DNA of 64,000 nucleotides, from the NCBI RefSeq assembly GCF_025685415.1, contig NZ_JAGSYB010000001.1, positions 682,001-746,000 of the forward strand. The letters run 5' to 3'. Below, piece after piece: positions 1 through 64,000 of the stretch. The stretch's first letter is position 1; each line of letters starts with the position of its first letter. This DNA comes from Terriglobus aquaticus (GTDB lineage: Bacteria > Acidobacteriota > Terriglobia > Terriglobales > Acidobacteriaceae). The translations under genes and the position numbers were made by a program. The notes below the pieces were generated by a model. The model was not told the DNA's origin and did no database searches. It saw only the letters and a program-made list of their open reading frames with translations.

Positions 1-85
1 TGCGGTTGCGCTCTCGGTGAAGTGTCTCGAGCCGCACGGCTTGTTGCTCCAAACGCAATCACTTGGTAGACTCAAAAAGTCGAAA

Positions 86-103
86 GGGCGCTGCCCAGCG
101 CCC
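86..103. other. GC-rich hairpin upstream of tRNA-Arg
   Basis: Perfect inverted repeat with arms GGGCGCT and AGCGCCC and loop GCCC. Read leftward it is followed by TTTCGACTTTTT, so it could be an intrinsic terminator for leftward transcription. Read rightward there is no T-tract. It may belong to a gene outside the window. Nothing else was recognised in the first 113 bases. Confidence 0.4.
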
Positions 104-113
104 CGCGAAGTGT

Positions 114-190
114 GCACCCGTAGCTCAGCTGGATAGAGCAATTGGCTACGAACCAATAGGTCGGAGGTTCGAATCCTTCCGGGTGCACCA
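114..190 (+). tRNA. tRNA-Arg (anticodon ACG)
   Basis: A complete cloverleaf can be drawn. The acceptor arms GCACCCG and CGGGTGC flank the molecule, the D arm is GCTC/GAGC, and the anticodon stem ATTGG/CCAAT encloses the loop CTACGAA. The T arm contains GGTTCGAATCC, and discriminator A is followed by an encoded CCA. Anticodon ACG reads CGU and, after deamination of A34 to inosine, also CGC and CGA. In bacteria this is the usual TadA substrate, and a tadA gene lies at 21491-21949. Confidence 0.97.
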
Positions 191-209
191 TTCATTACTA
201 AGCTCGACC

Positions 210-241
210 ATCGCCCGCCTTCGCTGCGGGCGATTTGTTTT
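210..241 (+). terminator. Intrinsic terminator of tRNA-Arg
   Basis: Arms ATCGCCCGC and GCGGGCGAT form nine perfect pairs around loop CTTCGCT, followed by TTGTTTT. It lies 20 bases past the tRNA 3' end and is oriented to stop rightward transcription before the convergent tmRNA. Confidence 0.85.
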
Positions 242-273
242 GCTGCAGGTGCAGCTTTGCCTCTTCGCCACAA

Positions 274-308
274 ACACAAATGCCCGCATCCATTGCGGGC
301 ATTTGTGT
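274..308 (-). terminator. Intrinsic terminator of tmRNA
   Basis: A 14-bp perfect inverted repeat, ACACAAATGCCCGC against its complement, with a 7-nt loop. It lies 6 bases beyond the tmRNA CCA end on the minus strand. The distal arm runs into TTTGTG, a short T-tract. Its placement between two convergent RNA genes supports a terminator. Confidence 0.8.
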
Positions 309-314
309 CAGGAA

Positions 315-670
315 TGGTGGAGGCGGTGGGAGTTGAACCCACGTCCGAAACAACTGTCAACAGAGAGCATTCATGCTTTTCCCGTTTCACTTTGTCTCGT
401 ACTGCGCGCTAGGAAAGGGCAAAGAAACGCACAGCACCAGCTCGATTGGGTCTCGTCCTTGGCGCACGAGCAGAGCTCCGCGGACCAGCCTACTGTATGA
501 CGTCCGCAACCAGCCCATAGGCGAAGCCGGAGGAAGACGGCTACTTAATTAATTAAGCAGCAAGCGCGTACTGAGGTTCGGCACTTATCGTTTTGTGAGC
601 AGTTTGAGGGTGTTCACGCCCCTGCATGCCTCTCTGCCACAAGCTATCCCGTCGAAGCCGTGACGCCCCC
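315..670 (-). ncRNA. ssrA: Transfer-messenger RNA (tmRNA)
   Basis: One-piece tmRNA of 356 nt that rescues stalled ribosomes. The 5' end GGGGGCG pairs with CGCCTCC near the 3' end, with one G-T pair, followed by A and an encoded CCA. The T arm (GTGGG, TTCAACT, CCCAC) is intact, and the 5' tRNA-like half has the typical CACGGCTTCGACGGGA segment. The internal reading frame ends in the degron-like YALAA. SmpB is not in the window. Confidence 0.96.
553..582 (-). other. tmRNA tag-peptide reading frame
   Basis: By alignment to the usual resume position (a GC-starting codon about 6 nt after an AUA-like triplet), the tag reads AEPQYALAA followed by TAA. The ending -ALAA is the classic ClpXP/ClpAP degron. 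Just after the tag, TAATTAATTAAG gives stop codons in all three frames. The resume codon is inferred by analogy, so the tag could start a few codons earlier. Confidence 0.8.
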
Positions 671-838
671 AAACTTGTCGCCCGCATGTGGGGCTGTTTT
701 GGAGCAGCTTCGCAGGGCCGCACTGGGCTCTGCCAAAGATCTATGTCCAGTATAGATGCCCAAGAAGCCAAAAGGTCGCCAGTCGCGGTACGCTGGTGAG
801 CGTCGCCCGCTTCGGCTTTGGGGCCCAACAAGGACACC

Positions 839-1939
839 ATGATCTCTCGCGCTTTGCTGCTGACAGGACTTCTCGCCATGACCGCCAACGCCCAGGTTTC
901 CAAGACTCCTTTCGGCACCACGCCTGCCGGTAAGGCTGTCGACATGTACACGATCAAAGATGCCGCCGTCACGGTGAAGGTGATCACCTATGGCGCGCGC
1001 CTGCAGAGTGTGATCGCGCCGGACAAGAACGGCAAGGAAGCCGATGTGGTGCTTGGCCACCCTGACCTGGCTGGCTACCTTGGCGACCGCGACACCTACT
1101 TCGGTGCGGTCGTGGGACGCTATGGCAATCGCATCGCGAAGGGCCAGTTCGTGATCAACGGCCAGACCTCGCACATTCCAATCAACAACAACGGGCAGAC
1201 GCTGCATGGCGGAACCGACGGCTTCGACAACCGCGTCTGGTCGGCCAAAGAGATTCCGATGGGCGTTGAGATGACGCTGGTCTCGCCGGACGGAGATCAG
1301 GGTTTTCCGGGCGAACTCACCGCGCATGTGCGCTACACGCTGCATGGGCACGACCTGCGCATCGAGTACAGCGCAACGACGACCAAGCCTACTGTGCTTA
1401 ACCTGACGAACCACGCATACTTCAACTTGGCGGGCGAGGGCAACGGCAACGTTCTGAACACTGAGGTGATGATCAATGCCGATCGCTACACGCCCGTGAG
1501 CGACGTGTTGATTCCGACGGGCGATCTGCCTCCTGTTGCTGGAACGCCGTTCGACTTCCGCACGCCGCACGCGATTGGCGAGCGCATCAACCAGAAGAAT
1601 GACCAGCTCAAGATCGCCGGCGGCTATGACCACAACTGGGTGCTGAACGGAGCGAACGGTGTGATGAAGCTGGCTGCGAAGGCTGTCGACCCGGCGAGCG
1701 GACGTACGCTGACCGTCAGCACCACCGAGCCGGGCGTGCAGTTCTACACGGGCAACTTCCTCAAGGAAGGTCTGATTACGGGAACCGGCGGGCAGAAGTA
1801 CAGCTATCGTGGCGGCTTCTGCTTTGAGACACAGCATTTTCCGGATTCGCCGAACCATCCCAAGTTTCCGACCACGGAACTTGATCCTGGCCACACCATG
1901 CGCTCGACGACTGTCTTCAGCTTCGGGGTGCAGAAGTAA
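839..1939 (+). CDS. galM: Aldose 1-epimerase (galactose mutarotase), exported
   Basis: This 366-aa protein is a galactose mutarotase-like sugar epimerase that interconverts alpha and beta anomers of aldoses. Visible family motifs are NLTNHAYFNL, carrying the catalytic His, and FETQHFPDSPNHP near the C-terminus, carrying the catalytic Glu. A short cleavable signal peptide (ISRALLLTGLLAMTANAQ) suggests a periplasmic enzyme, unlike cytosolic GalM of the Leloir pathway. The ATG at 839 is preferred over an in-frame TTG at 818 because AAGGA precedes it and it starts the signal peptide. The gene stands alone and is convergent with ligD. Confidence 0.93.
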   Translation: MISRALLLTGLLAMTANAQVSKTPFGTTPAGKAVDMYTIKDAAVTVKVITYGARLQSVIAPDKNGKEADVVLGHPDLAGYLGDRDTYFGAVVGRYGNRIAKGQFVINGQTSHIPINNNGQTLHGGTDGFDNRVWSAKEIPMGVEMTLVSPDGDQGFPGELTAHVRYTLHGHDLRIEYSATTTKPTVLNLTNHAYFNLAGEGNGNVLNTEVMINADRYTPVSDVLIPTGDLPPVAGTPFDFRTPHAIGERINQKNDQLKIAGGYDHNWVLNGANGVMKLAAKAVDPASGRTLTVSTTEPGVQFYTGNFLKEGLITGTGGQKYSYRGGFCFETQHFPDSPNHPKFPTTELDPGHTMRSTTVFSFGVQK

Positions 1940-2016
1940 CCCCGCCCCCTCGCAAACGTCAAGTTCTTCTTTTCAGATGACTTAGCGTTTCAGGGGAGCT
2001 GCAAGTTCCTGGTCTA

Positions 2017-2040
2017 GAAGAACTTAGCCCTAAGTTCTTC
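2017..2040. other. Hairpin downstream of galM
   Basis: Perfect 10-bp inverted repeat, GAAGAACTTA and TAAGTTCTTC, around GCCC, about 78 bases past the galM stop. It has no T-tract. The motif AAGTTCTT recurs nearby at about 1970. It may be a 3' stabilising hairpin ahead of the real terminator. Confidence 0.5.
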
Positions 2041-2074
2041 CGGATCTGTGGGTTCGGAACACATCTGCAAGAGG

Positions 2075-2108
2075 AAGGGCCGGAGAGATTCTCTCCGGCC
2101 CTTTTCTT
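2075..2108. terminator. Bidirectional terminator between galM and ligD
   Basis: Arms GGGCCGGAGAG and CTCTCCGGCCC around ATT, flanked by AA on the left and TTTTCTTCT on the right, giving up to 13 pairs. It works as an intrinsic terminator rightward for galM. The leftward reading ends in CCTTCC, so it is weaker for ligD. Confidence 0.85.
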
Positions 2109-2222
2109 CTGCTCTTCCAGTCTACCGAATCTGAAGAAATACCATGCCAGCCGAAAGAGACAGATGGGAAGAAACTTAGGCCATTCTGGGGCTTGACACG
2201 CTTTGCGTCCGGTTCGCATCGC

Positions 2223-5204
2223 TCAGATTTTCCCGGCGTAGCGCTCGACGACGTCACGGGGAAGCGCCTGGTCCAGCGTGCCGATGGTTTTCCAGGGGTC
2301 TCGTTTGAGGCGGTCGCGCCATCCGGAGGCGAAGTCGGCGACGGTGTAGCGGGGCCGCTGCGAGTCGCCCAGCTCCTTCCAGTCGAGCGGAACGCTGACG
2401 GGCAGGCCGGGGCGCGAGCGCATGCTGTACGGGGCGACGGCGGTGGCGCCGCGCTCGTTGCGCAGATAGTCCAGGTAGATTTTCCCGGTGCGCGCGGCCT
2501 TGGTCATCTTGGTCAGGTACAAACGAGGGTTCTCGCGTTCCATCTCCATGACGAAGCCGTGCGCCCACGCCTTCATGATGCGGAAGTCGTAGTCGGGGCG
2601 CATGGGGAAAACGATGTGGATGCCTTTGCCGCCGGTGGTTTTGACGAAGCTCTGGATGCCAAGTTTCTTCAGCCGGGCGCGCACTTCCAGCGCGCTTTCA
2701 GTGACCTGGGACCAGGGGAGCGACTCATCGGGGTCCAGGTCGATGACGATGCGGTCGGGCTGCTCGAGGTGCTGGTTGGTTGAGCCCCAGGGGTGGATTT
2801 CGAGCACCGTCATCTGCGCCAGGCCGGTGAGGGCCTCCACCGAGTCGAGGGTGATGTACGGCTCGGGCGGACCGCCCTTTTTGTCGGCCACCATGACGGA
2901 GCCGATACCCGGTGGAAGCATGTGGTTCACGTGCTTCTGGTAGAAGCATTGGTTCGACGATCCCTCAGGGCAGCGCACCAGCGACAGCGGGCGATCGGCA
3001 ATGTGGGGGAGCATGCGGTCCGCGACGGCGAACAGGTATTGCGCCAGTTGTTCCTTGGTGACTTCGCTTTCCGGATCGACGATCTTTTTCGGGTGGGTGA
3101 GCCGGATCTGCGGGATGGGCAGGGGAGCAGACGGTTTTGCTACTGCAGATTTCCCCTTCGAAGAAGGCGAAGCACTGGCGTGTTCGGTTTGGCTTGCTGC
3201 CTTGGCGGTGGCGCTTCGCCCGCTACCCCGCGATGTAGCCGCGGAGGAATCGGGCACACTCACCTGTGCGTCGCCTGTGTCCTCTTGGTTAGGGGCGGCG
3301 TGCTTGTCGCGCTTGGGCGTCGGGGCGGCTTCTTCCTTGCGGACTTCGCGCGCGGGCTTGTCTTCCCGGAGTCCGAGGAAGGCCGCCTGACGGAGTTGAT
3401 TCTCGCCGGTCCAGGTGGCGAAGCGAACCTGCGCTACGCGTTCGGGGCGGACGAAGTGAGCGGAGCGTCGTGCCTCGTTGGGAATACTGGCGAAGGGTGA
3501 GGACTTCTGCTCGAGCGGATCGAGCAGGTCGCGCAGCAGCTTGTGCGTCTTGCTGTTGAAGCCCGTGCCGGTCTTGCCCGCGTAGATGAGCTTGCCGCCT
3601 TCGTCGTAGTAGCCGAGCAGGAGGGAACCGATGCCGCGCTGGCCGTTGGACAGGTCTTTCCAGCCGCCGATGACGAACTCCTGCTCATGCAGGCACTTGG
3701 ATTTGACCCACGCGTGGCCGCGGCCCGGGCTGTACTTGGCCGTGCCGCGTTTCGAGATGATGCCTTCTGCGTGGAGTTCGCATGCCTTGTGGAATACGGC
3801 GGCACCGTCGCCGGTGATGTGTTCGGAGAGGCGGAGGTCTTCGGCGTCTTCGCCGAGGACCTGGCGAAGGAGTTGCTTGCGCTCGGTCAAAGGGAGGTCG
3901 CGGGTGCTGCGGCCGTTGAGGTGGAGGAGGTCGAAGGCGAAATAGGTGAGCGGGTGCGACTCGCCCTTTTCGAACGAGGCCTGCAGGCGCGCAAAGGAGG
4001 AGAGGCCTTCGGCGTCGAGGACAACGACCTCGCCATCGAGGATGGCGGTATCGGCGGCGATGCGCTGGATGGCGGCGGCGACGGGTTTGACGCGGTGCGT
4101 CCAGTCGAGGCCGGTCCGGGTGAGCATCTGGACGGTTTTGCCCTGCTTGCGGGCCTGCATGCGGTAGCCGTCGAGCTTGAGCTCGTGCAGCCAGTCTTCG
4201 CCGGCGGGTGGGTCTTCGACCTCGGTGGCGAGCTGCGGCTTGAGGAACTCGGGCAGTGATTCCTTGGGGAGCTTGCCGAGGGCGGCGTCGGCTTCGGAGG
4301 ACTTCGGGGCGTTTGCGGCGGCTGGAGCATTGCGCTGCCCGGAGGAAGCGGCAGGAGAAGGGGACGCGAACGACTTCGTGGCTGCGCTATTGGGTGCCGC
4401 GTGGCTGGCGGAGGCCTGGTCGGCGGCGCGGGCGCGCTGGCGGTACCAGGCCTGGCCCTCGCCCGCGGTCTCCTTGGAGTTCCAGACGTGGGTTTCGGCC
4501 TCGGCGATCTGCTCGAGGGAGCGGCCGGTGACGGCGGAGTTGGGAGCCTCTTCGGTGATGCAGGGGGCACCGGGTTGGCGCTCGAACTCGTCGTGTTCCT
4601 TGATGAGGAGCCAGTTTGGCTTGCCCTCCTGTGCGGCGTGCCCGCCCATGCGGACGAGGGTCCAATTGCCGTGGAGCTTGGTGCCGTTGAGGGCGAATTT
4701 GAGCGAGCCTTTGCGAAGGCCTTCGTCGACGTCGACGTGCGGCTCCCAGGTGCCCTGGTCCCAGACCATGACGGTGCCGCCGCCGTACTGGCCGCGGGGG
4801 ATGATGCCTTCAAAGCCGCCGTACTCCATGGGGTGGTCCTCGACCTGGACGGCGAGGCGGCGGTCGTGGACGTCGTAGCTGGGTCCCTTGGCGACGGCCC
4901 AGGATTTGAGGACGCCGTGCCAGCCGAGGCGGAAGTCGTAGTGGAGGCGGGTGGCGGCGTGCTTTTGGATGACGAAGGGGAGGGCGGAGAGGCCGGTGTT
5001 GGGGGAGGCTTTCTTTGCGGCGGACGTCTTTGCAGGTGTTTTCTTTGCGGTGTTTTTCTTGGCAGAGCCACCGGCTGGTTCGGCGGTGACTTCGAAGTCG
5101 CGCATGGAGCGATAGCGGGCGAGTTGGGCGTGGACCTCGTCGCCTGCTTTTTGGGTGAGGTCTGCTTCCTTCTTTGCGCGAGTGGATGCTTTGGTGGCCG
5201 CCAT
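2223..5204 (-). CDS. ligD: Multidomain ATP-dependent DNA ligase LigD
   Basis: This is a non-homologous end-joining ligase of about 993 aa in the order phosphoesterase, ligase, polymerase, as in Pseudomonas LigD. The N-terminal 3'-phosphoesterase block holds KHAATRLHYDFRL. The adenylation motif KLDGYR is near residue 343. After an Ala/Ser/Lys-rich linker, the primase-like polymerase starts near residue 700 (LTHPKKI) and carries DLDPDE with the metal-binding aspartates. No ku gene is in the window. The longest frame starts at a TTG at 5246. I chose ATG 5204 (MAATKAS) because the extra 14 residues look unconserved and neither start has a clear Shine-Dalgarno. Confidence 0.93.
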   Translation of the reverse strand: MAATKASTRAKKEADLTQKAGDEVHAQLARYRSMRDFEVTAEPAGGSAKKNTAKKTPAKTSAAKKASPNTGLSALPFVIQKHAATRLHYDFRLGWHGVLKSWAVAKGPSYDVHDRRLAVQVEDHPMEYGGFEGIIPRGQYGGGTVMVWDQGTWEPHVDVDEGLRKGSLKFALNGTKLHGNWTLVRMGGHAAQEGKPNWLLIKEHDEFERQPGAPCITEEAPNSAVTGRSLEQIAEAETHVWNSKETAGEGQAWYRQRARAADQASASHAAPNSAATKSFASPSPAASSGQRNAPAAANAPKSSEADAALGKLPKESLPEFLKPQLATEVEDPPAGEDWLHELKLDGYRMQARKQGKTVQMLTRTGLDWTHRVKPVAAAIQRIAADTAILDGEVVVLDAEGLSSFARLQASFEKGESHPLTYFAFDLLHLNGRSTRDLPLTERKQLLRQVLGEDAEDLRLSEHITGDGAAVFHKACELHAEGIISKRGTAKYSPGRGHAWVKSKCLHEQEFVIGGWKDLSNGQRGIGSLLLGYYDEGGKLIYAGKTGTGFNSKTHKLLRDLLDPLEQKSSPFASIPNEARRSAHFVRPERVAQVRFATWTGENQLRQAAFLGLREDKPAREVRKEEAAPTPKRDKHAAPNQEDTGDAQVSVPDSSAATSRGSGRSATAKAASQTEHASASPSSKGKSAVAKPSAPLPIPQIRLTHPKKIVDPESEVTKEQLAQYLFAVADRMLPHIADRPLSLVRCPEGSSNQCFYQKHVNHMLPPGIGSVMVADKKGGPPEPYITLDSVEALTGLAQMTVLEIHPWGSTNQHLEQPDRIVIDLDPDESLPWSQVTESALEVRARLKKLGIQSFVKTTGGKGIHIVFPMRPDYDFRIMKAWAHGFVMEMERENPRLYLTKMTKAARTGKIYLDYLRNERGATAVAPYSMRSRPGLPVSVPLDWKELGDSQRPRYTVADFASGWRDRLKRDPWKTIGTLDQALPRDVVERYAGKI

Positions 5205-5324
5205 AGGTGTGTGAAGCGGTGTTGCGGCGTGGGGTTGCGCAGTCAACGCAGGTTGAACAATGTGGCGATAGATTCAACATGGGGAACGCGATCTATTGCA
5301 AGAACCTGATCAAAGCCAGCAGCG

Positions 5325-5669
5325 CTACCGCTGGGCGGGTAGTCGAAAGCAGCCCCAGCCGTCATTGCGACCGCCTAGTGGTGCGGCAAGCTCATCGAGC
5401 TCTTGCTCGAACGCTGTAATTGCGTCGTGGCTCGGTGCCATGAAGCGCGTGATGGTCACATCCCAATTGTGGCCCGTTTGGCTATCCCACTCCTCTACTT
5501 CAACTGTGAACGAGCTATGTCTGAAAGTATCGGCGAAACGCTCGGCAGCCGTTCGAGTGGGGAACACGACACTGAAGTTCACTGCGCGAGCCGTCTGAAG
5601 GTCATCGCCTCCCGCTTGCATACGCCGGAGGACATCTCCATTCTCGTCATCGGGAAATTTTGAGTTCAT
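5325..5669 (-). CDS. RraB-like (regulator of ribonuclease E) family protein
   Basis: This 114-aa soluble protein opens with FPDDENGDVLRRMQAGGDDLQTARAV-type sequence and continues with VEEWDSQTGHNWDVTITRFM. That matches the overall pattern of the RraB fold family (acidic, 'D-G-L-...-R-x-I-x-F' start, single alpha/beta domain). E. coli RraB binds RNase E and alters its activity. In other phyla the family is largely uncharacterised and is also found as an immunity-like protein. It is a single gene upstream of ligD on the same strand. Family placement is by eye. Confidence 0.65.
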   Translation of the reverse strand: MNSKFPDDENGDVLRRMQAGGDDLQTARAVNFSVVFPTRTAAERFADTFRHSSFTVEVEEWDSQTGHNWDVTITRFMAPSHDAITAFEQELDELAAPLGGRNDGWGCFRLPAQR

Positions 5670-5739
5670 TGTGTTCGCCTACTTGCGCGGAGGCTCTCCT
5701 GATTTACTGAGGAGGAAAGCCCGCTACAGTGCAACTACG

Positions 5740-6150
5740 CTAATCCAATTCGAGGTTTTGGCTGATGCGGAAGACGTGGCCGTCGGGGTGGCGGAGGTGG
5801 GTTTCGCGGGCGCCCCAGGGCATGTCGGTGGGCGGGAAGGTGATGTCGAGGCCGGCGGTGAGGCACTGCTGGTAGACGGCGACGGCGTCGTCGACCCATA
5901 CGGACATCCAGACGCCCTGGTCGGCTTGGGTGTCGCCTTCGTGTTGAAAGGTGGTGGTGTTGGCGCCTCGGCCTCGGCCGCCCTGTCCGTTTTGGCAGAG
6001 AAAGATGACGGTCTTTCCCGAGCCGACGGCGCCAAAGGTGGGCGGTGTGTGGAAGTCCCAGAGCTTGCGCCAGCCCCACTGTTCGAACCAGGCGAAGGAG
6101 GCCTGGAGGTCGGAGACGTTGAGGACCGGGTTGAGGCCGAGCGCTTTCAT
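5740..6150 (-). CDS. VOC (glyoxalase/bleomycin-resistance) family protein
   Basis: This 136-aa single-module vicinal-oxygen-chelate protein starts with LNPVLNVSDLQASFAWFEQWGWRK, the usual first beta-alpha-beta unit. It ends with PWGARETHLRHPDGHVFRISQ, the typical metal-site region with a C-terminal strand. Such proteins can be dioxygenases, glyoxalases or antibiotic-binding proteins. The substrate cannot be told from sequence, and no partner gene suggests one. It lies 67 bases upstream of the mtnA stop, on the same strand. Confidence 0.85.
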   Translation of the reverse strand: MKALGLNPVLNVSDLQASFAWFEQWGWRKLWDFHTPPTFGAVGSGKTVIFLCQNGQGGRGRGANTTTFQHEGDTQADQGVWMSVWVDDAVAVYQQCLTAGLDITFPPTDMPWGARETHLRHPDGHVFRISQNLELD

Positions 6151-6200
6151 GTGCGGGAGGGTAGCACGCTTGGCGCGTGCTACGCCTCGCGTTCTGAAAG

Positions 6201-6217
6201 CAGGTGCTTCGCTGCGC

Positions 6218-6222
<5 letters not shown>
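6201..6222. repeat. Short REP-like element, copy 1
   Basis: CAGGTGCTTCGCTGCGCCTA, followed by GG, lies at the mtnA stop codon. It closely resembles the element at 24871-24892, which has CAGGTCCTTCGCTGCGCTCA followed by GG. Two related 22-mers in intergenic positions suggest a dispersed small palindromic repeat. Confidence 0.4.
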
Positions 6223-7297
<1,075 letters not shown>

Positions 7298-7319
7298 CGC
7301 CTTCTAGTTTAGAGCTTCG

Positions 7320-7359
7320 GAGCTTCGCTCGGTTCTCGAGAGCTTCGCTCGGTTCTCGA
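7320..7359. repeat. Two tandem 20-bp repeats
   Basis: The 20-bp unit GAGCTTCGCTCGGTTCTCGA occurs twice head to tail. A partial GAGCTTCG precedes it (7312-7319), and the related GGCTTCGCCG follows. It fills the short gap between mtnA and the nuclease-like gene. It is probably a slipped-strand intergenic duplication with no visible function. Confidence 0.8.
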
Positions 7360-7393
7360 CGGCTTCGCCGTGATGTGTGGTGGGTGCGGGGGA

Positions 7394-8251
7394 TCAAGGG
7401 CGGGCGACGATGCCGTACTTCTCGGCGAGGAAGACCTGGAGGGGGCGGGGGAGGGTGGTGGCGAGTTCCTGCCAGGTGAGGAGGTGGAGGCGGCTGCGGA
7501 GGTCGGCTGTCTGGACGGCGGCGAAGATGCGGAAGGCCTGTTCGTGGAGGTCGGGGCGGCGCGCGTCGGCGAGCAGGGCGAAGCGGGCGTTGAGGTGGTC
7601 GGCGGCGAGGATGTTGCGGAGGAGTTGGTAGCCGAGAAGGTCGTTGCGGCCGTTGCGCGGGAGGCGCTCGAGGTCGAAGGTGGTTTCGAACGCGGGATAG
7701 CGGGCGAGGAGCGCGGGGCGCGCGGTTTGGAAGCCGGTTTCGGTGAGCTTGGCTTCGATCAGGAGGGTGTCGTCGCCACTGGTGATGCGGAGGTCGGCTT
7801 CGGTGCGGTCGTCGTAGCCGCCGGCCAGCGGGGTAAGGGTGCGGTGGCCGAAGTCGAGCTGCGGTTTCGGGCCGAGGTTCAGCAGAGCCTGCAATGGCTT
7901 GCGCGCGAGCGAGCCGGGGGCGCAGAAGATGCTCATGAGCAGGGCGTCCGACGAGCAGGCGGTGTCGAGTTCTCGGCGAGTGCGGGCGTGCTGGTGCGGT
8001 ACGCGGGCGGAGGCGGTGTAGGCCTTGTCGAGCCGGGCGCGCCAGACCGGGTTGGAGAGGATGCGGCGGTAGGCAGGCGGGTAGAAATTGCCGTGGTTTC
8101 CGGCTTCGTCCTCGGCGTAAACCACGCTGGGGCTTTCTGCGGAGGAAAGCTCGTGTTCGAACGAGGCGCAGCGGACGAGGTTGCGGGCGTTGAGCTCGCG
8201 GCGGAGTGCGGCGGCGGTGTTGAGGAGCTCGGGCTCTGAGGTGCGCCGCAT
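7394..8251 (-). CDS. PGN_0703-like putative restriction-endonuclease-fold protein
   Basis: This 285-aa protein has a PD-(D/E)xK-like core in its second half. EADLRITSGDDTLLIEAKL gives the acidic residue, a short spacer, and E-A-K. The N-terminal half has QLDFG-type sequence preceded by conserved Arg and Trp residues. The pattern resembles the family annotated as PGN_0703 putative restriction endonucleases. No methyltransferase, helicase or specificity subunit is adjacent, so it looks like an orphan nuclease. Function is inferred only from the fold signature. Confidence 0.6.
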   Translation of the reverse strand: MRRTSEPELLNTAAALRRELNARNLVRCASFEHELSSAESPSVVYAEDEAGNHGNFYPPAYRRILSNPVWRARLDKAYTASARVPHQHARTRRELDTACSSDALLMSIFCAPGSLARKPLQALLNLGPKPQLDFGHRTLTPLAGGYDDRTEADLRITSGDDTLLIEAKLTETGFQTARPALLARYPAFETTFDLERLPRNGRNDLLGYQLLRNILAADHLNARFALLADARRPDLHEQAFRIFAAVQTADLRSRLHLLTWQELATTLPRPLQVFLAEKYGIVARP

Positions 8252-8298
8252 GCGTTCAGTGTAGGCGATGAAAGGGCGAAAACAGTAGCGATACGCGA

Positions 8299-8883
8299 CT
8301 ACTGCTTGTCAGCCTCGACCTTCGCGATAAGCGCCTCCAAGTACAACCGCTCCAACTTGCCGTTAGACTCGAAAGCTGTCCGATAGCCGTCATCGATTGC
8401 CGCTAAGGGCCAGACGAAGGTGTATGCGCTAAAGCGAAACGCGAGTGATGCGTCGCAGCCTCCTGCTGAAGATGAACTCAGGACGAACTGCCCTGCCAAT
8501 TGGAAATTATCGAAACTCCTGAAAGGTGAAAGCACCTTTCGGACCGAATACTTGCGAATCGAATACCGGTCGAGGAAAAGAGCTTTGCCGGAAGGCAGGA
8601 GAGATAACTTTTCGTTTCTCAGTCTCGTCGTCGATGTGAACCCTGCTCCGGTGGGTTGTGTACCGGAATAGAGGTGATGATCGGTGAAGTAGGCAATCGC
8701 GACATGCTGCGCTGAGTCACACGATGCTGAGATATGTGCAGTGAAGGCTCCGTTAGCGTCGTCTGAAGAGGCCAAGGATGGTCCGATCGGAACCTGAGAT
8801 ATCGAGCGAGACTCTTTCTGACCTCGGAGCGGAAATCCGAGACCGAGACTTGTGAGCAAGCACAATGCGACAGTTAGTCGCAC
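8299..8883 (-). CDS. Hypothetical secreted protein
   Basis: This protein of about 194 aa was not recognised. The GTG at 8883 is chosen because AGGAG lies 4 bases upstream and translation then opens with a clean signal peptide (RLTVALCLLTSLGLGF). The longest frame starts at a TTG at 8916 without such a site. The mature part is mixed alpha/beta with paired cysteines (SCDSAQH, GGCDASLAF) and could be a small periplasmic domain. Base composition is more A/T-rich than its neighbours. Confidence 0.6.
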   Translation of the reverse strand: MRLTVALCLLTSLGLGFPLRGQKESRSISQVPIGPSLASSDDANGAFTAHISASCDSAQHVAIAYFTDHHLYSGTQPTGAGFTSTTRLRNEKLSLLPSGKALFLDRYSIRKYSVRKVLSPFRSFDNFQLAGQFVLSSSSAGGCDASLAFRFSAYTFVWPLAAIDDGYRTAFESNGKLERLYLEALIAKVEADKQ

Positions 8884-8927
8884 GATGCTCCTGCAATTCT
8901 GGAGTGCAAGTTCCAAGTGCTCAACAC

Positions 8928-9527
8928 CTACTGATGAGCCTGCTGGCGGAGCTTTTCGGTGCGGACGTCGCTGGCGGTGAAGACGGAGAGGAACGGTGTG
9001 TTCGGGACGGCGGCTTCGATGTTCTGGCGGCCGCCCTGTTCGCGGTCGACGAGGCAGAGGACGGCGACGACGGTCATGCCGGCGGTTTGGGCGGCTTCGA
9101 TGGCAGTGATGGTCGAGCCGCCGGTGGTGCAGACGTCGTCCACGATGACGACGCGGGCGCCGGGGCGGACGTGACCTTCGATCTGGCGACCGGTGCCGTG
9201 GGTCTTCTGTGCTTTGCGGACGAGGAAGCCCTGGAGGAGTGGAGCGTTCGGGTCGGCAAGGCGGGCGTAGGCAGAGGCGGTGGCGACGTTGGAGACGAGC
9301 GGGTCGGCTCCCATGGTGAGTCCGCCTACGGCTTCGGCTTCGATGTGGTTCTGACGCACGAGGTCGAGCAGGACGAGGCCGCAGAGGCGTCCGCCTTCGG
9401 CGTCGAGGGTGGTGGTGCGGCAGTCGATGTAGTAGTCGCTTTTGGCGCCGCTCGCCAAGGTGAAGTCGCCGAGGCGGAAGGACTTTTCGGCGAGGATGGC
9501 GAGCAGGGCGGAGCGGTTGTCGGGCAT
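8928..9527 (-). CDS. pyrE: Orotate phosphoribosyltransferase
   Basis: This 199-aa enzyme converts orotate and PRPP to orotidine monophosphate in pyrimidine synthesis. The PRPP-binding motif VVIVDDVCTTGGS is intact, the N-terminal FTLASGAKSDYYID matches the substrate loop, and the length is normal. It starts at ATG 9527. It stands alone with respect to other pyrimidine genes. The upstream gene on the same strand (CPBP protease) ends 60 bases away. Confidence 0.96.
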   Translation of the reverse strand: MPDNRSALLAILAEKSFRLGDFTLASGAKSDYYIDCRTTTLDAEGGRLCGLVLLDLVRQNHIEAEAVGGLTMGADPLVSNVATASAYARLADPNAPLLQGFLVRKAQKTHGTGRQIEGHVRPGARVVIVDDVCTTGGSTITAIEAAQTAGMTVVAVLCLVDREQGGRQNIEAAVPNTPFLSVFTASDVRTEKLRQQAHQ

Positions 9528-9544
9528 GTGGTTAGTGTTGCAGC

Positions 9545-9568
9545 GACTCAGCGAGTCAGCAAGTCAGC
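9545..9568. repeat. Three tandem 8-bp repeats
   Basis: GACTCAGC, GAGTCAGC and AAGTCAGC follow one another directly in the short gap between pyrE and the CPBP protease gene. Part of the run is also self-complementary. No function is evident. Confidence 0.7.
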
Positions 9569-9587
9569 TTCCCAGCAAACCACTTTT

Positions 9588-10477
9588 TCAGCGGGAGAGC
9601 TTGTCGAGGTGGCGGAAGCCGTCTGTCGCGAAGAAGACCATGACGAAGAGCAGGCCGTTGTAGCCCATGTGAAGCAGGGATGAAGCCCAGACGGAGCGCA
9701 TCCGGATGCGGACGGCGGAGAGGATGAGGCCGACCAGGCTGAGGACGGCGACGGCGTTCCAGGCCTTGCCGAGTTGGGCGGCGTGCATGCCCGCGAAGAG
9801 GGCGCTGGAGATGACTGCACCGAAGATCCACGCTGGAGTGCTGGTCTGGTCGGTGTCGCGCCAGAAGGCGCTCTCTGCGTCGCCGAAGTACTGGCGGGTC
9901 CAATCGAAGGCAATGGCGAAGGTCTTCAGAAGGAAGCCGCGGAAGAGGATCTCTTCAGCGATGGGCGCGAAGAGCGTTCCGAAGATCGCCATGAACCAGA
10001 TGTCGCGCGAGCTGTGGAAGAAGTTGTCGATGGGCATGTTCTTGGGCAGAGACATGCGCGCGGCGGCAAGCTGGGCCGCCACGGCCAGGCACAGACCGCT
10101 AGCCACGAGGATGGGGGAAACGGGACGGGCGCGGGCCCAATTCATCTCAAGCACGCTGCCGACCGGGCGCTGCCACAAGGCACGCAGCAGAGGGTACGCG
10201 GCGGCTGCGGTGAGGGCGTAGGCGAAGAACTCGATGGCGATGCTGAGCAGCGGATGGCTGTAGGCACCGATGTCCGATTGCTGGATGTGGTGAAGCCGGC
10301 GGAAGCCGTAGATCGCCACAAAACTGACGAGCGCCATGCTGAGACCCAGCAGCGTGAGCACGAGAAGCGTGGAGCCGGCGTGAGGCTGCCGCGGCAATCG
10401 CGGCGGCTGGGGCGAGGCCGATGGATCGTCCCAGGCGTGAGGTTCGGCGACGCTGTCTGGCCCGGCGCTCCGAAAGA

Positions 10478-10481
<4 letters not shown>
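9588..10481 (-). CDS. CPBP family intramembrane metalloprotease
   Basis: This 297-aa polytopic membrane protein has about seven hydrophobic segments. It carries the CPBP (Abi/Rce1-like) motifs EEILFRG (EExxxR) near the middle and FAGMHAAQ with the second conserved His later. Bacterial members include bacteriocin self-immunity proteins and proteases of unknown substrate. The GTG start at 10481 overlaps the uvrA TGA (GTGA), so translation is likely coupled to uvrA, although no functional link is known. Confidence 0.88.
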
Positions 10482-13534
<3,053 letters not shown>

Positions 13535-13813
13535 GAGTCAGGGGGCGTGCCCTGTGCGTAGAAAGTGCGCAAGGCCGCAACAACTAGGATACGGCATCCG
13601 TGTGATCGCCCCTGGCATGGGTCCCGGGCGGCGAGCACCTCGCGGATGGATGGCACAAAGGTGGCATGTCGGAGAAGACCGATGCTGCCGATGGGGAAGT
13701 ACCCACAGAGACACTTACGTGCGGCATGGGACCCCGGCACACTGCAAGGGAGCTTCGGCAGGATGTACGACCGAAGCCCGTGTGTGTTTTTGCTGAATGG
13801 ACAGGAGCAGCTT

Positions 13814-13987
13814 GTGACGACCGTTGTACTTCTATGCGTAGTGTGTTCGGCCCTGGCAGGGGGAGTTTTGCTGGCCTACGGGCTGTGCCTGGGCATGTTC
13901 CGGCTGTTGCGCATCCACTCCATGCAGGTGGCGCAGCAGCGCATGCTGCGGCAACAAGCAGCGCAGGCAGCGGTCGCGCAGGCCTGA
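13814..13987 (+). CDS. Small single-pass membrane protein
   Basis: This 57-aa protein starts at GTG 13814, with ACAGGAG placed 6 bases upstream. Its N-terminal half is one hydrophobic helix (TTVVLLCVVCSALAGGVLLA). The rest is a cytosolic Gln/Ala-rich amphipathic tail (QVAQQRMLRQQAAQAAVAQA). A longer frame extends upstream but has no comparable ribosome-binding site. No family was recognised. It is divergent from uvrA across 279 bases that hold no other gene I can see. Confidence 0.6.
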   Translation: MTTVVLLCVVCSALAGGVLLAYGLCLGMFRLLRIHSMQVAQQRMLRQQAAQAAVAQA

Positions 13988-14010
13988 ACCGGGTTTCCTG
14001 CCGGGTCCGC

Positions 14011-14757
14011 TTAGTGTGCTGTGCTGGTGTTGGAGCGCAGGCGCTGAAGCTGTTCGAAGATTTCCTGTGGTGTCTTGACGCCGTTGGGTGAGGCCGGTGT
14101 GGCGTTGCCGTCTGCCGGTTGCGCGGGAGCATCGGCCGTGGCCGTGCCGTTCCCGGTCGCGGGCGGGGCGAAGCCGGGGTTAGCCGGTGGTGCGAAGCCT
14201 GGGTTCGCGGGTACGTTGCTGGCGGGCTGGCGCGAGAACGAGTTCGACACAGGGCTGGGGTTCGCGTCGGGGGCCTGGGTCGGATTTTGCTGGGCGAAGC
14301 TGGTTGCCGGGCTGGCCGGGGTCGCCGCACCGTTGCGCGCGGTGAAGGTGAGCCGTGCCGGCGTTGTTCCCACTCGGTCGACAAACAGCATGTTCACCGG
14401 AAGGCCGCTGACCAGATCGGACAGGACATCCACGAGCGGAGCGGGACCGTAGCTGCCATAGATGCGGTCGGAGGGCGGACTGCCGACCATGCGGATGCCG
14501 GTGCGGGACGCGACCTGGTCAAGTACCTGGGCGAGCGATTCGCCTGAGGCAGAGATGCGCAGCAGGTGGCCGTCCCACTCGATAGTGGTCGCGCCCTGCG
14601 GCACAGGCGGATTAGCCGACGGCAGTTGCGATGGGCTGATGGCGGTGGGAGCCGTTGCCGGTAGCGGTGTTTGTGCCGCTGCGGACCATGGCAACAGGGC
14701 GCTTGAGGCGAGGATGCCTCCCGCGAGCGAAACGGCCGTCCTGGCTTTCTGGTTCAT
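14011..14757 (-). CDS. Secreted protein with STN (secretin/TonB N-terminal) domain
   Basis: This 248-aa protein starts at ATG 14757 after an AGAGG motif and a signal peptide ending in SAAAQ. Residues of about 55-135 (IEWDGHLLRISASGESLAQV onward, then GSYGPAPLVDVLSDLVSGL) look like an STN module, found at the N-termini of secretins and TonB receptors. The rest is a Pro/Ala-rich tail with a duplicated ANPGFAPP. There is no secretin or barrel domain. It shares a 93-bp divergent promoter region with the next secreted protein. Confidence 0.7.
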   Translation of the reverse strand: MNQKARTAVSLAGGILASSALLPWSAAAQTPLPATAPTAISPSQLPSANPPVPQGATTIEWDGHLLRISASGESLAQVLDQVASRTGIRMVGSPPSDRIYGSYGPAPLVDVLSDLVSGLPVNMLFVDRVGTTPARLTFTARNGAATPASPATSFAQQNPTQAPDANPSPVSNSFSRQPASNVPANPGFAPPANPGFAPPATGNGTATADAPAQPADGNATPASPNGVKTPQEIFEQLQRLRSNTSTAH

Positions 14758-14850
14758 TGCCGCCTCTTGCCATGGAAGTTGCGTCTCATTCAGCATAGAC
14801 GCGATGCGGGAAAGAAGGTCCGCGCGGCGAGTGACGCGGGCGGAGGCGGC

Positions 14851-15861
14851 ATGAGGATGTGGAAACAGATTGGGGCCGTGTGGCTGCTGGGGACGGCGGC
14901 GAACGTGTGGGCACAGCAATGCACGACCCAGGCCCGAATGCAACCGGCAGACCGCACGGCGCTGGTGCAGTCGGCTACGGCGATCGCCTCGGAGATCCAG
15001 GCGAACCAGGTAGACGCGGTCCGGCAGGGGACAGTACCGGAGATTGCGCAGAACTTCGGCGGGATTGCGAATGCCATCGCCACAGTCTCGCCGCACCTGA
15101 CCGGAGCCACGTTTACGCCCAGCACGGTTTGGATTCTGGATGCGCGTGGTAGCGCAGGCTCTACCAAACCGGTCGATACGCAGTTCTTCTGCAACCTGAA
15201 CGGCGGATCGCAGTCGGCCGTGTTTACGTTTCAGGCGCTGCCTCCCGGGCGATATGGGCTGGTGATCCTGGATGCTCCGAAGGCGCAGCCGCCGTATGGA
15301 CTGGCGCTGCTGCTGCGGGAAGAGAGCGCGGGGACGTGGAAGCTGGGAGGGTTCTTCCCGCGGCCCACGACGGCGGCCGGGCACGATGGGGTTTGGTACT
15401 GGAAGACCGCGCGGGCCGATGCGCAGAGACGCCAAAGCTGGAATGCATGGCTGAACTACAGCGAGGCCGAGAGGCTGCTGCGGCCGGCGGCATTCGTGAG
15501 CAGCTCGCACCTGGACCAACTGGAGGAGGAGCAGAGCAAGGCTGCTCCGACGGCGCTTTCTGGCGGCATTGGACCGAGCACGCCACTGGTGATCAAGGCG
15601 AAGGACGGGACAGAGTATCGTGTCACCGCGCTGGCGCCTGATGACACGCTGGGGAAGGAGCGGATTGACGTGGCGATGCACTTTGTCGCCGAGCCGATCG
15701 CCGATCCTGCTGCAGCGCGGGCGCGCAATCAGCGTGCGGCAGAGGCGCTGCTGAGTGCGTATCCGGAACTGCGTGAGAGCGTACACGGCGTCTGGATCTA
15801 TGCCGAACCGGAAAATGGAGCGCCGTTTGCGAGCGAGGAGCCGGTGAGCAATCTGCGCTAG
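14851..15861 (+). CDS. Hypothetical secreted protein (Acidobacteria type)
   Basis: This 336-aa protein was not assigned to a family. ATG 14851 is preceded by GGAGG at the right distance and opens a signal peptide ending in ANVWAQ. The frame also runs upstream, but that part lacks such a site. The mature part has a hydrophobic strand-rich middle (LPPGRYGLVILDAPKAQPP) and a helical C-terminal third with many Ala and Arg residues. Divergence from the STN protein suggests an envelope role. Confidence 0.7.
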   Translation: MRMWKQIGAVWLLGTAANVWAQQCTTQARMQPADRTALVQSATAIASEIQANQVDAVRQGTVPEIAQNFGGIANAIATVSPHLTGATFTPSTVWILDARGSAGSTKPVDTQFFCNLNGGSQSAVFTFQALPPGRYGLVILDAPKAQPPYGLALLLREESAGTWKLGGFFPRPTTAAGHDGVWYWKTARADAQRRQSWNAWLNYSEAERLLRPAAFVSSSHLDQLEEEQSKAAPTALSGGIGPSTPLVIKAKDGTEYRVTALAPDDTLGKERIDVAMHFVAEPIADPAAARARNQRAAEALLSAYPELRESVHGVWIYAEPENGAPFASEEPVSNLR

Positions 15862-15926
15862 AGACATGGGGCGCTCGCACTTGGGAGTCGTCACCGGGGC
15901 CAAGTCTCCGTAGAATGGAGATTGGT

Positions 15927-16571
15927 ATGCGTGAAACGAAAACGCTGGAGCAGGCAATCCGCGAGCGCCGGTCGACGCCGTCGTTTGACGGCTCTCCGAT
16001 GCCTCCGGAAGATCTGCGCCAGATCCTTGAGGCGGGCATGGCTGCTCCGTCGGGCTACAACGTGCAGCCGTGGCGATTTGTAGTGGTGCAGACGCCCGAG
16101 CAGAAGCGGAAGCTGCGGGCCGCCTGCTTCAACCAGGCCAAGGTGGAAGAAGCGTCGGTAGTGATTGTGTGCTGCGGCGATGCCGATAGCTGGCGGCGCG
16201 ACGCGGACGAGATCATCCGGATGGGGCTGAGCGGTGGCATGCCGGAGAGCTATGCCGCGCAGTTGAAGACGTACGTGCAGAACTACTTGTCGTCGCTGAA
16301 CGAAGACCAGATGCACGGCTGGCTGAACAAACAGGTGTCACTGGCCGCCGCGTTCATGTTGCTGACGGCGGAGACCATGGGCTACGACACCGCTCCGTTG
16401 GAAGGGTTTGAGCAGGAGCGGGTTCACGAAGTGCTGCGGCTGCCCCTGAGTTATTGGGTAGTCAGCCTGCTGGCCATTGGAACGCTGCAGGGAACAGACA
16501 AGTACGACGGTGGACGATTTGGCCTGGCCCACGCCGTTTCCTCGGAAGAGTACGGAAAGCCTCTTCGGTGA
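15927..16571 (+). CDS. Nitroreductase family protein
   Basis: This FMN-dependent nitroreductase-like protein has about 214 aa. The N-terminal motif AIRERRSTPSFDGSPMPPEDL and the AAPSGYNVQPWRFVVV block match the flavin-binding region of the family. The middle LAAAFMLLTAETMGYDTAPLEG matches the dimer core. ATG 15927 has GGAG 7 bases upstream and is preferred over the ATG at 15915. Its stop overlaps the GTG of the downstream hydrolase, so the two are probably translated together. The physiological substrate is unknown. Confidence 0.9.
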   Translation: MRETKTLEQAIRERRSTPSFDGSPMPPEDLRQILEAGMAAPSGYNVQPWRFVVVQTPEQKRKLRAACFNQAKVEEASVVIVCCGDADSWRRDADEIIRMGLSGGMPESYAAQLKTYVQNYLSSLNEDQMHGWLNKQVSLAAAFMLLTAETMGYDTAPLEGFEQERVHEVLRLPLSYWVVSLLAIGTLQGTDKYDGGRFGLAHAVSSEEYGKPLR

Positions 16572-17560
16572 GGCGGGGTACCCGGCGCCGGCTGCTGGCC
16601 GTTGCGCTCGTGTTTGGTTTGTCGTTCGCGCTGGCTGGATCGCTGCTGGTGTATTTCGCGCCGTTCTGGCTTATCGAGCGGATGACCGATGTGTATCTGC
16701 TGAAGAATGGCGTGCACCATCGCGAAGTGCTGGTGGACGGTCACCGCATTCACTACCTGGAGGCTGCACCGCAGAAGTCGGGCGGCGTCGAGAAGCCGGT
16801 GGTGCTCATCCATGGACTGGGCGCGCGGGCCAGTGACTGGGCGGCCCTGATTCCGGCACTGGCGAAGGGTGGGTATCACGTCTATGCCTTGGACCTGCTG
16901 GGGTATGGCCGTTCGGACAAGCCGTTTCATGGGGATGCTTCGCTTTCGAGCGAGGAGCGTATCGTGTCTGGGTTTATCGGCACGCTGAAGCTACAGTCGC
17001 CAGCCGTGGGTGGGTGGTCGATGGGCGGTTGGATTGCGGCAAAGCTGGCGCTGGATGAGCCGGCCAAGGTACGGCGGTTGATGCTGTTTGACGCGGCTGG
17101 CGTGTACATGGCGGTGGACTTTCCGATCACGCTGTTCAGCCCGTCGAACCGGGAGCAATTTGATGAACTGGTCGACCGGATTGAACCGAATCACCACTAT
17201 GTGCGGGTTCCGGCAATCACGATACCGGGATTGCTGCGGAACTTTCAGCGCGGCAAGTGGTTCGTGAACAGTTCGCTGGAAAGCATGCTGGACGGCCGAG
17301 AGATCCTTGATTTCCGCCTGCATCGACTGAAGATGCCGGTGCTGATTGTGTGGGGGACGGAAGACAAGCTGACGCCAGTTGCCGGGGCCGAACGCATGCA
17401 TGCGGCCGTGCCGCAGTCGGTGCTGGTGGAGCTGGAGGGCTGCGGCCACCTGGCTATCGCGGAATGCTCATCGACGGCTATTCCGCCGACGCTGCGGTTC
17501 CTGAATGCGGATCCGCCGCTGCCCGGGAGCGTGTCGGTCGTTCCCGCGCCGAAGCGATAG
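16568..17560 (+). CDS. Membrane-anchored alpha/beta hydrolase
   Basis: This 330-aa protein has one N-terminal transmembrane helix (LLAVALVFGLSFALAGSLL) followed by an alpha/beta hydrolase domain. The nucleophile elbow is GGWSMGG, the acid is in WGTEDKLTP and the His is in GCGHLAI. The oxyanion region is LIHGLGARASDW. The GTG start at 16568 overlaps the nitroreductase stop (GTGA). The reaction could be ester or lipid hydrolysis facing the periplasm. The substrate is unknown. Confidence 0.88.
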   Translation: MRRGTRRRLLAVALVFGLSFALAGSLLVYFAPFWLIERMTDVYLLKNGVHHREVLVDGHRIHYLEAAPQKSGGVEKPVVLIHGLGARASDWAALIPALAKGGYHVYALDLLGYGRSDKPFHGDASLSSEERIVSGFIGTLKLQSPAVGGWSMGGWIAAKLALDEPAKVRRLMLFDAAGVYMAVDFPITLFSPSNREQFDELVDRIEPNHHYVRVPAITIPGLLRNFQRGKWFVNSSLESMLDGREILDFRLHRLKMPVLIVWGTEDKLTPVAGAERMHAAVPQSVLVELEGCGHLAIAECSSTAIPPTLRFLNADPPLPGSVSVVPAPKR

Positions 17561-17590
17561 GCGAGAGACAGGCTCGACCGGAGCGCGCGA

Positions 17591-18247
17591 TCAGGAGTTG
17601 GCGGAGCGGTCTTCTTCAGCCTTCCACCGGTAGGCGCCTGACTGGTCGAGGCCAAGGTGCGCGAGCACGCGGCAGCAAAACTGAATGGCCATCTCGTGGA
17701 CGGATTCCGGCCGGTTGTAGAAGGTGGGGATCACCGGGAAGATTGTCGCTCCAGCCTCGGCGGCTGCGGTCATGTTGCGCAGGTGAATGAGGTGGAAGGG
17801 CGTTTCGCGGACGCATAGCACAAGCGGACGGCGCTCCTTGAGCGTGACGTCGGCGGCGCGCTCGATAAGCCGGTTGGCGAGACCGTGGCTGATCGATGCG
17901 AGGGTTCCCATGGAGCAGGGCAGGACGATCATGCCGTCTGACGGGAAGCTGCCGCTGGCGATGCCGGCGCCGACGTCGGCGTTGTCGAGCAGGTCGAACT
18001 TGCGGTGGTTGGCGATGGGGGCGGGAGCGAGCTCCTGCAGCGCCTGGAAGATGCTGCTGCGACCGCCAGGCAGGCGGTGCTCCTCCGCGAGAACGCGCAG
18101 GGCGTGATCGGAGACGAGGAGGCTGACGCGGCGAACGCGGTCGTCACGCCCGAGCAGGTGGAGCATGGTTGCGGCAAAGATGGAGCCGCTGGCGCCTGTG
18201 ACGGCGAGCGTGAGATGGCCGGTGCGCGGCTGAAATTCGAAGTTCAT
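17591..18247 (-). CDS. ubiX: Flavin prenyltransferase, UbiX family
   Basis: This 218-aa flavoprotein makes prenylated FMN for UbiD-type decarboxylases. The N-terminal LAVTGASGSIFAA, the middle LPCSMGTLASISHG and the C-terminal RETPFHLIHLRNM are characteristic of UbiX/Pad1. No ubiD partner is in the window. Many Terriglobales are menaquinone users, so the decarboxylase served could be in menaquinone or aromatic metabolism. It is convergent with the hydrolase gene. Confidence 0.93.
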   Translation of the reverse strand: MNFEFQPRTGHLTLAVTGASGSIFAATMLHLLGRDDRVRRVSLLVSDHALRVLAEEHRLPGGRSSIFQALQELAPAPIANHRKFDLLDNADVGAGIASGSFPSDGMIVLPCSMGTLASISHGLANRLIERAADVTLKERRPLVLCVRETPFHLIHLRNMTAAAEAGATIFPVIPTFYNRPESVHEMAIQFCCRVLAHLGLDQSGAYRWKAEEDRSANS

Positions 18248-18326
18248 GATGTCCGATTTCAGTATCGCGCGGATGTTGCGCTGCTGGCTCTTTACCGCTG
18301 GTTGGAGAGTGCTGTTTGCTTTGGGG

Positions 18327-18929
18327 CTAGAGCGCTCGATCGTTCTTGCGTTGGAGCGCGAAAGCGATGATGGTGGTCCAGTCGCCGAGAGGCCGGGTAA
18401 GGTCGGCTTCGATCGACGGGTCGGGCAGGTGGATCTCCGCTGCTGAGATTTCGGGTTCCGTCGCGTCCTGGAAGCAGAGCTCGCAGATGCCGAGGCCGCC
18501 TGCCGAGCGGACGGGCGGACCGAAGACGCGGCAGGTCATGGGGCGGTGGCTGTAGAGGTCGCAGGTGCCGGTGGCGGGGTCGAGAACGGGGCAGGGCTCG
18601 TCGTTGGCGAAGTCTTCAAAGCGCTCCTGCGAGACCTCGTCGATGGCGAGATGGCCGGTCGTGGGATCGCCCGGGAAGTCGGGAGCGAGCTTCATAACGG
18701 TTGCCGAGACTCGCCGCCGGATGCGGGATGCGCGGTCCGGGTCGGTTTGGGAAAGGGAAGCCAGGCCAGCCTGCAGGCGCGCAGCGTCGAGGCTGCTGAT
18801 GGCGAAGACACCGTGGCAGCAGGGGGTGCAGCCGGGATGGCAGACGAGGTGCGGGCCGCTGCGGAGCGTGGCGTCCGCGAGAGCGGCGTCCACGATTTGT
18901 ACGAGTTCGAGGTCACCGGGCGGGTACAT
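18327..18929 (-). CDS. YkgJ family cysteine-cluster protein
   Basis: This 200-aa protein has the YkgJ-type metal-binding pattern. Cysteines lie in CHPGCTPCCHG, in EPCPVLDPATGTCDLYSHRPMTCRVF split across the middle, and in CELC near the end. Such clusters bind zinc or an iron-sulfur centre. The family has been annotated as Fe-S oxidoreductase-like but is poorly understood. ATG 18929 is used because the longer frame upstream is a shadow of purB. It lies 63 bases downstream of purB and may be cotranscribed. Confidence 0.88.
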   Translation of the reverse strand: MYPPGDLELVQIVDAALADATLRSGPHLVCHPGCTPCCHGVFAISSLDAARLQAGLASLSQTDPDRASRIRRRVSATVMKLAPDFPGDPTTGHLAIDEVSQERFEDFANDEPCPVLDPATGTCDLYSHRPMTCRVFGPPVRSAGGLGICELCFQDATEPEISAAEIHLPDPSIEADLTRPLGDWTTIIAFALQRKNDRAL

Positions 18930-18991
18930 TGTGCGACCTACAAGATGCGTCGAAGCGCGGCTGGAAGCGTATGGCTGCGCTGGAGGATGTG

Positions 18992-20308
18992 CTACCCGGC
19001 GACGTTCGGGAGCGGTTCGCCGAGGACGCGCTGGAAGACGGCCGGGACGTTGTTCAGGCGACGCTGCACATCGAAGGCACGATCGATACGATCGGGCGTG
19101 AGCAGGGCCGTGATTTGCGGATCCTGCCGGACCAGGTCGCGGAAGACGAGGTCTTCGGTCCAGGCGCGCATGGCGAGCGATTGCACGACGCGGTAGGCGT
19201 CTTCGCGCAGCATGCCGGCCTCGGCAAGCTCGAGCAGAAGCTGGCCAGAGAAGACGAGTCCGCCGGTGAGCTCCAGGTTGCGGAGCATGCGCTTTGGATA
19301 GACGAGCAGGCGGTCGATCAGGTCGGTGGTCTTCGCAAGCAGGTAGTCGGCCAAGGTGGTCTGGTCGGGTAGGATGACGCGCTCGGCGGAGCTGTGGGAG
19401 ATATCGCGTTCGTGCCACAGGGCAACATCTTCAAGTGCTACTTGAGCATTCGACCGCATGACACGCGCCAGGCCGCAGATGTTCTCTGCCGTGATTGGGT
19501 TGCGCTTGTGCGGCATGGCGCTCGAACCCTTTTGCTTCGGGTTGAAGAACTCTTCCGCTTCGCGCACTTCGGTGCGCTGCAGGTGGCGGATCTCCGTTGC
19601 GATCTTGTCCAGTGAGGAGGCGATGACCGCGAGGGTGCTGACGTAGGCGGCGTGGCGGTCCCGCTGAAGCGTTTGCGTGCTGACGGAGGCTGTCTGCAAG
19701 CCGAGGCGCTCGCAGATCTCCTCTTCGAGGGCGGGCGTGACGGTGCCGAAGCTACCGACTGCTCCAGAGAGCTTGCCGACGCGCATGTCTTCGGCGGCGG
19801 CGGTGAAGCGGCGGATGTTGCGCTGGCACTCCTCGTACCAGAGCAGAAGCTTGAGGCCGAAGGTGGTGGGTTCGGCGTGGACGCCGTGGGTGCGACCGAT
19901 GGTGGGGGTGAGGGCGAACTCCACCGCGCGGCGGCGGAGGACGGCGGCAAGGCCGTTCAGGCCCTCGAGGATGCGCTGGGAAGCTTCGCGGATCTGGAGC
20001 GCCTGCGCGGTGTCGACTACGTCTGTTGAGGTGAGGCCGAAGTGGAGCCAGCGTGAATCGGGGCCGACGTTTTCGGCGACCGCCGTGGTGAAGGCGATGA
20101 CGTCGTGGCGAGTTTCTTTCTCGATCTCGCGGATGCGTTCGACGGAGAAGCTGCCGCGCTCGCGGATGGCCTTTGCGGCCTCCTGCGGCACGATGCCGGC
20201 ATCGGCAAGAACCTCGCTGGCGGTGGCTTCGACCTCAAGCCAGCAGCGGAAGCGGTTCTCGTCGGACCAGAGGGCGCGGAAGGCGGGCCGGGTGTAGCGG
20301 TCGATCAC
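18992..20308 (-). CDS. purB: Adenylosuccinate lyase
   Basis: This 438-aa enzyme cleaves SAICAR and adenylosuccinate, two steps of purine synthesis. The fumarase/aspartase superfamily signature SSAMPHKRNPITAEN is intact, with the catalytic serine in its loop. The opening IDRYTRPAFRALWSDENRF is typical of PurB. Translation starts at a GTG at 20308, only 2 bases after the glutaredoxin stop, so the pair is an operon. The length is normal. Confidence 0.97.
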   Translation of the reverse strand: MIDRYTRPAFRALWSDENRFRCWLEVEATASEVLADAGIVPQEAAKAIRERGSFSVERIREIEKETRHDVIAFTTAVAENVGPDSRWLHFGLTSTDVVDTAQALQIREASQRILEGLNGLAAVLRRRAVEFALTPTIGRTHGVHAEPTTFGLKLLLWYEECQRNIRRFTAAAEDMRVGKLSGAVGSFGTVTPALEEEICERLGLQTASVSTQTLQRDRHAAYVSTLAVIASSLDKIATEIRHLQRTEVREAEEFFNPKQKGSSAMPHKRNPITAENICGLARVMRSNAQVALEDVALWHERDISHSSAERVILPDQTTLADYLLAKTTDLIDRLLVYPKRMLRNLELTGGLVFSGQLLLELAEAGMLREDAYRVVQSLAMRAWTEDLVFRDLVRQDPQITALLTPDRIDRAFDVQRRLNNVPAVFQRVLGEPLPNVAG

Positions 20309-20310
20309 GG

Positions 20311-20565
20311 CTAGTCTTCAACGCCCAGCAGGGCGCTCATCTCTTCGTAAAGGAAGCCCTGGCCGGGCCGGTAGGGCTGCACCCATTTGCCATCGATGAC
20401 GAACTGCGGGATGGCCTTCTTGCCGACATTCGCGAGCACTTCATCCGCGGCACCGGGTACGCGCTCGATGTCGACTTCTTTGTAGGGGATGCTGTGCTTG
20501 TCGAGGAAGCGCTTTGCCTCGCGGCAGTCGCGGCACCACACGGCGGTGTACACGGTCAGGTTCAT
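20311..20565 (-). CDS. Glutaredoxin family protein
   Basis: This 84-aa thioredoxin-fold protein has the redox motif CRDC at residues 11-14 (VWCRDCREAKRFL) and the cis-proline segment KAIPQFVIDG. The form is close to NrdH/MrxA-like glutaredoxins of GC-rich bacteria. The electron donor cannot be told from sequence. It sits immediately upstream of purB. Confidence 0.92.
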   Translation of the reverse strand: MNLTVYTAVWCRDCREAKRFLDKHSIPYKEVDIERVPGAADEVLANVGKKAIPQFVIDGKWVQPYRPGQGFLYEEMSALLGVED

Positions 20566-20670
20566 ACAGGACCATTCTACCGGCTTAGCCGGGGACTCAG
20601 GTGCAGGCTTACGGCCCGCAGTGAAGCGGATGCCGAATGCAACCGTTCACTGTGGCGCGTTCGTCGTTGG

Positions 20671-21447
20671 TTATTGCTCGTGATAGTTGCGGATCAGGCC
20701 ACCATCGATGATGAACGTGGAACCTGTGACGTACGCGGCATCGTCGCTGGCGAGGTAGGCGGCCAGGCCTGCGACGTCTTCGACGGTGCCCATGCGGCCG
20801 AGCGGGATGTTGCGGAGCAGTGGATCGAGCTTGGCCTTGTCGTCGAGCAGGCCCTTGTTGATGGGCGTGATGATGGCGCCCGGCGCGATGTTGTTGACGG
20901 TGATGTTTTTGGGGCCGAGTTCGACGGCGAGATCGCGCATGAGCATGCGCAAGCCGCCTTTGGAGGCGCAGTAGCTGGCGAAGTGCGGGAAGACCATGTC
21001 TTCGTGCACGGACGACATGTTGATGACGCGGCCGGGCAGGTTGGCGGCGAGCAGTCGGCGCACGAAGGCCTGCGTGGTGAAGAAAGGGCCTTTCAGGTTG
21101 ACGTTGAGGACCATGTCGTAATCGGCCTCGGTGACGTCCACGAAGTCCGAGCCCTTCTCGATACCGGCGTTGTTGACGAGGATGTCGGCTTTGCCAAAGG
21201 CGTCCCAGGCGGCGTCGACGAGCTTTTGCGATTCGCTGACTTTCGAGATGTCGGCCTGTACGGCGATGGCTTTGCCGCCATTGCTTTCGATCTTGGCCTT
21301 CATCTGGTTCGCGGCATCGGCGTTGCCGAAGTAATCGATAACCACGCTGGCGCCTTCAGAGGCGTACCGGTCGACGATGCCCTGACCGATGCCGGAGGAT
21401 CCGCCGGTGACGATTGCTACTTTGCCTGCAAGCCGCTGTTCACTCAT
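20671..21447 (-). CDS. Short-chain dehydrogenase, glucose 1-dehydrogenase type
   Basis: This 258-aa classical SDR has the NAD(P) motif VTGGSSGIGQGI at the N-terminus, NNAG after beta-4 and the catalytic YCASKGG (YxxxK). The C-terminal VTGSTFIIDGGLIRNYHEQ with the typical DGG tail matches glucose 1-dehydrogenase-like enzymes. No sugar pathway genes adjoin, so the substrate remains open. The start ATG 21447 is clear. Confidence 0.93.
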   Translation of the reverse strand: MSEQRLAGKVAIVTGGSSGIGQGIVDRYASEGASVVIDYFGNADAANQMKAKIESNGGKAIAVQADISKVSESQKLVDAAWDAFGKADILVNNAGIEKGSDFVDVTEADYDMVLNVNLKGPFFTTQAFVRRLLAANLPGRVINMSSVHEDMVFPHFASYCASKGGLRMLMRDLAVELGPKNITVNNIAPGAIITPINKGLLDDKAKLDPLLRNIPLGRMGTVEDVAGLAAYLASDDAAYVTGSTFIIDGGLIRNYHEQ

Positions 21448-21490
21448 GGGCGGTTGGATGCGGGTGGTACTGCTTCCGTCCCGTGAAAAG

Positions 21491-22533
<1,043 letters not shown>

Positions 22534-22553
22534 GAACACCTCGGCGATAGAGA

Positions 22554-22580
22554 AGGCTGAACTGGTGACCAGTTCAGCCT
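22554..22580. promoter_or_regulatory. Perfect 27-bp palindrome
   Basis: Arms AGGCTGAACTGGT and ACCAGTTCAGCCT flank one central G. It sits between the P460 start and the aguA stop, both on the minus strand. It could terminate aguA transcription, although the following TCTCTATC is a poor T-tract. It could equally be an operator of the P460-tadA unit. Confidence 0.55.
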
Positions 22581-22622
22581 AGTACGAAGTTCTGAGTTGA
22601 AAGGTTCCGTGCTGGCTCGTCC

Positions 22623-23687
22623 CTACGCGGGCTCCTGCTGGGTCATGCAGTGGAGCGCGCCGAGACCCCAGATGAAGTCGCCGCAGTGGATACCGACCGT
22701 GCGGCGGGTGGGGAAGTGGTCGGCGATGAGGTTGAGGGCAATGCGGTCGTTCGCGTCGTTGAAGGTGGGGACGAGGACGAGGTCGTTGGCGATGTAGAAG
22801 TTCGCGTAGCTGGCTGGGAGGCGCTCGCCGTCGAAGATGACCGGAGAAGGCATGGGTAGCTCGACGACGTTGTACGGCTGGCCGTTGGGCTGCCGGGCGG
22901 AGCGGAGGCGGTCGAGGTTTTCGGCCAGGGGAAGGTGGTTCTCGTCGGCGGTATTGTGCTCGGTGGCGAGCAGGATGGTGTCGGTTGAGACGAAGCGCGC
23001 GATGTCGTCGACGTGGCCGTGGGTGTCGTCGCCGGCGCAGCCGCGGTTGAGCCAGAGCACCTGGTCGATGCCGAGATAGTCGGAGAAAACCTGCTCGAGC
23101 TGTTCGCGGCTGACGCCCGGGTTGCGCTGCTGTACTTTGGAGAGCAGGCACTCTTCAGTGGTGAGCATGGCGCCGGCACCGTTGACGTCGATGGAGCCGC
23201 CTTCAAGGACGATGCGGTGTTCCGTCCCGTTGAGGTCGATGGTGGGCTGGAAGCTGCGAGTGTTCTGGAGAGTGCTGACGTGCTGCGGGATCTGATCGTC
23301 GTTGTGCCAGTTGGGGTACTTGGCCCAGGCATTGAACTTCCAGTCGGTGATGGCGAGGTCGCCTGCGGCGTTCTTGACGAAGATGGGGCCGCTGTCGCGG
23401 AGCCAGATGCGGTCGGTGCGCCAGTGGTGGAAGTGCAGGCGCGCAAGGTTGGCACTGGCGCGGGTGAGGATGCGGCGTGCGACCTTTTCCGCGCGTTCGT
23501 CGTTGACGAGGATGTTGACCTCTTCGACTTGCGAGAGGTGGCGGACGATCTCCGAGTAGACCCACGGGATGGGCTGGAACTTGCCGGGCCAGTCTTCGGC
23601 GTTGTGGGGCCAGGCGATCCAGGTGGAGGTGTGCGGTGCCCATTCGGCGGGCATGCGGTAGCCGAGGTTGCGGGGTGTTTCGGTCAT
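22623..23687 (-). CDS. aguA: Agmatine deiminase
   Basis: This 354-aa enzyme hydrolyses agmatine to N-carbamoylputrescine. It is a member of the guanidino-group-modifying family, with catalytic Cys in GALHCMTQQ near residue 347. The N-terminal MPAEWAPHTSTWIAWPH matches the family, and GDDTHGHVDDIARF holds catalytic Asp and His. The ATG overlaps the stop of the small upstream gene (ATGA), giving a tightly coupled aguB-orf-aguA operon. Confidence 0.97.
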   Translation of the reverse strand: MTETPRNLGYRMPAEWAPHTSTWIAWPHNAEDWPGKFQPIPWVYSEIVRHLSQVEEVNILVNDERAEKVARRILTRASANLARLHFHHWRTDRIWLRDSGPIFVKNAAGDLAITDWKFNAWAKYPNWHNDDQIPQHVSTLQNTRSFQPTIDLNGTEHRIVLEGGSIDVNGAGAMLTTEECLLSKVQQRNPGVSREQLEQVFSDYLGIDQVLWLNRGCAGDDTHGHVDDIARFVSTDTILLATEHNTADENHLPLAENLDRLRSARQPNGQPYNVVELPMPSPVIFDGERLPASYANFYIANDLVLVPTFNDANDRIALNLIADHFPTRRTVGIHCGDFIWGLGALHCMTQQEPA

Positions 23688-23890
23688 TGCGTCTCTCTCA
23701 AAGCTTTCAGAACGGCGTCGTGCCAGTCGCCGATGACGGCCCTATCGGCTGGTTCGCCATTTCTGAGCATCTGTATCTCGCTAAGGACGGCACCGATCTC
23801 GGTTTGGGGCATCTTGCTCCAGATTTCATCGAGGTAGAAAAACATCGCGCGGAGTCCTTCGTGCTCGGTCAGACGGCGTTGCTCGCTCAT
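23684..23890 (-). CDS. Small protein between aguB and aguA
   Basis: This 68-aa protein reads as a soluble helical domain (RLTEHEGLRAMFFYLDEIWS, then IGAVLSEIQMLRNGEPADRA, then WHDAVLKAL). It is flanked by ATGA overlaps on both sides: its ATG overlaps the aguB stop and its stop overlaps the aguA start. That makes it a genuine gene. It somewhat resembles small immunity-like proteins of about 70-90 aa, but I cannot place it firmly. A role with the polyamine enzymes is only suggested by position. Confidence 0.75.
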   Translation of the reverse strand: MSEQRRLTEHEGLRAMFFYLDEIWSKMPQTEIGAVLSEIQMLRNGEPADRAVIGDWHDAVLKALRETQ

Positions 23891-24801
23891 GCGAGGAGGA
23901 ACCTCTTGGTCACGCCTTCGTAGGCGTCGATGCGGCGGTCGCGGAGGAAGGGCCAGTGCTGGCGTGTGATCTCGACGAGCTTGCTGTCGATGTCGGCGTA
24001 GAGGATTTCTTCCTTGTCGTGCGAGGCCTGCGCGATGATGCGGCCGAACGGGTCGGCGATGAAGGAGCCGCCCCAGAACTCGAGGCCTGCGCCCTCGGGG
24101 CCGTGCAGCAGTTCGCCGTTGACGATTACGTCGCCCTGCTCGTGACCGACGCGATTGACCGCGCAGACCCAGACACCGTTGCTGATGGCATGGGCGCGCT
24201 GCGTGGTGCGCCAGGCGTCGTACTGGGCTTCGCCGAACTCGGCCTTTTCGCTGGGGTGCCAGCCGATTGCGGTGGGGAAGAAGAGGGTCTCGGCGCCTTT
24301 GAGCGCGGTGACGCGGGCGCCCTCGGGGTACCACTGGTCCCAGCAGACGAGCGTGCCGATGTTGCCCGCGGAAGAGGCGAGCGCTTTAAAGCCGAGGTCG
24401 CCGGGGGTGAAGTAGAACTTCTCGTAGTAGAGCGGGTCGTCGGGAATGTGCATCTTGCGATACACGTCGGCGATGCTGCCGTCCTTCTCAAGCGTGACCG
24501 CGGTGTTGTGGTAGAGGCCGGGGGCGCGGCGCTCAAACAGCGAGGCGATGATAACGATGCCATGCTCTTTAGCGACCTGCGACAGACGGTCGGTCGAGGG
24601 GCCGGGAATGGACTCCGCGATGCCGAACAGCGCGTGATCCTCGCGCTGGCAGAAGTATTGAGCGCGGAAGAGCTCCGGCAGGCAGACGAGGTTCGCGCCG
24701 GCGTTTGCGGCTTCCGTGACGCGCGCGACCGCCTTATCGAGATTCTTTTCTGTGTCAGCTTCGCAGCTCATCTGGATGAGGGCGACGCGGGTGGTTTTCA
24801 T
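23887..24801 (-). CDS. aguB: N-carbamoylputrescine amidase
   Basis: This 304-aa nitrilase-superfamily enzyme converts N-carbamoylputrescine to putrescine, CO2 and ammonia. The triad is visible: Glu in CLPELFRAQYF, Lys in YRKMHIPDDP and Cys in VCWDQWYPEGAR. ATG 24801 (KTTRVALIQMSC) is the start. The longer frame adds an unconserved N-terminus. It is the first gene of the overlapping aguB-orf-aguA operon and works with ArgDC at 26785-27351. Confidence 0.96.
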   Translation of the reverse strand: MKTTRVALIQMSCEADTEKNLDKAVARVTEAANAGANLVCLPELFRAQYFCQREDHALFGIAESIPGPSTDRLSQVAKEHGIVIIASLFERRAPGLYHNTAVTLEKDGSIADVYRKMHIPDDPLYYEKFYFTPGDLGFKALASSAGNIGTLVCWDQWYPEGARVTALKGAETLFFPTAIGWHPSEKAEFGEAQYDAWRTTQRAHAISNGVWVCAVNRVGHEQGDVIVNGELLHGPEGAGLEFWGGSFIADPFGRIIAQASHDKEEILYADIDSKLVEITRQHWPFLRDRRIDAYEGVTKRFLLA

Positions 24802-24870
24802 TGCTTCAGCCTTTCTGCACGCGGACGATTGAGCGCCTGCCATTGGATGCTGTGCTGCCTGGGAGGAATG

Positions 24871-24892
24871 CAGGTCCTTCGCTGCGCTCAGG
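24871..24892. repeat. Short REP-like element, copy 2
   Basis: CAGGTCCTTCGCTGCGCTCA, followed by GG and ATGAC, lies in the gap between aguB and threonine aldolase. It is partly palindromic (TCCT...AGGA). A near match occurs at 6201-6222. It may be a dispersed intergenic repeat. Confidence 0.45.
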
Positions 24893-24930
24893 ATGACACT
24901 GTGACGAGCAACGGCGTGTGAACAGGCCGC

Positions 24931-25974
24931 CTATCGCAAGACGTCGCGGATATCGGCGGCGAGCTGGTCGACGCGGGCGAGTTCGGTGTCCCAGGCGAAC
25001 ATGAAGCGCGCGCCGCCGCCTATGAAGGTGTAGAAGCGCCAGCCGCGTTCGCGCAGGGCGGTCAGCTTGTCCTCGGGCGCGAGCAGGAAGACGGCGTTGG
25101 CTTCGGTGGGGAACATGAGCTGCACGCCCGGGATGTCGGCGATCTGGGTGCGCAGGTGCTGTGCGCAGTCGTTGGCGTGCTTGGCGTTGCGCTGCCAGGT
25201 AGTGTCAGCCAGCATGCCCAGCCAGGGCGCGCTCAGGAAGCGCATTTTGCTGGCGAGCTGGCCTGCCTGCTTGCAGCGATAGTCGAAGTCCTGGGCGAGT
25301 TTGCTGTCGAAGAAGATGACGGCTTCGCCGATGGCCATGCCGTTCTTGGTACCGCCGCAGCAGAGGACTTCGACGCCGGACTTCCAGGTCATCTCCGCAG
25401 GGGTGCAGTTGAGCGAGACGAGGGCGTTGAAGAAGCGTGCGCCGTCCATGTGCAGGTGGAGGCCGAGGTCGCGGCTGGTGTCAGCGAGGGCGCGGATCTC
25501 GTCGCGCTGGTAGACGCGACCGGTTTCCGTGCTCTGCGTGATGGTGACGACTTTGGGCTTTGGGAAATGGATGTCGGTGCGTGAGGTGGCGAGGGCGCGG
25601 ACAGCGGCGGGGGTGAGCTTGCCGTCCGTCGAGGGCGCGGTGAGCAGCTTGGAGCCGTTGGAGAAGAACTCCGGCGCGCCGCACTCGTCGGTTTCCACGT
25701 GTGCGCTTTGCGTGCAGATGACCGAGTGGTAGCTCTGGCAGAGGGACGCGAGTGCGAGCGAGTTGGCGGCAGTGCCGTTGAAGACGAAAAAGACTTCGCA
25801 GTCGGTTTCGAAGAACTCGCGGAAGCGATCGGCGGCGCGGGCGGTCCAGGCATCGTCACCGTAGGCGGTGGCGTGGCCGGCGTTGGCTTCGGCCATTGCG
25901 GCCCAGACCTCGGGGCATACGCCGGCGTAATTGTCACTGGCGAACTGTTGCTGGTGTTGTCTGCTTGTGCTCAT
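24931..25974 (-). CDS. ltaE: Low-specificity L-threonine aldolase
   Basis: This 347-aa PLP enzyme splits threonine or allo-threonine to glycine and acetaldehyde. The N-terminal FASDNYAGVCPEVWAAMAEAN is typical, HMDGARFFNALV holds the cofactor Asp, and CCGGTKNGMAIGEA contains the PLP lysine. It is on the same strand as the polyamine genes but is separated from aguB by 129 bases that hold a repeat. No glycine-pathway gene adjoins. Confidence 0.93.
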   Translation of the reverse strand: MSTSRQHQQQFASDNYAGVCPEVWAAMAEANAGHATAYGDDAWTARAADRFREFFETDCEVFFVFNGTAANSLALASLCQSYHSVICTQSAHVETDECGAPEFFSNGSKLLTAPSTDGKLTPAAVRALATSRTDIHFPKPKVVTITQSTETGRVYQRDEIRALADTSRDLGLHLHMDGARFFNALVSLNCTPAEMTWKSGVEVLCCGGTKNGMAIGEAVIFFDSKLAQDFDYRCKQAGQLASKMRFLSAPWLGMLADTTWQRNAKHANDCAQHLRTQIADIPGVQLMFPTEANAVFLLAPEDKLTALRERGWRFYTFIGGGARFMFAWDTELARVDQLAADIRDVLR

Positions 25975-25995
25975 CCGTTCCGCTGTGTGCCTTTT

Positions 25996-26403
25996 CTAGA
26001 CTGCGCTTGCCGCAAAGACGCCTTGGCTGGCTAGTTCCAGCAGGCGATGATCTCGTGTGAGCAGAGTCATCCCATGCACCCGGCATGATGCGGCCAGCGC
26101 ACGATCGATCGGGTCCTTGTGGAAGTTCCTGGGTAGCTGCGTCGCTTCGATGGCGACATCATGATCGAAGGCAGCAGTCATTACACCCGTTGTTCGAATA
26201 CTTTCGTACATCCAGACGCGAACAGGTCTGTCAAAGGCGAGACCGCCATCCTCGCCTTTACGAGACAGCTCCCAAACCGAAAGGGGGGAAAGAAAGAGGG
26301 AACGGGATGCTGCCATTGCCCTGCAGAGAGCGACCGTATCCAAGTTGAGCTGTATGCCGAGGGAGAGCCAGAGCCATGTGTGCGAGTCGAGCAGAAACTT
26401 CAA
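25996..26403 (-). CDS. vapC: VapC-type toxin (PIN-domain RNase)
   Basis: This 135-aa PIN protein starts with FLLDSHTWLW, whose first Asp is a metal ligand. A central Glu lies in SVWELSRKG, and DPIDRALAA plus TLLTRDHRL complete the acidic set. TTG 26403 is favoured. It has GGAG 7 bases upstream and overlaps the antitoxin stop (TTGA), while an alternative GTG at 26418 has its site abutting it. It pairs with the upstream antitoxin and has an intact active site. Confidence 0.9.
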   Translation of the reverse strand: MKFLLDSHTWLWLSLGIQLNLDTVALCRAMAASRSLFLSPLSVWELSRKGEDGGLAFDRPVRVWMYESIRTTGVMTAAFDHDVAIEATQLPRNFHKDPIDRALAASCRVHGMTLLTRDHRLLELASQGVFAASAV

Positions 26404-26693
26404 TACAGATCTCCCCACTCCTCTGGCGGTAGCGGCGCCATGACATCACCGATGATTTGAACTGTTCCAGCCATGCAGCCGTAAATATCGGGCTTAGCCT
26501 CTGTCTGGAATGGAACGAGCCTGGCGACGGGCTTTCCTCGCTTGGTGATGATGTACTCGCCGGTTTCGCCTACCGTGGCGATCATGCGAAGCAGGTGCGC
26601 CTTGGCGTCTGCGGCCGCGATTTGCGCCGGAAGTCTTTTGTGCGTACCGGAGAGCGACTTAGATTTTGTTTTGGCGGGACTGACGGCCATCAT
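26400..26693 (-). CDS. Phd/YefM-type antitoxin
   Basis: This 97-aa prevent-host-death antitoxin starts at ATG 26693 behind GAGG. The basic stretch PAKTKSKSLSGTHKR precedes the Phd/YefM fold (IAAADAKAHLLRMIATVGETGEYIITKRGKPVARL). The C-terminal tail (PPEEWGDLY) is acidic and probably wraps the toxin. It overlaps vapC by 4 bases. Such antitoxins bind their own promoter, which would lie in the 49 bases upstream, beside the argDC terminator. Confidence 0.9.
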   Translation of the reverse strand: MMAVSPAKTKSKSLSGTHKRLPAQIAAADAKAHLLRMIATVGETGEYIITKRGKPVARLVPFQTEAKPDIYGCMAGTVQIIGDVMAPLPPEEWGDLY

Positions 26694-26737
26694 GGTCACC
26701 TCGGTATGACTACTTGAGTTTAGCACTCCAATCCGCA

Positions 26738-26767
26738 AGAAAACGCACCCGCCGTGGCGGGTGCGTT
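26738..26767 (-). terminator. Intrinsic terminator of arginine decarboxylase gene
   Basis: Arms AACGCACCCGC and GCGGGTGCGTT with loop CGTG. Read leftward the hairpin is followed by TTTTCTTG. It lies just past the argDC stop at 26785 and upstream of the antitoxin start, so it separates the two units. Confidence 0.85.
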
Positions 26768-26784
26768 GCTCACATCCAAGCCGA

Positions 26785-27351
26785 TTAGTCCTTGTCTTCG
26801 TCGTCGAAGATGAGGATGGCGGCGGCGATGGTGGTGGTCCACAGACCCTTCTTGTCGCCGACGGCGCTTTGCGTTACGTTGGCGGTGCGAACGATCTTGT
26901 TAGAGATGCGGTAGATTTCCTTCTTCTCGTCCCAGCTCGTGTCCGGATCGAACTCGACGTCGAGGGTGGTGGCGAGCATTTCGGCGGCGAGCTCTTCGGC
27001 GTAGTCGCCGGCCTGCTCCTCGGTCTCGCCGAAGCTGTGGTGCTCCGACAGGTAGCCGTAGGTGTTGCGGTCCGTCGGGATGGCGACGCCGATGGAGCTG
27101 ACCACAAGGCGGTGCGGCTCGCGGGTGCTGTTTTCTGCCACGACGGCAAAGACGACCTCACCGGGGTTCAGGTACTTCAAACCCTCTTTGCGGGTGATCA
27201 TCTTGCACTTTGGCGGGAAGATGGAGGACACGCGCACGAGGTTCTGTGCCGCAATGCCGGCGTCGCGCAGTGCCATTTCGAACGATGTGAGCCGTTCCTT
27301 GTGCCGTCCGACGCCCTTGGTGAAAAACAGGCGCTTGGGAACCATATTCAT
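26785..27351 (-). CDS. Pyruvoyl-dependent arginine decarboxylase
   Basis: This enzyme of about 188 aa decarboxylates arginine to agmatine. [19 protein letters not shown] and [15 protein letters not shown] match the archaeal/chlamydial PvlArgDC family. The self-cleavage Ser-Ser that generates the pyruvoyl group is at about residues 42-43. [10 protein letters not shown] in the second half matches the active-site region. ATG 27351 is used. A TTG at 27357 lies 8 bases after AGGAG and could be the actual start. Agmatine is then processed by AguA and AguB. Confidence 0.94.
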
Positions 27352-27607
27352 GCCCAACTTGGTAGCTCCTCGGGTGGGTTGCTCAGGCCAGTGCCTGGCG
27401 ATGGGAGCCGCTGGAAGCCTTGGTCGCTCATGCGGCAGATGGTGGTTGTCTGCAGGCTTTACTGCGTCGAAGGCGGATGGTTTTGCACGCCAGCGCAGGC
27501 TCTCTGCGATGAGTGCCTTGCCCAGGCACCCGGTAAAAAGTATCACAATCGGCAGCGCGGGACGATGAATGCGCTTGCAAATGCGGGGCAGGAGACGAGG
27601 TCTGGAG

Positions 27608-27624
27608 AGCAGAGAAGCTCTGCT
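27608..27624. promoter_or_regulatory. Inverted repeat upstream of glnA (first)
   Basis: Arms AGCAGAG and CTCTGCT (7 perfect pairs) around AAG. It lies 3 bases left of the second palindrome and 110 bases ahead of the glnA start. There is no T-tract. It could be an operator or an RNA hairpin. Confidence 0.5.
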
Positions 27625-27627
27625 ATC

Positions 27628-27647
27628 GTGAAATCAGCAGATTTCAC
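27628..27647. promoter_or_regulatory. Inverted repeat upstream of glnA (second)
   Basis: Arms GTGAAATC and GATTTCAC (8 perfect pairs) around AGCA, 87 bases ahead of the glnA start. The symmetry and A/T-rich half-sites are typical of a dimeric regulator site. The identity of the regulator is unknown. Confidence 0.55.
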
Positions 27648-27734
27648 CGGTCTGCAACCGTTCTGCAGTTTGCGATCACCCATCTCAGCCGGCACGCGCA
27701 CGGGCGCGGCGTCGCATTTCACAGAGGAGCTGTC

Positions 27735-29165
27735 ATGTCTGGTACGTACCGCGATTTCCTGGAACTTTCCTATGAAGAGCTGGAAGAGAAAAACCTCAGC
27801 ATCAAGGAAGAACGCAAGCAGCGCACCGATGCAGGCAAGCTGCAGGAAGCGCGACTGAAGGATCTGACCGACACCAAGGGTGTGAAGGCGGTCACCGTCC
27901 TGTTCAGCGACCTGGAAGGCCGGCTGCACATGCTGGACTACGACAAGAAGTTCCTGGTGAACAGCTTCGACAACCTGACGTTCGACGGATCGTCGATCCG
28001 CGGCTTTACGGCGCAGAAAGAGTCGGACCTGCGACTGGGACTGGACTGGGGATCGTTCTACTGGGCTCCGGCGGATGTGTTCGGATCCGGCAAGGCGCTG
28101 GTGTTCGGCGAAGTGATCGACAAGGACGGCAAGCCCTATGCGGCCGACCTGCGCGGCATGCTGAAGCAGTTTGCCAATGAGCAGTACAAGCAGAACGGCT
28201 ACACGCTGAACGCGGCGAACGAGATCGAGGGTTTCCTGTTCGACGGCGTGGACGCGGAGCGGTCCTTTGCCAAGACGGGTGCCTTTGAGTACGTGAACGC
28301 GGGCGGCTACTACCACTCGCTGCCGGGCGATCCGCTGCGCGAGTTCATCGACACGGCGGCCGAAGTGCAGCGCGCGATGGGCTTTGAGAACGAGAAGGAC
28401 CACCCGGAAGTGGCGCCGTCGCAGTTCGAGATCAACTACACCTATGGCGAGGTGGTTTCGGCGGCCGACCAGATCCAGCTGTACAAGCTGATCTGTCGCC
28501 AGATTGCGACGCAGATGGGCATGACGGCGAGCTTCCTGCCCAAGCCGGTGACCGGCGTAAACGGCAGCGGCATGCACACCAACGTTTCCATCACCAAGGA
28601 CAAGAAGAACCTGTTCTGGGATGCGAACGGGCAGGAGAAGATTTCGCCGATGGCGTGGGACTTCATCGACAAGATCCTGACCGCCGGCAACGACCTGTGC
28701 CTCCTGTTGAACGCCAGCGTGAACGCTTACCGGCGTCTGGATCCGCATTTCGAGGCACCGAACCAGATCAAGGCTTCGGCGACCGATCGCGGCTCGATGA
28801 TCCGTATTCCGATCGGCAACGAGAAGTCAGCTCGTGTTGAAGTGCGCTCGGTAGGACCGGATGCGAACCCGTACGCGGTGCTGCTGTCGGTGTTCAAGAC
28901 CGGCCTCGAGGGTGAAATCGGGAAGATCGAGAACCTGCGCCAGGCGGAGCGCTACCTGCCGGACAACATCTACACGGCCATCGAGAACTTCCGCGGTTCG
29001 GCGTGGGCGGGCAAGCTGCTGGGCGAAGACGTGAAGGGCCGGTACGCCGACCTGAAGCAGGCTTCGGCAGATCGCTGCGCGCGCTTGCTGGGAACTATTG
29101 TGAAGGCGCCCGAGGTGCAGTTCCACCACGACGTGTACAACCAGTTGCTGTGGGGCCAGTTCTAG
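27735..29165 (+). CDS. glnA: Glutamine synthetase
   Basis: This 476-aa enzyme joins ammonia to glutamate. Family blocks are DLEGRLHMLDYDKKF, then NLTFDGSSIRGFT, NEIEGFLF (metal Glu), VNGSGMHTNVSI (His in the active site) and NPYAVLLSVFKTGLEG. The position of the E. coli adenylylation Tyr (NLYDLPPEE) is replaced by AERYLPDNIYTAIENFRGS, so classic GlnE control is unlikely. ATG 27735 follows AGAGGAG. Strong leader repeats and a terminator mark it as a single transcription unit. Confidence 0.93.
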   Translation: MSGTYRDFLELSYEELEEKNLSIKEERKQRTDAGKLQEARLKDLTDTKGVKAVTVLFSDLEGRLHMLDYDKKFLVNSFDNLTFDGSSIRGFTAQKESDLRLGLDWGSFYWAPADVFGSGKALVFGEVIDKDGKPYAADLRGMLKQFANEQYKQNGYTLNAANEIEGFLFDGVDAERSFAKTGAFEYVNAGGYYHSLPGDPLREFIDTAAEVQRAMGFENEKDHPEVAPSQFEINYTYGEVVSAADQIQLYKLICRQIATQMGMTASFLPKPVTGVNGSGMHTNVSITKDKKNLFWDANGQEKISPMAWDFIDKILTAGNDLCLLLNASVNAYRRLDPHFEAPNQIKASATDRGSMIRIPIGNEKSARVEVRSVGPDANPYAVLLSVFKTGLEGEIGKIENLRQAERYLPDNIYTAIENFRGSAWAGKLLGEDVKGRYADLKQASADRCARLLGTIVKAPEVQFHHDVYNQLLWGQF

Positions 29166-29190
29166 TCGGTCCGACAACGGATGGATCAGA

Positions 29191-29225
29191 GCGGGAGAGG
29201 CGATTGCCTCTCCCGCTTTGCTTTC
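29191..29225 (+). terminator. Intrinsic terminator of glnA
   Basis: Arms AGCGGGAGAGGC and GCCTCTCCCGCT (12 pairs) around GATT, followed by TTGCTTT. It lies 25 bases past the glnA stop and also separates it from the convergent beta-barrel gene. Confidence 0.88.
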
Positions 29226-29226
29226 G

Positions 29227-29823
29227 TTAGCGTCGCGCGATGCCGAGTGGAACGGTGAAGGCGACGCCTGCGCCGAAGCGAAGGTTGCGCTGCCGGCTGT
29301 TTGCGCCGTTGGGCAGATTCGTCTGCAGCAGATCGAGCTGGATGGGGCGAAGCTCGACGGTGTGCGTGAGGCGGAACGCGTAGCCACCGCCGATGGCGTA
29401 AGCAAATGCGGTTGCGGTGTCAGTGGCGTCGTTGCCGCGGCGGAAGTCGGCATCGAAGCCCCGCACGGCACCGAAGATGCCCTGTGCGAAGACGCTGTGA
29501 CGGAGACCGAATTGCGCCGTGTAGCGCGGACCGGCGAGCAGCGTTACGGTGCTGAGCTGACGGCTGGTGCCCGGGACAACGTTGGCGTGGTTGCCGGCTG
29601 CCTCAAGCACGGCGCTCAGGCGGGAGGTGAACGGCAGTGCAGCGTCCAGCGCTGCGCCCTGAAGCAGGAAGCATCCGCAACTGCCCGGTGGCGAGTTCGC
29701 CCGCGTGGCGGAGTAGCGGAGGCTCACAAGGACGTGTGCGGGTTCGTTGTTTGCGGTCGCTTGGGCCTGAGCGCGGGAGCTTGCGCCCATGATGGTGGCG
29801 GCAATGGCGCAGATCGTCAGCAT
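29227..29823 (-). CDS. Outer-membrane beta-barrel-like protein
   Basis: This protein of about 198 aa has a signal peptide (TICAIAATIMGASSRAQA) and a strand-rich mature part of alternating hydrophobic residues. It ends in FGAGVAFTVPLG, a C-terminal strand suited to an outer-membrane barrel. Near the N-terminus is PPGSCGCFLLQG, a Cys-Gly-Cys-Phe element. ATG 29823 starts 36 bases after the stop of the NHL gene, so the two probably form one unit. Function unknown. Confidence 0.7.
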   Translation of the reverse strand: MLTICAIAATIMGASSRAQAQATANNEPAHVLVSLRYSATRANSPPGSCGCFLLQGAALDAALPFTSRLSAVLEAAGNHANVVPGTSRQLSTVTLLAGPRYTAQFGLRHSVFAQGIFGAVRGFDADFRRGNDATDTATAFAYAIGGGYAFRLTHTVELRPIQLDLLQTNLPNGANSRQRNLRFGAGVAFTVPLGIARR

Positions 29824-29858
29824 GATGCGGCGCGGTGGCCACGCGGAGGAGCGAGTAG

Positions 29859-32042
29859 CTATGGCTGGACCTCCACGGTGAAGGATGCGGTGTGGGTGAG
29901 GGTGCCGCCGGTGACGCCTGTGCACGTGGCCGTGACGGTGACGGGGTAAGTGGCGGTGGCGCTCTGAGCGGTCACGCTCTGACCACCAAGGTAGCCGCCG
30001 CCACATCCTTGGAGAGCCAATGGGAGAACGGCGAGTGCGACGAGCAGCAGAGCGGAAGCGCGGCGTCGAGCCGGTAAAAAGAGCAGAAATGGAGCGAGCA
30101 GGACTAGGCGCAGGGCAGAGGACGGTTGCGCCTGCGAGAGGCTCACGGGCAGCTTGAACGCGATGTTCACGGGCACTGGATCGCTGGCGAGGGTGATTGG
30201 GATTGGTGTGACGTTGATTGCGGTACCGGGTGGGAGGCCGTCGACGGTGATGGTGACGACGCGATTGAGGACGCCGTTGCTGGGTTGGAGTGTGAGCGAA
30301 AGCGCGCCGGGGTTGCCGCTGTGCAGGATCAGCGGGGCGGTGTTGGAAGCGGTTGCGGTGAAGTCCGGTGCGAGCGTGATGGTCAATGCTGAGGCGGCGG
30401 AGGTGCTGGGCAGGTAGAGCGCGTCGCCGCTGTAGCGGGCGCTGAGCGTGTGCGCGCCGGTGGCGAGCGCGGCCGTGGTGAGGGTGGCCTGCGCGGATGG
30501 ATTGAGCGGGCTCGTGCCGAGCACCGTGGTGCCGTCGAGGAAGGTTACGTTGCCCGTTGCCGCTGTGGTGCTGCTGCCCAGAACGGCGGCCGTTATGGCG
30601 AGCGGCACGCCAGCGTAGTTCAACGTGCCGCTGGTTTGCAGCGAGACGCTCGATGCGAGCTGGGTTCCGGTGCGCAGGCCGTTGCCGAGCAGCGTGACGC
30701 GCTGGGGCGGGCCGTTGGCGATGTTCACCTCGAGGACGGTGCTCACGGCCCCGATGGTGCTGGGGGTGAAGAGCAGGTCGAGCTGGCAGTTGGCGTTGGC
30801 TGCGAGTTGGAAGGGCGCGCTGCCGCAGGTGGAGGTAGCGGCCGTGGTGAAGGGCGCGGGCAGGCCGATGGAGGTGACCGAGAGAGCGGTCGTGCCGGCG
30901 TTGCGGAGGACTACCGATCGCGGCAGGCTGGCGGTCGCAACTACCGTGTCTGCAAATGCGAGCCGGGGAAGGGAGACCTGCAGCAGTTGGCTGTGATCGC
31001 GGTCGAGGACGGCGATCTGGCCGGGTGCGGCAGAGGTGTTGGTCCCCAGCACGGAGGCGGTTGCGCCGAACGCGGTAGCGATGGGTGCCAGTGCCGGGTT
31101 GGGCGCGCCCTGCTCGCCGGAGCCGAGGACTGAACCGGCGCCGGAGCTGCTGATCTGAGCGACGCGGAAGTTGCCGGTGTCCGCGATCAGGGTGTCGCCG
31201 AAGCTGTTTGTGCCGGTGCCGCTGGGCCTGCGTAGCGAGACCGAGGCGGTGTTGAGGGTGTGCAGCGTGCCGTCGGTCTGCAGGATGAGGATGCGGTTGC
31301 TGCCGCGGTCTGTGATGAGCACGGAGCCGTCTGCGCGCACCGTGACGGCGACGGGCAGGTTGAGGTGCGTCGAGGTGGCAGGCGCGCCGTCGATGGCATC
31401 GCCCTGGGTTCCATCTCCCGCGACCGTGCTAATGGTGCCGTCGGCGCCGAGATGACGGATGCAGTGATTGCCGGCGTCCGCGATGTAGAGGTCGCCGGCC
31501 AGGCCGGCGGCGACGCCGAGCGGTCCGTTCAGTTGCGCTGCCGTGGCTGCGGCACCGTCGCCACTGTAGCCGCGAGTGCCGGTGCCGGCAATGGTGTGGA
31601 TGTTGCCGGCGGCGTCGACACGGCGCAGGCGATGGTTGTGCGTGTCGACGATCACGAGAGTGCCGTCGGTGAGGACGGCGACGCCACCGGGGCTGTCGAG
31701 CTGCGCCTGGGTGGCGGGACCTTCGTCGCCTGCAAAGCCCTGCACGCCTGTTCCCGCGATGGTCGAGATGGTGCCGTCGGCGGCTGCGATGCGGCGGATG
31801 CGGTGGTTGCGCGTGTCGGCGAGAAAGATGTTTCCTTGCGCGTCGCGAGCCATGGCGGAGGGAGCCGCGAGCTGTGCGGCAGAGGCAGAGTTGCCGTCGC
31901 CGCCGTAGCCTGCTGAGCCCGTGCCGGCGGCGACCGTGGTGGTCGGCGACGGCGTGAGAACGAGCACGGCGTCTTGCGCGCGGATGCACGGGAGGGACAG
32001 CGCCAGGAGGCTCGCGGCGAGGGTGAGACAGAGGCAGCGCAT
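29859..32042 (-). CDS. Secreted NHL-repeat protein with Ig-like domain
   Basis: This 727-aa exported protein has a signal peptide (RCLCLTLAASLLALSLP). Residues of about 40-350 are NHL repeats (IFLADTRNHRIRRIAAADG, IVDTHNHRLRRVDAAGNI, IADAGNHCIRHLGADG) forming a beta-propeller. A middle domain of about 100 residues follows, then a bacterial Ig-like domain (NVTFLDGTTVLGTSPL, ARYSGDALYLPSTS). A membrane helix near the C-terminus (LLLVALAVLPLALQG) precedes a short tail. ATG 32042 opens the signal peptide. An in-frame GTG at 32105 is less likely. Such proteins are common and uncharacterised in Acidobacteria. Confidence 0.88.
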   Translation of the reverse strand: MRCLCLTLAASLLALSLPCIRAQDAVLVLTPSPTTTVAAGTGSAGYGGDGNSASAAQLAAPSAMARDAQGNIFLADTRNHRIRRIAAADGTISTIAGTGVQGFAGDEGPATQAQLDSPGGVAVLTDGTLVIVDTHNHRLRRVDAAGNIHTIAGTGTRGYSGDGAAATAAQLNGPLGVAAGLAGDLYIADAGNHCIRHLGADGTISTVAGDGTQGDAIDGAPATSTHLNLPVAVTVRADGSVLITDRGSNRILILQTDGTLHTLNTASVSLRRPSGTGTNSFGDTLIADTGNFRVAQISSSGAGSVLGSGEQGAPNPALAPIATAFGATASVLGTNTSAAPGQIAVLDRDHSQLLQVSLPRLAFADTVVATASLPRSVVLRNAGTTALSVTSIGLPAPFTTAATSTCGSAPFQLAANANCQLDLLFTPSTIGAVSTVLEVNIANGPPQRVTLLGNGLRTGTQLASSVSLQTSGTLNYAGVPLAITAAVLGSSTTAATGNVTFLDGTTVLGTSPLNPSAQATLTTAALATGAHTLSARYSGDALYLPSTSAASALTITLAPDFTATASNTAPLILHSGNPGALSLTLQPSNGVLNRVVTITVDGLPPGTAINVTPIPITLASDPVPVNIAFKLPVSLSQAQPSSALRLVLLAPFLLFLPARRRASALLLVALAVLPLALQGCGGGYLGGQSVTAQSATATYPVTVTATCTGVTGGTLTHTASFTVEVQP

Positions 32043-32170
32043 GGAGCGTGCGCACAGGTGGGAGAAGGTCGAGGACGGCGGCACACCTCGTTGGGTGGCC
32101 GTCACGCGGCGCGCCGTTCTGCTAGGCAGTATAGCGGTCTAACGGTGCAAGTCGAGCCGTGCGGGGCGAC

Positions 32171-34156
32171 TCAGGCGAAGAGAAACTCCTTGGTACGCAG
32201 CTCCTTGATGGCGTCGCGAAGCTTTGCGGCGCGCTCGAACTCGAACTTCTTCGCGGCTTCGCGCATCTCGGCTTCCATGCCGGCAATGTGCTTGTCGAGT
32301 TCCTGCTGCGAGGCGAACTCGGGCACGCTGCTGTCGATTGAGACATCGGCGTAGTCGGCCTCTGCGATGCCGACGAGAGCCTCGCCGATGGGCCGGGCGA
32401 CGGACTGCGGAACGATGCCGTGCTCGTCGTTGTAGGCCTGCTGGATCTCGCGACGGCGCGAGGTTTCGTCGAGCGCGCGACGCATGGAGTCGGTCATGTT
32501 GTCGGCGTAGAGGATGGCGCGGCCCTCCACGTGACGGGCGGCGCGGCCGATGGTCTGGATAAGCGAGCCCCGCGAGCGCAGGAAACCTTCCTTGTCGGCG
32601 TCGAGGATCGCGACGAGCGAGACCTCGGGCAGATCGAGACCTTCGCGGAGCAGATTGATGCCGATGAGGACGTCGTACTCGCCGCGGCGAAGATCGCGGA
32701 GGAGCTTGACGCGCTCGAGGGTCTCGATTTCGGAGTGCATATAGCGGCACTTCACGCCGACCTCGGTGTAGTAGCCGGAGAGGTCTTCTGCCATGCGCTT
32801 GGTGAGCGTGGTGACGAGTACGCGCTCGTTGCGGGCGACGCGGTCGCGGATTTCAGCAAGCAGATCGTCGATCTGGCCCTTGATGGGGCGGATTTCGACC
32901 GGCGGATCGATGAGGCCGGTGGGACGGATGATCTGCTCGACCACGACGCCAGCGGACTTGGTGAGCTCGTAAGGTCCGGGCGTGGCGGAGACGTAGACGA
33001 TCTGGCCGGTGCGCTGCTCAAACTCCTCGAAGCGCAGAGGGCGGTTGTCCATGGCGGAGGGCAGACGGAAGCCGTAGTCGACGAGGTTGCCCTTGCGATT
33101 GCGATCGCCATGCCACATGCCGTGAAGTTGCGGGACGGTGACGTGGGATTCGTCGATGAAGAGAAGGAAGTCGCGCGGAAAGTAATCGAAGAGGGTTGGC
33201 GGAGCTTCGCCGGGAAGACGGCCACTAAAGTGGCGCGAGTAATTCTCGATGCCGTGGCAGTAGCCGACCGACTTGATCATTTCCAGATCGAAGCGGGTGC
33301 GCTGGTGAATGCGCTGTGCCTCGACCATGCGGCCCTCTTTTTCGAGCTGCGCTTCCCACTCCGTGAGCTCGTGCACGATGGAGTCGATGGCGCTCATCTT
33401 GCGCTCGGGCTGCACGACGTAGTGGCTCTTGGGGTAGATGGGTAGGCGCGCGTACTTCTGCTTGACGGTGCCAAAGAGCGGGTCGATCTGGGCGAGGGAG
33501 TCGATCTCGTCGCCGAAGAGCTCGATGCGATAGGCATTCTCGTCGTAGGTGGGAAAGACCTCGACGACGTCGCCACGGACGCGGAAGGTGCCGCGGCGGA
33601 AGTCTCCATCGTTGCGCTCGTAGAGGATTTCGACGAGGCGTCGTGTGATGTCTTCACGCTTGAGCTTCTGACCCTTCTCGAGCAGCATGAGCATGCCGTA
33701 GTACGCCTCCGGCGAGCCGAGGCCGTAGATGCACGAAACCGAGGAGACGATGATGCAGTCGCGGCGTTCGAAGAGCGAGCGCGTGGCCGAGAGCCGCAGC
33801 TTGTCGAGCTCTTCGTTGATGGTGGCTTCCTTCTCGATGTAGAGGTCGCCGGCGGGAATGTAGGCTTCGGGCTGGTAGTAGTCGTAGTAGCTGACGAAGT
33901 ATTCGACCGCGTTCTTGGGGAAGAACTGTTTGAACTCGTGGTAGAGCTGGGCGGCGAGCGTCTTGTTGTGCGCGAGCACGAGCGCGGGGCGGTTCGCGGC
34001 CTGGATGACCTTGGCCATGGTGAAGGTCTTGCCGGAGCCGGTGACGCCGAGCAGGACCTGATGCTTCTCGCCTTCTTCCAGGCCGGCGGTGAGTTCTGCA
34101 ATGGCGCGCGGCTGATCGCCCTGCGGCTTGTAGTCGGTCGCGAGCTGAAAATCCAT
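32171..34156 (-). CDS. uvrB: Excinuclease ABC subunit B
   Basis: This 661-aa damage-verification helicase belongs to nucleotide excision repair. Walker [17 protein letters not shown] is near residue 40, the beta-hairpin [12 protein letters not shown] follows, and DEXD-type and helicase motifs continue ([34 protein letters not shown]). The C-terminal UVR domain that binds UvrC is present ([19 protein letters not shown]). It partners with UvrA at 10478-13534. uvrC is not in the window. Confidence 0.98.
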
Positions 34157-34271
34157 GATGCTAGTTTACCTTTTCTTCGCCTGCGAGATGGTGCGGCCGA
34201 GCCGTTCGTTGACTGTGAGCGGGCACGAGCGCGGGGGCGAGCGGGCGGGTCAGTGTAGGTACACTTGTGGC

Positions 34272-35735
34272 TTGAGCGGCTCTACCGAACGATCCTTGGA
34301 CCCATCCACGCTGCGCGGACGCGCGCTGGCGGTGGCACTGCTGTCGGCGACGGCGCTGTTCATGGAAAACCTGGACGCGACGATCCTGACCACGGGCCTG
34401 CCGGCGATGGCGCGCGATTTTCACGTGACACCTGTGGCGCTGAATGTGGGCATCACCGCATACCTGCTGACGCTGGCGGTGCTGATCCCGGCGAGCGGGT
34501 GGGTGGCCGACCGGTTTGGCGAGCGGAAGACGTTTGCAACGGCGGTGCTGGTGTTTACGGTCGCCTCTGCGTGCTGTGCAGCCAGTCGAACACTCCCATG
34601 GTTCCTGGCGAGTCGTGTGCTGCAGGGTGCGGGCGGGGCAATGATGGTGCCGGTGGGCCGGCTGATGGTGGTGCGCTCGGCGACCAAGCCGCAGTTGATG
34701 AAGGCGATTGCGTATACGATCTGGCCCGCCCTGACCGCGCCGATCCTGGGACCGGTGGTCGGCGGATGGATCATCCATGTGGCGAGCTGGCCCTGGATGT
34801 TTCTGCTGAACTTGCCGATCGGTTTCCTGCTGTTTGGAATCTCGCTGGCGGTGGTGCGCGACAGTGAGCGGCAGGCAGCACCGCCGTCGCTGGACGGTAC
34901 CGGCGTTGTGCTGACCGGGCTGTCGTGCCTGCTGTGGGTGGTGGGGCTGGAGCTGTTTGAGAACGGCGCCGGCGTAGTCAGCTCCGGCGCACTGCTGGCG
35001 CTTGGACTCGTGTGCACGATGCTCACGGTCAGCCACATGCGGCGCAGTCCGCGCGCGCTGTTTGCGCCTGCGCTGTTCCGGATTGCGACGTTTCGCACCG
35101 TGATGGTGGCGGGTTCGCTGTTTCGAATGGCGGTGTTTTCCGTACCGTTCCTGCTGCCGCTGCTGTTTCAAACGGCGTTTGGGTTGGACGCTCTGCGGTC
35201 GGGATCGCTGACGATGGCGGTGTTTGCGGGCAACCTGGCGATGAAGCCGCTGACCACGCCCCTGCTGCGGCGGTACGGATTTCGTGGCGTGCTGCTGGGC
35301 AACGGCATCGCGACAGTGTTGCTGCTGGCCGCTTGCGGGTGGCTGCGAGCCGCGACTCCAGTCACGCTGGTGCTGCTCATTCTGTTTTTGGGGGGCGCCG
35401 GGCGGTCCATGGAGCTGACTGCGTTGACGACGCTTGGCTTTGCCGACCTGTCGCCGGAGCTGACGGCAAGCGGGACGACGTTCGCAACCATGGTGCAGCA
35501 GATGACGGTGAGTTTGGGTGTGTCGGTGGCCGCGCTGGTTCTGCACCTGACGCAAGGTACGGCCGCGGATGGCGGCGCTGGCCACGGCAGCTTTCGGGCG
35601 GCGTTCTGCGCGATGAGTGCGCTGGCGCTATGCAGCCTGATTTCGTTTGCGCGGTTGCCGGTTGAGGCGGGGAGCGCAGTGAGCGGGCACCGCGTGCGTA
35701 CCCAGGCCCTTGGAGATGCGCCCGCGCAAGGTTGA
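34272..35735 (+). CDS. MFS drug-efflux transporter, DHA2 family
   Basis: This membrane protein of about 487 aa has 12-14 helices. TM1 carries FMENLDATILTTGLPAMARDF, the 'D-x-T-I-V-x-x-A-L-P' pattern of the EmrB/MdtD group. Motif A is present as GWVADRFGERKTF. The frame is open from 34155. TTG 34272 gives a length close to E. coli MdtD (471 aa) and starts just before the first helix, but no strong ribosome-binding site is seen. It is divergent from uvrB. The substrate is unknown, and no MFP or TolC gene adjoins. Confidence 0.85.
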   Translation: MSGSTERSLDPSTLRGRALAVALLSATALFMENLDATILTTGLPAMARDFHVTPVALNVGITAYLLTLAVLIPASGWVADRFGERKTFATAVLVFTVASACCAASRTLPWFLASRVLQGAGGAMMVPVGRLMVVRSATKPQLMKAIAYTIWPALTAPILGPVVGGWIIHVASWPWMFLLNLPIGFLLFGISLAVVRDSERQAAPPSLDGTGVVLTGLSCLLWVVGLELFENGAGVVSSGALLALGLVCTMLTVSHMRRSPRALFAPALFRIATFRTVMVAGSLFRMAVFSVPFLLPLLFQTAFGLDALRSGSLTMAVFAGNLAMKPLTTPLLRRYGFRGVLLGNGIATVLLLAACGWLRAATPVTLVLLILFLGGAGRSMELTALTTLGFADLSPELTASGTTFATMVQQMTVSLGVSVAALVLHLTQGTAADGGAGHGSFRAAFCAMSALALCSLISFARLPVEAGSAVSGHRVRTQALGDAPAQG

Positions 35736-35754
35736 TGCCGGGATACGAAGCTAG

Positions 35755-36453
35755 CTAATCAGCGGTGCTGCTGGCTTGGAGCAGTGCGAGCCAGTCGGCG
35801 GGGGAATGGGCCAGAGCGTCCGGTGATTCGGCGAGCATCTTCTCCTTTGCGAAGCCCCAGGTGCATCCCCAGGCGAGGACGCCGGCGTTGCGGGCGGTGC
35901 GAACGTCCACTTCGGAGTCGCCGATGAGAACTACCCTTTCGGGAGCGATCATGTGCCCGAGGATCGTCTCCGCGTTACGCCAGAGGGCGAGCAGGCCTTC
36001 GGGGTCTGGCTTCTTGGTCGCGAAGCTGTTGCCGCCGAAGTTCGCGAAGAGGAGCGGCGTGAGGTGGAGAGCGTCGCAAATGCGGTGCGAAGGATTGACA
36101 GGCTTGTTGGTGAGTACGGCCAGCAGTGGCGGCGAATCCAGATTGCGGATTTGCTGGAGCGCGGCGAGCACGCCTGGGTAGGGTGCGGTGTGATCGAGCA
36201 GGTGTTCGCGGTAGAAGCTTAGGAAGTAACGGAGCGCTTCGTCCTGGAGAAGATGCGGATCTCCCCCGGCGGCAGCCAGGGAACGTTCGACCAAGGCGGC
36301 TGCGCCATCGCCGATGAAGCTCGCAATATGTTCCGCTGGCAGGTGCGGAAGCCCGCAGTGGACCAGCGAGGCGTTGACGCACTCGACGAGGTCGCGACGA
36401 GAGTCGATCAGCGTGCCGTCCAGATCGAAAATGAGAAGTTCCGGACGGTTCAA
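35755..36453 (-). CDS. gph: HAD-family phosphatase, phosphoglycolate phosphatase-like
   Basis: This 232-aa HAD hydrolase has motif I IFDLDGTLIDS at the N-terminus, motif II Thr in AVLTNKPVNPS and motif IV GDSEVDVRTARNAG. A small cap domain lies in the first half. That is the pattern of Gph enzymes, which clear phosphoglycolate left from DNA-repair ends. Its ATG overlaps the ThuA-like gene's stop (ATGA), placing it in the lexA operon. Exact substrate specificity is inferred. Confidence 0.83.
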   Translation of the reverse strand: MNRPELLIFDLDGTLIDSRRDLVECVNASLVHCGLPHLPAEHIASFIGDGAAALVERSLAAAGGDPHLLQDEALRYFLSFYREHLLDHTAPYPGVLAALQQIRNLDSPPLLAVLTNKPVNPSHRICDALHLTPLLFANFGGNSFATKKPDPEGLLALWRNAETILGHMIAPERVVLIGDSEVDVRTARNAGVLAWGCTWGFAKEKMLAESPDALAHSPADWLALLQASSTAD

Positions 36454-37229
36454 CGGTTCATTCCGAGGGTCCAGAGGAGACCGCGCTCCAGGATGCCGGT
36501 GAAGAGTGGGTTGTCGTAGTTGTCGATGTTGTGACCGAGCGCTATGTAGAACTCGCGGCTGTTATCGAAGGTTTGGGTCCACGCCAACGGCAGAGCGGAC
36601 GGAAACTGACGGGCGTCAGCGGCCTTGTCGCCGAGGGCGAGGGCATCGCGCGGCGTAGTCAGAAGGATGTGAAGATCGGGCGCGAGACGGTCGAGGAAGT
36701 AGCATTCGTCGGTCCAGCGGAAGCTGGCGGGCAGGGAACGGGTGACCGGCGAAGCGGGGTCCGCAACGGTCACGGTGAAGCTCTGCTGGGGCGGGTGGAA
36801 GGCGAAGTGTCCCCCGAGCACCTGCTGGAAGTACGGCCAGTTCCGCTCGCTGCCGGAAGCGGAGTGGACGGCAACGAAGCCATGGCCGGCGTGAATGTAG
36901 GCGCGGAAGGCATCGCGCTGCGCGTCCGTAGCGAAGGCGTCGTTGTTGCTGTTGCTGAAGACCAGGGCGTCGTACCGGCTGAGGTTCGCCGGGGTGAAGG
37001 CCGCCGGATCGGCGGAGGTGTCGACGGTAATACCGTGCTGCGCACCGATGCGGCGGAAGGCCTCGACACTAGCGGCGATGTTTTCGTGGACGTAGCCCTT
37101 GCCATCGGGTGTGTAGTTGCGGGTATAGACCAGGATGCGCTTGGGGGCGGACTGCGCGACGCACAGGCCCACGATCAGGAGGGCTGCGAGGCAGCCGCCC
37201 AGCAGGGCCAGCGATCTCGACCTAGGCAT
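36450..37229 (-). CDS. ThuA domain-containing secreted protein
   Basis: This 259-aa protein has a signal segment (SLALLGGCLAALLIVGLCVAQ) and a ThuA-like glutamine amidotransferase-fold domain. KRILVYTRNYTPDGKGYVHE, FSNSNNDAF and GHGFVAVHSASGSERNWPYF, plus the C-terminal PLAWTQTFDNSREFYIALGHN, all match that family. Relatives are linked to trehalose/sugar use or are secreted enzymes with a heme-like reaction of uncertain nature. ATG 37229 overlaps the lexA end by 8 bases. A secreted member behind lexA is unexpected. Confidence 0.85.
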   Translation of the reverse strand: MPRSRSLALLGGCLAALLIVGLCVAQSAPKRILVYTRNYTPDGKGYVHENIAASVEAFRRIGAQHGITVDTSADPAAFTPANLSRYDALVFSNSNNDAFATDAQRDAFRAYIHAGHGFVAVHSASGSERNWPYFQQVLGGHFAFHPPQQSFTVTVADPASPVTRSLPASFRWTDECYFLDRLAPDLHILLTTPRDALALGDKAADARQFPSALPLAWTQTFDNSREFYIALGHNIDNYDNPLFTGILERGLLWTLGMNR

Positions 37230-37824
37230 ACTTCCGCAACATGCCGAGGACTTTGCCCTGGATGGTGACGCGGTCCGCGGGAGCGAAGATGGGAGCCATG
37301 GCGGCGTTAGACGGTTGCAGGCGTACCATCGCACCTTCTTTGTAGAAGCGCTTCAGGGTGGCGTCTGCGCCGTCCACGAGGGCGACGACAATTTCACCTT
37401 CGCGCGCGGTGGCGGTGCGTTCCACCAGCACGTAGTCGCCGTTGACGATGTGCTCGTCGCACATGGAGTCACCGCGAACTTCGAGAGCGAAGACCTCACG
37501 GCTGCCGACGATCTCTGACAGCGAGATGGTTTCAGCGGTCTCGATGGCTTCGACCGGTTTGCCGGCAGCGATGCGGCCCATGAGCGGGAGCCGGTCTGGC
37601 GTTCGCCGGGACTTCTGCGCAAGGACGTCGATGGACCGGCTCCGGTTGTGGGATCGCTGGAGAAGGCCCTTGTTGTGCAGGTTGGTGACGTGTTTGTGGA
37701 CGGTTGCGAGGGAGTTCAGCCCAAGTCCGGTGGCGATCTCTTCATAGGACGGGGAGTAGCCCTTCCGCTGAGTAAATGCGGAAAGGAAATCGAGCACCTC
37801 TTTTTGCCGACGCGTGATCGCCAT
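37222..37824 (-). CDS. lexA: SOS-response repressor LexA
   Basis: This 200-aa LexA starts at ATG 37824 (AITRRQKEVLDFLSAF) with the winged-helix domain GYSPSYEEIATGLGLNSLATVHKHVTNL. The self-cleavage bond is Ala87-Gly88 (IAAGKP), and the catalytic pair is Ser120 in RGDSM and Lys158 in TLKRFYKEG. The 3' end overlaps the ThuA-like gene. Expected targets such as uvrA and uvrB are in the window, but no canonical SOS box was found upstream of them. Confidence 0.97.
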   Translation of the reverse strand: MAITRRQKEVLDFLSAFTQRKGYSPSYEEIATGLGLNSLATVHKHVTNLHNKGLLQRSHNRSRSIDVLAQKSRRTPDRLPLMGRIAAGKPVEAIETAETISLSEIVGSREVFALEVRGDSMCDEHIVNGDYVLVERTATAREGEIVVALVDGADATLKRFYKEGAMVRLQPSNAAMAPIFAPADRVTIQGKVLGMLRKYA

Positions 37825-37840
37825 GCTGGAATTGTAGCGA

Positions 37841-37902
37841 ATAAAAGGCGAACCGTGGCAAGGGGCATTCGGGTGAACCAAAAGTGGCACATCCGAGCGA
37901 AC
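37841..37902. promoter_or_regulatory. Repeated GAAC motifs upstream of lexA
   Basis: Three GAAC words start at 37850, 37875 and 37899, that is 25 and 24 bases apart. The last two sit in a 13-base near-repeat, CATTCGGGTGAAC and CATCCGAGCGAAC, with 10 of 13 identical. They lie in the divergent gap between lexA and the response-regulator gene. A LexA or other regulator site is possible. Confidence 0.4.
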
Positions 37903-38063
37903 TTTCCCATTTTGAGAAAGCTGAAGTGGAGTGATCCGGCGCATCCGTTGCGAGGCCTAATGCCCACACAGCATCTTTCTTACAGAGCAGCGAATAAGAG
38001 AACGCTCAGCGTTCCGTCCCTTCCAATCTTTCCCCCTGAGTCTGACCGAGATAAGAGGAAACC

Positions 38064-38837
38064 ATGCAGATTTTGCTCGTGGAAGATGACAGTGCTTTGG
38101 CGTCGTTCTTGAAGAAAGGTATGGAACAGCAGGGCCACACGGTGATGCACGCCGCAAACGGAGAAGCCGGCGTGGAGATTGCGGCGGAGAACCAGAATGA
38201 CGTGATCGTGCTGGACCTGAACCTGCCGCGGCTGGACGGGGTAGAGGTGTTGCAGCGCATGCGCCTGGGTGGTGTGCAAACCCCGGTGCTGGTGCTGACG
38301 GGCCGCGGCTCCGTGGAGGAGCGCATCCGCTGCCTGGACGCCGGGGCAGACGATTTCCTGGTGAAGCCGTTTTCGTTCCACGAGATGGCGGCGCGATGCC
38401 GGGCGATCCTGCGGCGCAAAGGTGTGGAAACGGAGAGCTCCGTTGTGCGCCATGGAGCCTTGCAGGTGGACCGGCTGACACGGACGGTGCACGTTCACGG
38501 CGCGGAGGTGGTGCTGACCGCGAAGGAGTTTGCGCTGCTGGACTACCTGCTGCAGAACCGGAAGCGCGCGGTGAGCCGGCCGGAGTTGCTGGAGAAGGTC
38601 TGGAAGATGGCGCCGGACTCCGGCACCAACGTGGTCGATGTGTACGTGAACTATCTGCGCCGCAAGCTGCGGACGGACGAAGGCGACGAAGACCTGATCG
38701 TGACGGTACGGGGCAGCGGGTACGCGCTGGCTCCGGCGGCCGGTCCACTGAAGATGGTGCCGCGCAAGCCAGCCTCTGACGCGTCCTTCCCAGCGCACAT
38801 GCCGGGTACGGAAGCCTTTCCGGCGGTGGCGGCATGA
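38064..38837 (+). CDS. OmpR-family response regulator
   Basis: This 257-aa regulator has a receiver domain with the acidic pair E7/D8-D9, phosphoacceptor Asp51 (VIVLDLNLPRLDG), and Lys in DFLVKPFS. The linker leads to a winged-helix effector (LTAKEFALLDYLLQN, VDVYVNYLRRKL, VRGSGYAL) that ends near residue 220, with a short Pro-rich tail. Its stop overlaps the following small gene (ATGA), so it is part of a three-gene unit. No full histidine kinase is adjacent. Confidence 0.94.
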   Translation: MQILLVEDDSALASFLKKGMEQQGHTVMHAANGEAGVEIAAENQNDVIVLDLNLPRLDGVEVLQRMRLGGVQTPVLVLTGRGSVEERIRCLDAGADDFLVKPFSFHEMAARCRAILRRKGVETESSVVRHGALQVDRLTRTVHVHGAEVVLTAKEFALLDYLLQNRKRAVSRPELLEKVWKMAPDSGTNVVDVYVNYLRRKLRTDEGDEDLIVTVRGSGYALAPAAGPLKMVPRKPASDASFPAHMPGTEAFPAVAA

Positions 38838-39127
38838 GCGGCACCTATATCTCGGTGAATAGGGAACGTGCGCACGGCATCTTGCACGCCCTGAGTCAGC
38901 CGCTGACGGTGATGAGCCTGGCGCTGACGATGATGCAGGGCTCGGCGGATGAGGCGGAGCGCGCGCAGGCGCTAGAAGCGGTGATGGTGGAGTGCCAGCG
39001 CGCGATGCGGTCTGTGTATCAGTTGCGGTCGCTGCTGGATGAAGCTGTGGATGCGGGCCGCGGCCTGGAAGCTCCGGCGCCAGGCGAGACCGCGTGGGTC
39101 GATCGCAGTTTTGGGGGAATGGCATGA
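38834..39127 (+). CDS. Stand-alone histidine-kinase dimerisation-domain protein
   Basis: This 97-aa protein resembles the DHp (HisKA) part of a histidine kinase. The H-box is HGILHALSQPLTVMSLAL, with His18 as likely phosphoacceptor. A second helix (AERAQALEAVMVECQRAMRS, then VYQLRSLLDEA) would complete the hairpin. No ATP-binding domain or sensor is encoded. It overlaps the OmpR regulator stop and the activator start (ATGA both sides). It may be a phosphotransfer or dimerising module, Spo0B-like in logic. That role is inferred. Confidence 0.6.
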   Translation: MSGTYISVNRERAHGILHALSQPLTVMSLALTMMQGSADEAERAQALEAVMVECQRAMRSVYQLRSLLDEAVDAGRGLEAPAPGETAWVDRSFGGMA

Positions 39128-40380
39128 CGCAGGCAGCGGGTCGGGAGATCACGGGAACACAGCCGCCTCGCACTGCGGCGCTGAGCGCGACAGTGCTGGT
39201 GGTGAGCGCGAATGCGGAGTTGCGGGCGCATCTGGCCAAGACGCTGCGAGGTCTGCGGTGGACGGTGCAGGAGGCGGAAAGCGGGGCTGAGGCGTGGCTG
39301 CGGCAGGAGGACCGTCCCTGTGGCGCGGTGCTGCTGGACGAGTGGCTGCCGGACCTGTCGGCGCGTGAGTTTGCCCAGCAGTTCCTGGAACAGTTTCCGA
39401 CGGTCGACATGCTTACGACGGAGGGATCGCCGGTGGCGTCGGCCGTTCGGAGCCCGCGGCGGAACGAGCTGCTGCTGGCATTGCGCGATGCCGAGCACTT
39501 GTGTGCGGCTGCTCCGGCGGCGACAGCCTCGGGGTTGGGAATGCCACCAGTCTCCGCAGCAGCGGCTCCGGTGGGTAATGCTGCCGAGGAACGATCTGCG
39601 GGCGGCACAACCCCGGTGTTTGCCCTGCCGGGCATGCTGGGCGGCAGCGCGGCAATGCAGGAGTTGGGAGCGCTGATCCGGCTTGCGGCTCCGCATTCGG
39701 CCAGCATCCTGGTAGAAGGCGAGACGGGTACAGGCAAGGAGCTGGTGGCGCAGGCGGTGCACCGGTTGAGCGGGCGCTCGGCGAAGCCGTTTGTCACGCT
39801 GAACTGTGCGGCCATTCCAGAGCAACTGCTGGAGTCGGAGCTGTTTGGGCACACCCGCGGAGCGTTCACGGGCGCGGTGAACTCGCGCATGGGGCGCATC
39901 GAGGCGGCGCACGGTGGGACGCTGTTTCTGGACGAGATCGGGGAGATGCCGCTGCCGTTGCAGGCCAAGATGCTGCGCTTCCTGGAATGCGGGGAGATCC
40001 AGCGCATTGGTGAGAATGAGACCTCGCGCGTGGATGTGCGCATCGTGGCCGCGACGCACCAGCCGCTGGAGCTGAATGCAGAGCAGGGCCGGTTCCGCCT
40101 GGACCTGTTTCACCGGCTATCGGTGTTCCCGGTGTGGGTTCCGCCGCTGCGCGAGCGGATGGAAGATGTGCCCATGCTGGTGCAGTTTGCCCTGGAACGA
40201 CTGGGGCAGGACGCACCGCAGCGGAGTATCAGCGCGGCTGCGATGGACGTCCTGCTGGCGCATAGCTGGCCGGGCAATGTCCGGGAGTTGCTGCACGTTC
40301 TGCAGCGCGCGGTGATTCTGAGCACCCACAGCACGGAGATCGGGCCGGAACACATTCGGCTGCGTGCGCGTGCGCGTTGA
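39124..40380 (+). CDS. Sigma54-dependent activator lacking a DNA-binding domain
   Basis: This 418-aa protein has an N-terminal receiver-like domain, with VVSANAE where acidic residues are usual. Asp72 is in AVLLDEWLPDLS, but the conserved Lys is not evident. The AAA+ core (about 178-400) is complete: Walker A EGETGTGKELVAQ, the sigma54-contact loop GAFTGA (ELFGHTRGAFTGAV), and FLDEIGEMPL. The C-terminus stops at IGPEHIRLRARAR, without the Fis-type helix-turn-helix of NtrC. This resembles Helicobacter FlgR, which also works without DNA binding. The flgK gene follows. Confidence 0.88.
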   Translation: MTQAAGREITGTQPPRTAALSATVLVVSANAELRAHLAKTLRGLRWTVQEAESGAEAWLRQEDRPCGAVLLDEWLPDLSAREFAQQFLEQFPTVDMLTTEGSPVASAVRSPRRNELLLALRDAEHLCAAAPAATASGLGMPPVSAAAAPVGNAAEERSAGGTTPVFALPGMLGGSAAMQELGALIRLAAPHSASILVEGETGTGKELVAQAVHRLSGRSAKPFVTLNCAAIPEQLLESELFGHTRGAFTGAVNSRMGRIEAAHGGTLFLDEIGEMPLPLQAKMLRFLECGEIQRIGENETSRVDVRIVAATHQPLELNAEQGRFRLDLFHRLSVFPVWVPPLRERMEDVPMLVQFALERLGQDAPQRSISAAAMDVLLAHSWPGNVRELLHVLQRAVILSTHSTEIGPEHIRLRARAR

Positions 40381-40408
40381 ATCTGCCAGCGAAAGCGTGG
40401 AAGATCTA

Positions 40409-40429
40409 AGGCCGCTCTAAGGGCGGCCT
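40409..40429. terminator. Hairpin after the regulator operon
   Basis: Arms AGGCCGC and GCGGCCT (7 pairs) around TCTAAGG, 28 bases past the activator stop. The downstream CTCTCGCCTTCT is only moderately T-rich. Its location suggests separation of the regulator operon from the flgK promoter. Confidence 0.5.
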
Positions 40430-40438
40430 CTCGCCTTC

Positions 40439-40454
40439 TGGACCTTCGCGTGCA
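40439..40454 (+). promoter_or_regulatory. Candidate sigma54 (-24/-12) promoter of flgK
   Basis: TGG at 40439-40441 and TGCA at 40451-40454 put the invariant GG and GC exactly 10 bases apart, as in TGGCACG-N4-TTGCW. It lies 23 bases upstream of the flgK ATG and just after the sigma54-activator gene. The predicted leader is short, about 13 nt, and includes the AGGAGG site. Confidence 0.5.
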
Positions 40455-40477
40455 CCTAGAGGCGACAGGAGGAACGC

Positions 40478-41869
40478 ATGCTGGACGCTCCCATGACCCA
40501 AGCGCTGAGCCGGTACCTGGATCTGCAAACGGCGCGCATAAAGGTGACGGCGACCAACATGGCCAACCAGAACACGCCAGGGTATGCACGCCGGACCGTG
40601 ACCTGGACCGGCGGCGACACCGTAAGCCTGACCGGCATTGGCGCAGGACAGAATCCGATGGCGACCGTGACGGCGCAGCGCAGCTCTGTGCTGGATGCTG
40701 CCGTGGCCAGCACCACTGCGAGTTCGGCCTCAGCGAACACGGTGAAGTCTGCATTGAACTCTCTGCAGGCGGTGTTTGCGATCAACTCGGCCGGCGATGA
40801 AGGCTCCGGAATCAATGCAGCGATGAGTGGGTTCTTCGCCGCGATGCAGTCGATCGCGGCCGACCCGTCCAGCGGCAGCGCCCGGCAGGCGGCGTTTGCG
40901 GCAGCGCAGACGGTTGCGAGCAGCTTTCAGGCGACGAGTGCGACGCTCTCGCAGCAGGCGTCCGATCTGGATGGCTCGGTGCAGAACTCAGTCAGCAGCA
41001 TCAACCAGCTCACAGCTTCGATTGCCGCGCTGAACGGGAGCATTGGATGCGCTGGCACCGCGGCGGACCGGGAGGCCCTGCTGGACCAGCGGAGCGCGCA
41101 GATCGACAGCCTTTCGCAGCTGGTTGGCGTGCAGCAGATGAGCAACAGCGATGGTTCGGTGAGCCTGTTTACGTCGAACGGCGGAGCCCTGGTGGTTGGC
41201 AGCCAGAGTGACGCGGTGTCCACGCGCAGTGCGGGCAACGGTGCGTTGCAGATCTATGTGCAGGGCACGAACATCACGACCGGTCTCGAGGGCGGCAGTG
41301 TTGGCGGTGCGCTTGCTGCGCGCGACGGAGCCCTGGCCGATGCGCAAACGCGAATCGACGCGCTGGCGTCTGCGTTTGCCACGGCGGTAAATGCCGCCAA
41401 CAGCAACGGGAACACGCAGGCGGGGAACGCAGGAGCTGCGATCTTCAGCCTGGATCCTACGGCTGCGCATCCTGCGGCGACCATCGCGGTTGCTGCCACG
41501 AGCGGCGCCGACTTTGCGGCGGCAGGGAATGGCGAAGGCGCAAATGGGACGGGTAACGCGAACGCGATGGCAGCACTGGCGAACCAGGAGAACTCGTCCG
41601 GTGAAACCTTTGCGGGCGTGCTGAGCTCTGCAATCAGCAGCATCGGAACGTCTGCCGCGGCTGCGCAGACCAATGCCGCAGCAGCAAGCTCAGCGCAGAA
41701 CCAGGCGAGCGCGAACCAGGAGGCGCTGTCGGGTGTCTCGCTGGATACGGAGGCGGCGAACCTGACCCAGTATCAGCGCAGCTACGAGGCGGAGGCCAAG
41801 CTGCTGGCTGTGCTGGACCAGATCATGACCGACACCATCAACCTCGGCACTAACACGGCGGTTTCCTAA
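40478..41869 (+). CDS. flgK: Flagellar hook-associated protein 1
   Basis: This 463-aa protein forms the hook-filament junction. The N-terminal motif ATNMANQNTPGYARRTVTW and the C-terminal LTQYQRSYEAEAKLLAVLDQIM, which form the coiled coil of rod/hook proteins, are typical. The middle is low-complexity, Ala/Ser/Asn-rich as in FlgK. It starts at ATG 40478 behind a strong AGGAGG and is followed 3 bases later by flgL. There are no other hook or basal-body genes nearby. Confidence 0.92.
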   Translation: MLDAPMTQALSRYLDLQTARIKVTATNMANQNTPGYARRTVTWTGGDTVSLTGIGAGQNPMATVTAQRSSVLDAAVASTTASSASANTVKSALNSLQAVFAINSAGDEGSGINAAMSGFFAAMQSIAADPSSGSARQAAFAAAQTVASSFQATSATLSQQASDLDGSVQNSVSSINQLTASIAALNGSIGCAGTAADREALLDQRSAQIDSLSQLVGVQQMSNSDGSVSLFTSNGGALVVGSQSDAVSTRSAGNGALQIYVQGTNITTGLEGGSVGGALAARDGALADAQTRIDALASAFATAVNAANSNGNTQAGNAGAAIFSLDPTAAHPAATIAVAATSGADFAAAGNGEGANGTGNANAMAALANQENSSGETFAGVLSSAISSIGTSAAAAQTNAAAASSAQNQASANQEALSGVSLDTEAANLTQYQRSYEAEAKLLAVLDQIMTDTINLGTNTAVS

Positions 41870-41872
41870 ACG

Positions 41873-42757
41873 ATGCTGACTTCTGCAAGTTCGATGGCGA
41901 GCCTGGTTGCCCAGGCGGGAGCGCTGAGCGATCAGCAGGCGGAGATTGCGCGAGAGCTGAGCAGCGGGACGCGGCTGACGCGGCTCTCCAACGATCCGAT
42001 GGCGGCGGCGGCGACCGTTCGGTTGAGCAGCGGTATTGCCGAGGCTTCGGCTACGGCTGCTGCGATCCAAACTGTGCAGGCTCGCATGCAGACGGCAGAC
42101 TCGGCACTGGGATCGGTCGTGACACAACTCACGTCCGCCATTTCCACGGCGGTTGCTGCGGCAAATGGGACGCAGAACGCGGCAGACCTGGCAAGTGGTG
42201 CCGTGCAGTTGAGCAGCATCCGGGACAGCGTGCTGAACGCGGCCAACAGCAGCTATAACGGCACGTACCTGTTTGCGGGAACTTCGTCGGCCGTGCCATT
42301 CGCGATGAACAGCAGCACGGGTGAGGTGAGCTACGGCGGCGACGCTGCCGGTATGACGTTTGCGGTCGCGGGTCAGACGCTGCAGACCTCGGCAAGCGGG
42401 TCGGCACTGTTTGGCAGCGGAAGCGGATCGGTGTTTGCAAGCCTGCAGAGCTTGATCGGGACTATGGCCTCCGGAGGGACACCGACTGCGGGCCAGGTTG
42501 AGAGTCTGCGGTCATCGTTGCAGACCGTGATTGATGGGCGAAGCGCACTGGCCAGCAGCCAGAGTCGCCTGCAAACGGCCGCCACTGGGGTGGCGTCGCA
42601 ACAGACGAATCTCCAGGCGGAGCAGACCACGGTCGCGGCAAGCGATCCCGTGGCGCTGGCCACGGAGTTGAGTGCGGCGGAGACACAGCGGTCTGCGCTG
42701 TTGAGCAGCCTGGCCAGCATGAGTAAGAGCAGCCTGTTCGATTACCTGTCGGCCTGA
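41873..42757 (+). CDS. flgL: Flagellar hook-associated protein 3
   Basis: This 294-aa junction protein works between FlgK and the filament. The start QQAEIARELSSGTRLTRLSNDPMAAA is the flagellin-like N-terminal domain (ISSGxRLxxxSDDP). The C-terminal LSAAETQRSALLSSLASMSKSSLFDYL gives the matching helix. It begins 3 bases past flgK and is certainly cotranscribed. Flagellin fliC is not in the window. Confidence 0.92.
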   Translation: MLTSASSMASLVAQAGALSDQQAEIARELSSGTRLTRLSNDPMAAAATVRLSSGIAEASATAAAIQTVQARMQTADSALGSVVTQLTSAISTAVAAANGTQNAADLASGAVQLSSIRDSVLNAANSSYNGTYLFAGTSSAVPFAMNSSTGEVSYGGDAAGMTFAVAGQTLQTSASGSALFGSGSGSVFASLQSLIGTMASGGTPTAGQVESLRSSLQTVIDGRSALASSQSRLQTAATGVASQQTNLQAEQTTVAASDPVALATELSAAETQRSALLSSLASMSKSSLFDYLSA

Positions 42758-42786
42758 GCCCGCGGCGCGGCGTTTACACTCAACGC

Positions 42787-43008
42787 ATGTTTGCGCCCCT
42801 GCGCTTTCTTTGGCACGCCACGCGTGGATACCGCTTTACGCCCTGGCGCAGCCCCTATTTGCGATGGCGCCTGGAAACGTACTCCGGTCTGCACGCGGAG
42901 ACGATGACGCTGTCTGAGATGGCTGGTGTGGTGTGGCGCGACAAGGGGCAGTTCCTGCGTTTCCTGCGATGGACGGGCCAGATGGAACGCGAGTCGAACC
43001 GTGACTGA
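42787..43008 (+). CDS. Small basic protein overlapping the xylanase gene
   Basis: This 73-aa protein (APLRFLWHATRGYRFTPWRS, then VVWRDKGQFLRFLRWTGQ) is rich in Arg, Trp and Phe and may be membrane-associated. It has no recognised family. It ends inside the start of the GH10 gene (8-base overlap), so translation of the two may be coupled. Confidence 0.6.
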   Translation: MFAPLRFLWHATRGYRFTPWRSPYLRWRLETYSGLHAETMTLSEMAGVVWRDKGQFLRFLRWTGQMERESNRD

Positions 43009-44206
43009 GTCCGGCGCGGCAAGCAGCTTGACCCGTCGATCCTTGTTGCTGGGTACCGTGAGCACGACAGCGGCGTACCTGGCCGGCTGCGCACACCGGG
43101 GAGGACTGGGGCCGGTTCCACAGAATAGAACTGTCCCACCGCCGGTGCCGAAAGCCCGTTCCGCTGCACCGCTGAAAACGCAGGCAGCAGCGCACCACCT
43201 GCTGTTCGGGTTTGCGCTGAACGTGCGGCAACTGCGCGAGTCGGAATCGTATCGTCGTCTCGTCCTGGAGCAAAGCAGCATCGCTGTGGCCGAGAACGCG
43301 ATGAAGTGGAGTGCGCTGCGGCCCGCGCCCGATCAGTACTTCTTCGACGATGCCGATTTTCTGGTGCAGTTTGGCGAGCAGAACCGCATCAAGCTGCGCG
43401 GGCACAACCTGTGCTGGCATGAGCAATTGCCGAAGTGGTTCGATGCGACGGCGAACGGGGCCAACGCGCGCACGCTCCTGACGGAGCACATCCGCACCGT
43501 GGCGGGGCGCTATGCCGGACGGATTCATAGCTGGGACGTGGTGAATGAGGCGGTGGAGCCTCGCGACGGCCGGCCGGATGGTCTGCGCAACTCGCCGTGG
43601 TTGCGGCTGATTGGCGAGACCTACCTGGAGCTGGCGTTCCGGACCGCGCGGCAGGCCGATCCGACTGCGCTGCTCACGTACAACGATTACGACATTGAAG
43701 ACGAGTCCCCGTACCAGGCGGAGAAGCGCGCAGCGGTGCTGCGGATGTTGCGTCGCCTGAAGCAGCGAAATGTGCCCATCGACGCTGTCGGCATTCAGTC
43801 TCATATCAGCGCGGGAACGGGTCACCGGTACGGAGCTTCGCTGCAGCAGTTCATTCTGAGCTGCCGCGAGATGGATCTGGAAGTGTTCGTCACGGAGCTG
43901 GACGTGGACGATCGGGAACTGCCGAAGCAGGTTGCTGAACGGGACGCGGGAGTGGCCGAGGCGTACCGGCAATATCTGGACGTGGTGCTGCGCGAGCCGA
44001 ACGTGCGTGCGGTGCTTACCTGGGGAGTGGATGACGCGCAGAGCTGGCTCTCAGGCAAGCGGCCGCGTGCAGACGGAGTGCCGCAGCGCCCCTTACTGTG
44101 GGATGCGCAGTTCCGGCCCAAGAAGGCGGTGAGTGCGGTGGAGCAGGCTTTTGTGGAGGCTCGCCCGGCGCCGGCACCTGCGGCCGGACGAAGCAGCCGG
44201 CGGTAG
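43001..44206 (+). CDS. GH10 endo-1,4-beta-xylanase, Tat lipoprotein
   Basis: This 401-aa glycoside hydrolase family 10 enzyme cuts the xylan backbone. The acid/base Glu is in SWDVVNEAVEP and the nucleophile Glu in VFVTELDVDD. The substrate-binding GHNLCWHEQLPKW is intact. The N-terminus carries a twin-arginine motif (TRRSLLLG) and a lipobox LAGC, so it is probably Tat-exported and lipidated. GTG 43001 starts in the upstream small gene's last codons. No other xylan gene adjoins. Confidence 0.93.
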   Translation: MTESGAASSLTRRSLLLGTVSTTAAYLAGCAHRGGLGPVPQNRTVPPPVPKARSAAPLKTQAAAHHLLFGFALNVRQLRESESYRRLVLEQSSIAVAENAMKWSALRPAPDQYFFDDADFLVQFGEQNRIKLRGHNLCWHEQLPKWFDATANGANARTLLTEHIRTVAGRYAGRIHSWDVVNEAVEPRDGRPDGLRNSPWLRLIGETYLELAFRTARQADPTALLTYNDYDIEDESPYQAEKRAAVLRMLRRLKQRNVPIDAVGIQSHISAGTGHRYGASLQQFILSCREMDLEVFVTELDVDDRELPKQVAERDAGVAEAYRQYLDVVLREPNVRAVLTWGVDDAQSWLSGKRPRADGVPQRPLLWDAQFRPKKAVSAVEQAFVEARPAPAPAAGRSSRR

Positions 44207-44291
44207 CCTTGCCCGTTGCCCGTCTCCGTGGGCCGATGGTATCCTAGCCGGAGCGAAACGATAGAAGAGAAGCAGGAGCAATACAACTACA

Positions 44292-44558
44292 GTGTTGGCA
44301 AGCCAGAAGAAAAACGACATTATCGCGAAGTTCCGGACGCACGAGTCCGATACGGGCAGCCCCGAAGTGCAGATCGCTATCCTGAGCGAGCGCATCGGTG
44401 AGTTGACGGAGCATTTCAAGACGCACAAGAAGGATCATGGATCGCGCCGCGGCCTGTTGATGCTGGTGAGCAAGCGCCGCAGCCTGTTGGATTACCTGAA
44501 GAAGAACGATTCCGATCGCTACCGCGAAGTTATCGGCAAGCTCGGCATCCGCAAGTAA
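44292..44558 (+). CDS. rpsO: 30S ribosomal protein S15
   Basis: This 88-aa ribosomal protein has the standard S15 motifs [22 protein letters not shown] and [21 protein letters not shown]. It starts at GTG 44292, with AGGAG further upstream than usual (13 bases). Its own leader may be under autoregulation as in other bacteria. It is followed by pnp, the conserved arrangement. Full length is present. Confidence 0.98.
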
Positions 44559-44653
44559 CTGCGCAGCCGGAGCGTCTCCGATCCCTCGGCCGCAGCCGGG
44601 TGTGTGAAGGTCTGAGATCCGAATTGACCGACACCTCGTTCGTACGTCCCATT

Positions 44654-44705
44654 CAGACCGCCCCTCTGCCGCGCGTGCAAGTCACGCCGCTGGCCGGGCG
44701 GTCTG
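44654..44705 (+). promoter_or_regulatory. Long leader hairpin between rpsO and pnp
   Basis: Arms CAGACCGCCC and GGGCGGTCTG (10 perfect pairs) enclose 32 bases. These hold a smaller hairpin, GCGTG and CACGC around CAAGT (44673-44687). It lies about 70 bases ahead of pnp. In E. coli the same place carries the RNase III-processed stem through which PNPase represses its own mRNA, so this is a candidate equivalent. Confidence 0.6.
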
Positions 44706-44776
44706 TTCGCGTTTTGGCGCTGTGTCGCCGAGGCGCGATGTCCGCTTTCTAACCCAATGAAGAGAGAACAGCCGCT

Positions 44777-47251
44777 ATGAAGCAGCAAACTACCGTGGAG
44801 CTTGCCGGGGGCAAGCAAATTACCTTTGAGACCGGCCGCATCGCCAAGCAGGCGTCGGGCGCCGCGTTCGTTACGTCCGGCGACACCGTTGTGCTTGCGA
44901 CCGCTGTAGGAGCGCCGGAGCCGAAGGAAGGCATCGACTTCTTTCCGCTGACGGTGGAGTATCGCGAGACCGCCTACGGTGGCGGCCGCATTCCGGGTGG
45001 CTTTATCAAGCGCGAAGGTCGTCCCGCGGAGAAGGAAATCCTGACCGCGCGCCAGATCGATCGCCCCATTCGTCCGCTGTTCCCGGAGACCTACCGCAAC
45101 GAGACGCAGGTGGTTGCGTTCGTGTACTCGGCCGACAAGCAGAACGATCCGGACATCATCGCGATCAACGCTGCGTCGTGCGCGCTGGCGCTATCGGACA
45201 TCCCGTTCCACGGCCCCATCGGCGCGGTTCGCGTGGGCCTGGTGGACGGCAACTTCATCGTGAACCCGACCTACGACGAGCGCGAGAAGAGCACCCTGAA
45301 CATCACCGTTGCGGGCACCATCGATGGCATCGTGATGGTGGAGTCGGGCGCGCGTGAGGCGACAGAGGAGCAGGTTGTCAACGCGATCGAGTTCGGCCAC
45401 GAGCAAATTAAGAAGATCTGCGAGGTGCTGATTGAGTTTGCCAAGACGGCGGGCAAGCCGAAGCGCGCGACCGCAGAGGCGGAAGACACGAGCGCTTACC
45501 TGGCTGAGCTTCGTAACCAGTACGGCACGGCTCTGACGGACGCGGTGGACACGCAGAAGTACAGCAAGACCGACTCTTACGCCCTGATCAAGAAGATTAA
45601 GGACGAAGGCAAGAAGGCTTTGCCGGAAGGCGATGCAGCGGCTGCGAAGCGGTACGCGAAGGGCTTCGAACTGCTGCGAGAGAACATCTTCCGCGAGCAG
45701 GTGCTGAACGATCGCATTCGTCCGGACCGCCGCGCCTTTGACGAGATCCGGAAGATCGACATCGAGGTTGGGATTCTGCCGCGCACGCACGGTTCTGCGC
45801 TGTTTACGCGCGGCGAGACGCAGGCGCTGGTCACGGCCACGCTTGGCACGGCCGACGACGCGCAGCGTCTGGAGTCGTACGAGGGCGAGCAGAAGCGCCG
45901 CTTTATGCTGCACTACAACTTCCCGCCGTACTCGGTCGGTGAAGTGGGCCGCATGACGGGCACGGGCCGTCGCGAGATCGGTCACGGTGCCCTGGCGCAG
46001 CGTGCGATCGAGGCCGTGCTGCCGGACGAGAAGGATTCGCCGTACACGCTGCGCGTGGTTTCGGACATCACGGAGTCGAACGGATCGTCGTCGATGGCTT
46101 CTGTCTGTGGAGCTTCGCTGGCCCTGATGCAGGCCGGCATTCCGCTGAAGGGTTCGGTTGCCGGTGTGGCGATGGGCCTGGTGAAGGAGGGCGAGAAGTA
46201 CTCGATCCTGACCGACATCGCGGGTGCGGAAGATCACTACGGCGACATGGACTTCAAGGTGGCCGGAACGCGCGAAGGTATCACCGCGCTGCAGATGGAC
46301 ATCAAGATCATGGGAATCACGCCGCAGATCATGCGTGAGGCCCTGGAGCAGGCACGTCGCGGCCGTATTTTCCTTCTGGACAAGATGGACGCGGTGATCA
46401 GCGGCGCCAGCCAGGAGAAATCGCGCTACGCTCCGCAGATCAAGACGCTGCAGATCCCGACGGACAAGATTCGCGACCTGATCGGACCCGGCGGCAAGGT
46501 GATTCGCGGCATCATCGAAGCGACGCAGGTGAAGATCGACGTGGACGACTCGGGCAAGGTGGATGTTTCGTCCTCCGATCCGGATGGTCTGGCACGCGCG
46601 ATCCAGATGATCAGCGACCTGACCGCTGTGCCCGAGGTGGGCAAGACCTATTTGGGCAAGGTGGTTCGGCTGGCGGAGTTCGGCGCGTTTGTCGAGATCT
46701 TCCCCGGCACCGATGGCCTGCTGCACGTCTCCGAAATCGCGGAACATCGCGTGAAGGACGTGAAGGATGAGCTTCGCGAAGGCGATCAGGTCCTGGTGCG
46801 GGTGCTTGCCATTGAGGGCAACCGCATCAAGCTGTCCCGCAAGGCTGTTCTGAAGGAGCAGCGCGCGAAGCTGGGCCTGCCCGAGCCGGAAGCGCAGCAA
46901 GGTGGCGAGGGTCGCGGCGAGCGCGGTGATAATCGTCGCGAACGCGGTGGCGAACGTTCCGAGCGTCAGGAGCGTGCTCCGCGTCCTGAGCGTACCGCGC
47001 CAGCGCCAAGCGCGGAGACGATCACGCTTGAGGGTGGTGAGGACTTCGAAGACGAAGACCTGGACGACCTGGACGTGGACGACGCCGAGGGCGACGAAGG
47101 TGGTGAGGAGGCAGCAGGCTCCGATACCGCAGCGGAAGGCAGTGGCGCACCGCAGGGTCAGCGTTCCGGACGGCGTCGCCGTCGTCGCGGTGGTCGCCGC
47201 GGCGGACCGGGTGGTGGTGCGAACCCGGGCAACGGCGCACCTCGCGCGTAA
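44777..47251 (+). CDS. pnp: Polyribonucleotide nucleotidyltransferase
   Basis: This 824-aa 3'-5' exoribonuclease of RNA decay is longer than usual (about 700). Two RNase PH-like cores are followed by KH (IKTLQIPTDKIRDLIGPGGKVI) and S1 (AEFGAFVEIFPGTDGLLHVSEIAEHRVK) domains. An extended C-terminal tail of about 120 residues is Arg/Gly-rich (RGERGDNRRERGGERSE), then acidic, then Arg-rich again (GRRRRRRGGRRGGPGG). RNA binding or partner contact by this tail is plausible. rpsO precedes it. Confidence 0.98.
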   Translation: MKQQTTVELAGGKQITFETGRIAKQASGAAFVTSGDTVVLATAVGAPEPKEGIDFFPLTVEYRETAYGGGRIPGGFIKREGRPAEKEILTARQIDRPIRPLFPETYRNETQVVAFVYSADKQNDPDIIAINAASCALALSDIPFHGPIGAVRVGLVDGNFIVNPTYDEREKSTLNITVAGTIDGIVMVESGAREATEEQVVNAIEFGHEQIKKICEVLIEFAKTAGKPKRATAEAEDTSAYLAELRNQYGTALTDAVDTQKYSKTDSYALIKKIKDEGKKALPEGDAAAAKRYAKGFELLRENIFREQVLNDRIRPDRRAFDEIRKIDIEVGILPRTHGSALFTRGETQALVTATLGTADDAQRLESYEGEQKRRFMLHYNFPPYSVGEVGRMTGTGRREIGHGALAQRAIEAVLPDEKDSPYTLRVVSDITESNGSSSMASVCGASLALMQAGIPLKGSVAGVAMGLVKEGEKYSILTDIAGAEDHYGDMDFKVAGTREGITALQMDIKIMGITPQIMREALEQARRGRIFLLDKMDAVISGASQEKSRYAPQIKTLQIPTDKIRDLIGPGGKVIRGIIEATQVKIDVDDSGKVDVSSSDPDGLARAIQMISDLTAVPEVGKTYLGKVVRLAEFGAFVEIFPGTDGLLHVSEIAEHRVKDVKDELREGDQVLVRVLAIEGNRIKLSRKAVLKEQRAKLGLPEPEAQQGGEGRGERGDNRRERGGERSERQERAPRPERTAPAPSAETITLEGGEDFEDEDLDDLDVDDAEGDEGGEEAAGSDTAAEGSGAPQGQRSGRRRRRRGGRRGGPGGGANPGNGAPRA

Positions 47252-47269
47252 GCGTGCAGCACGCATACA

Positions 47270-47308
47270 GAAGGGCCTCGGCAATGCGCCGAGGCCCTTC
47301 GCTTTTGT
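47270..47308 (+). terminator. Intrinsic terminator of pnp
   Basis: Arms GAAGGGCCTCGGC and GCCGAGGCCCTTC (13 pairs) around AATGC, followed by GCTTTTGT. It lies 18 bases past the pnp stop and faces the convergent CocE gene. Confidence 0.9.
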
Positions 47309-47318
47309 GTTGCGGCCC

Positions 47319-49406
47319 TTACTTCGTCGCGGGGATGGTGACCGGCTGCACTGGAACCACAGGCATGCTGATGGTGCTGGATGAGTAGATACGCTGCGTC
47401 GCCTTCTGGTAGTCGGCGGCTTTGGCGTCGAAGATGTTCGGCACAAAGGTCTGCGGATTGCGGTCGTAAAGCGGGAACCAGGTGGACTGCACCTGAACCA
47501 TGATGCGGTGGCCCGGCTGGAAGACGTGGTTGACCTGCGGAAGGCCGAACTTGAACTCCTCCGGCTGATTCGGCTTCAGAGCTTCGGGCTTTTCGAAGCT
47601 CTTGCGATAGCGGCCTCGGAAGATGTCCATGCTGATCGGCAGTTCGTAGCCGTTCATCTCCAGGTTCTGCTGATTGCCGTCCGGGAAGACGTCGATGATC
47701 TTTACGACCCAATCTGAGTCGGTGCCGCTGCTGGAAGCGACGAGGTTTGCGGTGGGTTCGCCGCTGACGCGCATGGCTTCCTTCAGCGGTGCCGTTTGCC
47801 AGGTCAACACGTCTGGCCGGCCGTCCACGAATCGTTGATCCAGGACGAGCCACTGTCCCCAATCCGATCCCGTGACGGGGCGTGGCGAGTAGGGGACCGG
47901 CTTGGCCGGGTCCGAGACGTAATCAGTGAACTTGCTTCGACTCTCGGCCTGCTTGTCGAAGGAGAGGGTGCCGTCGGCGTGCAGATAGAGGGGCTTGGTC
48001 GGCTGTTCACAACCGGCTTCACAACTGAGCGGCCACTTGCTGAAGCGGTCCCAGTGATCCTCACCTGTGTTGTAGATGTACACGGGAGGTGTATCTGCCT
48101 TGGCGGAGCCATCCTTCAGGTACTGATTGAAGAAGGGAAGCAGGACGTCCTGACGATAGTTTGCGGTGGTGTCGCCATCCCAGATGAGTGGACCGAGGGA
48201 GCGACCCTCGCGGTTGACCTGGCTGTGACGCCACGGTCCCATGACGAGATAGTTCTTGTCGTTGTTCGTGTCCTTGGGTTCCACGGCGCGATAGCTGTGA
48301 ATCGCGCCCCACATGTCTTCCTGGTCCCACAAACCCTGCAGCCACAGCGTGGGGACGGTCAACGGCTTCTGGGCGATCAGCTTATCGAGTGCCTGGCTTT
48401 GCCAGAAGCTGTCGTACGCGGGGTGTTCCTCGACCGTGCGCCAGAAGGGCAGTTGATCCTGGCCCTGGGCGCGGGCGAAATCTCCCGCGGAGCCCTTGCT
48501 GAGGAAGCTGGAGTAATCGTCGCGCTGCTCGTGCTGCACGCGGGAGCCGGCGCCGCGTGCGGAAGTCTGAGCAATGAAGTAGTCGAGCATGCGCTGGCGA
48601 AACGCGCCGTAGTGGAACCAGTCGTCGCCCATCCAGCCATCGACCATGGGGCTTTCGGGCGAGGCGACCTTGAGCGCGGGGTGCGGGTTCAGCAAGGCCA
48701 TGACAACGGTGAAGCCCTCATAGGACGACCCGATCATGCCGACTTTGCCGTTGGACTCGGGGACGTTCTTAACCAGCCAATCGATGGTGTCGTAGGCGTC
48801 CATGGTGTCGTCGGCGCCGGTGGGATTCCACGGTCCTACGGGCGGCGGGGTCATCAGGTATTTGCCTTCTGACCCGTACTTTCCGCGGACGTCCTGGTAG
48901 ACGCGTATGTAGCCGGCGCGCACGAACACCTCGTCGCTGAGTGGTAGCTCGTCCACCATGTGGGGCGAGTGCGGACGTGGAGAGGCATCGCGTTCTCCGG
49001 AGGCCCCGGCGACGCGGGCGTTTCGTCCTGCCTGGGCAGGTGCTGGCGCGGCTTCGCTTCCGGTGGCGGTGGGGACACGGGACGCGGATGCGCGCGCCCC
49101 CGCGTTGTAGCAGGTCCGTGTGAGGACCATGGGCGCACCCTTTGCGCCTTTGGGCACCACGATGACGGCGAAAAGCTTTGTTCCGTCGCGCATGGGGATC
49201 ATGACTTCGCGGCGGTCGTAATCATACTGCACGGCAGGCGCGACGAACGGCTGCTGCTTCGGTGCGGTGAAGCTGGTGGGGATGTCATTGTCAGTGACGC
49301 GCGGTTGAGGTGCTGCCTGGCTTTGAGCGGTGGCGACGGCCGATAGCGCCAGGCCGGTTGCAACACAAACTGCCGCGCGGCAGAGGCTTCTCTGCAAAGA
49401 AATCAT
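47319..49406 (-). CDS. CocE/NonD family hydrolase, exported
   Basis: This 695-aa alpha-amino-acid ester hydrolase/glutaryl-7-ACA acylase-like enzyme has a signal peptide (LCRAAVCVATGLALSAVATA). The X-Pro dipeptidyl-peptidase core has nucleophile Ser in IGSSYEG, the acid near QGLWDQED and His in GPWRHSQ. The jelly-roll C-terminal domain (VKIIDVFPDG, FQPGHRIMVQVQSTWFP) is typical. ATG 49406 is preceded by AAGGA. A segment of about 50 residues after CYNAG (residues about 95-150) is Ala/Pro-rich and looks inserted. Likely periplasmic peptide or ester metabolism. Confidence 0.9.
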   Translation of the reverse strand: MISLQRSLCRAAVCVATGLALSAVATAQSQAAPQPRVTDNDIPTSFTAPKQQPFVAPAVQYDYDRREVMIPMRDGTKLFAVIVVPKGAKGAPMVLTRTCYNAGARASASRVPTATGSEAAPAPAQAGRNARVAGASGERDASPRPHSPHMVDELPLSDEVFVRAGYIRVYQDVRGKYGSEGKYLMTPPPVGPWNPTGADDTMDAYDTIDWLVKNVPESNGKVGMIGSSYEGFTVVMALLNPHPALKVASPESPMVDGWMGDDWFHYGAFRQRMLDYFIAQTSARGAGSRVQHEQRDDYSSFLSKGSAGDFARAQGQDQLPFWRTVEEHPAYDSFWQSQALDKLIAQKPLTVPTLWLQGLWDQEDMWGAIHSYRAVEPKDTNNDKNYLVMGPWRHSQVNREGRSLGPLIWDGDTTANYRQDVLLPFFNQYLKDGSAKADTPPVYIYNTGEDHWDRFSKWPLSCEAGCEQPTKPLYLHADGTLSFDKQAESRSKFTDYVSDPAKPVPYSPRPVTGSDWGQWLVLDQRFVDGRPDVLTWQTAPLKEAMRVSGEPTANLVASSSGTDSDWVVKIIDVFPDGNQQNLEMNGYELPISMDIFRGRYRKSFEKPEALKPNQPEEFKFGLPQVNHVFQPGHRIMVQVQSTWFPLYDRNPQTFVPNIFDAKAADYQKATQRIYSSSTISMPVVPVQPVTIPATK

Positions 49407-49530
49407 GATCGTTCCTTGTGCCTGGGCACACGGGTGCCACGGCTGGTATGAGGAGGATGTGGAGCGAGTATATGGGAGACGCCGGGACAAGCCTGCAAGT
49501 CTCACGGCTGCGCCGGCGAAGGCTGCTAGG

Positions 49531-50613
49531 ATGACGCACATGCTTCCTCGCGTTCTCGGTGCGGCCCTGATCTTTGCGATGACACTCTCTGCTCAAACCT
49601 CAGCACCTGCACCCACCGTGGCGAGGCCCGGACAGTGGGCCATCGTCGTGCACGGAGGCGCGGGCGTGATCGAACGCTCGTCCATGACACCGGAGCGGGA
49701 CAAGGCGTATCGCGCGGGTGTGACGCATGCGATCGAAGCGGCAGAAGCTGTGCTGAATCGCAATGGCGATGCGATCGATGCGGTCGAGGCGGCGCTGAAG
49801 GTGTTTGAGGATGATCCGCTGTTCAACTGCGGTAAAGGCGCGGTGTTCACGGCGAAGGGGACCAACGAACTGGATGCGGCCATCATGGACGGCAAGACGA
49901 TGAAGGCCGGCGCCGTGGCGGAAGTGACACACACGAAGAATCCGATTTCCTTGGCGAAAGCCGTGATGCTGCAGTCGCCGCACGTGTTCCTGGTGGGCGC
50001 GGGAGCCGACGAATTCGCGGCAAGTGTTGGGTTGGAGCAGGTGCCAAACAGCTACTTCTTCACCGAGCGGCGGTGGGAGTCGTTCGTGAACCAGATGAAG
50101 AAAGAGGGCCGTCCGGTCCCGCCGCGGCCCGCGGGTGCTCCGCCCGCGCCGGGCGCGCCGCAGGCTGACCTGGAGACGCCCGATGCACACAAATACGGCA
50201 CAACCGGTATTGCCGTGCGAGACCGGAGGGGCAACGTGGCCGCCGGAACGACGACGGGCGGAACGCAGGGCAAGCAGTTCGGTCGAGTCGGAGATACCCC
50301 GGTGATTGGTGCAGGAACCTACGCTTCGAACGACTCGTGCGCAGTGTCGGCGACGGGAACAGGGGAGTACTTCATTCGGCTCACGGTAGCCAGTCGGATT
50401 TGTTCCCTGGTGCAGTACCGCGGCATGCCGCTGCAGGCCGCCATGGACGAGGTGGGGCAGAAGCAGTTGACCGCGATTCACGGAGATGGTGGAGTGATCG
50501 GCCTGACGCCGGACGGCCAAATGGCCTGGAGCTTTAACACGCCGGGAATGTTCCGGGGCAAGCTGGTGGAAGGTGGACAGATTCAGCTCGGCATCTACCG
50601 GGACGAGCCGTAG
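49531..50613 (+). CDS. Isoaspartyl peptidase/L-asparaginase (Ntn hydrolase)
   Basis: This 360-aa plant-type asparaginase has a signal peptide (LPRVLGAALIFAMTLSA). WAIVVHGGAGVIERS and FNCGKGAVFTAKGTNELDAAIMDG match the alpha subunit. The self-cleavage nucleophile is Thr in HKYGTTGIAVRD (about residue 225), and AAGTTTGGTQGKQ follows in the beta subunit. A Pro/Ala-rich linker precedes the cleavage site. ATG 49531 is used. ATG 49540 has AGGA 8 bases upstream and is an alternative. The protein acts on periplasmic isoaspartyl peptides. It is divergent from the CocE gene. Confidence 0.92.
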   Translation: MTHMLPRVLGAALIFAMTLSAQTSAPAPTVARPGQWAIVVHGGAGVIERSSMTPERDKAYRAGVTHAIEAAEAVLNRNGDAIDAVEAALKVFEDDPLFNCGKGAVFTAKGTNELDAAIMDGKTMKAGAVAEVTHTKNPISLAKAVMLQSPHVFLVGAGADEFAASVGLEQVPNSYFFTERRWESFVNQMKKEGRPVPPRPAGAPPAPGAPQADLETPDAHKYGTTGIAVRDRRGNVAAGTTTGGTQGKQFGRVGDTPVIGAGTYASNDSCAVSATGTGEYFIRLTVASRICSLVQYRGMPLQAAMDEVGQKQLTAIHGDGGVIGLTPDGQMAWSFNTPGMFRGKLVEGGQIQLGIYRDEP

Positions 50614-50678
50614 ATGGTTCGCGACATCGCATCCTGACGGAGAGGCGGCAGGCGCGTAACGGCTACACTCAACAGCAG

Positions 50679-51089
50679 ATGGCTGCATCCATGTACATCG
50701 TCGTTGAGGGCGAAGACCCGGGGTACGACATCTATGTCAACGGTCGTGCGCTGGCGCGGAACGAAGACGCGCTTGAGAAGCTTGCGAGATCGCTGCAGGT
50801 TCGACCGCTGATCGACTTCTTCTCCGCAGACCAGAACTCCATGGCGCTGTTGATTGAAGAGGGCGCGGGCGACCCTCGATTGCTGGACAGGCTGCCACCG
50901 CCACAGTGGTTCGCACCGGAAGAGGGTTTGGCCTCGGTGGAAGCGCTGCTGGAAACACTGCGGCAGGAACCTGCTCAACTGGGAAGCGAGTCAGAGCTGA
51001 TTCGCGAGGAACTGGACGAATACGCGACCGTGCTGCGGAAGACGGTGGAGCGCAAGCTCCGCTGGCACCTGGCCGTGAGTTGGAGGTAG
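50679..51089 (+). CDS. Hypothetical protein
   Basis: This 136-aa acidic cytosolic protein is without a signal peptide. The sequence starts MYIVVEGEDPGYDIYVNGRAL and continues with alpha-helical segments rich in Leu and Glu (LIREELDEYATVLRKTVERKL). No family was recognised. It ends 3 bases before the dienelactone hydrolase gene and is probably its operon partner. Confidence 0.7.
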   Translation: MAASMYIVVEGEDPGYDIYVNGRALARNEDALEKLARSLQVRPLIDFFSADQNSMALLIEEGAGDPRLLDRLPPPQWFAPEEGLASVEALLETLRQEPAQLGSESELIREELDEYATVLRKTVERKLRWHLAVSWR

Positions 51090-51092
51090 GCA

Positions 51093-51848
51093 ATGATTGT
51101 GACCGAACCACAGGCGGTGGAGCTAAGCACTCCCTATGGGCCGATGCGGACGCACGTGGTGCGACCGGTTGCAGAGGGACGCTATCCGGCGGTCCTGTTT
51201 TATTCGGAGATCTTCCAGATTACGGCTCCGATTCGGCGCACAGCCGCCATGATTGCCGGGCATGGCTACCTGGTGCTGATGCCCGAGGTTTACCACGAAT
51301 TTGAACCGGCTGGAACGGTGCTGGCCTACGACCAGGCTGGCAGCGATCGCGGAAACCAGTGGAAATATGAGAAGGAGCTGGCGAGCTACGACGCCGATAC
51401 CCGTGCGCTGATTGAGCACGCCCTACAGCGAGAGGATTGCAACGGAGCCATCGGAGCGCTCGGCATCTGCCTGGGCGGGCACCTGAGCTTTCGCGCTGCC
51501 ATGGAGCGGGAGGTGCAGGGGAGCGTGTGTTTCTATGGCACGGACATCGCGCAGGGATCTCTGGGCAAAGGCAAGAAGGACGATTCGCTGCAGCGTGCAC
51601 AGGAGATCCGGGGCGAGCTGCTGATGATCTGGGGCAGACAGGACCCGCACATTCCGCTGGATGCCCGCCGGAAGATTTTGGCCAGGCTGGACGAGCTGAA
51701 CCTGAAATTTAGCTGGCACGAGGTAAATGGGGCCCACGCCTTCATGCGCGACGAAGGTGCGCGGTACGATCCGGAGCTAGCACTCCTGCTGTATCGCGAG
51801 ACCCTGGATTTCTTTCGTCGCACGCTGCGCGAACCGGTGCGAAGCTAG
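51093..51848 (+). CDS. Dienelactone hydrolase family protein
   Basis: This 251-aa alpha/beta hydrolase of the DLH family has the nucleophile Cys in LGICLGGHLS (in place of Ser), Asp in WGRQDPHIP and His in NGAHAFMRDE. DLH enzymes hydrolyse dienelactone in aromatic ring degradation, but many members in Acidobacteria act on unknown substrates. No aromatic pathway gene adjoins. It lies 3 bases past the preceding small gene and is convergent with mlaF. Confidence 0.92.
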   Translation: MIVTEPQAVELSTPYGPMRTHVVRPVAEGRYPAVLFYSEIFQITAPIRRTAAMIAGHGYLVLMPEVYHEFEPAGTVLAYDQAGSDRGNQWKYEKELASYDADTRALIEHALQREDCNGAIGALGICLGGHLSFRAAMEREVQGSVCFYGTDIAQGSLGKGKKDDSLQRAQEIRGELLMIWGRQDPHIPLDARRKILARLDELNLKFSWHEVNGAHAFMRDEGARYDPELALLLYRETLDFFRRTLREPVRS

Positions 51849-51866
51849 CCGCGTTGCGGCGGCTGC

Positions 51867-52700
51867 TCAGGCGAGATAGCTCTTGATCCAGGGGTCTTCC
51901 GAGTGCGTCAGTTGCAGGGTGCTGCCCTGGAAGACAATCTTTCCTTCGTTGAGGATCAGGAAGCTGGTCTTCTCATCGACTCCGCCGTTGGGGATGGGCA
52001 CCATCTTGTCGACGCCCGGATCGAAATGGTGCGTGGCGAGGGTGAAAGCGTCCTGCAGACGATGCGTGATCATCAGGGCCGTGGTGTGGCTGATGTCCCG
52101 CTGCTTGGCCACCAACTCGACGATGGCAGTGGACGTGATGGGATCGAGGCCGCCGGTGGGCGAATCGTACAGGATCAGGTCAGGATTGGTGATGATGGCG
52201 CGAGCAATCGAGACGCGACGCCGCATGCCGCCGGAAAGTTCCGAGGGGAACTTTGAGATCGCCTGTCCGAGAAGGACGAAGTTGAGGGACTCTTCGACGC
52301 GGCGATGAGTCTCGGCTGGGTCGACGCCCTCTTCGTTGAGGCGATAAGCTACGTTGTCTTCCACGGTCATGGAGTCGAACAGGGCCGATTCCTGGAAGAC
52401 CATGCCAACGCGCCGCCGTAGTGCAAAGAGATCGTGCTCCGACATGGAGGTGATCTCCTGGCCGAAGACGCAGATACTTCCGCTGTCTGGCTTGATGAGT
52501 CCCTCGGCGAGTTTCATCAGAACGCTCTTGCCGCTGCCTGCCGGACCGAGCAGGATGCAGGTTTCGGCCGCGCAGATCTCAAACGAGATATCGTCCAAGA
52601 CTCTGTTGCGATCGAACGACAGGCAGACATTGCGGAACGAAAGCACCGGCTCGTTCGCATTCACCGCTGGTTGTTCCTTCGGGTCCGGAGAGTCAGACAT
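51867..52700 (-). CDS. mlaF: ABC transporter ATPase, MlaF-like
   Basis: This 277-aa ATPase belongs to the phospholipid (Mla) system. Walker A GPAGSGKSVLMKLAEGLI, signature LSGGMRRRVSIARA, Walker B LILYDSPTGGLD and H-loop ITHRLQDAF are present. The leader ends 2 bases before mlaE, so the two are coupled. The Mla complex moves phospholipids between envelope membranes and needs MlaD-type substrate-binding proteins. None is adjacent within the window. Confidence 0.9.
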   Translation of the reverse strand: MSDSPDPKEQPAVNANEPVLSFRNVCLSFDRNRVLDDISFEICAAETCILLGPAGSGKSVLMKLAEGLIKPDSGSICVFGQEITSMSEHDLFALRRRVGMVFQESALFDSMTVEDNVAYRLNEEGVDPAETHRRVEESLNFVLLGQAISKFPSELSGGMRRRVSIARAIITNPDLILYDSPTGGLDPITSTAIVELVAKQRDISHTTALMITHRLQDAFTLATHHFDPGVDKMVPIPNGGVDEKTSFLILNEGKIVFQGSTLQLTHSEDPWIKSYLA

Positions 52701-52702
52701 CG

Positions 52703-53482
52703 CTATCCCCCGAAGAACACGATCATCAGGCGGCTGAGCAGGAAGTCCACCACGATGATGAAGACGTTCGCCACAACCACGGCCTGGGTAGTCGCTTTGC
52801 CGACGCCCTGGGTACCGCCCTTGGTCGACATGCCGAAGTAGCAGCCGACGCTGGCGAGGATGAAGCCGAAGAAGACGGGCTTGACCAGGCCTTGCACCAC
52901 ATCGCCGTAGACCAGAGCGCGGTAGCTAGAGTGGAGATAGGACGAGATGTTCAAGCCCAGAAGCGAGACGCTGACCAGGGCACCGCCAGCCATGCCTACC
53001 GTATCGGACAGGATGGTCAGGAACAGGAGCATGAAAACCGTCGCTGCGATACGGGGCAACACCAGCTTGCGCACGGGGTCCACCCCAAGCGCTCGCATCG
53101 CGTCCACCTGTTCGGTGACCTGCATGGAGCCGAGTTCGGACGCCATACCCGACGAGTTCCGGCCGGCCATCATGAGGCCGGTGAGCACAGGTCCCAACTC
53201 CTTGACCATACTTAGAGCGACCAGACGTCCAGTCATCGACACGGCGCCGAACTGCTTCAGACCCGTTTCGGACTGCAGCGCCAACACGCAACCTGTGAAG
53301 AAGCCGGTAAGCAGCACGATGGGCAACGAGCCGAAGCCGATGGAGTCCATCTGCAGGAAGATGTCGCCCCAGTAGATGGGAGGCGAGAAGAAGCTGCTGA
53401 CTGCGCGGAATACGAGCAGGGAATACTCCTGCAGCGCAAGGATCCAGCGCTTGGCCAGTTCTGTAGGTGAAAACAAGGTCAT
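52703..53482 (-). CDS. mlaE: ABC transporter permease, MlaE family
   Basis: This 259-aa permease has five to six hydrophobic helices. GSLPIVLLTGFFTGCVLALQS, then VKELGPVLTGLMMAGRNSSGMASELGSMQVTEQVDAMRALGVDP, carries the MlaE signature (here split in description), and SKGGTQGVGKATTQAVVVAN closes the domain. It pairs with the downstream ATPase mlaF. An MlaD-like periplasmic protein with an MCE domain is expected elsewhere. Confidence 0.92.
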   Translation of the reverse strand: MTLFSPTELAKRWILALQEYSLLVFRAVSSFFSPPIYWGDIFLQMDSIGFGSLPIVLLTGFFTGCVLALQSETGLKQFGAVSMTGRLVALSMVKELGPVLTGLMMAGRNSSGMASELGSMQVTEQVDAMRALGVDPVRKLVLPRIAATVFMLLFLTILSDTVGMAGGALVSVSLLGLNISSYLHSSYRALVYGDVVQGLVKPVFFGFILASVGCYFGMSTKGGTQGVGKATTQAVVVANVFIIVVDFLLSRLMIVFFGG

Positions 53483-53631
53483 TGCAGCAGCGTTTGACTC
53501 CGGCGTCTCTGGTTGGCAGGTCTATGCATCAGATGCCGGAAACCTGTCCGCCGTTTCGCGTCAATGCATGCGCTCGGATCTTGAAGCGATCTTGGGCCGC
53601 TGAATGCGAAAATAGAAGGGTGATCGAATCG

Positions 53632-54693
53632 ATGCAGGCCGTTATTCTTCACGGCGCGGAAGACCTGCGACTGGAGACCGTACCGCGACCGAGTGCAGGA
53701 CCGGGCGAGGTCGTGGTGCGTGTGGGCGCAGCGACCACCTGCGGGACGGATCTGAAAGTGTACCGCCGCGGATACCACGCGCAGATGCTGCGGCCTCCGA
53801 CGGTGTTCGGACACGAAGTAGCAGGAACCATCACGGAAGTCGGCGAGGGGGTGTCGAGCTTCCGGGTAGGCGATCGTGTGGTCGCATTGAACTCTGCGCC
53901 TTGCGAGCAGTGTTACTTCTGCCGTCGCGATCAGCCGAATCTGTGCGCGGACCTGCTCTTCAACAACGGTGCCTATGCGGAATACATGCGCGTCCCGGAG
54001 CGGATTGTTTCCCGAAACACGCTGCTATTGCCGGACGATCTGCCCTTTGAACACGCGGCCCTGACCGAGCCACTGGCCTGCGCGGTCCGAGGTTTCGAGG
54101 AAACGGGTGCCCGTGCTGGTGACACGTTTGTGGTGATCGGGGCGGGGCCACTTGGTCTTATGTTTCTGCGGGTGGCCAGCATCGCCGGCTGCCGCGTGAT
54201 TGCGGTGGTCAAGCGCGCAGACCAGGTGGAGAGCGCCCGGCGCTTCGGCGCGGAACACGTTGTGCAGATCGCAGACGGCCTGGATGTGGTTGCGGAAACA
54301 CGGGCCCTGACCGAGGGCGGTGTGGGAGCCGACGTTGTTGTGGAATGTGTGGCGACCCCGCAAAGCTGGGAACAGGCGGTGGCGACCGTTCGCAAGGGTG
54401 GGACGGTGAACCTGTTTGGCGGACCGCCCTCAGGCACCCGCGTCAGCTTCGACACAAACCGGCTGCACTATGGGGACATCACGCTGAAGGCGAGCTTTCA
54501 CCACACACCGGCAACGTGCCGGCGGGCCTTTGACCTGATCCGCACGGGAGCAGCGTCGCCCGCAGACTTCATCACGGCGACGGCGACGCTTGCCCAAGTG
54601 CCGGAGGTGTTTCGCCGCATGATGGTGCGATCGGCGGAGGGCCGAGTCGACATCAAGACGGCGATCCTGCCGAGCTCGGAGTGTGCGGCATGA
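53632..54693 (+). CDS. Zinc-dependent medium-chain dehydrogenase, coupled to hpnC
   Basis: This 353-aa MDR-family alcohol dehydrogenase has the catalytic zinc ligands Cys in TTCGTDLK and His-Glu in FGHEVAG, and the structural zinc Cys set in CEQCYFCRRDQPNLC. The NAD motif is GAGPLGLMFLRVASIAG. The sequence resembles sorbitol/threonine dehydrogenases. ATG 53632 is preferred. It overlaps hpnC (ATGA), so it is the first gene of the squalene block. No substrate is known. A hopanoid or squalene-pathway role is inferred only from position. Confidence 0.9.
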   Translation: MQAVILHGAEDLRLETVPRPSAGPGEVVVRVGAATTCGTDLKVYRRGYHAQMLRPPTVFGHEVAGTITEVGEGVSSFRVGDRVVALNSAPCEQCYFCRRDQPNLCADLLFNNGAYAEYMRVPERIVSRNTLLLPDDLPFEHAALTEPLACAVRGFEETGARAGDTFVVIGAGPLGLMFLRVASIAGCRVIAVVKRADQVESARRFGAEHVVQIADGLDVVAETRALTEGGVGADVVVECVATPQSWEQAVATVRKGGTVNLFGGPPSGTRVSFDTNRLHYGDITLKASFHHTPATCRRAFDLIRTGAASPADFITATATLAQVPEVFRRMMVRSAEGRVDIKTAILPSSECAA

Positions 54694-55649
54694 GCGGTGT
54701 TGTCGCAACGGCATCGAATCGCCTGGCCGGTGCGCCGGCAGGTCTGCTGGAGCCGGAGACTCGGCCCACTCTTGCTGAGGCCAGACAGTGGTGCAAGGCG
54801 TTGGCCGATTCGCATTACGAGAACTTCCACGTGGCCACGACGCTGCTGCCGGCCAGGCTTCGTCCGCATTTTCATGCGGTGTACGCGTTTTGCCGAGTGT
54901 CAGACGATCTGGGCGATGAGGTGCCGGATCGCGCTCTCGCGTCCGAACTGCTGCGAACCTGGCGCGAGATGCTGGTGGAGTGCTACGAGGAGCCCGCCGC
55001 ATCGAGGCACCCGGTGTACGTGGCGCTGCGTGAGAGTATCGTCGCGTGCGACCTGCCGATGGAGCCGTTCAGCAACCTGATTCGCGCATTCGATCAGGAC
55101 CAAGTGAAGACGCGCTTCGAGTCGCTGGCTGAGCTGGAAGCGTACTCCGCGGATTCTGCAAATCCCGTGGGGCGGCTAGTCCTCATGCTTTGCGGATACC
55201 GCGACCCGGAGCTGTTTGCGCTGTCGGACGAGACCTGCACCGGGTTGCAGTTGGCGAACTTCTGGCAAGACGTGCAGGAAGACCTGCTGGAGCGCGATCG
55301 CGTCTACTTGCCGCAGGACCGCATGGCGGCCCACGGTGTGACGGAAGCGACGCTGCGTGCCGGCGTGTCCACTCCGGAATACACGGCGCTGTTGAAGGAG
55401 ATGGTCGCGGACGGACGGGCACGACTGATGCGTGGCGTGCCGTTGATCGATCGGGTCGATCGCGAACTGGCCGGAACACTGCGGCTCTTCAGCGCGGGTG
55501 GACTCGCCATTCTGCGAGGGATCGAGCGCATTGGGTACAGGACTCTGGAGCATCGGCCCGAGGTGTCGCGCGGCGAAAAGCTTGCATTGCTGCTGGGTGC
55601 CGCCTTGGGCAAAGTAGGGATTCATCAGGGCTCGCGGGGGCTGCGGTGA
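54690..55649 (+). CDS. hpnC: Squalene synthase HpnC
   Basis: This 319-aa phytoene/squalene synthase-like protein works with HpnD and HpnE to make squalene from farnesyl diphosphate via presqualene diphosphate and hydroxysqualene. The Mg-binding motifs are FCRVSDDLGDE and NFWQDVQEDL. ATG 54690 overlaps the dehydrogenase stop and its own stop overlaps the hpnD GTG. In this pathway HpnC converts presqualene diphosphate to hydroxysqualene. Confidence 0.95.
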   Translation: MSGVVATASNRLAGAPAGLLEPETRPTLAEARQWCKALADSHYENFHVATTLLPARLRPHFHAVYAFCRVSDDLGDEVPDRALASELLRTWREMLVECYEEPAASRHPVYVALRESIVACDLPMEPFSNLIRAFDQDQVKTRFESLAELEAYSADSANPVGRLVLMLCGYRDPELFALSDETCTGLQLANFWQDVQEDLLERDRVYLPQDRMAAHGVTEATLRAGVSTPEYTALLKEMVADGRARLMRGVPLIDRVDRELAGTLRLFSAGGLAILRGIERIGYRTLEHRPEVSRGEKLALLLGAALGKVGIHQGSRGLR

Positions 55650-56593
55650 GTGCCACCGTGGCGCAACGCGCTGCACCGGATTTGCGGAGTTGCTATGAGC
55701 ACTGCCGCACCGTAGCCAGGCGCGAGGCGAAGAACTTCTACTTTGCGTTTCTTGCCTTGCCGGCGCACAAGCGCGATGCGATGTGCGCGATGTACGCCTT
55801 CATGCGTCGCGCCGACGACATCGCTGACGACGAGGCGATGCCGGTGGGGGAGCGCCGCAGCCTGATGGCGCGGTGGATCGACGCGTTTCACGTTAACCAG
55901 CCCTTTACCGCGGATGATGCCGCCGTCTTTGCGGCTGTGCGCGACACGCAACAGCGCTTTGGTATTGCGGACGTCTTGCTGGACGAACTGGTCGACGGGA
56001 CGGCGATGGACCTAAAGGCGGAGCCACCCGTTGGCGTGCAGCGCATGCACATCGGCGATCGCACGTTGGATGTTTACACGACCACCGAAGCCCTCGACCG
56101 CTACTGCTACCTGGTGGCGAGCGTGGTGGGATTGGTGACGATCCGCATCTTCGGAGTGCGCGGTGAGACGGCCGATGCGCACGCCATTGCCATGGGTAAA
56201 GCGTTCCAGTACACAAACATTCTTCGGGATGTTCGGGAAGATGCGGAGCGCGGGCGGATCTACCTTCCGCTGGATTTGTTGCAGGAGCACGGTTCGAGTG
56301 CGGAGGAGGTTGTTGCGGCAGCCGCCGGCCAGCGGCCGACTGCAGCGCTCCTTAGCGCGATGCGAGCGCTGGCGGCGCGTGCCGAGTCGTTCTATGCATC
56401 GGGCCGAGCGTTGATTGCGCAATTGGATCCGGACAGCCGGGGCGCGATGCGTACGCTGATCGACATCTACCACGCACTGCTGCGTCGCATTGAAGCCGTT
56501 CACCTGGAGGTATTTCGGGAGAGGGTGCGCGTATCCACGGCGAAGAAGCTGGCCCTGCTGTTGCGGGGCATAGCATTGCGGTCGCACGCATGA
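55646..56593 (+). CDS. hpnD: Presqualene diphosphate synthase HpnD
   Basis: This 315-aa prenyl synthase condenses two farnesyl diphosphates to presqualene diphosphate. Both DxxxD motifs are present: RRADDIADDE and NILRDVREDAERGRIYLP. The GTG start at 55646 overlaps hpnC (GTGA), and its stop overlaps hpnE (ATGA). The HpnC, HpnD, HpnE order is the standard bacterial squalene route. Squalene-hopene cyclase is not in the window. Confidence 0.96.
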   Translation: MSATVAQRAAPDLRSCYEHCRTVARREAKNFYFAFLALPAHKRDAMCAMYAFMRRADDIADDEAMPVGERRSLMARWIDAFHVNQPFTADDAAVFAAVRDTQQRFGIADVLLDELVDGTAMDLKAEPPVGVQRMHIGDRTLDVYTTTEALDRYCYLVASVVGLVTIRIFGVRGETADAHAIAMGKAFQYTNILRDVREDAERGRIYLPLDLLQEHGSSAEEVVAAAAGQRPTAALLSAMRALAARAESFYASGRALIAQLDPDSRGAMRTLIDIYHALLRRIEAVHLEVFRERVRVSTAKKLALLLRGIALRSHA

Positions 56594-57990
56594 GTCTGGC
56601 TGTTGATCGTTACGATTGCGTGGTCGTCGGTGCGGGAGTGGCCGGCCTGGCCGCTGCATCTGCACTGAGCGGCGCGGGTGCGCGTGTTGCCGTGGTGGAA
56701 CGCAAGCCGTTTGTGGGCGGGAGAGCCTACTCGTATCCTCATCCGGCGCTGCAGGAGGTGGTGGACTCGCAGCATGTGCTGGTCGGGTGCTGCACCAACC
56801 TGCGCCATCTCTGTGGAGCTTCCGGCATTGCGGACTTGATCCGCTGGTACGACGGCTACGTCTTTCTGGAGCCTGGGGGGCGGCGCACGAATCTTGCGCT
56901 CTCCGGTTTGCCTGCGCCTCTGCACACCTCGCCTTCGTTTGCAGCGGCTCCGATGCTAAGCCTGCGGGACAAGCTTGCGATTGGAACGGCGCTCCAGAGC
57001 TTCGTTCGTGGCTACCCAAAGGACGATAGCGAGAGTGTTGCAAGCTGGCTGCGGCGCAAACGCCAGCCCGACGGCGCGATCCGCCATTTCTGGCGACCGG
57101 TCGTCATCTCTGCATTGAACGACACGCTGGATCGCTGTTCCATGCGATACGCGGGGCAGGTTTTTCACGAGACGTTCCTGCGATCGGCCGAAGGTGGCCG
57201 CCTGGGTATTCCTACATTGCCACTATCGGACTTCTACGGGCGTGTTGCGCAACATTGCGAAGCCCAGGGCGGAACGCTGTACGAGAAGCAGTCGGTGGAG
57301 CGCTTGGAACAGCGTGGCGAGGAATGGGCCGTGCACTTGCAGGGCGGCGGGGAACTGATCGCGAAGACGGTGATCTCCGCTGTTTCGTTTGAGCATGTGC
57401 CGCAGGTGCTAGGGACTGAGCTGATGACAGCCGTGATGCCGCAGGGTGTCGCGGGCTTTTGTCATTCACCCATTACGTCGATTCACCTGTGGTACGAGCG
57501 GGAGTTCACAACTCTCGATCACGCGGCACTGTTGGACACCGGCATTGAGTGGATGTTTCACAAGTCGCGGATCCGCAGGAGTCCGGCAGGGCAGGGATCG
57601 TATCTGGAACTCACGATTTCCGCTTCGCATGCTCAGTTGAAAGAGAGCAGGGAAACGCTGTTGACGCGTTCGCTGCGCGAGTTGGAGAGCTTCTTTCCGG
57701 AGGCGCGCACGACGAAGCTGCTGAAGTCGGGAGTGCTCAAAGAGGCGAAAGCCACCTTCTCTGTGTTGCCTGGAATGGACCGCTTGCGACCCGCGCAGGA
57801 AACCGCGGTTCCAGGACTGGTGCTGGCCGGTGACTGGACGCAGACGGGGTGGCCCTCGACGATGGAGGGCGGAGTTCGCAGTGGATACCTGGCTGCGGAG
57901 GCTGTGGCGCGGCAACTTGGATCGTCGCGTTCCTTCGTGCAGCCGGACCTGGCTGCTGCAGGCCTAATGCGCTGGCTAGCGCGCGAGTAG
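56590..57990 (+). CDS. hpnE: Hydroxysqualene dehydroxylase HpnE
   Basis: This 466-aa FAD amine-oxidase-like enzyme reduces hydroxysqualene to squalene. The Rossmann motif VVVGAGVAGLAAASALSGAG is at the N-terminus, and the C-terminal block (VLAGDWTQTGWPSTMEGGVR) is typical. ATG 56590 overlaps hpnD. The last 15 bases overlap the convergent small transporter gene on the other strand. It is the last gene of the squalene operon. Confidence 0.96.
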   Translation: MSLAVDRYDCVVVGAGVAGLAAASALSGAGARVAVVERKPFVGGRAYSYPHPALQEVVDSQHVLVGCCTNLRHLCGASGIADLIRWYDGYVFLEPGGRRTNLALSGLPAPLHTSPSFAAAPMLSLRDKLAIGTALQSFVRGYPKDDSESVASWLRRKRQPDGAIRHFWRPVVISALNDTLDRCSMRYAGQVFHETFLRSAEGGRLGIPTLPLSDFYGRVAQHCEAQGGTLYEKQSVERLEQRGEEWAVHLQGGGELIAKTVISAVSFEHVPQVLGTELMTAVMPQGVAGFCHSPITSIHLWYEREFTTLDHAALLDTGIEWMFHKSRIRRSPAGQGSYLELTISASHAQLKESRETLLTRSLRELESFFPEARTTKLLKSGVLKEAKATFSVLPGMDRLRPAQETAVPGLVLAGDWTQTGWPSTMEGGVRSGYLAAEAVARQLGSSRSFVQPDLAAAGLMRWLARE

Positions 57991-58362
57991 GTAGACACCC
58001 GCAGCAACAAGTACTGCCGCGAACCATCGGCGACGGTCCACGTTCTCTCGAAGGAAGAAGCGAGCCGACACGGCCGTGGCTATGAAGGTCAGCGAGTTGG
58101 TAGCCGGGCCGACCAGGCTCAGGTCTGCGGTAGAAAGCGCCGAGAGCAGCGAGAAGAAGCTGATCGCCATGCAGGCGATGCCGCCGATCAGAAACGGGGA
58201 TCGGATGACCACGGCGATGGCTCCGCCCAGCCCACGTTCCGCGCGAATTTCATCCAGGTCACCAACCCGGTTCATGGCGACCGAGATGAGTGTTTCGCCA
58301 ACCGTCGCGCCAACAACCATGACGAGGATGACGACGGCAACATGGAAGGGAATCCGTGTCAC
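57976..58362 (-). CDS. Small four-helix DMT/SMR-type half-transporter (1)
   Basis: This 128-aa membrane protein has four helices with the DMT fold (VVILVMVVGATVGETLISVA, ISFFSLLSALSTADLSLVGP, FIATAVSARFFL, WFAAVLVAAGVYLLAR). Such half-size proteins act as dimers like EmrE or ArnEF. Its ATG overlaps the stop of the second, similar gene (ATGA). The two are likely a heteromeric pair. It lies between hpnE and hpnJ, so lipid or hopanoid transport is possible but unproven. Confidence 0.8.
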   Translation of the reverse strand: MTRIPFHVAVVILVMVVGATVGETLISVAMNRVGDLDEIRAERGLGGAIAVVIRSPFLIGGIACMAISFFSLLSALSTADLSLVGPATNSLTFIATAVSARFFLRENVDRRRWFAAVLVAAGVYLLAR

Positions 58363-58856
58363 GTGGAGGCCTGTTCACTGCCGGTCAGGAGCGGATGTTC
58401 CGTCTTCGCCGGCCCGTTTGCAACGAAGCCAACTCCGAGCACGATCAGAATGACGCCTAGCCAACGCATAGGTGAAATCGCCTCATGCAGCCAAACTCGC
58501 CCGATGAGCGCCGTGACGACGTTCCCTAATGCCGTTGCAGGCTGAACAAAGGTGAGATCGGCCCAACTCAGCGCGGTCATGTAGCTGCCCATAAAACTGA
58601 GCAGGACAGCGATGCCGCACGAGACCCAAGGATTGATCAGTGCGTGCACCAGGGCTAAAGGGTCAGCGAGCGTAACTGGCCCCACCTGTCGCATCCCCTT
58701 GCTGAGCAGGCCATCCCCGATGGACGCACCCAACATGATGAAGACGAGCACGAGATATTGGCTTGGCGCCAGTCGATGCGATCCCTGCGATGCCGGGAAA
58801 GCAGAAGCCGGCACAGATGTGCCGGCTTCTGAAGTTTTCGCTGCCGGATCAGGCAT
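58359..58856 (-). CDS. Small four-helix DMT/SMR-type half-transporter (2)
   Basis: This 165-aa protein has four hydrophobic segments (YLVLVFIMLGASIGDGLL, VSCGIAVLLSFMGSYMTALS, TALGNVVTALIG, WLGVILIVLGVGFVA) and an N-terminal hydrophilic stretch of about 30 residues. It is overlapped by hpnJ (8 bases) on one side and by the partner transporter on the other. An inverted repeat lies within its first codons, so the real start may be further downstream. See the hairpin entry. Confidence 0.75.
   Translation of the reverse strand: MPDPAAKTSEAGTSVPASAFPASQGSHRLAPSQYLVLVFIMLGASIGDGLLSKGMRQVGPVTLADPLALVHALINPWVSCGIAVLLSFMGSYMTALSWADLTFVQPATALGNVVTALIGRVWLHEAISPMRWLGVILIVLGVGFVANGPAKTEHPLLTGSEQAST
58803..58830 (-). 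terminator. Hairpin just past hpnJ, inside transporter 5' end
   Basis: Arms AGAAGCCGGCAC and GTGCCGGCTTCT (12 pairs) around four bases, lying 19 bases past the hpnJ stop. Read in the hpnJ direction it is followed by GCTTTCCC, a poor T-tract. It could be an hpnJ terminator or attenuator that overlaps the start of the transporter gene. Confidence 0.5.
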
Positions 58857-60327
58857 TCATGCTGACCGATTCCTGCTGCTTGAGCGCGCTTTCTTCACGC
58901 TTTGCGCGAACCGCGCGGTTGCGCTCAGCACGCAGCTTCATGAAGGACTTCGCTTCCTGGTACAGACGCGGAACATCGCGGTTGACGATCGCCTTCCACA
59001 CCACGCGAGCCGCTGCCTTGGGGCGGAAGTAGTACTCGTCGTAGAAGCGGTGCACCATCTCCATCACGTAATCGGTCGGCAGGCCCGGGTACTCGATGTG
59101 AGCCATCTGATGACCGCCGTGGTCGTTCATGATTTCGTTGGTGATGAAGCCGTTCTTTTCCGCGAAGTCGTAGAACTCGGTACCCGGGTAGGCGTGGGCT
59201 ACCGAGACCTGGATCGTCTCGCAGTCGAGGGTCTTGGCGAAGTTGATCGTGTTGCGGATCGACTCCTTGGTTTCGCCGGGCAGGCCGAGGATGAAGTCGG
59301 CGTGAATGACGAGACCGAGGTCGTGGCAATCCTTGACGAAGTCGCGCGCGCGCTCGACGGTCGCGCCCTTCTTAATGTTCTTGAGGATCTGCGGATCGCC
59401 GGATTCGAAGCCGACGATGAGCAGACGGCACCCGGCTTCCTTCATGGCCTTCAGGGTTTCGCGATCGGTGGTGACGCGGCTGGTGCAGGACCAGGTGAGG
59501 CCGAGAGGCTTCAGCTTGCTGCACAGCTCAATGGTGCGCGCCTTCTGGATGTTGAAGGTGTCGTCGTCGAAGAAGAACTCTTTGACGTGCGGAAAGTTTT
59601 CCTTCGCCCACTTCATCTCGGCGGCAACATCGTCGGTGGAACGCTTGCGCCACGCATGGCCGCTGAGCGTTTGGGGCCACAGGCAGAAGGTGCACTGCGC
59701 CGGGCAACCACGAGTGGAGTAGAGCGAGATGTACGGATGTAGCAGGAACGGAACGTTGTAGCGCGTAACGTCCAGGTCGCGCTTGTAGATCTTGGTGGCC
59801 CAGGGCATCGCATCCAGGTTGTCGACCTGCGGACGATCCATGTTGTGCTGGATGGTGCCATCCGGGTTGCGGTAGCTGATGCCAAGGATCTGATCGAGCG
59901 GCTTGCCCTGGGCGAACTCAACGATGGAGAAATCGAACTCACGGCGGCAAACGAAGTCGATGGCGCTGCACTCGTTCAGAGCTCGATCCGGATCGGTCGT
60001 GACCGGCGGTCCAACAAAGGCGATCTTGATGGACGGGTTCGCCTTCTTGATGGCCTGCGCCAGGCCATGGTCACCTGCCCACCCCACGGTAGAGGTGAAG
60101 AGAACGAGGAACTCGTAATCCTTGGCGATCTGGATGGTTTCGTCGGCGGACACGTGGTGCGGCGGTGCATCCAGCACGCGCGAACCCTCGAGCATGCCGG
60201 CCGGATAGGTCAGCCACACGGGGTACCAGTAGGACTCGATTTCGCGGGTCGCAGGCCAGCGGCTGCTGGCGCCGCCGTCGAAATTTTCAAACGACGGAGG
60301 GTTGAGGAGAAGTGTTTTTAAGACCAT
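58849..60327 (-). CDS. hpnJ: Hopanoid-associated radical SAM protein HpnJ
   Basis: This 492-aa B12-binding-domain radical SAM enzyme has the [4Fe-4S] motif RGCPAQCTFCLWP near residue 210. The N-terminal part (LLLNPPSFENFDGGASSRWP, VLFTSTVGWAGDHG) is a cobalamin-like domain. HpnJ is required for the cyclitol-ether-type head group of bacteriohopanepolyols in some species. It is the first gene of a unit with the two transporters. Other hopanoid side-chain genes are not in the window. Confidence 0.93.
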   Translation of the reverse strand: MVLKTLLLNPPSFENFDGGASSRWPATREIESYWYPVWLTYPAGMLEGSRVLDAPPHHVSADETIQIAKDYEFLVLFTSTVGWAGDHGLAQAIKKANPSIKIAFVGPPVTTDPDRALNECSAIDFVCRREFDFSIVEFAQGKPLDQILGISYRNPDGTIQHNMDRPQVDNLDAMPWATKIYKRDLDVTRYNVPFLLHPYISLYSTRGCPAQCTFCLWPQTLSGHAWRKRSTDDVAAEMKWAKENFPHVKEFFFDDDTFNIQKARTIELCSKLKPLGLTWSCTSRVTTDRETLKAMKEAGCRLLIVGFESGDPQILKNIKKGATVERARDFVKDCHDLGLVIHADFILGLPGETKESIRNTINFAKTLDCETIQVSVAHAYPGTEFYDFAEKNGFITNEIMNDHGGHQMAHIEYPGLPTDYVMEMVHRFYDEYYFRPKAAARVVWKAIVNRDVPRLYQEAKSFMKLRAERNRAVRAKREESALKQQESVSMNA

Positions 60328-60412
60328 CGGACTAGCGTGATTTTACCACTTCGTTACTGCAGAGGTGCGGTCCGGACCCTCGGAAGGTACTTGGAGCAGG
60401 ACCCTAGACGGC

Positions 60413-61885
60413 CTACCGCGGCGCTGTCGGCGGAACCGGCACGGGAGGCGGTGCTGGCGTGACTCCCTGGGGAGGCGTGCCGGGGAGGCTTGGCGTCGTC
60501 GTCGCGGGCACGGTGGGCGTGTTCGCGCCTGGCCGCTGGAACGGGGTAGGTGCTGTAGAAACGGGGGTGCCCTGTACCCATCGGCTGAGGCCGCCATCCT
60601 GTTGCAGGAGGTTCACCTGCACCTGCTGGAGTTGAAGGCGGGAGAGCAGGAGGTCGTAGTAGCGCTGCCGCTCCTGCAACTCCGCGTTCAGCGCATCTTT
60701 CGGATTGGCCTGCGGTGCGGAGGAGCTACCTGCCGCAGATTGCAGTTGGATCTGGAGAGTTTCGAACTGATCCTCCGCGATCTCCTGCTCCTGTTGCGCA
60801 AGGTCGGTGCGCAACTGCAGTTCGACAGCAGAGTTGCGCAGCTTGGCCTGGCCCTCCTGAAAGATGCCTCGCTGCAGCAGAACGTCGGCACCGGCGTGCT
60901 CTGCGTCTGCTTCGCTCTGCCTGGCCCTGGCGCGGTGCGCCATGTCCAACAACGGAATCGTGAAGGAAAGCCCGAAGCTGAGAGCATTTTCGCTGTTTCC
61001 GGCAGCGCCGTAGTGGGGATAGTAGGCCGCATAGGAAGACAGGCCCGTATCGACGCGGCTGTAGCTGGCACCCAGGCTCACCTGGGGTCGCAACAGATAA
61101 CGTCTGTCGCCAAACGCCTGGTGCTGCTTGGAACGCGCCGTTGAGGCCAGGGCAGCGATGCCCTCGTCATCTGCGACTTCCTGCTGCGCTTGCCGGGCGC
61201 GGATGGGCGCAATCTCGGGTATGCTGCGAGGGTCGGTTCGAATGGCGGCTACAGGCAGGCCCGTAAGCGTTGCCAGATGTCGTGCATTGAAGGCGATCTC
61301 GTCGTCGAGTTGAAGCGCGGCAAGCCGGATCTGGAGCGAAGTGCGCCGCGACTTCGGAAGTTCCACCTTGGCATCCACGCCGGCGTCGATGCGCTCCGAG
61401 GTGACTGTCACGAGGCGATCGGCAAGGTCCAGTTCGCGCTGGACGACGGTCTTGCGGAGTTGTGCATTATCCAGCGCTACGTAGGTGTTCGTCGTGTCCT
61501 GGATTACCTGAATCTGCTCCCGGTTCAAGGCATGCTGTGCAGATTCGCGCGCCTCCTCTGCCGCTCGCACGTAGTCGCGCTGCTGAAACGAGAACACGAG
61601 GCTCTGTGCGGAGATGCTGAAGATGATGGGAACGTTCAGCGGAGCGCCGGTTGCCTGGCCGTAACCCGCAGTGGTGCTGACCGCAGGGATGTACGCGTCC
61701 CGCGCTTCCTGCCAGGCTGCGCGCGCCTTTGCGAGATCGGCCTGCGCGATGCGGATACGAGGGCTGTTCTTCAGGGCCAGGTCGACCGCTGACTGCAAGG
61801 AAATCTGCGCTCGCGCTGCGCTTCCACCGGTCAGGAAACATGCGATGGCGAGCGCTAACCCACGTTGGAGATTGGGCAGGCTCAT
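60413..61885 (-). CDS. TolC-family outer-membrane efflux protein
   Basis: This 490-aa outer-membrane channel protein has a signal peptide (LALAIACFLTGGSAARAQ). Two OEP repeats are visible, with coiled-coil helices (DLALKNSPRIRIAQADLAKARAAWQEARD, then LSFGLSFTIPLLDMAHRARARQSEADAEHAG), here given in pieces. The C-terminus is a Pro/Thr-rich tail (TTPSLPGTPPQGVTPAPPPV). The stop of the TPR gene overlaps its ATG. It would form the exit duct for the efflux system whose adaptor is upstream. Confidence 0.9.
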   Translation of the reverse strand: MSLPNLQRGLALAIACFLTGGSAARAQISLQSAVDLALKNSPRIRIAQADLAKARAAWQEARDAYIPAVSTTAGYGQATGAPLNVPIIFSISAQSLVFSFQQRDYVRAAEEARESAQHALNREQIQVIQDTTNTYVALDNAQLRKTVVQRELDLADRLVTVTSERIDAGVDAKVELPKSRRTSLQIRLAALQLDDEIAFNARHLATLTGLPVAAIRTDPRSIPEIAPIRARQAQQEVADDEGIAALASTARSKQHQAFGDRRYLLRPQVSLGASYSRVDTGLSSYAAYYPHYGAAGNSENALSFGLSFTIPLLDMAHRARARQSEADAEHAGADVLLQRGIFQEGQAKLRNSAVELQLRTDLAQQEQEIAEDQFETLQIQLQSAAGSSSAPQANPKDALNAELQERQRYYDLLLSRLQLQQVQVNLLQQDGGLSRWVQGTPVSTAPTPFQRPGANTPTVPATTTPSLPGTPPQGVTPAPPPVPVPPTAPR

Positions 61886-62838
61886 TTCCGCAGGGCCTTT
61901 CGGGCCGGGGTGTACTGGCTAGCGAGGGCAAGCGCCTGCTGGAACTGGTCCTGCGCACCTGCCTGATCTCCCCGGTCCTGCAGCAGTTGACCGAGCATGG
62001 TGTGCGCCCGAACGTACTGGGGCACAGCCGACACTTGCTCGTGCGTCAGGTAGCCACGAAGAGCTTTCTCTGCCGCGGCGCTGTTGCGCTTGAGGTCCAT
62101 CAGAATGCGGGCAGCGTCGATGCTGTCTGGTCCGCGGGCACCGTCCGTCTGGATGGCGAGGACTGCATTGCGCTCTGCCTGATCGTAGAGCTTCCGCTTG
62201 CGGTTGTAGTTCGCCAAGTCGACGTACGCTTCGGCGGAGTGCGCGACCGCCAGTTCGCGGGCATACGCGGCGTCGGCAGCGGCGGTGTCGCCAGCTTTCG
62301 CGTCGATCATGCCTTCGAGGCGGGCGGCGCGCGCCGGGGACAGGGGCTGGAGCTGGTTGACCAGAGCACGCGCACGATCGAGGCCGCCGCCAACAATGCC
62401 TGGCGCATTGACGTAGAACTCGCCCAGATCGCTCAACGCGTCCACGTCGCGGGGATCCTGTCGCGCGGCCGCTTCGAAGTTCTCACGGATGCGTCCGACC
62501 ATGCGCATGCCGGTCAACGCGCCTGCGTGGTCGGCTTTTGCGCCATAGGCCCGCGCCAACTCCAACGTGTACTTGGCATTGGCAGGTTGGGCGTTGTGCG
62601 CGGCTTCGCACGCAGAGATGGCCTCGTCGTACCGATCAACGCTCCCCTGCAGCATGCACAGCAACTCCTGTGCTTCTGCGTTGCCGGGGTTTGCGGAGGT
62701 GAGCTTTTGCATCTCGGCGACAGCCGCGTCGACTTTACCCTGGTGCGCGAGCGCTCGAGCAGCGGAGAGCCCCTGGCCGAACGCGGAGCATGGCAGCAGG
62801 AAAGCGACGGCAAGCGCGCTTTCAACAAGGCGGGTCAC
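61882..62838 (-). CDS. TPR protein of the efflux operon
   Basis: This 318-aa exported protein has a signal peptide (ALAVAFLLPCSAFGQ) and TPR-like alpha-helical repeats (ALAHQGKVDAAVAEMQKLTSANPGNAEAQELL and similar, with APTIVGG and RMVGRIREN in the middle). It is bracketed by ATGA overlaps with the adaptor and TolC genes. A scaffolding or assembly role in the efflux machine is suggested by position only. Confidence 0.8.
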   Translation of the reverse strand: MTRLVESALAVAFLLPCSAFGQGLSAARALAHQGKVDAAVAEMQKLTSANPGNAEAQELLCMLQGSVDRYDEAISACEAAHNAQPANAKYTLELARAYGAKADHAGALTGMRMVGRIRENFEAAARQDPRDVDALSDLGEFYVNAPGIVGGGLDRARALVNQLQPLSPARAARLEGMIDAKAGDTAAADAAYARELAVAHSAEAYVDLANYNRKRKLYDQAERNAVLAIQTDGARGPDSIDAARILMDLKRNSAAAEKALRGYLTHEQVSAVPQYVRAHTMLGQLLQDRGDQAGAQDQFQQALALASQYTPARKALRK

Positions 62839-64000
62839 TTCGCCTCCTGCACGGCAAGCCCGTCGGCCAGGTCCACGTTGCTGGTGGTATTCAGCGCGAG
62901 CACATCGCCGGCGGAAAGGCCGCCGGTGATCTGAACGGTTTGCAGGTTTAGGGCTCCCACCTGGACGCCGGTCTTGTGCAGTTTGCCGTTTCGAACCACG
63001 TAGACGAAGTTGCGCGGTGCCTCTGTTTCAGTACGGAGGGCTTCGCGCGGGATTGTCAGAACGCGGTACACCTGCTGCGTCGTGACCCGCGCCGTGACGT
63101 TTGTGTTGGGCAGCAGGTCGCCGGTCGCGTCGTCGATATTGATGAGGCATTCGCCCACGTTGCGGGTGCCGTAATTGATGACAGTGGTCGGGACCCGAAC
63201 GATGTGGCCGTGCCACTCCTTACCGGGACGCGCGTCCCAGGTGACGATCACGGCGCTGTTCTGCTTGAGCTTGCCGATCTCCGGCTCGTCGAAATAGGCG
63301 AGCACCTGCATGTGGGTCAGGTCTGCTACCTGCGCCAGTTCTTCACCCGCGGCGACATAGTCGAACTGCCGTACCGGGAGTGAAAAGACAGTGCCGGCGA
63401 ACGGGGCGCGAATGACGCTGTTCTCCAATTGGACCTGTGCTGCCTGCAGGCTGGTGCGGCCTTCAGTCACCTGAGCTGCCACACGAGCCCGGTCGGTCGG
63501 AGCGTAGCGCTGTGTCTGGCGCTGCTGCAGCGAGGTCAGTGAGCTCTGAGCCGTCAGCAGGCGTTCGCGCGCGGCGGCGACCTCGTTGGCTGACGCGGCG
63601 CCGCGGGCCTGCAACTGCTGCAAGGACGCGAGACCCTGGCGGGCCTGATCTACCTGGAGCCTGGCACGAGCCAAATCGCCGGAAAGGGCGATGCGCTCTT
63701 CCTGGGATCCGCCCTGCTGTACGTCCGTTTGCGCTGCGACTGCCGAGGTGATGGCTTCCTTCGCGGACGCAATCTTCGCTTGAGCGTCCGTCGTATCCAT
63801 CCTCAGCAGCAGGGTGTTGGCCGCGACCAGTTGTCCCGCGTGCACATACACCTGCTGAACCTGGCCGGGCTGGGCCGCATGGGCCTGGAAAAGCTGGGTG
63901 GGTTCGACCTTGCCGTTGGTCGAAACGGAGCTGAGGATGTCCCCCTCCGCGGCCCGAGCGGTGCGAACGTAGACCACGTCACGCGTGGCGTGACGAATCA
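62835..64000 (-). CDS. Efflux periplasmic adaptor (HlyD/RND type), 5' truncated
   Basis: Only the C-terminal 388 or so residues are in the window. The frame stays open to the right edge, so the true start lies outside. The visible part has the lipoyl/barrel-sandwich blocks (VYVHAGQLVAANTLLLRMD, and VIRAPFAGTVFSLPV), long coiled-coil helices between them and a beta-barrel region with a membrane-proximal domain. It overlaps the TPR gene (ATGA). The inner-membrane pump (RND or ABC) is presumably next outside the window. Confidence 0.88.
   Translation of the reverse strand, partial: IRHATRDVVYVRTARAAEGDILSSVSTNGKVEPTQLFQAHAAQPGQVQQVYVHAGQLVAANTLLLRMDTTDAQAKIASAKEAITSAVAAQTDVQQGGSQEERIALSGDLARARLQVDQARQGLASLQQLQARGAASANEVAAARERLLTAQSSLTSLQQRQTQRYAPTDRARVAAQVTEGRTSLQAAQVQLENSVIRAPFAGTVFSLPVRQFDYVAAGEELAQVADLTHMQVLAYFDEPEIGKLKQNSAVIVTWDARPGKEWHGHIVRVPTTVINYGTRNVGECLINIDDATGDLLPNTNVTARVTTQQVYRVLTIPREALRTETEAPRNFVYVVRNGKLHKTGVQVGALNLQTVQITGGLSAGDVLALNTTSNVDLADGLAVQEAK

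Follow-up and report, generated by a model that had tools for sequence, protein, structure and literature searches.

A probable flagellar regulatory unit beside an apparent flgB::flgK deletion scar in Terriglobus aquaticus

Why should three small regulatory genes, none of them encoding a complete kinase, lie beside flgK and flgL in Terriglobus aquaticus, a soil bacterium? In the window (the whole 64,000-nucleotide stretch of DNA that was analysed), genes for an OmpR-type response regulator, a stand-alone DHp protein and a sigma54 activator overlap start to stop (Table 1), as a reading made from the sequence alone had said; both overlaps are ATGA. That sequence-only reading proposed an unusual relay controlling flgKL. 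We find instead that the triplet is very probably a conserved flagellar regulatory unit of the family, a sigma54 switch, which now stands beside the scar of a deletion.

Table 1. Features of the triplet and its surroundings, in window coordinates.
Feature	Position	Strand	Basis
Presumed lexA	37222..37944	-	Divergent left neighbour of triplet, in relatives as well; same-place proteins 79-88% identical in compared loci
OmpR-family response regulator, complete receiver site	38064..38837	+	Pfam Response_reg 1.1e-27, Trans_reg_C 6.1e-26
DHp-only protein, 97 aa	38834..39127	+	HisKA 3.3e-5; His18, Gln22, Pro23, Thr25 (H-x3-Q-P-x-T)
HTH-less sigma54 activator: pseudo-receiver, AAA+, lid	39124..40380	+	Pfam; conserved Asp72
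Pseudo-receiver domain of activator	39184..39507	+	Alignment; receiver-like part of model, block pLDDT mostly 84-93
Terminator-like hairpin after activator gene	40409..40429	+	9-bp stem in fold
Candidate -24/-12 sigma54-type element TGGACCTTCGCGTGCA, by comparison originally flgB's	40439..40454	+	Same element at relatives' flgB
flgB::flgK chimeric gene, apparent deletion scar at about codon 30	40478..41869	+	Protein and DNA alignment
flgB-derived 5' part of chimera, residues 1-30	40478..40567	+	Protein alignment; NCBIfam FlgB at residues 8-43
flgL	41873..42757	+	TIGR02550 2e-36; Flagellin_N and Flagellin_C (Pfam)

The first product combines a complete receiver with a winged helix, as members of the OmpR family do, and its receiver site is well kept among 109 homologues (Lys in 109, Asp in 107, Thr/Ser in 109). 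The second resembles a kinase from which the ATPase domain has been pared away. HisKA was its sole Pfam match (24.3 bits, just under the gathering score of 26.9), and no HATPase_c match, the mark of an ATP-binding CA domain, was found within its 97 residues, so that the locus indeed holds no complete kinase and the DHp element stands alone, as had been claimed. Its structural model is a two-helix hairpin (pLDDT 84.7). A Foldseek search with it gave nothing at E ≤ 0.001, the list being led by unrelated helix hairpins with HK853 15th at E 0.25, and carries no weight here. The phosphoacceptor His is present in all 54 homologues adjoining an activator and the full H-x3-Q-P-x-T in 53 of them, counted as matches above 38 bits, a threshold that favours the motif; six weaker DHp-like proteins of type III loci, outside the 54, each have H-x3-Q-P. 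That His and motif persist where identity to the window protein has otherwise dropped to 20-29% points to His chemistry or to contact with a receiver. A chance ORF was ruled out by conservation in the 54 homologues, and a broken kinase by the next gene beginning at the DHp stop and by relatives having the same short protein. The position after the His is acidic in only 32 of the 53 motif-bearing homologues; this acid is reported to be required for kinase, not phosphatase, activity (PMC3510030). At H+4 all 53 have Gln in place of the T/N of HisKA-type phosphatases (H-E/D-x-x-T/N); the phosphatase residue of HisKA_3 proteins is given as Gln (DxxxQ), at a spacing other than H+4 (PMC3510030).

The third product matched Sigma54_activat (3.2e-67), followed by AAA_lid_14 up to residue 414 of 418, which agrees with the claim that it has no C-terminal HTH. 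By Pfam no HTH was found in any of ten orthologous activators (the window protein and nine others), and 30-69 residues follow GNVREL in 111 activator homologues, compared with 98 in an HTH-bearing neighbour. GAFTGA, the intact motor motif of the sigma54-interacting AAA+ domain, is invariant in 16 of 16 aligned activators. What the description of a DNA-bindingless activator had overlooked is a receiver-like domain whose acidic pair is absent in 113 of 113 sequences and whose Asp is kept in all 113. The activator model was poor as a whole (pLDDT 67.5), and its receiver part alone was used. Since the acidic pair is missing, this pseudo-receiver is unlikely to take phosphate; the loss is claimed for the acidic pair only, because the Lys and Thr positions align uncertainly. 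With that pair gone and no complete kinase at the locus, the activator does not look like a protein whose receiver takes phosphate from a cognate kinase. The absence of a complete kinase, the lone DHp, the HTH-less activator and the sigma54-type element together imply that phosphate input would come from elsewhere, a proposal of the earlier reading that the gene content of the locus supports.

The hairpin, the sigma54-type site, flgK and flgL reported downstream are all present, except that "flgK" is a FlgB::FlgK chimera. A comparable hairpin follows in all 12 loci displayed. Sigma54-dependent promoter elements have the form GG-N10-GC; TGG-N9-TGCW stands before flgB in 28 of 33 triplet loci, against 1.25 expected in shuffles (25 of 29 after removal of four loci fetched twice), and in 10 of the 41 loci that precede flgB but lack a DHp gene, counts that are not blind because the pattern was chosen after the full-consensus hits had been seen. 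By the full consensus score the window site is not significant alone (p = 0.13); 19 of 92 loci reached p ≤ 0.05. The element and the presence of rpoN in the genome (380 bits) are what a sigma54 promoter calls for, and judged from the relatives this candidate element is flgB's. In the chimera, tblastn matched flgB residues 8-52 and then flgK residues 22-451; the FlgB profile match scored 35.3 bits, under its cut-off, and that of flgL to TIGR02550 reached 126.2 bits, just short of its cut-off of 127.2. Relatives have rod, hook, MS ring, rotor, export gate and fliA genes between flgB and flgK. The alignments thus indicate that the middle of the flagellar cluster, about 24 kb on a relative's coordinates, was lost by deletion, leaving the in-frame chimera and flgL behind what appears to be the old flgB promoter.

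The earlier reading had suggested a search for the gene order in relatives, and the order does recur: the triplet lies beside the presumed lexA in the same arrangement in the genus and in other genera. There it usually opens the flagellar cluster, with lexA on one side and flgB on the other, and sometimes it precedes a fliA-like gene; the FliA profile used on the loci contained one erroneous sequence, from an ORF next to fliA in G031. The activator has an orthologue in 16 of 19 genomes of the genus, with one more cut by a contig end; among 100 genomes of the family, 30 had a strong pseudo-receiver together with fliG, five the receiver alone, 16 fliG alone and 49 neither. The 119 classified loci fell into classes of 58, 49 and 12, some having been fetched twice under two names; two of 121 loci (L048, L174) had no activator with a receiver match. 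The DHp gene is missing between regulator and activator in 49 of the 119, and therefore seems dispensable in many relatives; type II loci keep the pseudo-receiver with no DHp gene in between. At the DHp position, clusters further removed encode a kinase-like protein that is longer and mostly degenerate. Neither a normal kinase nor an HTH-bearing activator had been expected at homologous loci. This holds for the orthologous activators, none of the ten scanned having an HTH, but not for distant clusters: among the named loci, which are the best 80 of 169 (at most 16 candidates per genome were scored in the phylum search), L165 has a PAS-type histidine kinase and, like L166, a sigma54 activator with HTH_8 besides a triplet-like unit.

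Two other genomes of the genus (G095 and G103) carry the chimera with an identical junction codon. The best explanation as a whole, which we consider well founded, is a conserved flagellar regulatory unit left beside a deletion that arose separately in three lineages of Terriglobus, each time fusing roughly codon 30 of flgB to its homologous codon in flgK. A single deletion allele common to the three genomes, whether inherited from an ancestor or acquired through transfer of the joint, would account for the identical codon, but a single clade of the three is rejected by the tree (p-AU 3.1e-5), the fliF and fliG of flagellated relatives show the same branching, and the sequence flanking the joint places each chimera with its own relatives (G095 with G105, G103 with G102). 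Because the flanks do so, a transferred tract could span only a few bases around the joint, and we judge a common allele very unlikely. Long repeats at the joint were ruled out as the cause, the longest words common to flgB and flgK (9-10 bases) lying off it. In-register similarity at the joint is 13-16 of 24 bases, with 0 to 71 better windows among 0.43-0.56 million; this modest homology goes only part of the way to explaining three identical joints. The relay for flagellar assembly in T. aquaticus that the earlier reading built around flgKL has in its favour that flgKL lies directly behind the promoter. In relatives, however, that promoter is flgB's and the triplet precedes flgB or a fliA-like gene, so flgKL adjoins it here because of the deletion only. 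Moreover, fliG and flhA (FHIPEP) were not found in T. aquaticus, G095 or G103, no FliA match exceeded the cut-off, and flgK is the only rod/hook-type (Flg_bbr_C) gene in the three. In T. aquaticus, searches with fliG, Flg_bbr_C, Flagellin_N, FHIPEP and FliA recovered only flgK, flgL and fliC, which argues against further genes of these five families elsewhere in the genome. On this gene content, lacking the rotor, export gate, rod and hook of a functional system, no flagellum is predicted to be buildable though filament genes persist, and we find a purpose-built flgKL relay hardly credible.

Deletion in three lineages leaves the standing of the remaining genes to be weighed. They may be a decaying relic, the regulators, flgB::flgK, flgL and fliCDS simply having survived recent deletions so far, a reading towards which we lean with modest confidence. 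It accords with the missing export gate and rotor, with the different joints of other losses in the family (G115, G099, L078) and with slightly raised rates: sister branches have dN/dS of 0.04-0.09 where the G095 branch has 0.20 in the response regulator and 0.13 in FlgK, and the response regulator, activator and FlgK of T. aquaticus, a genome lacking a close sister and assessed through identity alone, are about 2-7 points less identical to outgroups than those of G111 and G112, LexA and the xylanase not being so. On the other hand, the frames of fliC, fliD, fliS, flgL and the regulators are open in all three scar genomes, the same in-frame joint occurs three times, and dN/dS is still low for FlgL (0.04), FliC (0.03), FliD (0.03) and the activator (0.07), some G102-G103 pairs being near or beyond saturation. 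Pfam confirmed fliD; the genes beside fliC are taken, from sequence and position, to be fliS, motA and motB. A bolder proposal, which we hold doubtful, is that after independent loss of basal body, hook and export in the three lineages, selection kept the in-frame chimera, FlgL, flagellin, cap and FliS under the three-protein sigma54 switch for a non-flagellar function, the DHp-only product being a new bare-hairpin histidine phosphotransfer protein. In the relatives, position and conservation suggest that the sigma54-type promoter behind the activator gene is most likely where the unit switches on the flgB-fliF-fliG operon. Phosphate for the OmpR regulator would come from a kinase encoded elsewhere, and the regulator would govern transcription of either the unit or the cluster; the HTH-less AAA+ protein, to judge by its domains, would open the sigma54 promoter from solution, like FlgR. 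The DHp protein, presumably unable to autophosphorylate alone, most likely has the OmpR regulator as its partner, serving it as phosphatase or as phosphohistidine carrier; it may dock on the pseudo-receiver too. Docking could be its whole role, as with FliX: involving no phosphate chemistry, it would bind the pseudo-receiver and hold or release the AAA+ ring. A pseudo-receiver that is unlikely to take phosphate, its acidic pair missing throughout, would suit such a partner, and Caulobacter FlbD is described as acting without a cognate kinase, via FliX (PMC7064773). The His and motif retained amid low identity, the complete site of the linked OmpR regulator and the pseudo-receivers of type II loci argue otherwise, and docking alone seems to us possible but rather improbable.

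If the conserved unit and the separate deletions are as we read them, they define a one-step route to flagellum loss, taken on three or more occasions, always at the matching codon of a pair of paralogues lying near the cluster ends. The scar genomes would belong to a rare kind, with filament protein but no rotor protein, counted at 34 of 11365 species in a survey that links FliC to motility (PMC12199754), and their surviving filament genes allow one to ask what half a flagellum is for. The unit itself would be a reduced two-component system, with a kinase-derived hairpin, a pseudo-receiver and an HTH-less activator at one promoter, and its relatives offer natural intermediates (kinase-like protein, DHp-only protein, none) for testing how a kinase is dismantled with its His kept.

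That nothing similar had been described, as the sequence-only reading supposed, does not hold for the activator. HTH-less activators of flagellar sigma54 genes are known, for example FlgR of Helicobacter pylori, which is listed with CtcC of Chlamydia as being without a DNA-binding domain and which, with FlgS, serves flagellar genes (PMC3162934, PMC7175178). In that system, however, a complete kinase, FlgS, feeds FlgR, a response regulator, whereas here the receiver is without its acidic pair, the DHp is without an ATPase domain and an OmpR regulator lies alongside. FlbD of Caulobacter differs from the activator here in having an HTH. It is likewise described as a flagellar sigma54 activator without a cognate kinase, ruled by a small partner, FliX; in the same account, FlrBC and FleSR of Vibrio and Pseudomonas are kinase and sigma54 activator pairs controlling rod and hook genes (PMC7064773). 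A pair of the latter type, a kinase and an HTH_8 activator, precedes flgB in the distant L165 and is absent between triplet and flgB in type I loci, where these lie 0-1 gene-free intervals apart.

For the DHp-only protein the nearest likeness is ChpT, presented as a His carrier of DHp type with a degenerated ATPase domain (PMC9981736). In ChpT the degenerate domain is still there, whereas here it is gone and a two-helix hairpin is left. Spo0B is likewise a DHp-type His carrier with a degenerated ATPase domain. A DHp standing alone is reported to suffice for phosphatase activity in EnvZ or NtrB (PMC3510030); these domains were isolated in the laboratory and carry T or N at H+4, whereas here a natural gene has Gln. 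As for the deletion, Xanthomonas fuscans is reported to have lost 34 contiguous flagellar genes together, with an IS copy marking the site (PMC3826837), unlike the present joint between the paralogous flgB and flgK 5' ends, with its fused gene and its occurrence in three lineages. No description of the DHp-only/pseudo-receiver combination was found in an open-access literature library; that combination and the recurrent flgB::flgK joint are what is new beside these known systems.

The regulatory triplet of Terriglobus aquaticus is a conserved flagellar unit, comprising an OmpR-family response regulator (RR), a HisKA-only (DHp) protein and a sigma54 activator. The anatomy described in the sequence-only reading was correct, in that the three genes, the hairpin, TGGACCTTCGCGTGCA and the flgK- and flgL-matching genes that stand next were all in place; both gene overlaps read ATGA.

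Features of the regulatory triplet, its surroundings and a retained filament gene
Feature	Position	Remarks
RR, OmpR-family	38064-38837	follows lexA (divergent); first of three overlapping genes
DHp protein, 97 aa	38834-39127	HisKA the only Pfam match
Sigma54 activator	39124-40380	receiver-like N-terminus, AAA+ and lid; no HTH
Hairpin	40409-40429	3' of activator gene
TGGACCTTCGCGTGCA	40439-40454	after hairpin
Glycosyl hydrolase family 10 (xylanase) gene	42926-44206	right-hand edge of the scar, as also in relatives
fliC	own genome contig 1, 265068-266300	retained

An activator orthologue scoring >360 bits was found in 16 of 19 genus genomes and was cut by a contig end in one further genome (G106); the two genomes without one are 70% and 80% complete. 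The search for the same gene order that the sequence-only reading proposed was productive: when wider stretches were compared, the order lexA (divergent)-RR-DHp-activator recurred in 16 genus relatives and in three genomes from two other genera. The gene after the unit is flgB in 10 of the 16 genus relatives and flgK-flgL in G095 and G103 (the same as in the window); G113 and G114, and outside the genus G064, have a fliA-like sigma gene at this place, and in two of the 16 the contig ends. Among 100 family genomes, a strong match (85 bits or more) to the receiver-like N-terminal domain of the activator occurred together with fliG in 30, alone in 5 and not at all in 65, 16 of which had fliG and 49 neither (Fisher p = 3.5e-9, phylogeny ignored). 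All 24 genomes with matches of at least 116 bits, among 297 phylum genomes searched, belong to the GTDB family of the window. One contig titled Rhodanobacteraceae (L102) carries this acidobacterial unit before flgB and is probably a misassigned bin.

The receiver site of the RR is complete in nearly all homologues (n = 109). The activator homologues lack the acidic pair (113/113) and have the Asp (113/113). In line with the earlier description of an activator without a C-terminal HTH, none was detected in the ten scanned, and 30-69 residues follow GNVREL in 111 activators, versus 98 in an HTH-bearing neighbour. DHp homologues have the His in 54/54, H-x3-Q-P-x-T in 53/54 and an acidic H+1 residue in 32/53; the DHp protein is modelled as a two-helix hairpin. 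One published source ties kinase activity to an acidic H+1 and phosphatase activity to T/N at H+4, and describes the isolated DHp of EnvZ or NtrB as enough for phosphatase activity (PMC3510030). The DHp protein has Gln at H+4, no reliable H+1 acid and no ATPase domain; a role as phosphatase or phosphate carrier for the RR would fit better than one as kinase.

The 119 loci comprised 58 of type I (DHp gene present), 49 of type II (RR and activator, nothing recognised between) and 12 of the more distant type III. The last are distant flagellar clusters within the family (L160-L167, L172, L175, L177, L178), where a kinase-like protein, 229-261 aa long, replaces the DHp; this length was seen in 8/12, the middle gene encoding 94 aa in one, being unrecognised in two and cut in one. 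Six long middle proteins were scanned; all had HisKA, and HATPase_c was above cut-off in L175, weak in L165, marginal in L160 and missing in three. A second sigma54 activator lies near flgB in 9/12 type III loci; both of those scanned (L165, L166) have a receiver and HTH_8, and in L165 a histidine kinase, its H, N and G boxes seen by eye, precedes the HTH_8 activator. The supposition that homologous loci hold no normal kinase and HTH activator is partly contradicted by these distant clusters but stands for the ten scanned activators of the unit. The series from kinase-like to DHp-only to no middle protein suggests stepwise loss, a direction that we infer.

TGG-N9-TGCW was present in 28 of 33 loci with the DHp gene before flgB (expected 1.25; 25/29 once four twice-fetched loci were dropped) and in 10 of 41 flgB-preceding loci without it (expected 0.90). 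A hairpin precedes this element or a near match in the 12 intergenic stretches inspected. The full sigma54 consensus scored on the window alone was not significant (p = 0.13); rpoN was found in the own genome and in 5/5 relatives tested.

The window's "FlgK" is FlgB-like over residues 1-30 and FlgK over the remainder, and G095 and G103 hold chimeras of the same kind with an identical junction codon. In flagellated G031 the cluster spans flgB through flgK-flgL, and on its coordinates the missing DNA is ~23.9 kb. In these three scar genomes flgB::flgK and flgL are a remnant behind a candidate sigma54 promoter (TGG-N9-TGCW in two, TGG-N9-TGCC in G103). In G095 and G103 the chimera DNA tracks flgB then flgK of each one's own nearest relatives. 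The concatenated tree groups G095 with G105 and G031, G103 with G102, and the own genome (G000) with G111 and G112; the same branching is seen for FliF and FliG from flagellated relatives. A single clade of the scar genomes was rejected on the concatenated tree (p-AU 3.1e-5). These comparisons are best read as three separate deletions. Similarity between flgB and flgK at the joint is modest (13-16/24 bases) and so accounts only in part for the recurrence of the junction.

Other family losses of the cluster have different joints. G115 (L034, L150) kept the unit, flgB to fliG and fliH; flgK and flgL are gone, and fliI is truncated at about residue 192 with the xylanase gene next. In G099 (L176, 4893-6809) the activator, to about residue 333, is fused in frame to FlgI (residue 96 onwards), and flgJ, flgK and flgL come next; fliG had no match in this 85% complete genome. 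A peat-bog metagenome assembly (L078, 5941-8025) has an in-frame activator::FlgE fusion keeping most of the hook protein, which could reflect either another deletion joint or a mistake in the assembly. At the level of the assemblies, in-frame fusions therefore recur in the family.

No fliG match was found in the scar genomes or G110 (80% complete), and no flhA match in these four or G115; identical searches recovered fliG in 15/19 and flhA in 14/19 genus genomes. In the scar genomes, flgK was the sole gene matched by Flg_bbr_C, and FliA gave nothing above cut-off; flagellated relatives likewise have sub-cut-off FliA matches (about 110 bits). The own genome retains fliD and, by fliC, putative fliS, motA and motB genes, all with open frames throughout. 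From this gene content, T. aquaticus is predicted to have no flagellum. The motA-/motB-like genes (L142, 7444-9103) lie beside fliC despite no rotor gene being found. G103, a genome lacking flagellar basal body genes, carries next to fliC (L144, 5131-8459) a kinase-sized gene together with a regulator of NtrC type that shares 42% identity with the L165 HTH activator.

On the G095 branch dN/dS was 0.13 for FlgK, 0.04 for FlgL, 0.03 for FliC and FliD and 0.07 for FliS, and, for the unit's RR, DHp and activator, 0.20, 0.08 and 0.07, respectively; the FlgK and RR values of its two flagellated sisters were 0.04-0.09. Outgroup identity of the T. aquaticus RR, activator and FlgK is ~2 to 7 points below that of G111/G112, FlgL is <2 points apart, and LexA and xylanase show no such drop. 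These values are compatible with either a recent loss or ongoing, slightly relaxed selection.

Gene content, conservation, the promoter element, the lack of flagellar genes and the chimera are direct findings. In the mechanism that we propose from them as the most likely, an unlinked kinase would phosphorylate the OmpR regulator, which would control the unit; the DHp protein would tune this control, and the HTH-less activator would open the sigma54 promoter from solution. The open-access literature searched yielded no description of the triplet or of the recurrent flgB::flgK joint. Related elements are known: FlgR and CtcC are listed among activators without a DNA-binding domain (PMC3162934, PMC7175178), ChpT has a degenerate ATPase domain (PMC9981736), FlbD acts with FliX and without a cognate kinase (PMC7064773), flagellar cluster deletion with an IS is known in Xanthomonas (PMC3826837), and a filament without a rotor is reported for 34 of 11365 species (PMC12199754).
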